Positions 1 to 64,000 of a stretch of 64,000 bases of DNA are shown here, one piece after another. The stretch's first letter is position 1. Each line of letters starts with the position of its first letter. This stretch comes from Antedon mediterranea (Eukaryota; Echinodermata; Crinoidea; Comatulida; Antedonidae): NCBI RefSeq assembly GCF_964355755.1, contig NC_092676.1, positions 28,874,288-28,938,287 on the forward strand. The letters run 5' to 3'. The notes under the pieces are model-generated. The model made no database searches and was not told the DNA's origin. It saw only the letters and a list, made by a program, of their open reading frames with translations. Position numbers and translations under genes: made by a program.

Positions 1-299
1 AAAAATCGGTACAAAAGGAATCCATGAGTAGGGGAAAAATTACAAAAGGCTTTCTACCTTCTAAGAGTTTTATCAGATAATTTATATTGTTTTGACAACT
101 CTTGTAACATGACCACAGAGCTGATTTGCCATTTGCCCCCTAACTGAATATGGACAGTCGATAATGTTGATGTCCGATGCTTTATTTATTAATTATCTTC
201 ATTTATAATAATATTAAGTATCAATTCTTGTTGTTTATTCTACAATTATGTTGTTACTTATTAATTAAGTGGAAATAAGTTGTTTTTTGTGCAGCAACC

Positions 300-582
300 A
301 TGTTATATGATTTAGCACATTGTATGAAATACCAAATTACCTTATTACAGACTAATCTGTACACTGCCTTGGCCCTGGCAGACCCCTCTAAAGTTAGACT
401 AGAGACCCCCCTTTCCCCAACTATCCCAGCTTAGATATTGTAGATACCGCCAGCGACCAATTTTATATGATTTAGCACATTGTAAACAATACCAAATGAC
501 CTGGCAGACCCCTCTAAAGTTAGACTAGAGACCCCATTTACCCCAATTATAGCCTACCTTAGATATTGTAGATACCACCAGC
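300..582. repeat. Imperfect tandem duplication, about 160-bp unit, 2 copies
   Basis: The words TATATGATTTAGCACATTGTA and GCAGACCCCTCTAAAGTTAG each occur twice in the same order and orientation (near 303/464 and 377/502). Both copies end with a TTAGATATTGTAGATACC block. The copies differ by small indels. No coding content is apparent. Confidence 0.75.
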
Positions 583-1903
583 AGAAAAAAAAAACACCCA
601 AAACAACATGTTTAATTGAATAAAGTTTAACTTTAATCGAACTAACACAAAACAATTGAAAATATATCACATCAATGACGATAAAATGACCATTATCATT
701 CTAAAGGGAAATATAGTTTAAGAGTTTCATTTAAAACTTATATAAGCCAAATATATATAACAAGTACGGATTTGGGTAAATTTAGCATTCCTAGCCTTTG
801 TATGTCAAAGATACATTCGTCTGTAACTCTTGGACCTACTTTAAGAGAAAGCTTATGTAATCACCTTAATCAAATTCAGGATTGTAGTAACTTAATCTAA
901 AGTGATTTGATTAATTAATAGTACTTTTCTGTGTTTTTATCCTTTGATTGATCCTCTTGATCATCAGAATAAGGATTTTTTTTTAAATATTATAAAAACA
1001 TAAACGGTCATAAAGTTTGGTCAAGAATCAAGTTTTGTTATAAATGGAAATGTAACGTTATATTTCTTTGAATTTCTCGTCATATCGACAAAACTTCTTA
1101 GAAAATTATATTTAGAATCACGACCGTTTGATCCTTAAGAGGAGAATAAACAAAAGCCGTATTAAACGTCGTTAAGTCAAACCTATGGACTCCATAAAAA
1201 CTTGAATAGCTCATTCATTGTGTCTTGGTTGTACATTAACTAAACATTAAATGTATTTCTATTACAATATACTACCTCTATTAATTTCTTTATAATAATT
1301 GAAGAATTGTAAATTATCGTAGGCGTCTATTCGTTATATGAACATCCGTTTACAGGAAGAATTGAGCTAAAAAGGGACAGGAGACATTTACAAGAATGAT
1401 ATGGCCACATAATTGAAAATTAAACAACATTAGCAACACTGGCTCTTAGTTCCCTTTTGTGGGCCTATTTCCTTCCACTTAATTTGTGGTTGTTGTTTTG
1501 TTTTTTTGTGTGCGTTTCTGATGTTTTTGTCAATAAAAAATAAGAACAATTAAGAAAGATATTCCCTTAAATACAAACTATTATACAATACAAATTTAAG
1601 GATTTTCCGTAAGAGGTATTCACTTAGAAGAATTATTTAAATTGAAAAACAAAAATATATACTCTAATGTTTTCTATAATAATTTGCCTTAGTTATTATT
1701 TAGTTTGTTAGTGTTTCTCTTATAATTCAATGTCCACATACAAGAGGTAACGGTAAAACAATAGTATATATTATATATTGTTTCTTAGTACCATTTACAC
1801 GAATTAGTAAATTGGCCTTTATAGTGTGAATGGTGAATATGACCACTGGACTATTGTATTTTAGTACGCCTATTGTAGTAGGCCTATGATTATATTTTGT
1901 CAA

Positions 1904-2030
1904 CCGGCCTGGGGATTCGGAGACCCATTATTAGCAGAGCAGCCGGCCACCGGCCTGGGGATTCGGAGACCCATTATTAGCAGAGCAGCCACCCGCCTGG
2001 GGATTCAGAGACCCATCATTAGCAGCCATC
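1904..2030. repeat. Three tandem copies of a GC-rich unit of about 42-46 bp
   Basis: The word GCCTGGGGATTC recurs three times at roughly 42-46 bp spacing, each followed by an AGACCCAT-TAGCAG block. An open frame runs through it, but it is the product of the repeat. Confidence 0.75.
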
Positions 2031-2526
2031 TGCTTCACATGTTGTATATTTCGATAAGAGAATTCGTTTACATTAAAATGTTCTTATCACTCATCACAAG
2101 ACAAATTATGTTTTCAGTTACAAAAAAAATGATACATTTAAGTTCACCTAAAGCAGACCTATACTATGACTGTTATTAATTTTAAAACACCGTTTTTAAA
2201 ACAAATTAATCAGGTTCAAATGTTCCACCGGTAAAGTAACATTAGGTAAAAGAAATAATACTCATGAAATTGAACCACCGTGCAACCCCAGATTCCTCAT
2301 CGATTAATTTACCGCTGACTGTGTTTCAGCTGCCGTGTAAGTAAATGGCATTATCACGTCTTTCGGATGAGATGCCGTGACGTTGGTACGAGTATCATTG
2401 GGTGATAGTTCAGTATTCAAAGCAAGAAAATGCCACTAAATTTGGACAGGGGACTATTAAACAATCGAGTATGATTTGACACTAGGAAACAAACCTCGTA
2501 ATGGATTATTCATCGCGTCGTGATTT

Positions 2527-2840
2527 GTTAAGCGTGGTTCCCACACTAGCGACGCAACACAAGGACGTAACGCAACGCAAGTGAATTGACCAATCACAAG
2601 CGATGGCTTATTCGCCTGTGATTGCTAACTGTCTATAACTTTGCTTGTCATTGGTTAAAACGCTTGCGTTGCGTTTACGTCCTTGCGTTACGTTCTAGTG
2701 GGAACCAGGCTTTAATATGCATTGCGCTTACGTCCTTGCGTTGCGCTTACGTCCTTGCGTTGCGCTTACGTTCTTGCGTTGCGCTTACGTCCTTGCGTTG
2801 TGTTTACGTCCTTGAGTTGCGTTCTGGGAAGCAAGCTTAA
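2527..2840. mobile_element. Miniature inverted-repeat element, family 2, plus 18-bp satellite
   Basis: The left end reads AAGCGTGGTTCCCACACTAG followed by CGACGCAACGCAA-type sequence. The right end (to about 2713) is its inverse: TTGCGTTACGTTCTAGTGGGAACC then GGCTTT. The central part holds TTGACCAATCACAAGCGATGG. From 2714 to 2840 the GC-rich end is expanded as TTGCGCTTACGTCCTTGCG-like units of about 18 bp. Relatives occur at 11650-11805, 12150-12372, 42175-42335, 43478-43605, 44824-44981, 46655-46805, 58084-58296, 58378-58821, 60641-60873 and 61631-61886. Confidence 0.8.
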
Positions 2841-3689
2841 ATAATGGAGGCGATCACATCAAATCCATTCCGATTCCATAATGAAGCCACATTTAAAAAA
2901 ATATATTTTAAGTAAAATGACAAACAAATACTTTTTGTTTCCCTATTTTCGTGAGGGTTACGTGCGCGTAAATAACGTCATGGCTTCTAAGGCGAATGAT
3001 TTGTGTGTCCTTGCAAGTGATTTAATCATTGACTTCGTGTTGCAGATCATTATTCTTTCCTCCTGTCTATGTCTGATTACCATTTTACATACATGACACT
3101 AATTACGTGCTCTCATTACGAACAGTGTCCTCAATTGTATCACGTTTTTTTTAGAGATAGAGATTATCGTAAATTAGATTTTTTTATGATATGGTAACAA
3201 ATTCGTCAACGATTTACAACTTTTTAAACAAATTGAAAAACAATTTATTTAAATAAAAACCCCACGCGTACAAATAATGATGTGCATATTTTACAATGTT
3301 TCAATATATTCTGTTTTTTTTACAAATATTTTAATATTTTAAAATAATATGATCTAAATATCTGTCTACTGTATTGAGGATAAACTAAAGTAAAACATTT
3401 TCACCATGACATTAAGTGATAGATTGAAAAAAAAGATAATGTAACTATGTATGGACCAAACACAGTATGCACGAAAGCCAGTGGAGCAGTAGCCTTCAAC
3501 AATAAAGCAGGAGGATTGTTATACCTCCCTGAATGAAGTTTGCTCCAAAATGGAAAAAGAAGAAATCATTAAAATTGTCTTGAAAAGAAATGTTTGTATT
3601 CACACTCCCTATGATACTGCTATTAAGTTTGCCTTTTTGTATGTTTCATGTTTTGTATTTTCATGTGCTTTTAATTCTATATTTATATC

Positions 3690-3760
3690 GAGTTTTAAGG
3701 CATCCTGTAATTGGCGATTTTTCGCTGTTGGATGTGGTTGAAATAAAATAAAAATTAAAA
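3690..3760 (+). mobile_element. Short retroelement-like 3' tail (copy 1)
   Basis: CATCCTGTAATTGGCGA, then TCGCTGTTGGAT, then an A-rich tail rich in AATAAA. The same two words with the same tail occur at 6663-6720. Two dispersed copies with a shared hairpin-like block and A-rich end fit the 3' terminus of a non-LTR retroelement, but no reverse transcriptase is present to prove it. Confidence 0.4.
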
Positions 3761-4361
3761 AATAAATTTGTGTCATGATTGAGCATAATGTGCTCGAGGT
3801 CATCCAATTGCTTGTGTCTCATATTTTTAAATTGTATATCCTCTGCCATACATTATTGTTATACGTGTTTGATTGGTATGTTTATGTTGTTTATTGTTGT
3901 TTTATGGGCTATCCTCCTTTGTTTCTTATTTAATGTATTTGCTTGTAAATTGTTTGTATTCATATTGTCTTGTTGAGACCGAATAAAATCAAATCAAATA
4001 GTAACATTTAATCAACAAAAAGTCTTAAATGAATTACGTAATGTGTGCATAACGTCTTCATGTTTAGATGGTAATGAAATCACTCATAGATAATGAATTC
4101 CAATGAAATGTATGCGATAATGCATACAATGACACCACCTGAAGACAAAACAAACTGTCCATGTTCTTGACTAAATAGTAAAAAGTATAATTTATTCAAA
4201 ATCTACACAGTTAAGCATCTACTAAGGATAATATTTAAATAAATTGTTATCTTTTGACGCTTCTAATTTACATTTTTTCAGATGTTCTATTTATAACCAA
4301 ATCTGAAGAGAATCGTTAAAGCAGCATTAGTGTACGTTGACTGTGACGATCGACTGTAATC

Positions 4362-7300
4362 ATGTATGGGCTGCTGTTAGAAAGCATTCATGATATGATA
4401 AAAGGAAGATATGGAGAAGAAAAATGGCTGGAAATCAGGAGTAAAGCAGAAATTGACGAGCACATATTTGTCACCCATGATATTTATAGTGAAAGAATAA
4501 TTCCGCAAATCTGTCGAGCAGCTAGCTCGATACTGGACATTGAACTTGATGAGTTTATGTCTGAAAGCGGAAAATATTTTGTCAATTTTGTGGGAAATTA
4601 TGATTATGATCGTCTGCTCGGGTGCCTGGGCCGAAACATGAGTGATTTCTTAAACGGACTCGACAACCTCCACGAATACATCCGGTTCAGCTACCCAAAG
4701 CTTAGGCCCCCCAGTTTCTTTTGTACTGACGAGAACGAGAACGGGCTAACCCTTCATTATCGATCGAAGCGACGGGGATTTCTTCGCTATGTAACGGGAC
4801 AGATTATTGAAGTGGGACGAAATTTCTACGACATCGAAATAGATGTTCAAATTGTGAACTCTGAATATAAAGGCGGGATGCAGTCTGTGACGTACTTATT
4901 AAGCTTTGATAATTCAAATTACCGTAAGAATGCTGGTACGGTGTCGAGGTTTATGGAGAGGGCACCCGACCTACACCCTACGCATTTGTTTAACATATTC
5001 CCATTCCACATTGTCTTTGACGATTCCATGACCATACAGAATGTTGGTATGTATATTCTATAAATTATATTTTCAATTAATTTTTATTTTTACGTTGAAT
5101 CAATAATATATACGGTAATAGTTTAACCAGTAAAAGTTCAGGCAAGTGAAAAAGGGGATATGTTGTAGTGATTGGTTAAATTACTTGCGTTGCGCGTACG
5201 TGTTTTCGTGTCGTTGCGCGCTATAGAGGTTGGAGGACTCCTCCCTCAAGCTAAAATCTGAATATTTGTGACGAATAAAAATAAATAAATAAAGGTTGTT
5301 ATTTTCTACTAGGCACCGTCCTTCATTCAGCAATCCCATACCTCGTGGGCAAGCCTCTCGATCAAGAATTCGAACTGATTCGACCGTTGCTGGATTTCTG
5401 CTGGGATTCGGTATGCTATTCTTTGTTATAATTTGAAAAATGCAGCTTACGAAACATATTAAAGTTACTGCATAGTTCTCTATTTATTCTTAACTTTATT
5501 TTTCAATTTCTACACAATACACGCTGATTAAGTATGTTAAATTAATTGACACACACACAAAACATGATAAATTAAGTATTTCAAGTAGTATAAAATGCAA
5601 TTGCAAATATCAACAAATCATTCCAATTGTTGTTGATGTGTCTTTATGCAGACTAAGCAGCGAGGAATGCAATGAGCTTTTTCTTGACGAAATAAATAAT
5701 TAAAATTGGCTAGATCTCCTCTAAACAAACAAGTCATAGGTCTATAAAACGAAGGTATATCGTAGTAGCTTCAACATTGAAAACCGTGTGTTATGCACAA
5801 TATAATTATATTTACAATTTATTATAACAAGGTCTAAAAGGGACATAAACATTGACAGACACAAATGTCGTTCTTTTCTCACGATTACTGCGCAGCTATT
5901 GAGTCTAACAGTACTTCTATACGTGTCGACCATATATGTCTGAGCATGCGCAGAAAGACTTTGTAGCTATGCAGTAGATGCGTGGCGCGTATTGAAAAAC
6001 TAAAGGACTCCATTAGTAGAAGATGATTTTGAACAACAAGCCAATTTGTAAAATACATTTAGTTTACAATGCTAGATTTAATGAAAAATACTAATAATTG
6101 GCATTGATGAGAATGAGAATAATAAATGCTTAGGTCTAATTACTCTAATTATTGCCTTCTAATATACTTTGGATTTATTTATGTCTTACGTTTTAAAATT
6201 TTGTTGATTAGAATTTTAACGTTGTTCGATGTTTTGCAAAAAAATAGATTTTAAATTTTACAGACTATTAAATAACTAAAGCCATAGAATGAAAAAAAAA
6301 CCATCGTTTGTAATCAATAAGTGAGGAACGGGATGATGAAAGACAAGGATGATATTTTATTTTTAATGGATCAGTAATCTAAGTTTATTGTTGACAAAAA
6401 AATACAATAATAAACTTAGACCTTAACACATATCATAATGGTGTTCAGGTCACGTAATAAACCTTACTCATTGTTGACAAGTTTCAGGAGTAAGGGTTAT
6501 ATTTTTTAATACATTCTTTCGATTCGCTTAATCATTTAATAACTCCCAGGTGTTCTTTTCTTTCTCTTTCAAAACGTTACAGTAATATGTTTTTTTCCTG
6601 CATTTCTAAGAATACTAGTTGAAACTAGTTTGTAAGAACGATCAATTAAAAAATAGTTTATCCATCCTGTAATTGGCGAGTCTGTGCTCGCTGTTGGATA
6701 CGTATGAAAAAAAAAATTGTCTTCAAAATTGTTGACAAAAAAAAAAATTGTTGGTTGAAACCCTCATTTCCTGTTTTTTCTAGAAAAAAATCAATTTAGT
6801 CCAGATTGACTATACTTTGTAAATTTATATAGAAAATTGTTTTTTTTCTAGGTAATTATGCACGTAAATAATGTATTTGAACTAGCTGCAACGACTTTGA
6901 TTCGAAAAAAACAATCAAAAGGTCGGAAGTCCACAGGTAATACAAGTTAGTTACCTTCGTCTGGCACGCTCACTAAACAAAAAACTAAACGATTGCTGAA
7001 ACAATAGGATTGACGACATACTCTCCTGATCGACTGATAAATTAACCGAATGACGTACTGACCGACTGACCAATTGATATACTAACCGAATAAAGGGTAT
7101 TTCACACCTGTTCCGACACGTTTCCGCTCCAGTGCCGGTAAATCAAACCGAACGGCATTGTTTCGTTTTCACGACGTTCCACGCGGCTTTGCGCCAATCG
7201 ATATGCGCGTAGCCGCTTGAACACGAAACATTGACGTTCGATTTGGCGGGTGCCGGACCAAGTGTGAAAGAACCTTAACTGAACTAATACAGTACGCTAA

Positions 7301-10300
7301 GTAGTAATATATTAATATTCAGTTTTTATTTCTCAGTAGGCTCAAGAAAGGGCAGCAAAAATTCTAACGAAAGCAGGAACTCTAACGACTCATGGTCAGG
7401 TAATTACGTCACAAACCAATTTACGATCCTAAATAATCAAAATATCGAAAAAAAAATGTCTTTGTTTCAAATTAACTATTAATGTCATCATCGGTAACAT
7501 CAAGGCAGTCATTAGATTGCTTTTTAATTTATTCATTACAATATTTAAAATATATATATTAATAATACATTAATGATAAATTACAATTGCAAAAGCTTGT
7601 AATACGACTTTGTTTATGTAGAGTATCTTGTGTATAATATGTTTATCTTGTGAAAAGAATTGCCACCTTTAAGAAGAATAGTGAATTCAATTATGGTTAT
7701 CCTGGGCAATTGGCCTAAATATACAATAAAAAAGTAATTGAAAAACAAATTGTTACCTTTTTTATTTGTTTCTTTTAATACAACAGATGCCCTAACTTTG
7801 GACATGAACCCACGTCGAGTTCGCCTCAAGGGTCAAATGCAGTATATAGAGGAATGGGATTCCATGATTTTTCTATGTACACCTGTGTAAGTATTATAAT
7901 ATAGTTTCATTTTGAAAATAATAACGTAATTTTCATCCGACCTAAGTCTATGTTCTAGCCGGCGACGATTCAACTTAAAATTGGTTTAAAAAAACATACA
8001 CTTTGACGTTTCATAAGTAGGCCTATAGTACTTAAACTAAAGAAAAATCGAAACGCTAAATGGAAAACTAACAACATAAACAAAGACAATAACTTAATAC
8101 TTGGGTTACATACGAATCATCTAATTGCAAGGGCTCATGATAATTTTATAGAAATACTCACTATTATTAATATTTTACCATTTTGTATGGAAGAAAATAT
8201 GAGATACGATTTAATGTTTTATTCTGTCCTTGTCCTTGAAATTGTTTTAATGCTAATTTTCCTCTCATCATTTCAATCTTACCTAACTACTGTACATTAC
8301 ACTATAAATAATCAACTTAGACGAAATAAGTCGTTGGCATTGACAATATTATAAATTAAAGATATTTGAACAGATAGTTAATACCATACTAAGATTAATA
8401 AAGCCAATCTAAATCAACGGGAAGGTTACACACAATAGTATTTCATTATGGCTCCGTTTTTATACGTATGCGTTCAAATGGTGATACATAATAGTACAGT
8501 TTAATTACAAGCGCGCGTCAACTTTGTGTTGGAGGTAAAAACTTTTTTTAACATTTCTTTTTTTAGAATGGAAAATATAGATACAATGGCTGCCGCAGGA
8601 TTGTATGTGAACGACTTTAGTATGCACGATTCGAGTCGTGATCTCATTCTAGCTGGAACCCAGCAATCTACAGAGTTAAAGATGGCACTCGACCAGGTAT
8701 GCCATGTATTTGTTGTTGAATGATGAAATGAATCAAAGCCTGGTACGTAAGACCTTATGAGCGCCCTCATAAATTTAATTTTCTCGCCTCGTTGTACTGC
8801 AAAATACTGGTTTTGTGGCGTTCCATACAACCCCGGTATCGTAAGTTCTTTTTAATAGGCGAATGTATATTTAAATCATGTTAATTGTTTACTTTAGGAA
8901 CAACGTAAGAGTGCGCAATTAGAAGAAAGTATGAGAAAATTAGATGTCGAAGTTAAGAAAACAGATTCTTTGTTATATCAGATGATACCAAAACCTGTGG
9001 CGGAAAAACTTCGAAAGGGAGACTCAGCTACCAGTACGTGCGAGGTAAGAGGACTAAGGATTGTATTTTCCCAAATTTTGTCAAGACTGATATACGACAA
9101 ATGACAGGTAACACTTCCAGATGGATTGCGCGCGCGTGTATGATTACTCATCCAAAACCATATAAGCCTTTAAACGTGCATTTTTACGTTGATCGTCTTA
9201 ATTTTTACTTTGTATTTTAAAGGTATTTCCGTGTGTGACAATTTTATTCAGTGACGTTGTAGGCTTTACGACAATCTGTTCACGTATTACACCTATGGAG
9301 GTGGTAGCCATGTTGAACAGCATGTACACAAAGTTTGATAACCTATGTGAAGAATACGAAGTATATAAGGTAAGATGATTACGTCACCAAACATTACCAT
9401 GAAACTAAAAATTGCTTACATTTTTTTACTTGAAAACATTTAGATACAACGCAACGACGCAGGCGCAACACAAGTATTTTGACCAATCACAACGCCACTT
9501 TTCGAATGATTCATCGCGTCGTGATTGTGAAAAACAAGCGTTATAGCTCTGTTTACACTATCAAACTGTATGTGATGGACATGATATGTCATACCACATT
9601 CAAATTCGTAAATGAAGTTAATATAAATGTTCACTTTTACAAAAACATTAATGTTAGTCCTTTATTTAATTATTTACTTTCTTATTGAATTATTGTTAGA
9701 TCAAAATTTATGCATTTTGACTAATATATTTGTTGTGACAGGATTTCGTTTAGCGAAAGCTACTTTGAGGCTCCTATTTCACATGGTACGCTTTGTATGA
9801 TTTGAATAAAGTTGAAAGATTATGAAAGATTATATTTGGGTATATCACTACCATATTTGGGCAAATCATACTTTTTTGTCAAACTAGTTTGATAGTGTAG
9901 ACAGAGCTTAAGGATTTTATCAAAAGAGCAAAAATAGGGTTTTAAAATGTAAACACACGGCGCTAAACTAGCCATTTTTCTAACGCTGCTTAATAATATC
10001 ACATAATCAAAAACACTTTATACTTTATTGCGATTAATCCAACACGACGACGGTAATATAAAGTATTAAAGATAAAATAATTAAATAACTACTTGCGAGT
10101 GGAATTAATATTATCAAACGCCCAGTTGATTAACAGTTGAGAGTAAATGCAAACAGTCTTCTAATGTTTACATAACGAAATTTCATGCAATTACTCTTTT
10201 ATATTTAATCTAAAATATTGAGTATTTTTTTATTATATTTTCACAAGCGTTAGTTTGCAATCACCAAATTGAGCGTGTCAATAAATAATCTTATTAATTC

Positions 10301-13300
10301 ACAATGATTGGGTTTCACGATGTCTTGATTAAAAGATGAATCGGTGGATGATTAAAGTTTCTAAGCAGAGCGGTAAGGTGGAATCTAATTAAAGGTGAAA
10401 ACAAGAAAGATGTTTAATTATACAGCTAGCTATCATGATTACGCTTAATGAAAATTATACCAAGTCAAATTCGATTATGTTCTCTGAGAAATTAAATCTG
10501 AGAGTTGGTTTCGTGAAATTATGTATTTACGACTAAGCTCTGTCTATACTATCAAACTTTATGTGACAATAAAATGTGATGTGACCATATATGGACATAA
10601 TGACGTCATAATACTACCATATTTGAGCACTTTTTTGTGCACCAGGTTTGCACTACGCCTTCTTAAAAAAAAAAGGGGGGGGGGGGACATTTACACAGAC
10701 GAGCGGTAACGGTAAGCGGAAAACCGCGTAGCTTGTCCCACGTAGAATCTGTCCTGAGCGGAAACCGCCCGTCTGGTCCGCGTAGAATCTGTCCTGAGCG
10801 GAAACCGCCCGTCTGGTCCGCGTAGAATCTGTCCTGAGCGGAAACCGTCCGTCTGGTCCGCGTTTTTTTTAATAGTCATAAGGAATAACATAGATTCTAT
10901 ATTTATTACACCGTTATCGCTCGTCGTCTGTGTAAATTGGCCTTTAACTCTAGGTGGATATGAGCCGTCATTTAAAAGTAAAATCTAAAAATAACCATTA
11001 CAACAATAGTTTGAGCGGCGTTTAAACAACACATACAGTAGTATCACAGTTGAATTAACTATTATAAGTTATCTAAGTGTTTCTCTATTACTAGGTTGAG
11101 ACTATTGGTGATGCATATATGATAGTGTCCGGAGCACCTATACCGACCGACGACCACGCACATAGGGTGTCCGAAATGGCCATGTCAATGGTCAAGGCGA
11201 TGAGAGATTTAAGAGAGCCCGATTCAGATGACCACATGAAAATACGTGCCGGTAAGAACTAATTAATTGGAGTTTCAAAGTCACTGACAGTTACATTCAG
11301 AAAAAACACAGAGATTTATCCCAATAAAAACGGGGAATTCTTTCATAAAATCTTCTGACAATATTTGGCAGAGAATAATCTTTATATTAATGTTGTTGGA
11401 CAGGTGTGCATTCAGGAGTGGTGGTTGCTGGTGTTGTGGGACTTAAGATGCCTCGTTACTGTTTATTTGGTGACACTGTCAACACAGCGTCTCGGATGGA
11501 GTCTACGAGCGAGGCTCAATGTGTACACATCAGCGAAGCTACCAAAGAGTCCCTGAGTAACTGTCCGTATGTGATCGAAGAAAGAGGTTCAATTGAAGTT
11601 AAGGTAAACTTTTTATTACAACTAAATACAACTAAAGCTTGCATCCCACTTTGACGTAACAGAGGGACGTAAGCGCGTGTCGAAAGTTAAGTAATTTGAC
11701 CAATCACGGCGCGATGGATCATTCGAACTTATCGCTTGTGATTGGTCCAATTACTTGCGGTTCACGTACGTCGTTGCGTTGGCGCCCAAGTGGGAATCAT
11801 CCTCTTTAAATAGAAAAAATGAATAATTTGTTATTGATAGGCCTACTTTTGAAACATACACTATTAAATAAATGAAATCATAAACGGTTGCCTATAGAAC
11901 AATTGGTCAAATGTTTTGCCCCACTCTGACGTAATTTGTACGTTATACATTGAGAACACTCAGACTCAAGTAGGGCAACACACCTGACCATGGAAAACTC
12001 TAAATTTTGCTTTTAGGGTAAAGGATCTATGAAAACGTATTGGTTGAAAGGACGGCGAGACGACGCACCGCCGTTCAGAGGGTTCAGAAAGCTCGGCTAT
12101 CACGACGACGACAACTCGGATGTGTAAGTTGAATTTGTTTGTTTTATCTTAAGCGTGGTTCCCATTAGAACGCAGCGCAGCGCGACGTATTGACGCAAAG
12201 TTCTGTATTTCGTAATCACAAGTCGGAACCGACGACGCAATAGTGCTGTAAACATCGCAGGTTTGATTTCACGCAGGCGGGATTATTGGAATGGAATTTT
12301 CCTACGTTGCGTATTTTGCGTTACGTTGCGTATATAGCGTTACGTTGCGTATATAGTGGAAACCAACCTTTAGTGATCATTTCTGCATTTCAGACACTCG
12401 TCTCATCATCATGATAACTACGGACACTCTGCTAAATGTATTTGTACCGTACTTGAGGGCGTACATATGTGTATAATAATATCTAACAATGACATCTATG
12501 GAATCTTTCTAACAATTAAATGAATATAATATGCCTATCCATTTAGGTCAACGGCGCTGATCTGTTTTGAAAGATGGGGTAAGTTATAAATCTACCTTCA
12601 GCTGATGGGACTGAGGTCAGAGGTCTGACAATAATGCATAAGACCTCTTGATGGTCGTAAAACAATGTTAATACGTGTTCCTCCTAATATCCTCTCATAG
12701 TCTGTGCCCATACCTCCTCACATTACAGTACGTATTCGGTACACTTGCGTTAGTAGAAATCAATGTTAATTAAAATAATGTATATATCAATTTTACAGTG
12801 AAGTCAACCCGTCGTACAGGCCAGTCAAGTTTGAAAATAAGGTAAGAATGAGCGACCAGCCTAGTCAAATGGCAAGGAAATCTAAATTTACCTCGGAAAA
12901 AAAACCAATAGAAAAAAAACCGGTGATGCCAAAACAAAATATATCAAAACCACTTGTGAAAACACCTAAAGTCAACGAGTCTGCTGCCGCCACACCCAAC
13001 AATAAAAAGAACATTGTGAAATCTCCTGTAAAAGACAATATAACGATGTCAAAGAATTCACCGTTGAAGAATCAATTAAAAGCACCGATTGTTATCGGTA
13101 AGAAAATAGAAAACCGACAGGAGCCGAAACCAACCGAGATGACGCCGATTGAGAAACCGATTATCAAAGAACCGAACGCTAACAAACTCGGATCACCAGT
13201 TAAGCCTATGAATACGTCATCGTCCAAACTAGCAACCGATGTAAAAAGTCCTGTGAAAAGTCCAGTAAAAGTTGAAGATAAACCACAGAATTCGAACGCT

Positions 13301-13384
13301 AGCGTTGAGGAAGAGAAGTCCGGTGCCGCCGCCGCCGAGAATAAAAGCCAAGTGAAGTGTAGCAGACTTTGTGAATTGTTATAA
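4362..13384 (+). CDS. Atypical soluble guanylate cyclase (Gyc88E-like), 12 exons
   Basis: Predicted 833-residue cytosolic guanylate cyclase converting GTP to cGMP. Exons: 4362-5046, 5313-5410, 6852-6936, 7340-7399, 7787-7886, 8567-8696, 8898-9044, 9223-9369, 11095-11251, 11404-11603, 12017-12123 and 12799-13384; every junction is GT-AG and in phase. Residues 1-180 form a heme NO/O2-binding (HNOB) domain with the expected proximal His104 and the YxSxR heme-propionate motif (Y133, S135, R137). HNOBA follows at about 230-385, then a helical linker, then the class III cyclase domain at about 436-620. Metal-binding aspartates are D446 and D490; guanine selectors are E486 and C556; transition-state residues are N563 and R567. 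Order and sequence resemble the insect Gyc88E / nematode GCY-31 group (from memory) more than vertebrate beta1. The tail beyond 640 is Lys/Pro/Ser-rich with four SPVK motifs and ends CELL. The start exon begins with 5' UTR at 4282, so an upstream non-coding exon is expected. The acceptor at 7337 versus 7340 is ambiguous by one codon. Confidence 0.93.
7094..7276. mobile_element. Miniature inverted-repeat element, family 4, in cyclase intron 3
   Basis: The left end AAGGGTATTTCACACCTGTTCC is answered by an inverse right end GTGTGAAAGAACCTTAA. The GC-rich middle contains CGCGGCT-GCGCCAATCGATATGCGC. A relative with a more complete inverted terminus lies at 56990-57191 inside intron 1 of the MARVEL gene A. 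Confidence 0.75.
9543..9912. mobile_element. Family 1 inverted-repeat element with insertion
   Basis: The left end AGCTCTGTTTACACTATCAAA and the right end TTTGATAGTGTAGACAGAGC are inverse copies. Other copies are only about 95-150 bp long, so this one has probably gained internal DNA. It lies in cyclase intron 8, directly after a partial family 2 element at 9440-9545. Confidence 0.7.
10533..10650. mobile_element. Family 1 element, right end missing
   Basis: AAGCTCTGTCTATACTATCA opens the copy, followed by the usual ATGTGACCATATATGGACAT and ACTACCATATTTGAGCAC blocks. The inverse right terminus is degraded. Cyclase intron 8. Confidence 0.7.
10687..10943. mobile_element. Family 3 inverted-repeat element with internal tandem units
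   Basis: The left end ATTTACACAGACGAGCGGTA and the right end TACACCGTTATCGCTCGTCTGTGTAAAT are near-inverse. The interior repeats a roughly 38-bp unit three times (CGTAGAATCTGTCCTGAGCG, then GAAACCG). A run of C/G immediately precedes it. Related elements are at 41535-41710 and 42050-42395. Confidence 0.8.
11650..11805. mobile_element. Family 2 inverted-repeat element in cyclase intron 10
   Basis: TTGACCAATCAC, GCGATGGATCATTCG and the inverted arm GTGATTGGTCCAATTACTTGCG flank a short centre, ending in GTTGCG-AAGTGGGAATCA. This matches the short subfamily of family 2. Confidence 0.7.
12150..12372. mobile_element. Family 2 element (long subfamily) in cyclase intron 11
   Basis: TTAAGCGTGGTTCCCATTAG opens it and GTGGAAACCAACCTTTA closes it in inverse orientation. 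The centre has the GATTTCACGCAGGCGGG block seen again at 58615-58630 and 58725-58740. Confidence 0.75.
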
Positions 13385-14277
13385 TCGAATCCTCAAATTA
13401 TCTATTTATATTGGTAAAATGTATAAAAGAATACAGTCTTTATATAAGCTATAATGTGTATTTAAGATGACATCAGGAATTTTACGCGACGTTGCACAAA
13501 TAACTGTACGCTTCAATATTTGCGCGCGCGCGTTGTAATTTATGCAGGGTTATCAATAGGCCTACGCTTGTTTTTTTGTATATTTTAATAACAATTGGAT
13601 TTTACCCGTTGTTGTTGTTGTTGCACAAAATTACATTTTCCGCTATATTTTATTATGAACGGTTTAAAAAAAGTGCATTAATTAAAATATAATATTTTTT
13701 CTTTTATTTATATTTTTTATAATCACAAATTAATTTCGGCTTCAATTTTTGCTCTATTTGACAGAAATAACATAAAGAACGCGAGTGGAGTGAAGGTATA
13801 TTGAAATGCACAACAACCAAACGGTAGGCTCCAAGTGATCTGTCTAAAAAGCGAATAAAACCGAAGAATTTATCAGTAGTAAATGACAGCTTTAGTTTTA
13901 ATGATCAGTTTTATAATTGTCTGTAACTGTTCAATAATATTTTGTAAACTGTATGTATGTAGATAAAGAAAATATTATAAATAAGAATATAGTAAAAACG
14001 CACAATTTAACGATATTCTAAGCAGGGTTGAACAAATAGAACATGCGTAATGTGATGTTAGATTGACGTGTAGTCAATGTATTATCATGGAGTTCTTTAC
14101 TCCATGGTATTATGAAGGGTCACGAGAACCCGCGGTGAACAGAAATAATAATGTATGAGGCATAGCCATACAATGTTGGGAAACGTGGAATGTGGTGTAA
14201 GGTACAAGGGGAATGGCCTCAGAATAAGACAATTCGTAAGATAAAAATGTCTAAATGTGGTGGAGTAAATTTTTAAA

Positions 14278-14516
14278 GCCTACACTAACAAACGAATTTT
14301 GTTTTCAAATCGGCGTTGTTCGAGTTTGGAACCGAAGCTAAAGTTTGCAGTGCAGATTTCTGCCAACATGTTTGTTTATTTGCAAACTAAAGGTTCCTCG
14401 CGTGGACTAGATTTCGGCAAACTTGTTTTCTGCAGTTTGCCGAAGTTTGTCAACTGGTCTACACTAATAAACTTTCGGAAATATTTCTTTATAAACTCGT
14501 TTGTACGAGTGTAGGC
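14278..14516. mobile_element. Inverted-repeat element, family 5
   Basis: CCTACACTAACAAACGA at the left is matched by the inverse of CTCGTTTGTACGAGTGTAGG at the right. The interior is rich in AAGTTTGC and GGCAAACTTG inverse words. About 239 bp, with no coding capacity. Confidence 0.65.
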
Positions 14517-14953
14517 CTAGGATTTAGAACTTAAGATGTTATTATCTATGCCAAAATAAAACGCACAATTCGACCAACTACATTAATGTGGTGGAGTAAA
14601 TTGGTCTTCGATAGGATACATATATGTGAAGCTGTATCACGGAATCAGCCTATGATACTGAAGTACCGAGAATCGGCTCGTATTGCTATATATGACAAAT
14701 TAATAATATATTCATAGATTTACGATTAATTCGACCAAATAAAATGCGAAGAGGAGACACAAAGATGACGCGCGCGTTCATATACAGTACTGATAAAAAT
14801 GTGACGTCTTTTGTACGCGCGCGCCATCAACAAGTGTCTTTCCGCAATGACGAATTACAATATAGTGTAGTAATACAAAGTTTGCAAAACGTATTTGTAA
14901 CGCACAACATGTTAATTAAGACACTTCTCTCTGGTAGAGAAGGTTAGGTCTTA

Positions 14954-15048
14954 AGCTCTGTCTACACTATCAAACTAGTTTGACACTAAAAGTATGATGT
15001 GCCCAAATATGGTAATGATAATATGACATCACCAGTAAAATACGTAGA
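14954..15048. mobile_element. Family 1 inverted-repeat element, left half
   Basis: AAGCTCTGTCTACACTATCA, then AACTAGTTTGACA, then the ATGATGTGCCCAAATATGGT block and ATATGACATCACC. The right terminus is absent. Confidence 0.75.
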
Positions 15049-15249
15049 CCTTTTCCAGATATCTAACCAATGCCTGCACTTAAACATTAAACATTGTATT
15101 TTTTAGCAACAATTATATTTACGTACTTTGTACCATGATGATACACTTTTATGTACGAATTCTGTAATGTGATTAGTAAAATAATAATAATAGTATTAAA
15201 TGTGGACTATATGATTTTTATTCTGGTGATCATAATAGATAATGATAAT

Positions 15250-15435
15250 AAATGGATGACGATGATGAAAATGATGTCGATCTTGATGATCATGATGATG
15301 ACGATGCTGACGATGATGATGATGATGTCGATGACGATGATGATAATGACGATGATGACAATAATGACGATCATGATGATCATGACGGTGATGATGATGA
15401 CAATGATGACGATTATGGCGATGACGACGAGTGAG
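15250..15435. repeat. GAT/GAC trinucleotide microsatellite
   Basis: Nearly uninterrupted GAT and GAC triplets over about 185 bp. Three reading frames stay open (poly-Asp, poly-Met/Thr and antisense His-rich), which is a property of the repeat. No splice signals place it in a gene. Confidence 0.9.
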
Positions 15436-15622
15436 ATGATGACAAATCCACAATGACAAAATGATTAACTTGGTGAAGATGATGCACACAAGATAAAGAT
15501 GGCACTATACCGATACCGATGATGAAACGAGCTACATGTGTTGGTATTACTTTTTCAAATAGCGCCATCGAAATAAGTCTAGGGGGGAGTAATACCGGAT
15601 ATCGCAACAGCGTAAACTCCAA

Positions 15623-15753
15623 TGACGTCACTAAATAAATGCAACACTTGATCAAGCGAAACGCGGCAGACGCTTTCAGCTTCTTGACTTCATCAATATC
15701 AAGTTGGAAAAAGTTACCGCCATACTTTTCGGCTACTGCCATTTTGCTGTTAG
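15623..15753 (+). promoter_or_regulatory. Possible troponin I promoter and non-coding first exon
   Basis: A perfect cAMP-response-element palindrome, TGACGTCA, sits at 15623-15630. About 120 bp further on is a strong donor, TTAG|GTAAGA (exon end at 15753). The troponin I start exon begins with a 5' UTR acceptor at about 18354, so an upstream non-coding exon is needed, and this is the best candidate I see. The opposite strand of the same segment is also open from an ATG near 15741, so the assignment is uncertain. Confidence 0.3.
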
Positions 15754-17819
15754 GTAAGATTTTAATTCGTGATAAACGGATCGGATAATATTTATAATTC
15801 ATCTAAAATGTCAATATTTTAATTCAGGATATTATGTTTTTGCTCATCTGTTTATATATAAGTTTAGACTTAACGTTAAGTCCGCATTCATACGATGTAT
15901 ATAGATAGTGTTCATCTGGGTTAGTTAGTCGCTTTAGGTACGCATTCATAAGATAAGGAAGTGAAGTAGAAATAATATTCATGTTCGTGGAGTAATTTAT
16001 ATTGCTACGATGTTATGTGGTTGTTGTTACCAGTTTGAAAGCGAATTTAAGGTCGCCATATTTGAGCAAGTGTTTTAGATAAGTGTGCCGCGCACTGAGA
16101 AGAAAATTAATCACTTCGGCTGTCAAACGCCTCCTGTCGCGGAGGCACGCTCCAGCTCAAGGAATGTATAATGTTTTCATCGATTTTTTTACTACTAATT
16201 TATTTTTTAGGAACGACTTCTCAGACTTAATTTTAACAGACTTTATTTAATGTAAGCATACACACAATGACACTTTAGTATCCGGACCATTTTATTTACC
16301 GTTAATGCTAATTAATTGAAATTAATAATGACAGTTGATTGGACTTGCCTCTTAGACAATGGTAGAGTCCTGTGTGTGTTATCTGGGATGAAGATAGCCA
16401 AGTAATTCACCTTTTATGGACATCAAGGAATACATTGATGAATTAATTCATTTCATGGGCCACAATCGAAATGGATTCATTTATTTTATTATTCACTCTT
16501 TGTCTAAGATATTAAATAAACTTTCCAAGGAGTTTTAATATGTTTTCTGCAAGTAACTGCGTTTTGTGATAACGAAATTGTTTGTGTTGCATGGTCTCAA
16601 GAAATTTCTAGTAAAGTTACTACTTGATATAATTTGATTGACAAATTGGCAAGAATTAGGGACAAGCTAAGCTGCAGGGATCACAATTTATTTTCTTTTC
16701 AAAGAAAATAAATGTTGTTTATATATTATAACATTTTTTAAGGTAAAATTACTCCCCTTATTTGTCATTTCTTTTCATCCATTTACTGCATCTGGTATAG
16801 TAGGTGAAAATTATTTATTTTTTCACTAATTTTAAGTGGTTATGCCAGAATTTGTTTGACCACATGAACTCAAATTTTCCATTTTTGTTTATAAATGCTT
16901 ATATCCTTTATATACATCTAAATTATTTATTTTACTGCTATTTAATCTGTCAAGCACTCAACAATAACAATAACGATCTAATCTTATCAATCAATTTAAT
17001 TTTCCAATTCTACTTATAATACTATCATTAAAATATTAATATTTGTTTCATTATTTCTTAAATCATTTCCATTTTGAGGTGCAATGTTTGGTTTTGTTGT
17101 TTGATGATATACCTACTTAATTCTTCAATGTAAACACTCCTATCCAACTTGAGTACTTACTCAAGTAAGTTAGCCTTCATGCTCCATTTGAATAAGTATT
17201 TACTTAAACAGTTGACATTCACAAACGAACCTGTATTGTTATTTTAGCTATGAGATTACGTTTTAAATGAAGTTACAATTCTCCTATTACAGCTGTGCTT
17301 TTGGTCCTTGAATTTTTACAGGCTTCTTCTTGTTTTAGCTCTGGTGCCAATATGGAAAGTTTTTGTGTGTCTTTCTTAGGTTATTGTATTACCGGTTCTT
17401 GAGAAGGAAAACTGTTTCCAACTAAATGATTTGACTATTATTATTATGTTCTGTTAATTGATTATTTAAATTCACAAGTTTAGTTTTTGTAGTCAATTCT
17501 TTAGATTAATTTCTTTTACATATCATGTTACTCGTTCTTTGTGCATATATTGGATAGCCAGAGTGAAATGAATCCCACAGTCATTTGATAGTGGTAGCAT
17601 ACGTCGTGGTTCTTGAGTTCTATCTAAAGTAGCACAATACACGCTCAGACCATTTGACACAACAGTGGGGTATCCACGTAAACAGTCTTATTCATTTTTG
17701 GAAATATAGATTTTCTCCTCCATTTCGTTGAAGTTATAGTATAGTTTAAGTATATATAAATTTAAAGACAAATTACTGAAAAATGAAAATGCTGTGGGTA
17801 TCAGTGGGTGTATCTCAAT

Positions 17820-17930
17820 GGAGATACAAACAAAAGCGAAAACGATAAAGTAAAACAGCCAGAAAAGTTAGCAGAGCTTTCGGGTAACACTAGCCCTTCA
17901 TCAGAACTGTATATAAATAACTTATAACAT
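17820..17930. mobile_element. Possible retroelement remnant
   Basis: The phrase GAGCTTTCGGGTAACACTAG followed by CCCTTCATCAGAAC resembles terminal sequence often seen in Penelope-like retroelements (family resemblance recalled, not tested). No reverse transcriptase or GIY-YIG coding segment is present. Confidence 0.25.
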
Positions 17931-18384
17931 TCAAAGTATGAAATAAAAAACAGAATCGCATGAGACTGCTTTATCTACTACTGTTTTCTACTACTATTTA
18001 GTTTTATTTGTTAAATTAATTAAGATTATTTTTGTTAATCCTGCTTACTGTTTTTCTCTACTTTTTTTTTATTCATGAAATCAAGTACATACATTTAGTT
18101 AATGATAAGCTTTGATTAGCTTATTAATAGCTATACCTTATCAATTGGTTTTGTTTGTTGACAATAAAGAAATTATTATCCAAACATATTTCTGACCAAT
18201 GAAAACATTACTGAAACATGTGTTGAAATAATAATTAATTAAACATAACACAATGATTACTTTTCCAACCATTGATGCTAATTCATAATATAAACATCTG
18301 GGAAATTTTAATTATGGGTCTTAAATTTGTAATAACAGTTTTGTTCTTATTCTAGGTTGGTTTAGGTACTTTTTATAACTCAAC

Positions 18385-21300
18385 ATGGGGGACACAGATG
18401 CTGAGGAACGAGCCAAACGGAGGGAGGAAAGGCGCAAGAAGAGACAGCAACAAGACAACACAGAGTAAGAAATAACAATACATAACTTTTGTTTAAAAAA
18501 AAACAAAAAACAACAGTATGGAAAAATGTTCAAATTGTTTTAATGATCTTAATCAATAACACAGATCACTTTATGTGATAATATGGAGCAGTCTAAAACT
18601 AAAAACTTCTGGTCAACTTCTTTTAAAAATCTGAAAAAATCCTTTCCCCTTAGTACAGAACTGTACTTGAAATAAATTATGAAGTAAACTGTTCAGGAAA
18701 GTTAGGGGTGTCTAGAAAACTCAGATCTCAGTAAAATAATGTATTGAGTGGATGGAATAAACATTAAAACATGACAGTTTTGATGACCTAGAGGGCATGT
18801 TAGTTATGCCAGTGGTATGCAGGCAGGTCTGGTGATGGACAATTGACCAATTTCCTTCCAATGGCCATGTCTGTCAACACCTGCTAAGAAAGCATTGTGA
18901 TTTGACAATTTAAGGCTGTGTTCACACTGATGAAGCAATGGCGTATATAAGCATAATTGCTGATAACTAAGGTAAAATTATAAACTGCAAAGAAAAAGAC
19001 AAAGGAGGTATTCAGATACAGGGTAACACTTATCATAGAACTTGCGTCCATCAGGACCCTTCTTTTTATGGAAAGTTCCAATATTCAAAGTTGTAATTGT
19101 ATTATATCAATGTTGCAAAATTTGTTGAACAAATATTAAGTGTGAACAAGGGCTTACACAACTTTATTATGTATTCTAACCCATGTTTTAATTTCTAATT
19201 AATCAATTATTTAATGTACATTGTTTTCATTCCAGTGTGTTTTCTACTTTGAATAACCATATTTTTAAAAGATAATTTGTTTGATATAAATAAAATAGTT
19301 TTATTTTGCAAAAGAAATCAAACTATAATCAGTGGCCCTGCAACGCTGGAGATTTCAGGCATTTTTAGCCTTTTTCAACATATTTTAATTCCCTACTACA
19401 GAGAGCGCTCATAGCCGCTACTGACTATAATATTTCTAATCTGAAAAATTATTGAAGTTCAATAAATGTTATTTTTAGTTATATCAAACAAAATATCTTT
19501 AAAGTTTTTTTATTTTTGCAGATTTTACTCTTTGTTGCATGGCGTGGTTCTCCATTTTAATATTGGTTTGATTGTGTAATAATTGTTTTGTTGCATGTTT
19601 GTTGTTTTTTTGTATCTGTTTTAGACTAAACAGTATTGATGATGATTTGGAAGCAATGCGTAAGCGTAGAGAGGAAAGGCGACGACAACGGGAGTTGTAC
19701 GTGCATGGTTTTATAACTTTTTTTATTTTCTTTTATGCTGAGAATCTTAATATTTAGTAATATATTATTTTAACAAACTTTAAATAAATTTTTGTTACCC
19801 AGAAATTAAAAATTGTTAGGATAATGGTACACTGCTTCAGTTTAGCTTTTCAACAGGATAATTTATAAATTACAACAATTATGCAGATATGTTTCTAGTT
19901 TTATTTTGATAATAGTAATACACTGATGATATTTACATTTAAACTGTAAAATGTGATGTGTACTATAAAATTCAATGAAAGTACTTAATAAATCATTTGT
20001 AGGTTGGTTCAATTATCCACACCTGTTTCTAGTAAATTCTTAGAACTGACAAAAACCCTCCTACATTCAGTCTGCTCCAACAAAATAAAATAAAAATTCT
20101 GTACAACTTTTAAAGAACATCATTATCAAATGTATTTGCTTTTTTAAATAAATAAGTTATTTTTGTTCTTTTCTACACAAAATTCTTTTTCCACTTTACA
20201 GAACAAACTTTGTAAAAGAATGTTTGTATTTTATAAAAAAATTTGTTTTCCAATTTTGTAAGTAAATGCTTTCAAATAACTTGGTGGTTTCGCCGCAAAC
20301 ATGTTTGATGGTTCATCAATGTTTGTGCTCTAATATAATTTACAACGTACTATATTACAATTTTACAGGTTTTAAATTAACATTAACAGTCATATCTGTG
20401 TATAACTCAGTGTGTTTGATAACAGATTCATTCTTTAATCTTTTAATTTGTACATTTAAAAATTAATTTGAGATTTCCTTTGGTAGAATAACTTTAAAAA
20501 TAAAATATTTTATATCTAAACCTGGTTATTACAAATGTCACCAAAACAAAGATTGATTAAAAAATTCTTGAGTGGTTATTTGGGCAGATCAAAACTTTGC
20601 CTTAAGTTGGTGGGAAGAGGGTAATTTTCCTTGGTTTTTGCAATTGTTTTTATCATTTTAATTGTTAATAGGATCTTATTGGAAATAAAATGATTCATCT
20701 GTGTATCACCATAGAGATATTATAGTTCACTATAATATCTCTATGGTATCACCTGGTGTGTTTTTCTCAATAAAAGAAAAAAATAATTTCCTCTTTTTCC
20801 CCTTCAGTTTAAAATAAGTCCTTCACAAGATCGGTGCCTACAAAACAGTCTTGTGAACTACTATTCATTGTTATTGTTTTAATCAAGGGTATCGCCATGT
20901 CTTATGTTCAGTATCTTTCTGTTATTAAGCCATACTCATGTATCAGTAGACCTGGTTCAAAGAATGTCAGCTATGCCTGGCATGTGGTCTTAATACCAAG
21001 CAAGACAGCTTAATAGATGTAGGCCTATACTGTATGGAAATATGGAAACCATAACAAACCATTACAAATTAAAATATGTCTGTTTCAAATATTCCAGACC
21101 ACATTTGGCCACTGTGTTATATCTGTACTGTACACAGTAAACAATAAAAAACATATGATTTACTGTAACTTGTAAGCCAAAAAGTAGTGTGAATTGAAAG
21201 TACTTCCCCTTTTCATAATTTTTTTCAAGATTTAAAGATATTTTAATCAGTATTTTTAATAATATCCTTAAAAAGATCTTATTAAAAAAAACTGATTAAA

Positions 21301-24300
21301 TATGAATGCTTTACTCAAAGGAATGGGCCTGCTGATGACGTCGATGCAGCACGGAAGGAGAGACGAGAAAGGAGGGCTAGAGAACGAGGAGAAACAACAG
21401 AAGAGCAACCCGAAGAGGTGGGTTTCCAATTTTTACATTTTTTTTCTTCAAATCCACTTAATAAAAGATTAATTAATTATTCGGTATATAATAATAATTG
21501 TCTTTTGTATAGCACTTAACCAAAATAAATTTTCTCTAAAGCCCCACGACCACAAGGCTCGAAACAAGGTGGTATATGGCCCAGTATATCATATTAATTA
21601 AAAACCCAAGCATTCTTTTTACTTCTTTATAATGATGTAGTGATGAGGTGTTAGAGCACAATGTTGTAGCAGATGCAGCTTGCTTTCCCATGTATTTCAA
21701 TGCATCTCTTATAAAGAAAAACATGAATTGAATTAGTAGGCTGATACAAATACATTAACTTTATCCCAAGGCTCAATATATACCTGAGTGATATGCCTTA
21801 ACAGCTGGGATAATAGGACCAGTTAGTGGTGGCAATAGGCCAGAAGAGTTAAAGTGTAACAGACCATAGCCTACAAGTCAATGCAAATATGTTAAAACTG
21901 TTTAGCAGGGGCATCTACAGATCATTAACATAATTTGTCATTTGATCATGTTTAATGGAATCAGTTTTCCAGTTTGGAAACTTCTGTATTCAGCTTTAGA
22001 CTCATCTCAAGCTTTTGAAAATACTTAATTACATACAGTACAGTACTCTAAAAACTCTAAATAGCTTTTAAAGTTTTGTTTGTTGGAAAACACATGACAG
22101 AACATATGTTCCCTAAATTAACGAATTCTTTAAAATAGAGACTATTCTGATCTTCAGATGAATATTATAGCTAGTTATATAGCTCTGTCTACACTATCAA
22201 AATAGTTTGACAAAAAAAGTGTGCTGTGCCTAAATATGGTAGTGATATGTCCAAATATGGTAGTGATACGAGATCATCATGTCTATATATGGGCACATCA
22301 TATTTTTTGTCACATAAAGTTTGATAGTGTATTATTAGGGACTTAAACTAAGCTGTTCTTTAATTGAAGGTAAATTGTTCTTTAATTGAAGGTAAATTTA
22401 TATTTACTGTCAGGTTTGTACTTTTATTACACATTATTTGCAGTGTATGCACACATTATTAAAACTATACTTTCAATTTATTTTCCAATTTTTGTTTTAT
22501 TTTTATTTTCTTATTTTTATTTTCTTATTAACAACAACTTCGTGTTTGCTATACAGTCCGCATACGTATCACGTCGCCGCAGAAGGGAATTAGAAGCAGA
22601 GGCAGAAGCAGCGAAAGAAAATGAAGTAGAGGTAAAGAGCGCCCACTAACACTGACGGTAGTAGCTCACCGTTGTCATGCCGACTGTTGTCATAACTACT
22701 ATCTATCTAACACCTAACTCTATTCTTCTCTGTATCTTCTTTAGGCTTCATTTCAATACTGTAGTAGAATGATTGTTTAAAGCTCTGTTTACAACTATCA
22801 AACTAGTTTGACAAAAAAAAAGTATGATGTGCCAAAATATGGTAGTGATATGCTTAAAATATGGTAGTGATATGACATCACCCTGTCCATATATGGGCAC
22901 ATCACATTTTTTTGGTCACAAATATGGTTCATGCTTACATTTCTTTTATAGTAAAAATTATAGTATTTCTTTCATCATAATAATTATTATTATTCAAAAA
23001 ACCAAACAAATTTCAGTAAATCTTTCATGATTTATGATTTTATGAACCAAAAATCAATTATTTAAAATTAAAAAGTAATGCTAAAAGCAAAGCAAAACAT
23101 TACAATAATTCATTTTAAAATGAATCAAATATTTTTGGAAAAATCAAGAAATCGTGTTTAATTTGCAATTTAGCAAAATAAATACCAAAAACATTAACAA
23201 CAACATTTCTATAGTGCCTCTCCTTACTTGTTGTAGTATGGCGGACGTCTGTCACAAACGACAATATCAACATCATAATTCTTTACAGAAGACAAGTTTC
23301 AAATTTAACTTTCACAATATAAATGTACCGGGTACATTAATGTAAGTTGTTTACATTAATGTAAATTGTTTACATTAATGTAAATTGTTTACATTAATGT
23401 AAATTGTTTACATTAATGTAAATTGTTTACATTAATGTAAATTGTTTACATTATATCTTGGTGTAGGTTGCCTAATTTCCTACATGTGTAATATTTATAC
23501 TGTTCTATATTGTCCTGTTGATTTATAACTTGCCTAAATCTTTCTCTCTCTTTTTCGCTTTGTGTAATTTAATATCTATTAATAATATTGAAATCTATCT
23601 ATATACACTCTCTTTCTCTTTTTGATATAACTACTATTATGTAATAACACAATTTTAATATACGTCCTTTATATATGTCCTTTTTGTAACTAAAACTGTC
23701 TAAACTTTATAAATTGGTGTTTTTTAACAACATTAGATGAGAGAGAATGCAATGAATAAGAGGAAGGGAGGTGAAAGGGAGGATAAAAGAGATAAAGGAA
23801 GAGTGAAAGAGATGGAAGGTTAGAATGAATGTATGTTGTAAGAAGGGGGAAGGGTGAGATGGTTTAAAGAGTGACACACTATGAATATCATAGGCACGTA
23901 CTGAATTTAATTGTAAGAAGGGGGAAGGGTGAGATGGTTTAAAGAGTGACACACTATGAATATCATAGGCACGTACTGAATTTAATTGTAAGAAGGGGGA
24001 AGGGTGAGATGGTTTAAAGAGTGACACACTATGAATATCATAGGCACGTACTGAATTTAATTGTAAGAAGGGGGAAGGGTGAGATGGTTTAAAGAGTGAC
24101 ACACTATGAATATCATAGGCACGTACTGAATTTAATTGTAAGAAGGGGGAAGGGTGAGATGGTTTAAAGAGTGACACACTATGAATATCATAGGCACGTA
24201 CTGAATTTAATTGTAAGAAGGGGGAAGGGTGAGATGGTTTAAAGAGTGACACACTATGAATATCATAGGCACGTACTGAATTTACACAAAGTATCATACA

Positions 24301-27300
24301 AAAATATAAACTACCATATCACTATATAGAAAATAAAAGTACAGAATAAATATAGTATGTAGTAGACAGTTGACACATAGTTACATTACACAAGTGAAAT
24401 CTGCACAAACTCTTCTATGTATTATATTATATAATGGATTCAACTTTGATTAATTTCTTATCACATCACGCTAAAGCCCAAGCAAGAAGAAGTAAATAAA
24501 ATTAAACCTCAGGAACCAGAAATTGTGGAGAATGGCATGGCGACAGAGGATACCAGTGGTAACAAAAAAGATGTGGAGGAGGTACCAGTTGAAATAAGTT
24601 CTCTTGTCATTTAGCACATCATGATACCGCACCTTTTAACCTTCTTTTTTCATCTTTGATCTTTCCTCCTGTTACCATATCTTCTATTACAGTAGAACTC
24701 CTATTAAAGGGACACCTTCCCAACAAAGTGTCCCTTTAATAGGGGTGTCCCAAAGTTGAGTTTCCAATGTATCACTAACATCATTATAGATTTGACAATT
24801 TTTTTACAATCTTAATCTCTTTGTTCTTTCCTATCTTAAAACAATTAATTGCTAAATGTCATCATATGTTGGAATGTTATTTCACAGTTAAAAAAAAAAT
24901 AATTTATCAAATTTATCTTCCAAATAAAAGAATTTAGCTGCAAGTTATATAACTATATAAGTTTTTTTAAAGAGAAATCTATGAGTTTATATTAAAATTT
25001 AGTTTTGCCAAAATTGATAGAAATTAAATATCTTTTAGAAACATTATTCAGATTGTTTATAAGGGAAGGGGAAAAGAAACTATTTTTGACATAAATTAAT
25101 TTTTCCAATATTTGATTCCAAAAATTTTTTATCAATAGCAATATATTTCTCTTTTCTAAAATAAATTTAAATATTTTTTAAAGTAGTACAACCTGTTTTA
25201 TAGCCAGAAATGTCTAGACTGTAGGCCTCTGATATATGGTATTGGATGAATCAAACTGATACAAAGATAGGTGTTGGAGACCATTCATATATACATAACT
25301 ATCAAACTTGTGACAACCTCATACAGCCTTCTAGCAAACTTGGATCCCTTAGAATGATAACTGTTAGCCCTATAGCATTTTGTAGTATAAATATTGACCT
25401 ATAAGACGTGCAGTGAATCCTATCTATTCAAGATGGTTTGGAATGTGTAGATGTACATATTTCTATCCCTTGGAATGTATAGAGTGTTAGCCAATCAAAT
25501 GCCTGTGTTTACACATTTACTACAACACGCCCCTTGATATTGTATAGTGTTTACCTCCTTTCCATATCAGAATACATTACATGCCTCCCTATAAGACTCC
25601 TATAATTTATTTATACCTCCAAAACACAACCATGTTCTTGAGGTGTAGCTAGGCCTATTAATCATTTATTAATCTAGCATATATTCATTATTTACTCTTC
25701 ATATTTTTCCTTTTACATTATCCTTTCTTCATTTTTTTATAGACGTCCAATCAGGTACCTTACTTGAATATTGTCACTGTATGAACATACCGTATTATGT
25801 AATTACTACTGAATTTTAATTTAATTAAATTCTGTTTTATTTCAAGCATTCACATCTCTAGCTGGACTGCACTTCTAGTTTATATTCCTGGATATCTCAA
25901 TTATTATTTTATAACATTATTTTGGAATTATGCACATTTTTTTTTAATGCACATTTTGTTTATTAACTTTACTAATGGTTTGTTCTTATCTTGATTGCAG
26001 CAACCCACAGTAAATGGAACAGCTGTAAGTATGCACAAATGTAATGAATATTGGAATTACTGTTTTATTACAGCAGAACCCATATTAAAGACCAATAATG
26101 TGAAAAGGGGTTTGGACATACTGTAGTGTTAAAACATAATATATTATACATATTCATTTATACAAAAGATGTTCCCTTATAAGTGTGACCCCTGAACAGG
26201 AGAGTGTCTCAAATGAGGCTTTACTGTATTATATTTATACTGATTATCAATGTGTAACTGTGATGCTACAAAATATTGAACAAGGCAGAGTAAGTTACTA
26301 TTTGAGTATATAACTCAAAATAGGTTGAAGAGGAACTGATCTCACTTGAGATTTTTGGCTATAATTAGTATAGAAGAATTTCATTACCAACGCAAGTGGT
26401 ACATTATAAGGTTTATACAATGGATTGTATTCACTGATAGGAGGAAGATGATAGTGCTCAAAAAGAGGAGGAAGAACGACAACAAAGGGAGGAGGAAGAA
26501 CGACAACAAAGAGAAGAAAAAGAACGACAAGAAGCAGAGGAGAGGCAGCGACAAGCTGAAGAAGAAGCTGCCAGGAAACGTGAGGCTGCTGAGCAAGCGG
26601 AGAGGGAGCGGCAAGCAGCAGCTGCAGCAGCAGAAAAAGAGACTGAAAGAAAAAAGCAAGAACAAGTGAGAAAGTCTTGTAGTGTTCTTTATAGCGTCCT
26701 CGTCTCATGGAAGAGATAGGATAGTGATGATTATTATTGATTAAGTGTACAAATTACAAAACAATAATGGTGATTATGATGATTATTTAAATAAATTTGA
26801 TTTATTAAATGCCTTTAGAAACAAAAAGCGGCAGAAGAAGAACGAAAACGGAAAGAGGCAGAGGCAAAGAAAGCAGCGGATTCTAAAGTAAATCAATTTC
26901 CATTTCATATTCGTAAAGCGTATTCGTGTTGACGAATATCACCAGTCATATACAAAACGAGTATAGTTTTTGATCTATTATTTTGCATTGAATCAAGAAT
27001 GATAATTATAGATAATTTATTGAAAGTAATTTACTAAAAATGCCAGGTCAATTTTGATATATAGCAGTCCTCAGTCGATCTACGTTACGCTAGGCTTAGG
27101 CAACCAAACAACATGTACCTGTCCTTCGTTCCAATTTACCGCAGTCATATTTTGGACAGCGCCCTCAATATTAAACATGGGAAACAGATTTTTACAAATA
27201 CGCTTGTGTGACGTTTTCGTTATTGTATTCGTAGCATCTCCCTCATATTATTCAATAAATCTTATACTGTTTGTATTAAATACCAATAAACATTCATTTG

Positions 27301-28617
27301 TACTTGGACCATCAAGAGTCATTGAAACGAATTTGTGATTTACACAACACAAATAGTGTAAAAGAAGATGATAAAATAAATAGCGATGTCTACATGTGCA
27401 CTTTACAATTTAATTTGCATAATTATTTCAGAAATCAGATGAGCCAAAATCAGATTCAGGAAAGAAGAAAGGAAAAGGAATTCTATCAAAATTAAGCATA
27501 AACAGAAAAAAGAAAGGCGGACTAAAGGTATACACATCATGCATTACGATCTTATTTCATTAAGTAACCTAAATATGTATGTTTATTTATCGTAATTTAT
27601 TATCGTCTTAGTATAAACATGCTTTTAGACCGCAAGTTATTCTGATTTTTTTTAAATGACACAATTATTTTGTTAAGGCCTTGTTGATGGACAAAGCAAA
27701 AGATAGTTTGAAAAAAGAAGCTGCAGCAAAAGAACAAAAGAAACAGGACTTTATCTCAGCACATGTGGCGTCAATCGACACAAACGGAATGGGGGATGAC
27801 GAACTGGCCAACCTCTGTGCATCCCTCTATGATGACATTCTTAAAGTTGAAGGAGATATATTTGATATTGAACTGTTCATCCGTAGACAAGACTGGGAGG
27901 TACAGCTATTATACTTAAAATGTTATTACATTCAGTGGCTTTGAACACTCGCTAATCCCAAGGGCCCCGGAGCATATAAACCCATTAAAATACGTCAAAA
28001 AAGCCAAAAATGGCATAGGGTTCCTAAACCAGGAGCCTCAGGCCTCTGCATTACCCTACTGATTACATTACACATTTCCAAATCTCTGAAGTCAATATAT
28101 TAAGACTACTATGTGGGTGGTCAGAGCCCATGGATCTTTTTTTAGTTCACTCACCTCCAAATATGGGCTTGAAAAATGATGATGAAATAAAATGTTTTCT
28201 TCCAAAGATTGCTGAGCTACAAGGTCAAGCCAATGAAGCCAAAGGAAAATTGTAAGTTTTCATTTGTATCATTATGATTATTAATTAATATTTTCCCTAA
28301 TATTTACATTTTTCATCATGTAATAACTAGACAATGAGAAATGGTAATGTTAAACATGTACAGTAATTCTTCATAGAGAATAAAAACATATTACTGTATA
28401 TATAGAACAATCTTCATCAAAGCACATTAGCTAAAAAGATCAACTATTAAAATATATATGAGAAACGCATTGACTAAACTGTACCTAATTTTTCAACAGC
28501 ATTAAACCACAACTTAAGAAAGTTGAAAAACAAACGAAGATTCAAGTTGAAAGTAGCCAAAATGATCAAATGAGGAGCGGTATCCTATCACTCAAGCATA
28601 CTGGGCCAGCTTTGTAA
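18385..28617 (+). CDS. Troponin I-like protein with long N-terminal extension, 12 exons
   Basis: Predicted 408-residue thin-filament inhibitory subunit. Exons: 18385-18464, 19625-19696, 21321-21417, 22557-22631, 24477-24581, 26001-26024, 26441-26665, 26819-26887, 27432-27527, 27678-27899, 28208-28251 and 28500-28617; all are in phase with GT-AG ends (the 24477 start could be 24483). Residues 282-408 look like troponin I: a helical block leading into RRQDWEIAEL, then GKFIKPQLKKV, which matches the start of the inhibitory region (GKFxKPxLKKV in arthropods, GKFKRPTLRRV in vertebrates). Residues 1-83 repeat a KRREERR-type basic motif in each of the first three exons. Residues 152-249 are a charged Glu/Arg/Gln helix likely to form a single alpha-helix or coiled coil. 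Only about 31 residues follow LKKV, so the usual C-terminal mobile domain is missing. Start chosen at the first ATG after a 5' UTR acceptor. A 12-nt microexon (25743-25754) could add four residues. Echinoderm troponin I has been reported before (recalled). Confidence 0.85.
20711..20748. repeat. Perfect 17-bp hairpin
   Basis: CCATAGAGATATTATAG is followed by TTCA and then its exact inverse complement. It lies in troponin I intron 2. The stem is perfect and therefore recent or constrained, but it is too short for a typical microRNA precursor. Confidence 0.85.
22179..22332. mobile_element. Family 1 inverted-repeat element in troponin I intron 3
   Basis: Opens with TAGCTCTGTCTACACTATCA and closes with AAAGTTTGATAGTGTA. 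The interior block AAATATGGTAGTGATA is present twice, then CATATTTTTTGTCAC. Confidence 0.8.
22779..22925. mobile_element. Family 1 element in troponin I intron 4
   Basis: AAGCTCTGTTTACAACTATC opens it, followed by AACTAGTTTGAC and two AAATATGGTAGTGATATG-like blocks, then CCATATATGGGCACATCAC. The right terminus is truncated. Confidence 0.75.
23336..23452. repeat. 19-bp palindromic minisatellite, about 6 copies
   Basis: The unit TTTACATTAATGTAAATTG is repeated head to tail. Each unit contains the palindrome TTTACATTAATGTAAA, so the array could fold into a series of hairpins. Troponin I intron 4. Confidence 0.9.
23833..24285. repeat. 75-bp minisatellite, 6 near-identical copies
   Basis: The block starting TTGTAAGAAGGGGGAAGGGT and ending GGCACGTACTGAATTTA recurs every 75 bp with almost no divergence. 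Because 75 is a multiple of three, a 196-codon antisense frame (25-residue repeat) stays open. I treat that frame as a by-product, since it has no splice or start context and lies antisense in troponin I intron 4. Confidence 0.92.
24707..24746. repeat. Imperfect hairpin in troponin I intron 5
   Basis: CTATTAAAGGGACAC and its inverse GTGTCCCTTTAATAG are separated by a loop of about 10 nt (CTTCCCAACAAA region). It may be a remnant of a terminal-repeat element. Confidence 0.7.
25743..25754 (+). other. Candidate 12-nt microexon of the troponin I gene
   Basis: A long pyrimidine tract ending TTTTTTTATAG precedes ACGTCCAATCAG, which is followed by donor GTACCT. Twelve nucleotides would insert Thr-Ser-Asn-Gln between exons 5 and 6, both phase 0, without shifting the frame. 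The next exon is itself only 24 nt, so very small exons are the rule at this spot. Not proven without cDNA. Confidence 0.45.
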
Positions 28618-29378
28618 AAACAATAAGGTAAGGGGGGTTTATTTTGGGGGTTTGGTCATCAGATAGGTACAATTGACGTGATCTATATGCACATACAATA
28701 CATCTGAAAAGTGATACTAAGTGTTTTTTTACATTGAGTAACAATGAGGAAAGGAGGGCTGCCTACTCTGGATCTTGTAAAATAATATTAATTTAAAATG
28801 AATGTTTAAACAACCATACAATGCTGATACTATATGAGTTTTACATTTAAAAAAAATATAAAGGAAAGTGTGAAGGGGCTGTTGGCTAAACTCTGGATCT
28901 GGTAGGTAGGCGCTGCACTGCTGGCTGCCGTGGGTCTGTTGAGGGCATAATCTAAATGTAATGTTTCCAGTTAAGCTTGAGGACCAGAATAAACACCTTT
29001 AATACAACCATGTAATGCTAATGCTGCTACTGCTAAGTGAACAATTAAAAGCTATGTTTCTATTTCATTTTTCTCCAGGTAACAGAGATGGAAAGACAGA
29101 AAGCGGTGGTTAATGTTGACACCAATAAACTTCAACTAAGTCGGCTAATTCAGAACTTAGCCATGTATCATTACAGATACCAATGAACTATAACAGTGGA
29201 TACAAACAACGTAGCATAGAATATTTAGCCAGGCTATCAAAATGTTAGATACCGTCTTCATTTTATGATTTTAAATTTTAATTCTTTCTGGATAATTATC
29301 ATTGGAACTTGAAAGTAAGTTTTCTAAATCAGTTAGTCATTTAGGTAGGTGCAGTGTTTAATAATTAAAAAAAATAAA
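28500..29378 (+). other. Troponin I 3' UTR with an intron, and poly(A) signal
   Basis: The stop codon TAA at 28615-28617 is followed 10 nt later by a consensus donor (AATAAG|GTAAGG at 28628) and an acceptor TTCTCCAG at 29078. The final exon from 29079 would therefore be untranslated. AATAAA at 29373-29378 is a plausible poly(A) signal. The final exon happens to be open from its first base for 35 codons, ending TGA, which leaves room for an alternative coding terminus from some other donor; no donor I tested gives a useful frame. Confidence 0.55.
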
Positions 29379-30254
29379 GTTGGAACACGACAATTCATTT
29401 ATGTTCAACTTTTTAATTAGATTATTTCTTGGCTTGAAAAACTTCATTAGTGTAACATATCAGGATATAAACCTACTCCTATTGGGACTTGTGTTTCATA
29501 CTGTATAATACATATATAATATATTATGAGAATCAAGAATCAGAGAACTTGATATTTATGTAAACCCAAGCTCTCAATATGCACACCAAATATGGTAGGT
29601 TTATAGCCATATATATAATTACTGTGTAGGAATAATAATTATAAAAATCCATGTGGCATATCCTTCAGGTCTGTAATGTTTATTAAAGACAGAAAAGCAG
29701 AATAGCTACAGCAACATGTAATCAAAGTAATACATGTCTGGATTCAATTTCAACATTATTAAGTCAAGAAAGTACACTTTTTATTTAGAAATGAAGCAAT
29801 TTCACAACTTTTGTTACCACTACTTTAAAATTCCTTATTACCTTATTTAACAACTTGTATAGAAAACGAACGATTTTTTCTTTATATGTAAGCGTAGTAT
29901 TTATGATCAGTAACCATAGAAACCAATATCGATGTATTTGCTGTTAAAATAAGTAGAATTGAATAAAATCAGATAAATACAGAAATTGATACTTCCAAAG
30001 AACATATGTTGTGGTGAAATTTTTGTTCTGGTTGTTTTCAATTAGCGTTTGTGTGAAAAGAGCAGCACCATTAGTGAAAAGGGCAGCACTATTAGTGAAA
30101 GGGCAGCACCATTAGTTACAAAAAAAAAAACCTCTTGCACAAAAAAATAATCCTTTAGAACATTTGTAGGTAGGTTTATTGTTACTAACCCAAACTTAGC
30201 TAAATTTTGATAAATTGTAATGAAGGTTATTCCATAAAAAGTACAGACAGTGGC

Positions 30255-30432
30255 GTCACGGCTTAACGCCTGTGAGCAGGCGTTAGAATACAGATATGAA
30301 CGCTCAACGCCTGTGAGCAGGAATTAGAATACAGATATGACTGGTTCTGTCCATCTTAGCGGCTATGAACGCTTAACGCCTGTGAGCAGGCATTAGAATA
30401 CAGATATGACTGGTTCTGTCCATCTTAGCGGC
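30255..30432. repeat. Tandem repeat containing AACGCCTGTGAGCAGG, 3 copies
   Basis: AACGCCTGTGAGCAGG plus TTAGAATACAGATATGA occurs three times. The last two copies also carry CTGGTTCTGTCCATCTTAGC. Unit lengths are uneven (about 40 and about 66 bp). Confidence 0.8.
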
Positions 30433-32128
30433 TTGACATCCTGATAAAGAACAAGTTAATGGTTAAACCAAAAAACCAAAAGCTACTTCTTAAATGAATT
30501 AAAGAAAACCATTAAAGGGGACGCATCCAATATCGGGGTCTACGTTTCTCTTTTTCACGGACAATGGCAACAGGTGTAGGAAGAGCTATTGTGTATTAAA
30601 ATGCAAAACTCTTTAATAATAGAAATTGTACAATCATTTTTTGCAATGTTATTGAAGAATGTAAATAGACTATGTCTACTGATTGAGGTGAAGCTTATAG
30701 CAAGTTTTCTTTGTTTCAAATTATTTATTTCCCTTTGTAACTTATTGCGTTGATAGTCTTTCGTATTAATGTCAAACTAATAAGATATTAAAATTTGTTT
30801 ATGTATTTAAATGAATCAAATTTTACCAATTCGTGGTACATAGTTTGAACTATTATATGTTATTGTAAATTAATGTAAAAAAAATATGTTTAAGAAAAAA
30901 ATGTAAAAAAAAATAATTTAGATATTGGTTAATTTAATTGCGCTTTTCCCCAAAACAAAAACAATGGCTGTCTTTGTACCACTCAATTTTATTCATTTGA
31001 AACAATTGCATGCATGGTAGAAATTTGTTTACAATTCTTTTTTATAGATATTTAAAAAAATACTGTATTGTTTATAACAACAGAATGCGAGTCTAGAACA
31101 ATATATTCTTTTCTGAATAAATATTTTCTTTGCTAATGTTATTTACTTTTATTTTTTTACAAAATTTGTTCAGATTTTGTTAAATGAAATACATACTATA
31201 TTAATTCTATGAATCTGTAATCACAAAATAAACCCATTTAAATTCACCTGTGGGTTACAAATTGGGTGATATATATCATGCCCTGGAACCAGTGAATTTA
31301 AAGCTCTGTCTACACTACCAAACTAGTTTGACTAAGAAAATGTGATATGCCCAAATATTACATAGCCTATGTAAATACGCGAACGTGATTGGTTGAAACT
31401 GCATCACATGACTACCGCTGCGAGGATCGTAAATCGTATATATCCTCGAGAACGATGATATTGACTGTGTAATTTTCGCGTAATTATCGTGTCCCCTGTC
31501 ATTAATCATATAAATTCTCGAGTACGATGATATTGACTGTGTAATTTTCGTGTGCAACACTCGAGTTTGCCGATAAATAAACAAAAGTCATCTACTCGAT
31601 CTTGAACTCGGGTGGAATTGTCACTCCATCGCAAGACAACGTTTCATCCGCTGGGCCACGGAATTTGCTTGAAGAAATTAATCTTCTAAACTATTTAAGC
31701 TATGCATACATAGCGCCCTCATTTGTTATAAGTCCACCCTAAATGTGATGAAACACCGTTTGTGATTGGTCAATACTCACGGTAGTAACCTAGTAACTAG
31801 TACGCGCTGAACATCCGGTGATTCGGCTCCTCTCGAAGATCGAGAGAAGACGAATTGTTTATTCGGCCTACCTGATTATAATGTTATTATTAATAGGCTT
31901 ATTGATGGAAATTCTTCTGTTAATTTAAACGACCTAGGCCCAAGTGAATATTTTATTGCCAAGGAATCATTAATTAGTAATTATCTGTATATTATTCTTC
32001 GCAAGGTAAGGTGTCTAGGCAGGCTTGTTTTAAATACAATACAAATACTATAGGAGGCCTAGCCTAGCTTCACCCAACCCAGCAGACTTGTTCTTGGCTA
32101 TATAATATAACAGATATTGCCTTTTATA

Positions 32129-32275
32129 TCGGTTAAATATAAGATTTGACATCCCCTCGGGAATGATATTAAGTTCTCGGGGAATATATATTTCCCTCAG
32201 CTGGCGCTTCGGGAAATATATATTCCCTCGAACTTAATATCATTCCCTCGGGGATGTCAAATCTTATATTTAACC
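32129..32275. repeat. Long near-perfect hairpin, arms of about 60 bp
   Basis: GGTTAAATATAAGATTTGAC, then ATCCCCTCGGGAATGATATT, on the left are mirrored on the right by AATATCATTCCCTCGGGGAT, then GTCAAATCTTATATTTAACC. The inner parts (ATATATTTCCC / GGGAAATATAT) also pair. No terminal duplication could be assigned. Confidence 0.85.
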
Positions 32276-32637
32276 TCTAAGCAGTCAATATCTGTATAAT
32301 ACAGTATGGTATGCCTAAATATACTAGTGATATGACATGTCCATTATATAGGCACATGTTTTTGTCACAAAGTTTGATAGTGAAGACAGAGCTTACAAAG
32401 AGGTTATTTTGAAAATAATTAAGCACTTGGTAAAAGAGTGTACTATAGTACTTCAATTTAAACTTACCAGCTATCAATAATGTATATGTAGTATTTCGCT
32501 CAAAACTGGAATTTTAACTAATAAAACAAACTTTTCAATGTCGTTTTTAAGAGAGTTTTAGAAAATAAACCAATCTGGCTTGTATTGCAAGAGGCCATAT
32601 AAACATGTATAAATCAGTGATTGTATGAAATATCTTT

Positions 32638-33750
32638 TTATTAAAGATGTATTGTCCCTTGAAACACAAAAAAATGAAGGTCAAAATATTCTAAATTTAA
32701 AGTGGACATATCAAAGTAATATTAAAGATGTATTGTCCCTTGAAACACAAAAAAATGAAGGTAAAAATATTCTAAATTTAAAGTGGCCATATCAAAGTAA
32801 TATTAAAGTTATTCACTTTAAGTCGAAAATTTGAGCCAAAAACAACAAGTTTACGTAATTAACAGGTAAATTAGTTTGATTACATTTCATCTGGAAAATC
32901 GTCACGAGCGAAAGTAAACAAAGATTTCAAACCATGAGTACGCATTATGCATATGCTAAATTAGGATTGTTTACAACTCGTCACGGTTAAGAAGGTATTT
33001 TCACACAGATCATGAGGAAGTTTTATGATTATGCATACAGAGTAGCCGAACAAGCGCGTTACATTATGGGATATGTTTTGATTGAAAACTTTGACTGGAA
33101 GTCAAAGTTATTTTTTTAACAAAAAAACGTCTGTATTTCAGTTAAAAAAATGTTTTTTCCGAAAAATTTTTGGTGATAGTTAATAACTATTATGATACTT
33201 CAAAATGACCCACCTTTTTTCGAAATCTTTTATTTTTTATTTTTTTGGAATTAGTCAAAGGGACAATGCATCTTTAAAGTTATTCACTTTAAGTCGAAAA
33301 TTTAAGCCAAAACAACAAGTTTACGTAATTAACAGGTAAATTAGTTTGATTACATTTCATCTGGAAAATCGTCACAAGCGAAAGTAAACAAAGATTTCAA
33401 ACCATGAGTACGCATTACGCATATGCTAAATTAGGATTGTTTACAACTCGTCACGGTTAAGAAGGTATTTTCACACAGATCATGAGGAAGTTTTATGATT
33501 ATGCATACAGAGTAGCCAAACAAGTGCGTTGCATTATGGGATATGTTTTGATTGAAAACTTTGACTGGAAGTCAAAGTTATTTTTTTAACAAAAAAACGT
33601 CTGTATTTCAGTTAAAAAATTTTTTTTTTTTCGAAAAATTTTTGGTGATAGTTAATAACTATTATGACACTTCAAAATGGCCCACCTTTTTTCGAAATCT
33701 TTTATTTTTTATTTTTTTGGAATTAGTCAAAGGGACAATACATCTTTAAG
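32638..33750. mobile_element. Terminal-inverted-repeat element with internal tandem duplications
   Basis: The left end TTAAAGATGTATTGTCCCTT is the inverse of AAGGGACAAT(G/A)CATCTTTAA at 33260 and again at 33733-33750. An 80-bp unit is doubled at the left (32638-32800). A unit of about 470 bp starting AAAGTTATTCACTTTAAGTC is doubled (32805-33275 and 33276-33748), each copy ending with the inverse terminus. No transposase frame is visible, so this is non-autonomous. Confidence 0.8.
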
Positions 33751-34184
33751 TTTTTAACCGAAAGTTCTTTCCAATCTCTGAGTGTAATATCGAGTTATGT
33801 TCCCTCCCCAAATTCAAAATCGCTTGAATACTCTCATGCTTCGGTAATTATCCCGAAAAGTTCGACCCAGCAAAACAAACAACTGATCAGTAAACTCTGC
33901 TTCAATAGAATACGTGTTGTAATGTCTTTGTGTGAATACTGCCACCACGCTGACTAATTCCCTGATAATCAACATGATGATTGTGGGAACTAATTCCCTG
34001 ATAATCAGCATGATGATTGTGGGAACTCATAACAATGTAGATGTGTTGAAAACAAGAACAAGACACGACTGCCTCACGCACTCATCTTCAAATGGGCATC
34101 GCCAATTGAATGTTAAGAAACATGAACGAATGCGAAAGCATCATTGACAACATTGTTAAACCGTATTACAGCACTAGGATTACG

Positions 34185-37100
34185 TCAAGTTTTACCCGGA
34201 TGTTGTAATTTGGCTGCAAGATCCGGATGAGAATTCTTAAGGTGAGATGAAAGTGTTTTCAAAAGTTTCGGTGAACAACTTTTAAGTTGTCTGAGTAGCG
34301 ACGTCTTTTCACCCTGACAAATAATATTGATTTTTAATGTACTTTTAATCAAGAAAAATAACCGTCTGCCACGATGGTGTTATAAAAAAGGTAAGATGAA
34401 GAGATACAGTAATAGAAAAAAAAGCAACAAAATCTTACTTGATTGACTTCAACAAAAAAATCTGTCAGAAGGGATAACAGCATGTTTGTTTGTTTGTTGT
34501 CTACATCATATTCTTCCTCCTCATTACCATGGTGATTGTTGTCCGATTTCTGTATACTTGCAGTGTCTGTTGTGGTTTCTGAAGATGAAGACTTTTCTTG
34601 CGTAGTGCGGGTAGAATCACTCGTGGATGTTTTAACAAATTTCTTTGCCATCTCTGATGAAAATCTCCTCAAACGTTGTGTGCTTGATATTAATGTTTTA
34701 AGTATGGAGAGGAGAAATCTAAATAATGTTGAAACTGAAATTAAAAGTACAATAAATGTCCAGCAATTGGCAGTTACTTTACATATGTTTACTGAATCTT
34801 AATACACAGGCAAAGATGTATCTGTCTATAAATATACAAATAATGAATGATGAGTGTAATAGTACAAATAATGGCATGAAGTGAATGATGGAAGTTATCA
34901 TGTGACCCACAATCGTCCAATCAAATGACAGGAATGTATTTAGGTGTTATATAACACAATCTAATTGATTAGTTTAAATGGCTGTCAAAGATGTATTTAC
35001 AGTATATTAAGAAAAGTCATGCATTCTAAAAATTCAAACTAAGTCCATTACTATTATTTATACACAATCATCACCCAGGTGCACAAAACAGCATATTCGG
35101 CTTTAGTCTAGTACAGTAGTTACACTGTAGTTCTCACACAGAAGTACAAATGGGTGTCCACAATTGGTGAACCAAAAGAATTGTAATACCTTGTTCATCA
35201 TCTCCCATATCAGAGTTGACGAGCAACACTTGAAGAATGGACACTACAGAAGAAAGCGCCCTCTCTCTTCCGACGATAGTCACAACATCATCTTCACATA
35301 TTGTTTCTAAATATTCATAGAGTATTGGAAAAACTTGACTGCAACATTCGACTATAACAAAAGAAAAAAATAATAAAATGTGATGTGCCCATATATGAAC
35401 ATGATGATGTCATACCGCTACCATATTTGGGTATATCACTACCATATTTGGTAGTGTAGACAGAGCTTAAGTTCTACCTAAAACTTTGACTCCTTCTTGC
35501 TCTGTTGAGAGAACTTGCAGACAATGTAGTAACATATCATAACACTCTTCTTTCTTGTTCTTCACCTCTTTGCTAGCCTCCACCACAGCCTGTACAAAGT
35601 TACTGTTGCTAAGTGACACCAATATATCCTGATCAGAATCGAGTAAAACGTCCAACAAACAAGAAACGTTGAATACGAGATCAGCTGAAAAACCAAGTAC
35701 TGCACCATAAACACAGTTGTTTAAGTTTGGAAGCTTAAAACAATTTAAAGGCCAAAACAATTTCTATTGATCAATCATACATTCCAATAATTATCGATCT
35801 ATAATTTTCCCTATGTTTCATAATTGTTAGAACTTTTATTGTGCTACACGATTTTGTTGAAAATAAACATTTTCTTATCAGTGGGGGATAGTTCAAATTA
35901 CACGGTAAACTCTCGATTCTTTTGTACACAAATGTAAAAAAAAAGGCATTTTTAAACAATTAGGGAAAATAAATATAATATGAATATTACGTTTCTGGTG
36001 TTTTTATTCAACTTCAACAGATTTTTAATTTGTGTGCTATAGCAAAAATTATCCACCAACTTGTTTGCAATTTATTACAGTAAGTCCGGTACCTGCTACA
36101 ATTTGATAGAACATTTAAATAATTTCTTAACTAAATAGCCATTCATAATAATATAATTATGTCATAATGTGGAGACTCCTTGGCATTAAGTGCAAAACAT
36201 CTGGGTTAAATGCCAATAGCACGTATATATTTTGAATGAGTTTTCAAATATTGATACAATTCAGTACTTACAGTTTGTAGAGCTAAGTAAAATAAAAGTA
36301 AGTGCATCTAGGCTGGTTGAATTCTTCTTTATGTCTGTGAGCCAAGGTTTACAAGTGGTCTGGTCAGCGATGCAGGCGTGTAGTAATCTTGAAAGCTCAA
36401 CTAGAGTGGGCGGGTCTCGGCCTTCAAGAAGGGCTATTAACAAACCCCTATAGAACAATAAAGAAAATAAATACAAATTAAATATTGAATTTATATTATA
36501 CATCAATTATGTGACTTTCTTGTAGTATTCATCAATGAACCCACATCACTCCCACTCCAAGTATGGAATAATGTCAATTACTAATGTTCTGTCTACACTA
36601 TCAAACTTTATGTGACAAAAAAAATGTGATGTGCCCATATATGGACATAATGATGTCAAATCACTACCATATTTGGGCACATCACACAGCTTAAGATGTC
36701 AATGCTCCTAGTTATTAGAATTTAGAGTTAGGATATCAGGTAGTCCGTGTATACATTAATGTGTTTCTTACCGGAGTTGATCATCTTCAGTAAAAACTTT
36801 TCTCATTTTTTCTGTACATGCCATATTAGCTAAGATTCCAATACAGATTTCCTAAAAAAGAAATAGAAAGTCTTCTAAACTACTCTTAGTCAGCATTGTG
36901 TTTATGTTGTTTTTGCAAGTTCTCTGTCTACACTATCAAACTTTATGTGACAAAAAAATGTGATGTGCCCATATATAGACATGATGATGTCATATCATTA
37001 CCATATTTGGGCACATCACGCTTTTTTTTGTCAAACTAGTTTGATAGTGTAGAAAAACCTTTACAAAAGTAAATAGACTTACTGTGGTTCTAGGTGAATT

Positions 37101-38624
37101 TGTCTTAGCGACAACGCTGATGAGCATTTCAGCAGACTTCCATTCGTGGAGAAATGAAACAACTTCCTGAAAAGAATCCGATATTGATTTTTTAAATTGA
37201 TCAAAGGATTATTACATGGGATAAAACTTAGATGCAGTGGCGTAACACACAGGGCAAAGGCCCTGGTTTAGCACTCCTAAGGGGCCCTCCAACGCTGGGT
37301 AGTTGCATTGAACTGCTCATGCTCTGGGGTCTTTTGAGCTTGGGGCCCTAGGTTTAGCACTCCTAAGGGGCCCTCCAACGCTGGGTAGTTGCATTAAACT
37401 GCTCATGCTCTGGGGCCTTTTGAGCTTGGGGCCCTAGGTTTAGCCAGTGAGTGCCCATAACCGTTACAGCACCGCTTCTAATGAACTATGATCACTTGGC
37501 TCTCATTATTTGGAGAAATGTCATTTAAACATAACCACAGCAACTATTGGTTTTTGTTACGTATTACACTGTGTCTATAGTTATTATAATAAATATTTGA
37601 TGTGGGCCATTCTGCTATTCAAGAAAGATATATTACTTCAAAGGAGAAATGTTTTAGAGTGTAATTTACTTCCATTCAATGTACAGTATCTTTTACCTCA
37701 TTGGCTGACATATCCCATAATTTGCATAGCTCCTCCTCTAGTTCTTTGTCCATTTCAATTCCATTTGGATTATCATCATTATCTTTTTCATTACTTTTAC
37801 TTGGCTCTTTTTCAACACCCTATAAAAAATGTAATTAACAGGTGAAGTAATCAAACTGAAACATAAATACAATTTGTAAAACTACAGAAGGACAAAGCTG
37901 TCACATTGTTGTAATTGGTTCCTTCTCCTGTGGCGCCAAGTGTAAATCAACTCGATATGTTTATTATTATTATTAAAAGAAGAATTTATAAAGCCTTAAC
38001 TTAGTTGAGTAAATTATTACCTTTAAGAGATTAACAAGACATGACAAGACCCATTGTTTACTAAACACTGTACTTCCGATTATGTCAGCTCGCAAAACAT
38101 CTTGATCAATTAGATCCTCTGGGATTGGCGATGGATTTCGATCTGATAAATAAAATAAATAATTTTAATATTATAAATTAAATTTTTGTTTGTTTAAATA
38201 ATACATACAAGTTGTGAACACTGAAAAAATGACTAAAAAAAACTACAATACAATAATAAGCAGCACGTTTTGCAGGTGTTATGCAGATGATAATATCTTA
38301 TTTTTATTCCTGCTGCAACCTTAAATCCACTAGATAGGTCTAGGCCGACGTCTAGAGAGGACAGACCCGACAGGTGGACACGTGCCTGCCCTCTCTCACG
38401 CCACCTCTCTAGCTAGGCTACACTGTTGTGTGTTGTACGACGGGAGCGTGGCCTATAGGCCTACTGTATGTAGGGTAGGCTAGGCTAGCTTTAAGTTTAG
38501 ACTAGCCTACGCTATCGACGATATCATATGAAAAGATACATTTACACTATATAATTAATTATCAGATTCATATAAAGGACATTTGATATTTATTTAAAAG
38601 AACTAATTAGCTAGGCCTACCCAT
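34185..38624 (-). CDS. SAAL1: SAAL1 orthologue, 10 exons
   Basis: Predicted 460 residues against about 474 in human. Exons in coding order: 38624-38621, 38142-38021, 37819-37697, 37166-37083, 36851-36772, 36447-36272, 35684-35478, 35351-35190, 34734-34439 and 34313-34185 (stop TGA). All junctions are in phase; the first coding exon is only ATGG. The N-terminus MDRNPSP matches the human protein exactly as recalled. Other shared blocks are IGSTVFSKQW, ELCKLWDMS, EICIGILANMAC and DPPTLVELSRLL. The protein is an all-helical armadillo-like repeat protein; human SAAL1 is linked to synoviocyte proliferation and its biochemical role is poorly known. It diverges from the plus-strand gene at 39160, with about 540 bp between start codons, so a shared promoter is likely. 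Introns 4, 5 and 7 each carry a family 1 element. Confidence 0.93.
35374..35470. mobile_element. Family 1 element filling SAAL1 intron 7
   Basis: ATGTGATGTGCCCATATATG, GATGATGTCATACC and ACTACCATATTTGG blocks end in TAGTGTAGACAGAGCTTA. The host intron is 35352-35477 (126 bp), so about three quarters of it is this element, which ends 7 nt from the 5' splice site. Confidence 0.8.
36584..36693. mobile_element. Family 1 element in SAAL1 intron 5
   Basis: GTTCTGTCTACACTATCAAA, then TTTATGTGACA, GTGATGTGCCCATATATGG, ACTACCATATTTGGGCACA and a short end ACAGCTTA. Confidence 0.8.
36919..37063. mobile_element. Family 1 element, complete, in SAAL1 intron 4
   Basis: TCTCTGTCTACACTATCAAA at the left and its inverse TTTGATAGTGTAGA at the right, with the full CCATATATAGACATGATG and TACCATATTTGGGCACATCA interior. 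It makes up about 145 of the 231 bp of the intron. Confidence 0.85.
37267..37440. repeat. 86-bp direct duplication, 2 copies, in SAAL1 intron 3
   Basis: TTTAGCACTCCTAAGGGGCC, then CTCCAACGCTGGGTAGTTGC, then ATGCTCTGGGG and TTGAGCTTGGGGCCCTAGG occur twice, starting at 37267 and 37353, with two or three mismatches. Confidence 0.85.
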
Positions 38625-39159
38625 TTCTTTTTTGCTTTTTCACAACAAATGCAAGTCCCAAATGTTGGATCTCGCGCGGAATGGTGGGTATATCTATGGT
38701 ACGCCAGTATATGGCACGTCAACAGAGTAAAATATGTGTTGGTAAAAAACCGCCGCAGATAAAACAACCAGTTTCTTTGTTTATTTGTATAAAATTATAA
38801 TGCAAATGTATCATCATCAACTTATATTTTATATATAATTCCTAAGACATTATACACTAGTAGTCTGGCACCATCATATTTCTACGTGTGCGTACGTCGT
38901 CGTCGTCGTACGTGGGGGGTACGTCGTACATCATGTTGCTGTGATCAGCACACGCGCAATAGCCATGGTTATGCACGCGCGCGTATTTGGAGTAGCTATG
39001 GTAAATTTTATCTAAACATACGACGTCGTTTATTTATCACCACCTTTTTACGACTGATGTAGTATGTATAACCTACCTGTATGCGCCCCCTTGTTGCGAA
39101 CTGATGGGTTACAGTTTGTTTTATAATATTAATACATCATTTTAAAGGACTACTAAAAA
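38625..39159. promoter_or_regulatory. Shared divergent promoter region of SAAL1 and the 39160 gene
   Basis: About 535 bp separates the two start codons on opposite strands. It holds a GC-richer patch with CTCGCGCGGAATGGTGGG (38671-38690) and a run of GTCGTCGTCGTACG (38895-38935). I see no clear TATA box. A shared bidirectional promoter is inferred from spacing only. Confidence 0.45.
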
Positions 39160-41858
39160 ATGGGGTTAGCGCAAAATTTCAAATACTTAGGTAGGTATAA
39201 AATATTTCTAATGCTCTTTTTTCTAGCCTTCTTTATATAGGCCTTGGCCTCTAGGAAGAAGATCTAAGGAAATATAATATAACGTTGAGTTTTATTTATC
39301 TTTTAAAGGAAATGATGTCGTCACCAAAGAAGTAGTAAAACAGATGATGAACACAAACATTGACAATCTTATTATTATGATAGGCCTGTGCATGATGTAC
39401 ACAATTGTTTTGTACTTCATTAAATATAATGCAAAAAATAAAAGAAGACATAATATCAAGTCCTTATCATCAACAGCAGGTATCAATAGACATAAGTGCA
39501 GATGTGAACTGGAGCGATTAAAAAATGGCTACTCAACAAGTGATGATACAATTAAAACAGAATGTAATTCAAATAACAATAACGATATTGATAATCGGAA
39601 CAGCAAAGGCGTCATGCATGTCTTGTTGACGCCATTTCGTCAATTGCGGAAGGTTTATCGTAGGTTTCGGTACAGAACATCGAATTCTGTTCTTCAAGAT
39701 CCGCAAACTGGTCATCATGAGTCAGAAACAAGATCCAATCAACGAATTGATAATTCCCAGGCTAGTGACGTCAGTCGACAAAGACATCGTCGACAAAAGG
39801 CATTTCGATGGTTGGACAAAACAATATCATCGGATGATGAGGGCGGAGCAGTTCAGGTTAACCCACGAAGAAAGATCAAGAATTCTAATTCTACAGCAGT
39901 AGTTGAGCAGCCAAGACGACGTCTTGTTAGATATTCTTCTTCAGATATCTCTTCAGACACCTCTACTGATACATCCTCCTCCTCCTCTTCTTCCTCCTCC
40001 TCCTCCTCCTCCTCAGATTCTTCGTCCGATGATAGCAGCACTGATTCCAGTCAATCCTGCGAAAATGTTCATGAAGATAGCACCAAGATCAGACCGCGAC
40101 CACCTCTCCTGGCCCACTCTCAGTCAAGCTCTAGTTCGTCTCTATCTATAGGATCTTCCTTCGAAAACAGAAATGAAAACAGTAACTCCACTACGCAGCA
40201 GAACAAGGTCAGTTGGGGTTTTGCAGAACTCGACAGTAATTGCTCAGTTAATACATCTATAGAAAATAATGACGACATCAAACTTCAAGGAGCACAAGTT
40301 ACAACAACCAGACGAACAACAGACGTTAAACCTCGTTGTGTTGAACCAGGCGATGCGGGCGATGATGATGATGACACCAGCAAACTATTCAATAACAAAT
40401 GTCGGTCTATATTGAAACCACGTGAATATACCGTTGCAGCAGTTCGATCATTCCACTTCAGCATCCCAGCCAAAAACCAATTAACTAACCCTGATCATCC
40501 ACAACAATCGTTAATAGACATAAACTGGACAAGAGGACATAAAAACGACCGGCAATTACCAAGCAAACCGATCAACGGTAAATCGCCAGAAGAGCACAAC
40601 CTGACCGAAGTCACCAATCAAACCCACTTCATAAGCCAAGAAGTACCATTGGTCAACCAAGGCGTTACGACAAAAAAACCAACCCAATCAAGTACTTCTA
40701 GCACAGATACGATCATAAATGGAGAAGGTCTCCATCAAGCGAATCAGGTTCACAAACAACGTTTTATTCCATATCGAAAACGACCTCTTACAGGCATGGG
40801 TCTCAACACCAAATGCATCCACAAACCAGTATGGGAAAAACTAACCAAAACAGACGTGTCCCCGGATGTCATTCCTCACCATGACTATCTACACAAAATA
40901 CAAGATCATGCTAATTCAATAGATTACGATGATGTAGACAGATTAAAACGTGATCATCTTGGAAAACAGCTAAAATATGACGTCAGCTTTAAAGATCAGA
41001 TCTCAGTGGTATCTGAAAGAAATGAGAGGCGTGCCTTCAGGAATAGTAGTTCTTCAACAAAATCTCACACAGTAGAAGAGAAACAGCCTGAACTTCCTAT
41101 CCCAATTCACTACAGAAAGGTAACAACAAATATTTTACAGTAGGCATACATTTTATGTTTACCTTCTCGTTTTTAAGAATTATAAAAGACTGGTTCTCTG
41201 AAATAAAATCGGTTGTGTAGGCTTACATACCGGGCACATACAACAAAACGTGAATGAGTAACAAACTGACTTTTATTATCTTATGTAGATTGATCACAAC
41301 AAAATTAAACATGGACGACAGAACAAACTTATTTCAACAAATCCCTTCATGCACATCGACCATCAGGACAGTTTCTTTGAATGTAAGTAATGAAACGAAT
41401 TCATATTTCAGTTAATATTTCATTTTCCAAAGCCCATACAGACCCAAAATATGACATCCACATTTAGATCGTATACCTGTCAGTGGCGTGTATGGGGTAG
41501 ATAAAGTTTACGCAGTTTTTGTTTTTCTGTATTAAGGCCAATTTACACAGACGAGCGGTAACGGTAAGCGGAAACCCGAGTAGCTTGTCTAATGTAGAAT
41601 CTGTATCTATCTCCCTGAGCGCAAACTGCACGTCCGCTCCGCGTTGTGGTAATACGTTCATAGGTTGTTCTATATTTGTATTACCGTTACCGCTCATCTG
41701 CAGTGTAAACGTTGTAACGTTGTTTTCTCATTCTAGCTGCAGAGTACGGGGATGTGTTAGACCATCTACTGCAAGAAAGAATAACAACGTGTACAGCAGG
41801 ACTAATGGACCACGGCCAACATCTAGGCTTAGCAATGTTTGAAAAGATGATAAGATAA
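39160..41858 (+). CDS. Membrane-anchored Ser-rich protein, unrecognised, 4 exons
   Basis: Predicted 685 residues. Exons: 39160-39190, 39309-41119, 41289-41382 and 41737-41858. The short first exon (MGLAQNFKYL) is supported by a good donor (TTAG|GTAGGT), a strong acceptor (TTTATCTTTTAAAG) and a matching phase; without it the start would be Met at 39344. Residues about 31-50 form one hydrophobic span (IIMIGLCMMY-type) followed by KNKRR, so the long C-terminal part is probably cytosolic. The middle is disordered: basic Arg stretches, then a Ser/Asp tract at about 220-262 with a run of 14 serines. Two short linear motifs resemble protein phosphatase 1 docking sites: KVSW at 310-313 (RVxF type) and SILK at 377-380. 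The last 50 residues (HIDHQDSFFES onward) are compact and probably folded. I do not recognise the family. AATAAA at 41928 is a likely poly(A) signal. Confidence 0.72.
41535..41710. mobile_element. Family 3 element in intron 3 of the 39160 gene
   Basis: GGCCAATTTACACAGACGAG opens it and TACCGTTACCGCTCATCTGC plus AGTGTAAAC closes it. The interior GTAGAATCTGTAT and TGAGCG words match the copies at 10687 and 42050. Confidence 0.8.
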
Positions 41859-42049
41859 GATAATATGAAAAGATTCTTGTAAAATGTTCTGATAAAGTAT
41901 TATAAGAAGACGAAGATTATGTATCATAATAAATAAGGCCGAAATGAAAATAATATGTGATCATCTTTAAGCTTTATACGATAAATCTAATAATATAATT
42001 ATTCATAATACAGTGGTGTTACCTCAAAACTGCCTCCGATAATAACTGT

Positions 42050-42395
42050 CAATTTACACAGACGAGCGGTAACGGTAAGCGGAAAACCGCGTAGCTTGTC
42101 CCACGTACGTAGAGTCTGTATCTATCCTGAGCGGAAACCGTCCGTCCGCTCCGCATTGTGATGGTCATGCTTAGTTCCCATCACTACAGACGCAACGCAA
42201 GGACGTAACGCAGCGTAAATGATTCGATCAGTCACAAGCGATGGATTATTCAAACTATTGCTTGTCATTGGTCAACTCGCTTGCGTTGCGTCTACGTCAC
42301 TCTCTGCGTTGCGTCCTTGTGTGAACTAAGCTTTAGGAAAAACATTAAAATATATATTCTATACCGTTACCGCTCGTCTGTGTAAATTGGCCTTT
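42050..42395. mobile_element. Family 3 element with a family 2 element nested inside
   Basis: Family 3 ends are at the left (AATTTACACAGACGAGCGGT) and right (ACCGTTACCGCTCGTCTGTG, then TAAATTGGCC). Between them, about 42172-42335 is a family 2 copy: CTTAGTTCCCATCACTACAG with CGCAACGCAAGGACGTAACG, and the inverse arm TTGCGTCCTTGTGTGAACTA, then AGCTTTA. The nesting shows family 2 moved after family 3. Confidence 0.85.
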
Positions 42396-43303
42396 TTACT
42401 TCGTTAAATACCGCTCAGTATCGTCTGCTGATACATGTTCAAACGACCGTAGCTAATGACATCACTACTGGAATGGATTGTTCCGAGTGATATGTTACAA
42501 ACATATGGTATATCTGTATATTATATGTGTTTATCAGTTACTGTTGAAATGAGGAGAGTAAAGGGAGCTACAGGTCTGCTTTTCTATACGCCAAACAACC
42601 CAAACTGAGGAGGAGGCATCCGTAAGTAAGCAAGTTTATTGTGCTTTATCCTAACTTTAAATGTTAATGTGTTGTATGTTAAATGTATTGAATGTTAAAT
42701 GTATTGAATGTTAATGTGTTGTATGTTAAATGTATTGAATGTTTGTATTTCAACATAAGATATCAATGTTCTAATGGCTTACAGTGTTATCTAATTCTTA
42801 ATAAGAATTTAAGTATTTTGTATTTTCGGTAAGTCTTGTTTTAGCATGTTTTCAATTAACATACCATAGGCCTAATCAAAATAATCATCACATTAATGTT
42901 TGAAATTTGGCAATTGTATCATACCAGCTCAGTAGATAGACCTATGTATATTTTTTGTAGGCCTATTCTGTCACTGGTTTGGTTCGTTCACTTAGACCGG
43001 ACTAACTCCTTCAAAAATGGTAATAATAACTATACTATTTAGTAGGCCTAAACTACATCATAATAGTGTATAGGTATGACGCAACGAATGTAATATTACA
43101 ACAACAAACGACACGATAATTTCAATTGCGGAAACAGGATTTGTTATTGCGGTGTCTAAATAAATTATAAACGGCATTATTGGCTTATCTGCGAATGTAT
43201 TAACAGATGGAGAACTAAGTACATGAATTAAATCGCCTACGGTGCCAATGACTTTCAATTTCATATTTAATTAACTCAAAATGTCGTGTTTTTGTTGTCA
43301 GAG

Positions 43304-43387
43304 ACATGTCCGCCGCACGCGTACAATTAAAAGCGCGTGCGGTTTTTAGACGTACAGGTGACGTGCCTATGGATGGATTTTACTTTT
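43304..43387 (+). CDS. Possible small ORF or first exon
   Basis: After an acceptor-like GTTGTCAG there is an ATG opening a 27-codon frame (MSAARVQLKARAVFRRTG start) with GC-rich, coding-like codons. It either stops at TAG or is spliced at ACAG|GTGACG. The phase after that donor does not match the exon candidate at 44262. I do not recognise it. Confidence 0.2.
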
Positions 43388-44261
43388 AGATTATCATCTA
43401 ATGTCAATGTGTTGAATTTATAGTATATAATATTAATTTAAAAGTTTAAAAAGTAGTATAATAAGCATAAACAATTTGGACGCAAACAGGTGACCAATCA
43501 CAAGCGACACTTCGGACAAGCCATCACGTCGTGATTGGTCAAATTGCTTGCGCGGTGTGCGCTTACGTCTTTGCGTTGCGTTCTATAGTGAAAAACAAGC
43601 TTTTGACAAATAAATTCCAGATATATCAGCTTACTTGAAATGTTTTGTGAAACTATTTGGATCTAACATCTAATGTTATTGTACATTAATAAAGTAAACA
43701 TTTGATATTGGTTGTTGGTAGGCCTAATTATATCACAAGGGAATGACAACGCGACTCATCCATTGTGTGTTACAGGCCACAGTTACGTTAATTTAATAAC
43801 ACTTTAATAGGTCAACCAGTAATGAGCCGCTTATCGTTTTTCTATTAATAACTGTTATGATTTCTTGCAATTTGACATTTAAGCGAAGTATATCAGACTA
43901 GATGGTAATTAGGACGAATTCATTAAAATAACGTTAATGGTGTGATAACAGCATAGTGTTTAGTCTTTAGTCTTTCCTTGCTATTTATATTTGTTTTTTC
44001 TATGTATTGTATATGGCAGAAATTGAATAAATAAAAACAAATTTTTAAAATAACTGTCGAATATTGTGTTTATCTTCAAAAAAAAAAAAACAACAATTGA
44101 CTTGAATAAACAAACGTACATTTGCAGTAATTCTTTGACAAATAGACAAATATGCATAGGCCTACTCTCCATTTCGGTGTTGCAACTGATACAATTAGGT
44201 GCAATGGATGGACACTCAGGTACGACAAGAATGTCATGCTTTTGTTGTTTATTTCTTTATT

Positions 44262-44387
44262 AGCATGTTAAGACGACAAGAAGTATGCCAGTTACAAAGA
44301 GACAATAGTAGGCCAACTGGCTTACCGTACGAAGTAAAACCTGAACCCACGCCCCTGAGATTGGAAGCCAATACAAAGCTAAAGTAA
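44262..44387 (+). CDS. Candidate terminal exon, gene unknown
   Basis: A pyrimidine-rich acceptor (TTTCTTTATTAG) precedes an open frame of 41 codons ending TAA, with balanced codon use and a charged Pro-rich peptide (LPYEVKPEPTPLRL in the middle, EANTKLK at the end). A possible upstream partner exon ends at CACTCAG|GTACGA (44219) and would join in phase from an ATG at about 44152. Too short to identify; chance is possible. Confidence 0.3.
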   Translation, partial: SMLRRQEVCQLQRDNSRPTGLPYEVKPEPTPLRLEANTKLK

Positions 44388-45090
44388 AAGTACCACGAAC
44401 TGATATGATACACACTGTTCAGTATCGCACCACTTTAATATAAAAGTACTGTAGTAAACTTTTAGGTCGCTTACCTTATAATAAATTACTACACTGTCAT
44501 AACAACATAATATTAGCTGGCCGATCCAGAAGAGAGATTGGTCCAAGGCGCGCTTGCGTCATCAAACGTCATCACGTGCTATTTACATTAACAACTCAAT
44601 TCTAAATGTTTAAATGCTGTCCTCGCGGCCCTTGTTAGGCTTGTCATTGCTGGCACTGATGACGCGATGATGTAACTCATCCACAATGACCTAGAAATGT
44701 CAACTTTAATACTGCAATTAAAAAATTCAATAACAACATACAAATCATTATGTCTGTATAATATCATATCAATAAGTATTCATATTATAAATTGGTACAT
44801 CGATATTCATTCAATACTGTCTAAAGCTTGGTTCTACTTGGACGACGCAACGCAATGATGTAAGCGCAACGTACGTAATTTGACCAATCACACGCAATTG
44901 GTTATTGAAGTGTCACTTTGGCCAAGTTGCGTTGTGCTTACGTCATCGCGTTAAGTCCTAGTGGGAGAACCTAGCTTTAAAATGATAACTAGGTTTTCTA
45001 TTTATTATTTATTAAAGAGGAAGATTAAAATGTGCTTCGTTCTGTTTGTTTTTTTTATAGAATTTACGTCGTAAAATTGTATATGTCACG

Positions 45091-46394
45091 ATGGGTTGTG
45101 AGTGTGCATATGCTTGCAGTCGGAACGGAATACTCAAGTTTTTCGAAATTGTAAGTAGGCCTGCGGAAAACAACTAAACAATTCGATGACGGAACGACGA
45201 GACAAACGTTCAGCAACGCGACGACGAGACAAACGTATCAGCAACACAACGACGTGAGAAACAAAGGACGTGGAATTTAAATACGCGAAAATGATATAGA
45301 ACGATTTATCCTCAATTTCACTTTGTTTTGATTATTTTCTAGGCGTTTATGTTGGTCGCTTTTGCATTTGTAATGAACGTAATAGATGACGTTTTGAACA
45401 ATCCATACTGCAATGAAATCGTCAAAGACTTCTACGGTTACAGATGCGTACCTAACGAGTACTCGGTGTTTGTGGCACTCACATTCATCGTAGCCGTTAA
45501 TGTACTGCTGCTATTGGTAATTCGTACGTTATCAGATACGCGCATTGCCATTAGATATGTAAGTTGTTGTTTATAAACCAGACATCGGTAAATTTTTAAA
45601 TAAGGTTTTCAAAGTACTGTACATCAAATAATTAAAATATAGAAAATGACAAGTAGATCCATTTTCAACAGCATTATGGAAAAGGGGATAAAGAAATCAT
45701 AAATACGCTCCGCCCACACAAACACTGACGTTACGCGTGTGCCTCAACTTTTTTTCAACAAAACAATTCTCGAAAAATGTCATCTGGTAATAATAATTTA
45801 TGTTTGTATGGTCTACTTTCATGGTTTATCCAATGAAAAAAATACATACATTAAATACATACATTAAATACATACATTAAAGAAAATACATAAAAGAAAA
45901 TACATACATTAAATACATACATTAAAGAAAATACATAAAAGAAAATACATACATTAAATACATACATTAAATACATACATTAAAGAAAATACATAAAAGA
46001 AAATACATAAAATACATACATTAAACTGTGAATAAAAACAAGTATATATGTGTTTTATTCGTTATAGGAGTTAGTGTGTTGTTAGTGTGTTGTTATTATT
46101 CGTTATAGGAGTTAGTGTGTTGTTTCTTCGAATTTTCATTTGTCATCATAGCTGTGGTCGTGTTGACGTCTAGAATCGTCCAATACAGCAAAGTCGTACG
46201 AAGAGAACTCATAGGCGTGGTATGATGTATACAATTATTATTCAGTGCAATTATATCTTTATCATCACCTCTTAAATTAATTTCAGAAATTGTCCATTCT
46301 TTTTTTTCTTTCTCAGGTGATTGCCTTTTTATCATTCCCGTTGTTTCTACTCGATGCTCACTTTGCTTATCAAAAGTCTGCAATAATGTTTTGA
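45091..46394 (+). CDS. MARVEL-domain four-helix membrane protein, 4 exons
   Basis: Predicted 154 residues. Exons: 45091-45150, 45343-45558, 46109-46219 and 46317-46394, all phase 0. It begins MGCECAYACS, then NGILKFFEIAF, the usual opening of MARVEL-family first helices (MAL, CMTM, plasmolipin type). Four hydrophobic segments follow in order: about 13-32, 56-80, 93-115 and 130-147. The first extracellular loop carries two cysteines (PYCNEI and YRCVP), which could form a disulfide. Such proteins act in membrane apposition and vesicle trafficking; the ligand is unknown. The coding start exon carries 5' UTR from 45062 behind a poly-T acceptor, so an upstream non-coding exon is expected. Two minus-strand genes (58962-55940 and 63280-63206) share the same architecture, exon phases and lengths. 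The acceptor of exon 3 is duplicated (see findings). Confidence 0.85.
45838..46025. repeat. AT-rich minisatellite in MARVEL intron 2
   Basis: Alternating units ATACATACATTAA and AGAAAATACATAAA are repeated over about 185 bp, ending 40 bp before the duplicated acceptor region. Confidence 0.85.
46060..46124 (+). repeat. 41-bp tandem duplication carrying a 3' splice site
   Basis: ATTCGTTATAGGAGTTAGTG followed by TGTTGTT occurs at about 46058 and again at about 46099, a spacing of 41 bp. Both copies contain the acceptor ATAG|GAGTTAG. Only the second (exon start 46109) keeps the frame; the first (46068) reads GAG TTA GTG TGT TGT TAG. Confidence 0.88.
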
Positions 46395-47475
46395 AACGGC
46401 TGTAGTGGGTCTATCGTATTCAGCAAGTTGTAATACTGTATATATGCTCAGTACACATCTAGATAGATGAGCATTAACGTCTAAACGCCATACATTGCGC
46501 TGAACATGGTATAAGCAAGGTCGTTAATGCGAGTAAAGCTCGAGTCGTCAAATACTTAGCGTGTCTCTAAACACATAATATACATATTGTACATTTAGAT
46601 TATATTTGTTTACAAATAAAATTGAAAAAAAAAACATGTTTCTGTTATATTTTTTGGCCAATCACAAGCCAATATCATTCCCACCACACGACGCAATGAC
46701 GTACGCGCAAATCAAGTTATTTGACCAGTCAAAGTCCAACTTCGTTTCCACTGACGTGCGCCCAACAGCTGCTTTGATTGGTGAAATCGTTTGCAAAAAA
46801 TTGAACAGACGATAAAATGACATCTAGCTATTTATTCTAATATCCCAAATACATTTAAAAAAAACTACAACTATTTATAAAATGAGCATAACATTTATTC
46901 TGTATAACAAATGACATTTTAAAGTGGACACATCATTAATGTTCCCATTACATTAACAGTAATACTACATTATTCATCAATACTTACTATTATTTACTGT
47001 CGCTGTGCTTAACACGCCCTCTAGAATTTTTATTAGAACTGGTATTTTGTTTGAACAATTTGACATACTTTACCTAATAAAATTTAACATCACCTTAAAA
47101 TTCACCAACGTCAAAACCACCATGTGTTTTATCTAATAAAAGATTTTTATTCTCAATTTTAAAATTTAGATCATTTGTATAGGATAACTGGTGAACATAT
47201 ATAAAATATCAAATTTAGCAGTTATGATTGAGAAAAATTGTAAATAAAATATGCAAATGACACAGAACATGGTTAAATTGACAGCATTTTACAATATTTA
47301 AAGTAAACTCATTAAAAAATATCACCAGATGTAAAGATGAGGAAGTGTTTTTATGCCGACTCTGTACATACAATACTTTACCTTAAAACATACAAAATTA
47401 TATAATTGTAACGATCCACTGTGTATAGTTTGTGAAATTCTGCTTTACAAGTTATTGATAAAATGTAATAGTGAT
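46395..47475. other. Intergenic between convergent MARVEL (+) and U1-70K (-)
   Basis: Contains both 3' UTRs and a family 2 element (46655-46805; GGCCAATCACAAGCC and CCACACGACGCAATGACGTA words). No coding exon is seen. The U1-70K poly(A) site must lie here on the minus strand, but I cannot fix it. Confidence 0.5.
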
Positions 47476-50400
47476 CTAATCTTCGTCCATATTACCGTTT
47501 TGATCGTTAAAAGCCTCAGCGCCATACGACGCATCCTGATCGTCGGTTACAGGTTCACTTTTAATGTTTGTTTGTTCAAAACCTTCTTCAAATGTTTCTT
47601 CTTGTTCCTCACGATCTCCTCGGTCTCTCTCTCTATCGCGGTCTCTGTCTCGATCACGCTCTCTGCGTTCACCTCGGTCCCTGTCACGATCACCACGATC
47701 TTTATCCCTGCGTCGTTCTCTGTCCTTATCACGATCACCACGATCACGTTCCCTATCACGATCCTTACGTCTATCCCGATCGCGATCTCTGTCTCTACGT
47801 CTTTCACGGTCTCTGTCACCACGATCTCTACTTCTGCTTCGGCTTTTGCGACGTTCACGTTCTCTGTCTCCGCGATCTCGTTCACCACGCTCTCTGTCAC
47901 CTCGATCGCGATCACCACCGCGATCTCTTTCGCCCCTATCTCTTTCGCCCCTATCACGTTCTCCACGATCCCTTCTTGTATCTCTCACATCTCTCTCCCT
48001 ATCTTCGTCCCTAAAGATTAAAAAAAAACTTAAATTAATATTTGTTATCACAATTATATTCACACTTTTAATTTAAGCCGTTTAAATGAACATCCAGTAA
48101 AGACAATTTAACGTGTGTAATGTACAGTATGTTATTTTGTTAAAAACATTACAGTAAACAAGACCCCTGCGGGTACCAAGGTTTCCATCTATGAAACTTT
48201 TCAGAACTATACGTCGTGTACAGCAAACTTTATATCAACATCCTTATGAAGTTTAATAATCATGACTGACCTTGCTGCAGCAGCTGCCTGCGACATCTCC
48301 TCACGACCTGAATGTCGAACATTAATCTCTGGCCCTCCCCGTCTTGTTCCTCCAATACCACCACCTGAATTTAGATACAAAGAATAAACCTTCAATAACA
48401 GTCATCAATGATGTTCACCTGTATATGCATCATTTGAATACATTAAATCTTCTCCAAAGGCACAAGACAGGAAAACAAATTGTTCTGTCACTAAAGCTCT
48501 GTCTATACATCAAACTTTGTGACAAAAAGAATGTGATGTGCACATATATAGACATGTCATATCACTACCATATTTGGGCATATCACTACCATATTTGGGC
48601 ATATCACTACCATATTTGGGCATATCACTACCATATTTGGGAATATCACTACCATATTTGGGCATATCACTACCATATTTTTGGGCACATCACACTTTTG
48701 TCAAACTAGTTTGATAATGTAGACAGAGCTGAAGCACTTGGGTTCACTTCTTTGTATGTACAGTATATAAATGTGACAAAGTAGGTTTAAATATATATGG
48801 AATTTAACTTTTAATCATTATTAAATTAATATAATAATGTTGATTCAGTACATATACCAATAATAAAAATGATAAACACATTACCTAATCGTCTCGGAAG
48901 CCAACCCTTTACCGTTCGTGATCGTTCTACATCCACAAGAACACGACGCCCATCGATCTTCTTACCATCAGCGTACTTGTAAGCGGCTGTTTGAAATTAT
49001 TAAATCACAAAAAAACACAGAATATCAACTAGGGGACAATACTTGGGGGTAACACCACGAGCAGGGTGATAATACCAACCTGTCTTTACCTGTTAGGATA
49101 CAAAGTTTTAATAGACGATTCAAACCTCTGTAATTAACCTGTAGTAGAAAGTATTACCACCTCAACTTACATGTTTGTATTCTCACCCAAACAAATTATT
49201 TAATCAAAACTATTTACAAAACAAGGTCATCGGCTGTTACTGTTAAATATAATAATCAGATACTAACCTAAAATGATTTTGTTTTACTTTAAAAATTGGA
49301 AAATAGTTACATAGTTTACAAAACTTTCATGTAGAAGCGACCATTTACTGACACTATCACATTTTAAATGGAACAATAGGTAAAATGGCTGAATGATTAA
49401 AAGAAAGAAATATGCCACAAGCACCTGATAAATCTTAAAATGGCCTCAAATTTGAAATATATCAAAATTATACTGAAATACATATTGTAAATGCTATATA
49501 AAGATAATGTTGTAGTTATGTGCTACTAGTACTAGCACCACAGCTCATGGATTAGTTATTTTTTGTTAAGCAAATAGTTTAACAGCCGTACAGCTAAATA
49601 TTGTATAACATACTATCCTGAAACAAAAGTGCTGTGTTTATTTAAGACATGGTTTCTTAACTCAGTAGTAGCATCAATTTTAAATAGTAGGCATTTGTTT
49701 TGATTACAGAAGAATTCATAGAGATAGTAAAACTATTTGATCTAAACTAGAACAACATTGACTAACTAACTGCTGTAACTCTTAAGAAAAAATAAAAAAA
49801 AAAAAAAAATAACTTTCTAATGGCCCTAAAAAAGAAAAACAATGGTACAAAGAATGCAGTTAATTTGTATGAAAGACAGAAGGGAAATGGCAGTTTAGGA
49901 ATGATTGTCCAAAATAACCCCACCTAGAATCTATTATGGTACAAATAAAAGGGTTATACAAAACAAGGGCTCTATGTTCAATTGTATTCTTATTGTTCTA
50001 CACATTTCCTTACCAAATAATAGATACACCCAAAATAATACCACCTGAACAACTTACACCCATTGTCTATCACAAAATTCCCCATTCACATCACCTGGTC
50101 AGGTTCTGGTAGAACGTTGATAGTCCGTGGATAATTTTGAAATGCCCAAAAAACGCACTTACCAAAATGCACTTTATTGTCCCGATTTAAACTTACCAAA
50201 AATTTCAAGTGCATTTTTATTTTATTGCATTAAACAAATTTCACAAAATATATCAAAACAAACGTTACCAAGAACAATGTAGTGATGATATTTTTAATAT
50301 CTTAAATGTATTTTTTTTAATTATGTTTAATATTATATTAATTTCATTTGTAATATTTAGATATTTAATGTTTATGCTTGTAGACTTTTAGCATGCATTG

Positions 50401-53400
50401 CAAGGAATCATTAATGTTATAAATGTTTTTTAAATCAAATTCCAAGATTAACATTTATTTTATTTCTAAATTTTCAACTTACAGTATAAACAATGTGGTT
50501 AAATAACTAACAAATATTTTATTATAATTATTTAAACTTTAGAACATTTTTTTGGACGGAAAATCTTATTATTTTTATGTTTTATTATTTATTTTTTTAA
50601 AAAAGCTATTTATTAATCCTATTTTATTATTTATGTCAATATATATTTATATTTGACGTAGACACATCCTTACCACGTTCTTACCAAATGACCTTCCTTA
50701 ATACAAACCTAACTCAAACATGGTTCTTAATCGCACATGAGGGCGAGGGAAGAGCGTGTGACACGCAACAAAGCCGTTACGTGAAGCAGGGCGCACACAC
50801 GTTAGGCTATGAAAGTAACAAAAATAGTGCCATGTCAGTCTCAATTACAAAACTCCCTAATTTAATTTAATTTTCTAATAAATTTCCTAAAATAAAAATT
50901 CAAAGTCAATAACAGTAGGCCAAAAAGATTTAAATCAAATACTCTTGTCACACTTACCAATCTAAACTATTTTCTTTCAAGCCTGCATTTACATATAAAT
51001 GTTATATAGAAATATAATATTTTACAGTAATTTTACATCATTCATAGTGTAAATCATTGTCTAAATTGTACTTTGCTAAAAGGAACTCCTTTCCTTATTG
51101 TGGTCATATTAAAACTATGATGCGGAAAGATTTTTAAGTATTCTAAACAATTTTTAGATTAGAAGGGTGTCCCAAATACAGACATTTTGTTGTGAACATT
51201 TTCTTAGAAGAAACAATGTTGGCAATATTACACATTTTAAATCAGGTATGTTTAACATATAGCATACTGTACTACAGGAATATAACCCCATGTTTTTGCC
51301 CTAGTATTCTATTGTTGACCCTTTTGGGAATTATTTACGCACAAACTCTAATCCAGTTTAATTTAGGAAAGTTATTTTATTATCTAAAACACACAGGTAG
51401 TAGGTACCCCGCCTAATCCAATTAAACTAACTTTTTAGCTAACAGGTAACACACGTAATTATCAAGTAAAGCAATCAACAACAGTAAATGATAATACAAA
51501 GTTAAGTTGATGTGCTGATACTCACTGTGCATGTCTCTTTCGTGTTCATACTCAATAAATGCATACCCTCGCGGTTTGCCAGTCTTCTTATCATGGACTA
51601 AGTTAATCTAGACGCAAAAAACAAAGACAATTGTACTAAACCAACCAACACTATAGCATGAAAACCATTAATGCTTCTGTACCTCTCTTGACCAGAACAT
51701 ATTCTTCTTTGATTCATATGGGCTGTATTTTAATGGGTGGTCAGACCAGTGCTTTTTTAGTGCGGTTTTAAATTGGTTTAGTGAGATTCAACCACAGTTG
51801 AGTTCCAGCAATTTATAGTTCTTATAGAGAACATATTCTGTCTCGTTTTCAATGTACAGGTCTTATGAAAATGACAAATTGCACTCAAAACATTCAGGTG
51901 TACTGTTGTAATTCACACCAAGGACATTTTAGGTGTTAGGTGAGTGATCTCACTGCCACGCCTTAAAAGACAATGCTTGAATTTAAACAAGACTAAACTA
52001 AATCAAGAATAAATGAACCTATAGAGTAGGTTTGTAAACTTTTAAGCACAAAATAAGATCAGACAAGCAAAATTAACGTACCATTTTAATCGGGCCATAT
52101 GTTTCAAACTCTCGTCTCAATTTCGATTCAGATGTATCGAAGTTCTACAAAAAAAGGACAATTTTGTAAAACAAATTATTCTTAAAATAAATTTAGATAT
52201 ACCAACTGGAATTTTGTATGTTGAAAACATAAACTTACAATTCTTGCTACAAATAAGGTCTTGAATGCATCACTTGTGGAACTCATGTTGTTATGAGGAT
52301 CCCCTGTGTAAATAAGATACAAATTATTAATCATATTAAAATTTAGGCAAAAGAGTCATTCTGTTTCAACAGTAGTTTAGTTTACTTCCACCAAGGAGGT
52401 AGGCCTACAGAATATGTAGTTGTCTTTTTATTACGCTGTGTGTGTACCGGAGATGGAGATGAACTTTGATTTTGAATAACATTTCACTCAAAATCAACAA
52501 CCAATCAGGTAATTGCTGTGCCTGGTGTTTACTACGTACAGTCACATGATGAAGTGAAATTTACGTGAAAAATCCAGGAATTAAAATAAAAATATCTATA
52601 AAAGAATTATTTCTAATGACAAGCAATAATGTGTAAGACTGCTGTATATACAGTCGACTCCGCCTAAGTCGAATCTAATGGGACCGGTATAAAAATTCGA
52701 GTTACGCGATCTTCGACTTACAGATTTCCCAAAAAAAATGCTAGGCCTAGGCTCACTCACTAGCTGCGCTATGGCTAGGCCTAGTAGTGGACCCTGTCCT
52801 GTCGCGGCCCACGTGATGAGCCTTCTTGAATTGAATTTGCTTAGCTAGCTAGCTAGGCCTAATAAATGCTAAGCCTCTTTATCGACAATGATAAACTGTA
52901 TTTTTCCGAAACAATACAAAAACGTATAATAAATACATTTCGGTTCTTATTCGAAATCGGTATCTCATTGTTTATTGCCATCTGTCTAGGACAAAATAGG
53001 TACCTACAAAACGCCGCTCAAGTTCTCAACTCTGAAACAACTCGTACACTATACACTAGCGCGAGTTGTGGGACGCCGCCTATACTATACAACCTGCTTG
53101 AGAGAACCGATATGGTCCCACATTTTCCCCTCTGTTGTTTGTTTATCGAATTACGTACGTTTCATCGGCTTTTTTAACGCGTTGTTGCCGCGTAATTTGT
53201 GACTTCGACTTATAAGATATAAATCACTAAAGAATGTGTGTATTCGGACCGCAAAAAGACGTCGACTTAGACGAATTTCGACTTAGAAAAATTCGACTTA
53301 GAAATAAAAATTACACAGTAATGTATAGGAAAGAATTGGGACTTTCCTAAAAATTCGACTTTCGCGATTTTTCGACTTACGCGAATTCGACTTAGGCGGA

Positions 53401-55131
53401 GTCGACTGTACTATCAAGAGATGTGCTGGGAGATTGTGTGTTTGAAGGTTCGAGGCTAAGTCAGGGAAAATTTTCATTTAAAAATTTTGTTTAGCAATAT
53501 TGCTAATCAAACTGATTTTTAAGTCGAGAAACATAGTTTTGTATAGTATTTTTTGCTACACAATTTTCAAAATGTGTAGCAATAAGGTTGTTTTGTATAG
53601 CTTTTTGCTATGCTACACTGGCGAAAATGTTCCCTGTAAGTAAAATTTAGAAAAAATTATTTGAGAGATTTTAAAATTAAGATGCGTACATGCTTCAATT
53701 TCTCCCTGTATTTTCATGAGTGTTTGGTCTTCTCGTTCTTTAGCTTTCCGCATAATCTTCTCCTCCCTCGTTTCTCCTCTTGTTGGTGGGGGCGTCTCCT
53801 CTGGATCCTGAAATATACAAACAATTTAGGAATTGTGCATCTCAAGGCCTAGGCTACTTATCTTATATTGATAAATGCACTCTTTTAAAAAAAAATTAAT
53901 TAGCCTAACTAGTTAATTAAGCTAGTTAGGCCTAGGGTAGATGTACCAGACCTCGGCAATGTGCCAAACCTCGGCAGGTTGTATTTATATTAGTTATAAT
54001 TAATTAAATAATTGATATTTTTTGTTTATCTTAACGTATAATATACTTTATTTATAGGTGGTAAATATAAACCACCGATCGTTTACTAGACACCAGCGAA
54101 ACATGTCTGCCAGTAGCCATAAAAACTGAAACCTGAAAACCGGAAGTGACATTTCAGCAAAATAGACCAATGAGCTAACACGTGACTGTTCCATTTAAAG
54201 TTCTAGGGCATGAAAAATTACACACGAGGGACACGTCTGGGATTGAAATAGGCTCCTACTGTAGTGTAGCAACATTCCAGAATATTCCATTTTCAAACCA
54301 ATGAAAAAATATAGGGTTTATGAGGGGTGTTAAGATGTTTGGTTGATAATTAATGATATGTGCCAGACTTCGGCACCTAACGGAAATAACTAATTAAATT
54401 AAATTATTTGCAATGTTGTTTATTAAATTTTATTCAAAATATAATTGTTGGTAAAATAAATTTAATATTGCTGTTTTTTGACTCATTTATTTGACATCTG
54501 GCTATGGCTAGGCCTAGCCTAGCTAGGCCTGCTATTTCATCGACGATCGATTGCGCAATCGCTCGCGCGTAATTCCAGGGCTTGCTTGGGCAGCGTATGC
54601 CGAGGATTGGCAGACACATGCCGAGGTTTGGTAAATAAATAAAAAACACATTTTTTATTATTGTTTGTTAATTATAAATATTTATTTGATAATTCACACT
54701 GTATTTACTACTTATATAAATACTAAAAACTTTACCAAAAAATATTTTGTGATGCTTTTAAAAAATACACGTAAATAACGAATTTCCCTGTAACCTGCCG
54801 AGGTCTGGTACATCTACCCTATATATAGGCCTAAACTTGTTTAAAATAAAAACCAAATTAGCACGTATAATAATCCATTATTAGTATTTAATAATTAATA
54901 AATAGGCCTACTAACTAATTCACAGGTTACTAAGGCTAACTCTAAAATATCACGTATTACTAATAGGCTAGGCCTAGCCCTTACCTCAAAAAGCCCGTTA
55001 ACGAGGTCGGCCATTCCTGTGTAGCCAGATGTCTTCTTTTCATGGCGGAGCTTCACAACAGGCTGAATATACGGAATGGGGTCGCGGGGAGCAAACAACG
55101 CCAACAAATTCGGCGGTAAATACTGAGTCAT
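47476..55131 (-). CDS. SNRNP70: U1 small nuclear ribonucleoprotein 70 kDa, 8 exons
   Basis: Predicted 401 residues (human 437). Exons in coding order: 55131-54985, 53807-53690, 52303-52239, 52144-52082, 51607-51526, 48986-48885 (low edge plus or minus 1), 48364-48271 and 48010-47476. The start [20 protein letters not shown] is nearly identical to the human N-terminus. A charged helix follows (about 50-90), then the RNA-recognition motif at about 102-180 with RNP2 LFVARI (105-110) and RNP1 RGYAFIEY (144-151), then a Gly-rich hinge [11 protein letters not shown]. Last comes an Arg/Asp/Glu-rich tail of RDRD and RGERDRG repeats containing a KSRSRSRDR patch, ending with an acidic tail. The protein binds stem-loop I of U1 snRNA and helps recognise 5' splice sites. 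Introns 1 and 2 host two TA-flanked inverted-repeat elements, intron 6 a family 1 element, and intron 5 a candidate poison exon. Confidence 0.97.
48494..48731. mobile_element. Family 1 element with 21-bp internal array, U1-70K intron 6
   Basis: The left end AAGCTCTGTCTATACATCAA and the right end AACTAGTTTGATAATGTAGA plus CAGAGCT are inverse. The interior block ATATCACTACCATATTTGGG, normally present once or twice, is here repeated about six times in tandem at a 21-bp period (48557-48685). Confidence 0.9.
48987..51525 (-). other. U1-70K intron 5, long, with clustered U1-complementary sites
   Basis: The largest intron of the gene at about 2.5 kb; most others are far shorter. In sense orientation it contains six GGTAAG words: plus-strand CTTACC at 50009, 50158, 50192, 50669, 50680 and 50953. 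Four are in the longer context TTTGGTAAG. By base composition about 0.4 such hexamers would be expected. It also holds an isolated GC-rich patch (50735-50806). Confidence 0.7.
50685..50806 (-). other. Candidate poison exon of U1-70K
   Basis: On the minus strand a branch-like CTGAC and tract TATTTTTGTTACTTTCATAG precede CCTAACGTGTG (exon start 50806). The exon ends at CATTTG|GTAAGA (50685), or at a second donor 11 nt on, ACGTG|GTAAGG (end 50674). Length is 122 or 133 nt. Exon 5 ends in phase 1 with A, so inclusion reads ACC TAA: an immediate stop. GC content stands well above the surrounding intron. Vertebrate U1-70K is recalled to have an alternative stop-containing exon (72 nt) at about the same protein position. 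Confidence 0.55.
52649..53410. mobile_element. TA-flanked terminal-inverted-repeat transposon, U1-70K intron 2
   Basis: CAGTCGACTCCGCCTAAGTC, then GAAT, at the left is exactly inverse to the right end, and TA flanks both sides. Subterminal copies of TTCGACTTA and ATTCGACTT recur in both arms. The length of about 760 bp and a TA target duplication fit a non-autonomous Tc1/mariner or pogo/Tigger relative; the CAGTCGACTC-type terminus favours pogo/Tigger (recalled). The 103-codon frame inside (52866-53177) matches no transposase I know. Confidence 0.82.
53935..54819. mobile_element. TA-flanked terminal-inverted-repeat transposon, U1-70K intron 1
   Basis: GGGTAGATGTACCAGACCTC, then GGCA, at the left is exactly inverse to the right end and flanked by TA. 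Internal words GCCAGACTTCGGCA and TGCCGAGG(A/T)TTGG repeat the terminal motif in both orientations. About 885 bp, no transposase; a different family from the neighbour at 52649. Confidence 0.85.
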
Positions 55132-55939
55132 TTTGACGAATTGATAATCAAAACTTCAAAAATATGACTCTCAAAATTCCATAGGAAATATTTGTTGAGT
55201 AAACTTGCATAAAAAGTACTTATTTTCGGGCAAAAATCAATATAAACTGTTCTCCTTTGTGCACAAACCCACTTCCACTTCTTGATCCACCACACACGCG
55301 TCGTTCATTAAAATGGCGTCATTAACTACTGCCACCAACGATGGTTTTAATAATGTGTGTGGCGCAAGAAATACTTGTTAGACAGTGGGGAAGTTTTTAC
55401 AGCGGTATAGTATTAGAAGACCCGAAACCGCGATTTTTAATGAATTATCTGTGATGAAAATGACAATATTTATACACTTTAATCAGAAACAATTAATGCA
55501 CGTATAATAGGCCTACAGGTCATTATCATAATCCATTCCAAATGATCTTACAGTCAAAACCACAGTTGTAGTCGAAAATGAAGTAATTAGAACAGAGTAA
55601 TGTATTCACATTATTTAATACATTATAACAGTTTTCTGTGTATAGGCCTATTCTCCTTAAAAAAAACTAAAAGTATCATGGCCCATCATGATTCCCACTG
55701 TCTATGGACGCAACGGCAAATGACCAATGACCATCGTGTGATTGATCATTTGCCAAGTACGTTCTTTATGATGAGAGAACAGCTTAACACTATTTCACCT
55801 GACAAAACCTTAATAATTATAAAACATAAAATCCGTGTATACAAAATTGATGGTGACGACGATATGATGCGACATTTACGATAAATGTATAGGTCTGGCG
55901 ATTAAATACGGGAATAATATCGTGATTATGTTTCTTCCA
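55132..55939. other. U1-70K promoter side and MARVEL A 3' flank
   Basis: Contains the U1-70K 5' UTR (ATG at 55131). A short plus-strand open segment at 55314-55382 (MASLTTATNDGF start) is similar to 62270-62315. A family 2-like fragment is near 55685-55760, and AT-rich sequence is shared with the region upstream of 63206 (AAATCCGTGTA and ATGATGCGACATT words). Confidence 0.5.
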
Positions 55940-58900
55940 TCAAATACGTTGTAACGTAACTTTTGCACTCAACAAACACCACTCAACCGTTAGAAGAACC
56001 GTTGAAATATAACCGAGTACCTGGAAAAAATAAAACAATGTTACAAGGCCTAGAATGTTAGAAAACACATAATAAAAACCCGTTGTTTAGGCGGAATTGC
56101 AGGATGCTATAAAAACCAGATTGAGAAACTTGTGGAGCGATTTCTAGGTTTAAATTATTAGAGAACGCATTGTAAGACTCTACTCACACAGGCGGCAGTC
56201 TGCTGGTATTGTAAACCCAATGCTTTATTTAAATCATTATTTTCCTTTATTTTGGACGCTAGTAAACATGAACCAACCAAAACTAGGATAGCAATCTGAA
56301 TACAAAAAGCAAGCTCCTGTAACGACAAACAAGTAGGCCTATTTTAATGTTCCTGTTCGTAATCTTCGTAGTAAACCCTTTCTTCATGTTAAATTTTCTC
56401 GTGTCAATGTTTGTAAAAATGGTATTTTCTGTAGACTCTCGTCATTGTACAATTCTTGTCTTTTAAAAAATAATTCTTTAGATATTTTTAACTGTAATTT
56501 TTCTCAATTTAAATGTATTATTAATGAAATTATTTAAATTTTCTTTTTCATTTGTATATATTTATATTGGCTCATATTTTATTGTTTAGTTTTTATTTTC
56601 AACCTGTTATTGGTGTTTTACACTGTTGGTTTGATATAAAGAATAAATAAAATAAATATTTGTTATTATTATTATTTCATAAAATTTTTAATTTAATCAA
56701 ATAATATAAATTTAATAATTTTGAAATGCGTCAAGTTACATACTATGATAGGACTTATCCAGTCTGGCTTGATAAGGTGAACAACCACAACAACCAGTCT
56801 CAGCATTGCTACAGTGATTGCAATCACGGTATATAAATAACACTTCCAAAAAAAACGATAATGGCAAAAATAGGCGTCGACATTTTCAATACATTCGACT
56901 ATTATATCAAGCAAAAGACCGAATCCAATGATCAGTAAAATCTGTAAAGAAGAGGCATTTCGTCATTAGTATTTTACCACACATAATAAAGGGTCTTTCA
57001 CACAGCTGTGCCAGCACGATTCCGGTGGTACGGCGAATCGAGCGCCAAAGTTTTGTTCTCTCGACGCTCCACGCGGCTATGCGCCAATCGATATGCGCCC
57101 GTAGCCGCACGTAAACACGAAACATTGACGTTCGATTGGATTTGCCGGCGCCGGACCGAAACCGTGCCGGAACAGTTGTGAAAGACCCTTAAGTTCGGTC
57201 TACACTATCAAAGTTTATGTGACAAAAAAAGTGTGATGTATTATATTCATTCTTTTTAAATGGCCTCTGTGCGTTTTGTTACTTTCCTTTATAGTAGCTG
57301 TTCTAGATTCAAGATTCTTTATGTTCATAGACTGAAAATTAGACTTTCCCTTGGCAATAGACCTATATTATAAAATTTAAACATCAAAACCCAACATTTC
57401 AAAACACAAGACAAGTTTAGTTTCGTTTTAAATTATTATAAAATAATACAATATAGATGACTATTTCATGGTTAAGAAGCATGAATCTTGTCCCCTGAAA
57501 ACAATAATTATTTTAAATGTTTTTGTTGAATATGCTATTTTAATGTCACATAATAGTAATTATCCACTTTGATCCAAAAATTGGATCGAAAAAATGTTTA
57601 TTTACCTGAAAAAACTGTAATTTAAAGCAAAAATAGTCAAATTGGCTGCCAGCCAATGGATTTTTGGTTGAATGTAACCATATTTTATTTTGTCCTTTTA
57701 CAAGTGAAATATTTTTTTTTCTACAGAAGTGATTAACTTCATTAAAACTACAAAATAACCTATTTAAAGTCTGTTTAATCTTCATTTTTCCTGTTTTTTT
57801 GGGGACAATACCATCTTTCAAGTCAAATCAAAACTGAAACAATCTGAAACAATTTATTATTATTATTTTATTATATAAACATCGGAAAATTCTACCCGTT
57901 GATACTGAATATTAAAATTTGTTATTATATTATAAAAATTCGTTTGATATTCAGTCAATGAAATTTTAATGCAAATAATAAAAAGAAATTAAGTTTTAAA
58001 GACTTTTTATTTTAACCAATGTTAGTAGGCCTATGTGAAGCACCGTTGATTAAGAGATTTTCATAGAAATGGGCTCTATTATAAAGCGTGGTTCCTTCAG
58101 AGACGCAACGTAACGCAACCTACGCAGCGTAAGAAAATGCCTTTCCGATAAATTGTGTTTTCCCCCACCTGCGTGAAATCAAATCTACGATGTTTACAGC
58201 ACTGATACTTCGTCGGTTCCCACTTGTGAATACGCAATACAGCACTTTGCGTCAAAACGTCGCTGCGTTGGGTCACTAGTGGGAACCACGCTTTAATGTT
58301 AATTCTTGTATGCATAATGCATGTGTAATTTCAGCATTCCATTTATTTTTCGTTGTATAAGAATCATATTGGCTGTAAAGCATGGTTCCCACTAGAACGC
58401 AACGCAGCGACGTATCGACGCAAAGTGCTGTATTGCGTAAAGCGTGGTTCCCACTAGAACGTAACGCAGCGACGTATCGACGCAAAGTGCTGTATTGCGT
58501 AAAGCGTGGTTCCCACTAGAACGTAACGCAGCGATTTATCGACGCAAAGTGCTGTATTGCGTAATCACAAGTGGGAACCGACGACGCAACAGTGCTGCAA
58601 ACATCGTAGGTTTGATTTCACGCAGGCGGGGGCAAACACAATGAGTGGAAGGGAATTTTCTTACGTTGCGTAGATTGCGTTACGTTGCGTCGCTAGTGAG
58701 AACCAAGCTTTAATATCGCAGGTTTGATTTCACGCAGGCGAGGGCAAACACAATGATTGGAAGGGCATTTACGTTGCGTAGATTGCGTTACATTGCGTCG
58801 CTAGTGGGAACCAAGCTTTAGTGTAATTTTCTTCCAAAATTCATTTTTCAAATAGAGGCTTGATGTAATATGAACAAATTGTAAGACTGGATGATTATAT

Positions 58901-58962
58901 TTACTCACGGCTTCAATGATCTTGAGTATACCATTCGGCGTTGCTAAATATTTATACTCCAT
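55940..58962 (-). CDS. MARVEL-domain protein, gene A, 4 exons
   Basis: Predicted 153 residues. Exons in coding order: 58962-58909, 56941-56744, 56316-56188 and 56020-55940 (stop TGA), all phase 0. The start MEYKYLATPN, then GILKIIEA, parallels MGCECAYACS-NGILKFFEIA of the plus-strand gene. Helix 1 is about 11-33 (ILLIIGFGLLLDIIV), helix 2 about 54-78 (YTVIAITVAMLRLVVVVVHL), helix 3 about 85-105 (ELAFCIQIAILVLVG), and helix 4 about 128-146 (VLGYISTVLLTVEWCL). Four helices with matching intron positions mark it as MARVEL family. The initiating exon carries 11 nt of 5' UTR behind a TTATTTCAG acceptor, so a non-coding first exon lies further up. Intron 1 contains the family 4 element at 56990-57191 and a family 1 fragment at 57190-57243. 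A tandem paralogue (gene B) lies upstream on the same strand. Confidence 0.87.
56990..57191. mobile_element. Family 4 inverted-repeat element, MARVEL A intron 1
   Basis: AAGGGTCTTTCACACAGCTG and TGCC at the left, and GGAACAGTTGTGAAAGACCC then TTAA at the right, are inverse with few mismatches. Same centre as the copy at 7094. Confidence 0.85.
58084..58296. mobile_element. Family 2 element, long subfamily, MARVEL A intron 1
   Basis: AAAGCGTGGTTCCTTCAGAG with CGCAACGTAACGCAACCTAC at the left, and GTCACTAGTGGGAACCACGC then TTTA at the right. The interior has the CACCTGCGTGAAATCAAATC block. Confidence 0.85.
58378..58821. mobile_element. Family 2 element with triplicated left end and duplicated right end
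   Basis: A 61-bp left-end unit (AAGCGTGGTTCCCACTAGAA, then CG(C/T)AACGCAGCG, then CGACGCAAAGTGCTGTATTG) is repeated three times at 58378-58560. The right end (CGCAGGCG, CAAACACAATGA-TGGAAGG, TTGCGTAGATTGCGTTAC, GTGAGAACCAAGC) occurs twice, to 58711 and 58821. It lies in MARVEL A intron 1, ending about 90 bp from exon 1. Confidence 0.85.
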
Positions 58963-59099
58963 TATGTGATCGTCTGAAATAAGATATTTTAAAGATATTA
59001 TTATCAATTTTTCTTTTTTCCTTCGCAGCCTACGATATCTATTTCCTTTCCTAATTGAACAAGGCCAACAGCCATTAAGTCGCGTGCTACAATGCATAG

Positions 59100-59791
59100 T
59101 GATACCGGACCGACAGACAGACCGACAGACCGACCGACAGACCGACAGACCGACAGACAGACAGACCGACCGACCGACATAGTGAACTATACTGACCGAA
59201 ATTACTGAACATGTTTAAAAATGTTGAAATGTTTAAAAACATTTATATTTTTTTAATTTACACGTGTGTAGCCTGTCACTTTTGACGTGCTCGTATAACG
59301 TAATTTCGAGTTGAAAAGTAAGTCAAGAAAACAGAAATCTGGCAAAAAGAGTGCGCAATAACATTTAACGCGCAGTGCGCGCGCAAAAATATGCGCACTC
59401 ATGGCAATTTTGTAAACGCTTAAAATTGCCTGAAACGTACTCTTATTTCATCGAAAATAAATTTTGAAAATTTTAAGCGCGCGTACGCATGCGTTACATG
59501 CGCTACGCACGTAATTGTATTGCCATATGATGATTTATGCCCTGAAATTTATGAGTACCAAATTTTATTTAATTGTGATTCATGGTTGTGAAGATATGAT
59601 TACAAACGTGATTTCGTTAAATCATGCGTAGACCACGTAATTTTTTATTGGGCACCGTGAAAACTTAACCACATTGATTCCTGGCCATACGGAATATACT
59701 GTGAAAAATTGACCTAGCTAGATTAAACTGATATCAAGATAAGTTCTGAAAGCGATAAAACGCATAGTGATACCGGACCGACAGACAGACC

Positions 59792-59846
<55 letters not shown>

Positions 59847-59875
59847 CGACCAACCGACCGACATAGTGAACTATA
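59100..59875. repeat. Two direct-repeat ends with CAGACAGAC/CCGACC microsatellites
   Basis: TAGTGATACCGGACCGACAG opens both arrays, and GACCGACATAGTGAACTATA closes both, at 59097-59187 and 59765-59875. About 590 bp of unrelated sequence lies between. Both copies are in the same orientation, as for a long direct repeat or two independent insertions of one microsatellite-bearing element. Confidence 0.75.
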
Positions 59876-60640
59876 GAGTCGCTTCCACGCGACTAAAAAT
59901 ACAGTCTTAAATCATAATAATATTTTGTCTTGATTTTTAAAGAAACACATAATTGGCAAGAGGATGACTGGGGGAATCGCCAATACTGTCTTTGTCCATC
60001 TATTTATCTAGGTTGATTTGAATTCATTGATATAGTTTTTAAATATAGATATAATTTTTATTTAATAATGTTATATATCAATATACATCTTATATACAAT
60101 TTGAGAATGTCAATTGTTTTATTTGATTGTTGAAAGACTGTATTCGGCGTCATCTGTGTTACTGTCCGACGTCCGAAGTAATATAATAAATTAAGTTTAT
60201 TTATAACTATGTTTATTATGGCCTAACATTAGTACCCTAGAAATGTTTACAACAAAAATAATTTCTCTAACCTGAGTTTGTTTTTTTTTTCAACAGTAGG
60301 CCTACCGTAATCAAATTTTGCGTCGTATTTTAGGAGCTGGCTTGACTAATATGAATGTAGGCCTAATCGACTAAAATGATCTATAAATAATCTAGGCCTA
60401 GAGATAATTTCCACTTGTATAAAAGTTGGAATCGTGTCTCGAGTCACCAACCAACCAAGTGCTTACATTTGGAAAGGCTGTCCCATAATTTAAAAAGGGG
60501 TGCATTATGACCGCTTTTCATATTAAAGCGTAATTATTCTTACACCGTGTTTTGTAAAGGAAGTCGATCCCCCAAACACTTTAGGGCGTAGAAACACTAG
60601 AGATATTAGCGCTGTTTTAGCCTACAATAAAGTGCCCTTC

Positions 60641-60873
60641 TAAAGCGTGGTTCCCACTAGAACGCAACGCAGCGACGTATCGACGCAATTATTGGAAGGG
60701 CATTTTGTTACGTTGCGTCGGTTGCGTTACGTTGCGTCGCCAGTGGGAACCACGCTTAATAGTGTTTGCACTATTGCGTCGTCGGTTCCCACTTGTTATT
60801 ACGCCATACAGCACTTTGCGTCAATACGTCGTTGCGTTGCGTTACGTTGCGTTACGTTGGGAACCAAGCTTTA
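60641..60873. mobile_element. Family 2 inverted-repeat element
   Basis: AAAGCGTGGTTCCCACTAGA at the left and TTGGGAACCAAGCTTTAG at the right are inverse. An internal GCCAGTGGGAACCACGCTTA at about 60739 suggests two overlapping or nested copies. Confidence 0.8.
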
Positions 60874-61630
60874 GAGATATAAAACACGGAAGATAATGTT
60901 CAACGATACTTGGTATTTGATAAATACTGTACTTTTTATCAGTTAAAAACATTTTTTTTTCCGATCCAATTTTTTTTTCAACCGGGCATATCCAACAATA
61001 ATTTCAAGAAATAATTTTTCAGTTTCATGACTTAACCTAGGAAATGTTTTTTTTTTAATTTTGTATCTATTATGTTGTGTTTATTGTTTTATGTTTTTTA
61101 TGTAAAAGGGTTCTGCGAAATCAGAAGTGTAAACTTCTCTATGCAGGATCCTTGCCATCATTTATGCTATGAAACTATATTTATAAAGGATGAGTAAATA
61201 AATGTGAATTGAATTGAATTGAATTGAACCGCTCTGACAAACTTATAAACACCAATGCCTGAACATCCGTTGCAAAATTGAGAGCTTATTCACAATTTAT
61301 GAAAAATAAACTGAAACTGAAAAATAAACAAAAACTATGCTTATTTAAGCTGCGGTTACAGTACTGAAATCTTCACAATTGTGTTTGGTTTTGAAGCATA
61401 ACATTATATTGTTTTGGTAGGCAAATTATTGAAAACTACAACTCTATATTACTTATACAATTCCTTTTTCAGTATGTTACATTTCCGTATATTATTTTTC
61501 CACACGACGGCGGCAGTTAAAATTATGATTTTGCTAATTAAGTAAACTGTATTGGCCCCAGACAGATTAAAATTTTAACAAAAATGATCACCAAATAATA
61601 AAATTACATAAGAAACAGAAACCGTAGTTA

Positions 61631-61886
61631 AAGCTTGGTTCCCACTAGCGACGCAACGTAACGCAACATATGCAACGTAACAACATGCCCTTCCGATAAT
61701 TGTGTTTGCCCCGCCTGCGTGAAATCAAACCTGCTTGTTGCGCGTCAACGTTAGCATGCCATAGAGATGTTTGCAGCAATTGTTGCGTCGTCGGTTCCCA
61801 CTTGTGATTTCGCAATACAGCACTTTGCGTCGATACGTCGCTGCGTTGCGTTACGTTGTGTCGCTATTGGGAACCACGCTTAAATA
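61631..61886. mobile_element. Family 2 inverted-repeat element, complete
   Basis: AAAGCTTGGTTCCCACTAGC at the left, and TCGCTATTGGGAACCACGCT then TAAA at the right. The interior has CCGCCTGCGTGAAATCAAAC and CGTCGGTTCCCACTTGTGAT. Confidence 0.88.
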
Positions 61887-62137
61887 TTGAAGCATTAATA
61901 AACTATTCTTCGTGAAAACACGTCAACAACAACGCGCCCGACCGTCGCACGGTAGTTGACGTGAATGTCTATTCGGAGGTTTTTTACTAAATAAATTGCT
62001 AAAACGAAAAACGAAATATCCAAACAGCATTTAACATGATGTTAGCATGTAGTTGATAACATTTTTAATGAAAAAACTACCGGTGGTCCAGGCTTAGATT
62101 AGTGTGACCGTCACAAAAAGAATATACATCCTGACTT

Positions 62138-62379
62138 ATGGAGGCGCCCTACCGCATGGACAATAGTACTGTTACAGGGAAAACCGCGGCTGGCACATAT
62201 TCTTTGATAAAACCATGGAACTACTATAAGTTCCATGATAAAACCAATAGCCGAAGGCTTATTACACCAATGACTTCATTGACTGCTGCCACCAACGTGG
62301 GATTTATAACGTGCGATCTTCCTCCTCCGATGGTGGTGTGCGATACAAAAAAATTAAAAATACAAGATAAAATACAAGG
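62138..62379 (+). CDS. Orphan coding-like exon, family unknown
   Basis: Open from ATG for about 80 codons with balanced codon use, including YSLIKPWNYYKF, RRLITPMTSLTAATNVGF and DLPPPMVVCD. It ends near a donor-like CAAG|GTATTA. A shorter relative at 55314-55382 (MASLTTATNDGF) differs at several third codon positions while keeping the residues. Downstream DNA is occupied by the antisense MARVEL gene B and I find no continuing exon, so this may be a truncated gene, a pseudogene piece or the first exon of a nested gene. I do not recognise the protein. Confidence 0.35.
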
Positions 62380-63205
62380 TATTATTTATTTGTGCAATAT
62401 CTGTGATAACCTTACTTCATGAAAAAAGAACACGTCCTATTACTAAAGCATGGTCACATGGGTTGTTGTCTATCACCACAATGTAATTACTAAAATTATA
62501 TAATAGTCATATTCATCATAATGTATAAGCCTATTTACTACAAATTCAAATTTTATCTTCTATTCATCTTTTCGGAAATTCATTGCTCGTTTTCAAATAT
62601 ATAAAAATATGTAACAATACAAAAGGTAAAAAATTACAAAACAGGAAGAAAACGCCATAAAACATGAGTAAAATTAACAATAAACTTATTGCAAATCATC
62701 AGTAACGTTTAAAATTGTTATTAAAAAGTTGAATGACAATGAACAATATTCACACTATATTATTAAGTTTTTGAGTCGTTTTCTGTGTATATTATCATAA
62801 AAGCTAAAAAGCATCAGCGTCCATCACCAAAAATGGTTCTCACTCACTCTGGACGTAACTTAACGCAAAAGGGCGGATCAGAGAGAGGGCGTACCATCAC
62901 ACACACGTCGCGCGCGTGGTCAAATGTACGCGATTGGCACTTACGTACACGTCCCGGTGTTAGAGAACCATGTCATAAAAATTGCTTCTAAAAACAAAAC
63001 TAATTAATAATTATAAAACATTAAATCCGTGTACACAATATTAATCATGTATAATCCTGTATAAATATGTTGTTAAATCATTACGACGATGATGCGACAT
63101 TGACGATAATGTATTTCATACTAAGGTGAATTATGCTGTAAAAATAATACGAAAGCGAATCATTCCGTGATTTTTTACTTTTCTTCCATCAAATGCGTCA
63201 CACGT

Positions 63206-63280
63206 TTAAGCGGAAAGGGCTTTTATACCCAGCAAAATACACTCCACTAATAGAAGAACCACTGAACCAAAACCGAATAC
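63206..63280 (-). CDS. MARVEL-domain protein, gene B, last exon (gene runs off the window)
   Basis: The exon reads VFGFGSVVLLLVECILLGIK and ends ALSA-stop (TAA at 63208-63206), behind acceptor TTTATTCATTAG. It aligns with the fourth helix and last exon of gene A (VLGYISTVLLTVEWCLLSAK) with the same phase and nearly the same length. Flanking DNA beyond the stop is also shared. Earlier exons lie beyond base 64000; the end of exon 3 is represented by the repeat units at 63380-64000, each with GCCGCTTGT|GTGAGTAG, equivalent to gene A's GCCGCCTGT|GTGAGTAG. The intact helix and open frame suggest a working gene. Confidence 0.75.
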   Translation of the reverse strand, partial: VFGFGSVVLLLVECILLGIKALSA

Positions 63281-63379
63281 CTAATGAATAAAAATGAAAC
63301 AATGTTATAGATAGTTAGAAAACAGGCACAATTGCATGCTGTGGTGATACAAAGTGGTGTGTTAAATATACATGTTTGT

Positions 63380-64000
63380 AAATAATACACTACTCACGTC
63401 AAGCGGCAAATAATACACTACTCACACAAGCGGCAAATAATGCACTACTCACACAAGCGGCAAATAATACACTACTCACACAAGCGGCAAATAATACACT
63501 ACTCACACAAGCGGCAAATAATACACTACTCACACAAGCGGCAAATAATACACTACTCACACAAGCGGCAAATAATACACTACTCACACAAGCGGCAAAT
63601 AATACACTACTCACACAAGCGGCAAATAATACACTACTCACACAAGCGGCAAATAATACACTACTCACACAAGCGGCAAATAATACACTACTCACACAAG
63701 CGGCAAATAATACACTACTCACACAAGCGGCAAATAATACACTACTCACACAAGCGGCAAATAATACACTACTCACACAAGCGGCAAATAATACACTACT
63801 CACACAAGCGGCAAATAATACACTACTCACACAAGCGGCAAATAATACACTACTCACACAAGCGGCAAATAATACACTACTCACACAAGCGGCAAATAAT
63901 ACACTACTCACACAAGCGGCAAATAATACACTACTCACACAAGCGGCAAATAATACACTACTCACACAAGCGGCAAATAATACACTACTCACACAAGCGG
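63380..64000. repeat. 27-bp minisatellite, about 23 copies, runs off the window
   Basis: The unit is AAATAATACACTACTCACAC plus AAGCGGC on the plus strand. Copies are almost identical. The lowest copy is 28 nt (CACGTCAAGCGG), and one near 63435 has GCACTACTC. On the minus strand every unit contains an exon-end/donor sequence GCCGCTTGT|GTGAGTAGT. Because 27 is divisible by three, the minus frame stays open as a 9-residue repeat, closed by TGA in the odd copy. It lies between the last exon of MARVEL gene B and its missing third exon. Confidence 0.95.

Follow-up and report, generated by a model that had tools for sequence, protein, structure and literature searches.

A minisatellite spanning the exon 3/intron 3 boundary multiplies a candidate 5' splice site in a MARVEL gene of Antedon mediterranea

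A MARVEL gene at the edge of the window (the whole 64-kb stretch of DNA analysed, C7:28874288-28938287), here called gene B, carries 24 tandem candidate GTGAGT donors facing one acceptor in its third intron. As judged from its paralogues, the array is an expansion of gene B's own exon 3/intron 3 boundary that took place after gene B had split from the neighbouring gene C. We consider it probable, at roughly 70%, that this is an array of the 'mirage' type known from lancelets, grown from the gene B boundary, and that the first donor would be used in most transcripts, with the array being spliced out.

Structure and origin of the gene B array

Within the window, TRF reported a period of 27, 23.0 copies and 99% matches for the array; addition of the next 8 kb (from C7:28938288, numbered onwards as extended coordinates) gave its full extent, with 23 units of 27 bp followed at the end by one variant unit of 28 bp (Table 1). 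The first-pass annotation, which had counted about 23 repeats, was therefore right about the array, while the full set of candidate donors comes to 24. Its proposal to look beyond base 64000 was followed, and exon 3 of gene B was found there, running straight into the array rather than lying elsewhere. Each unit consists of the last 9 nt of exon 3 and the first 18 nt of intron 3 (a slash marks the splice junction throughout). The 9 exonic bases of the first unit are themselves the end of exon 3, so that the exon adjoins the array without a gap (minus strand, ...GAGCAGATTGCCGCTTGT followed by GTGAGTAGTGTATTATTTGCCGCTTGTGTGAGT...) and its end, ...CAGATTGCCGCTTGT/GTGAGT, leads directly into the repeats. 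Twenty-two of the 23 27-bp units share the same sequence and the other differs at one base; the terminal unit contains an in-frame TGA and then donor 24 (GAC/GTGAGT). Both divergent units lie on the acceptor side, at the edge of the array or close to it, which would be expected if the inner units had been homogenised or were the newest. The donors had been placed about 100 bp from a single acceptor: there is indeed one acceptor, at 117 nt from the last donor and 739 nt from the first. When up to three mismatches were allowed, no further copy of the unit was found elsewhere in the 354-Mb, 18-contig assembly, and the reversed control likewise gave 0; the chance expectation of the 17-mer within the window was 0.00, and the G+C content of the DNA retrieved was 34%. 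No match to mitochondrial COX1 was found in the assembly.

The four exons of gene B are intact, have canonical splice sites throughout and encode 151 aa, with intron 3 in phase 0. The product contains four hydrophobic segments and matches MARVEL (PF01284) end to end (E 7.2e-14, 52.4 bits against a curated cut-off of 32.8), which places it in that family.

Table 1. Positions of the gene B array, its paralogues and other exon-abutting donor arrays
Feature	Position	Strand	Details
Gene B exons 1-4	66782-66729, 64612-64418, 64151-64020, 63280-63206 (extended coordinates)		
27-bp minisatellite of gene B	63380..64000, on to extended coordinate 64028	-	unit GCCGCTTGT/GTGAGTAGTGTATTATTT
Unit 22, sole other divergent unit	63435..63461	-	one T->C, intronic part
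Terminal unit	63380..63407	-	28 bp, TGT -> TGAC, GCCGCTTGACGTGAGTAGTGTATTATTT
Unique 3' part of gene B intron 3	63281..63379	-	single acceptor TTTATTCATTAG/GTATTC
Exon 4 (last) of gene B	63206..63280	-	VFGFGSVVLLLVECILLGIKALSA-stop, transmembrane helix 4
Paralogue A	55940..58962	-	exons 58962-58909, 56941-56744, 56316-56188, 56020-55940
Paralogue C	71242-68165 (extended coordinates)		first exon further on
DHX8 exon end and donor array (L056)	C1:17776.2k-17777.1k		unit 37 bp, 21 donors
TDP2 exon end and donor array (L057)	C1:41208.0k-41208.9k		unit 31 bp, 28.9 copies, 27 donors
TUBGCP2 array (L066)	C8:18846.3k-18846.7k	-	18-bp unit starting at donor, 13 donors
HUWE1 exon end and donor x3 (L071)	C9:24970.9k	-	30-bp unit, in frame
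Predicted coiled-coil exon (L062)	C3:18139.9k-18140.3k	-	DVRQQQEKVRKEMKQRCELEESLKNAAEDAQTQ, 99 nt, then 23 donors, 17-bp frame-shifting unit
Probable 5'-UTR exon (L063)	C7:29503.5k-29504.1k	-	donor repeated ~16x, 37-bp unit

In paralogue A, exon 3 is followed by just one donor, GCCTGT/GTGAGTAGAG, with no array; the exon ends at 56188 on the minus strand, in GCCGCCTGT/GTGAGTAGAG as first annotated. Intron 3 likewise begins only once with GTRAGT in A, C and the other members with a readable exon 3 end, mostly preceded by a conserved Cys codon; the contig of the window also carries more distant exons of the MARVEL family, near 28.95 Mb and at 10.03-10.05 Mb. Since A and C have one donor each, the array arose in gene B. 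The single-copy boundary of C, GACCGCCTGT/GTGAGTAGACGTGTATTTATTTACAAAC, matches the composite of B's first unit and the sequence past its last unit, TTGCCGCTTGT/GTGAGTAGTGTATTATTTACAAAC, and the sequence 3' of the array (TATTATTTACAAAC) matches the single-copy intron start of C (TTTATTTACAAAC). These matches show that the array expanded from the boundary of gene B itself once B and C had separated (dS about 0.10), and the origin proposed in the first-pass annotation is borne out by the adjoining exon and the single copies in A and C. A 27-bp segment of gene B was thus tandemly duplicated after the split from its neighbour, and slippage or unequal exchange may then have carried the duplicated segment to 24 copies.

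The surrounding DNA holds a fast-evolving cluster of MARVEL genes (window 55940-58962, C7:28.930-28.959 Mb and 10.03-10.05 Mb). Another 27-bp minisatellite (ATTGCTAATCCTAAATGAAATAGGCCT) lies at positions 7680-8000 of the 8 kb beyond the window, between exons 1 and 2 of paralogue C and away from exon boundaries. MITE-like dispersed elements with terminal inverted repeats AAGCGTGGTTCCCACTAG occur at 58375-58820, 60645-60870 and 61635-61885, and also in the 8 kb beyond the window.

Known boundary-spanning repeats

Tandem repeats spanning exon-intron boundaries have been described in lancelets as 'mirages', in Adh3 and the globins BflGb6 and BflGb9 (Ebner 2010, PMC3087553, which cites Canestro 2002), and further cases are TnC and PGBD5 (PMC3902484). 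The Adh3 and globin data suggest that regular splicing is undisturbed, with length and somatic instability (PMC3087553), and the published mirages come without aberrant mRNAs (PMC3087553, PMC3902484). The gene B array shares their main features: its unit carries both exon and intron sequence and adjoins an authentic exon, it duplicates splice signals (24 GTGAGT donors), and at 27 bp the unit falls inside the 10-160 bp of published cases (PMC3087553; 10-72 bp in lancelet Adh3). In both systems edge units escape homogenisation and several genes per genome are hit. Gene B differs in having 24 near-identical donors, and in being known here from genome sequence alone.

The human IFI6 gene offers a second comparison, with an exon-end minisatellite, tandem donors before one acceptor and a small hydrophobic protein. 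The IFI6 minisatellite supplies several donors, and two of its downstream repeat units serve as donors in mRNAs (PMC4526556, citing Turri 1995); in gene B the last donor comes after an in-frame stop. The two genes and their sequences are unrelated and the arrays of independent origin. Human segmentally duplicated genes also contain internal tandem repeats at exon-intron boundaries (PMC2812944). There, as in gene B, a boundary minisatellite has expanded in a recent paralogue, with an average unit of ~30 bp in the human set; however, the human repeats average 4 copies against 24 in gene B and are linked to novel introns within exons, whereas in gene B an existing donor has been multiplied. Given these mirages, IFI6 and the human boundary minisatellites, the gene B array is of a kind already described, and the idea that it might be unprecedented fails against two direct precedents, the mirage minisatellites and IFI6. 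It adds to a phenomenon described from individual lancelet genes and from human IFI6.

Donor arrays elsewhere in the assembly

A genome scan for three tandem AGGTRAGT motifs returned 457 rows, compared with 292 for the reversed control. Four sub-patterns listed in full resolved into 15 distinct arrays, and the flanks of all 15 were read. Matches to the AGGTRAGTA sub-pattern were covered in part, and the scan addressed donors preceded by AG, a set that leaves out gene B's own; the count of exon-abutting arrays is thus a lower bound. At least four AGGTRAGT arrays adjoin exons proved by homology (DHX8, TDP2, TUBGCP2 and HUWE1), and two more, at C3:18139.9k and C7:29503.5k, probably abut exons as well. 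No exon ending at the array edge was found for the AGGTRAGT units at L055, L058-L061, L064, L065, L068-L070, L072 and L073.

DHX8 (Prp22 in yeast) is an essential splicing helicase. When joined at donor 1, its exon gives a translation that matches human DHX8 in an ungapped alignment (E 1e-55), and the TDP2 exon aligns in the same way to solved TDP2 (E 5e-16). In both genes the frame is open from donor 1 only, with later donors shifting the frame or passing a stop, and small indels occur inside both arrays. No second copy of DHX8 was found in the assembly, where other matches were at most 58% identical. Because this essential gene is single-copy and open from donor 1 alone, its exon-adjacent donor must be used often enough for viability in the face of 20 downstream copies; DHX8 and TDP2 together indicate that donor 1 can win against at least 20 downstream rivals. 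The TUBGCP2 exon matches GCP2 (E 1e-20) and its array is in frame throughout; HUWE1, joined at donor 1 (E 2e-32), has three donors and represents such an array early in its growth. Ordered by size, from 3 donors in HUWE1 up to 27, the arrays can be viewed as snapshots of the expansion. For the 99-nt coiled-coil-like exon at C3:18139.9k no family match was found; at C7:29503.5k a TATA-like box stands upstream of the exon, and the next exon starts a signal-peptide protein. A 34-bp array with AGGTGAGT recurs on C3 (L067, 20.09, 20.60, 20.74 and 21.38 Mb), each instance possibly ending a Ser/Thr-rich repeated exon.

Minisatellites (period 10-60, at least 3 copies) cover 3% of the window, and the genome contains 18742 AGGTRAGT sites (27810 for the reverse of the motif); a good number of the AGGTRAGT sites should be genuine donors. 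By chance, some arrays should therefore fall on donors, and a mutational mechanism specific to donors is not needed. It seems improbable to us that the genome is unusually prone to 5' splice-site multiplication, perhaps by a process linked to transcription or to the binding of U1, and that many of its genes carry donor arrays of 3 to ~27 copies under an enforced first-donor rule.

Donor choice in gene B

The first 23 donors of gene B are in frame, each unit reading VSSVLFAAC, and donor 24 sits behind the in-frame TGA. Splicing could accordingly add 0-22 repeats (0-198 aa) before helix 4, and a protein joining the whole array to exon 4 is impossible because the TGA precedes donor 24. The first-pass annotation had expected the 27-nt step to preserve the frame, which is correct for donors 1-23, but had missed this stop; it was right that the added 9-residue repeat is hydrophobic (mean Kyte-Doolittle 2.17) and would enter the MARVEL protein just before helix 4. 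Donors 1-23 all have the same predicted U1 pairing (-7.1 kcal/mol), and that of donor 24 is similar (-7.4), so sequence cannot tell the donors apart and position alone does. In this respect, a row of identical 5' splice sites is a natural experiment in donor choice with position as the sole variable, and in gene B (24 donors, 23 in frame) the donor used would be readable from cDNA length alone. We also considered RNA folding as a cause of silent later donors. Five array units fold at z -5 against ordinary shuffles, but P is 0.10 when the reference consists of tandem repeats built from shuffled units. Every donor, including the first, is predicted to be mostly paired (unpaired 0.05 and 0.01); folding thus fails to discriminate between them and was rejected.

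If transcribed, the gene B pre-mRNA would present 24 tandem 5' splice sites to one acceptor. Exon definition and co-transcriptional commitment of U1 would be expected to select the first, exon-adjacent donor in most transcripts, removing the other 23 inside a 739-nt intron, and occasional use of the next donors would place in-frame VSSVLFAAC blocks before helix 4. As only donor 1 is open in DHX8 and TDP2, we infer by analogy that the exon-adjacent donor would normally be chosen in gene B and that the array would leave with the intron. The first-pass annotation had allowed either a variable number of added repeats or constant use of the first donor with removal of the array, and the second outcome is favoured, by analogy, by the DHX8 and TDP2 arrays and the published lancelet cDNA. 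With 21 and 27 donors and donor 1 alone open, these two arrays suggest that an exon-adjacent donor can beat more than 20 downstream copies. The analogy is imperfect, since U1 pairing is weaker in gene B (-7.1 kcal/mol) than in DHX8 (-12.4) or TDP2 (-11.5), and the first-donor rule accordingly extends to gene B as an inference.

Two points stand against use of the first donor: the frame leaves donors 2-23 permissible, and human IFI6 does use two downstream repeat donors, yielding three mRNAs (PMC4526556). Were gene B to behave like IFI6, with donor 1 and several downstream donors appreciably used, it would produce a graded series of proteins carrying 0, 1, 2... copies of VSSVLFAAC ahead of helix 4. 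The open coding frame across donors 1-23 would permit this, and the units of gene B (27), TUBGCP2 (18) and HUWE1 (30) are all multiples of 3. However, 3 of the 6 coding exon-abutting arrays, including that of the predicted coiled-coil exon, have periods of 37, 31 and 17, which are not, so the frame is not generally protected; for the same reason a frame constraint was rejected as proof of function. Splicing is moreover normal in lancelet mirages, and a strongly hydrophobic block would land directly before a membrane helix. We regard appreciable use of several donors as unlikely, though by no means far-fetched.

It is also quite improbable, in our view, that gene B is a decaying duplicate in which the array has no consequence. 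By simple count, dN/dS is 0.93 for B-C and 1.44 for A-B with open frames kept, and values near 1 in the MARVEL cluster cast some doubt on the strength of constraint on gene B; its exon 4 is also shorter than that of C. Against decay, the reading frame, splice sites and all exons are intact, and the MARVEL match is well over the curated cut-off. The 108 A-B substitutions, if random, would be expected to create ~3.6 stops (P of none, 0.019), while the same test on the B-C pair alone is without power (P 0.23).

Preferential use of acceptor-proximal donors, which would yield mature mRNAs retaining the bulk of the array or ending at the TGA ahead of donor 24, has a parallel in reporter work, where equal strong donors show proximal preference. 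Such a rule would ruin the DHX8 and TDP2 products of the same genome and burden gene B with ~200 hydrophobic residues or a truncated protein, and we consider it very improbable. An assembly artefact is conceivable with near-perfect tandem copies but scarcely credible here, given that ~650 bp with unique flanks lies well within one long read, that ordered edge variants are present (unit 22 and the terminal unit), and that the same assembly contains other arrays with distinct units.
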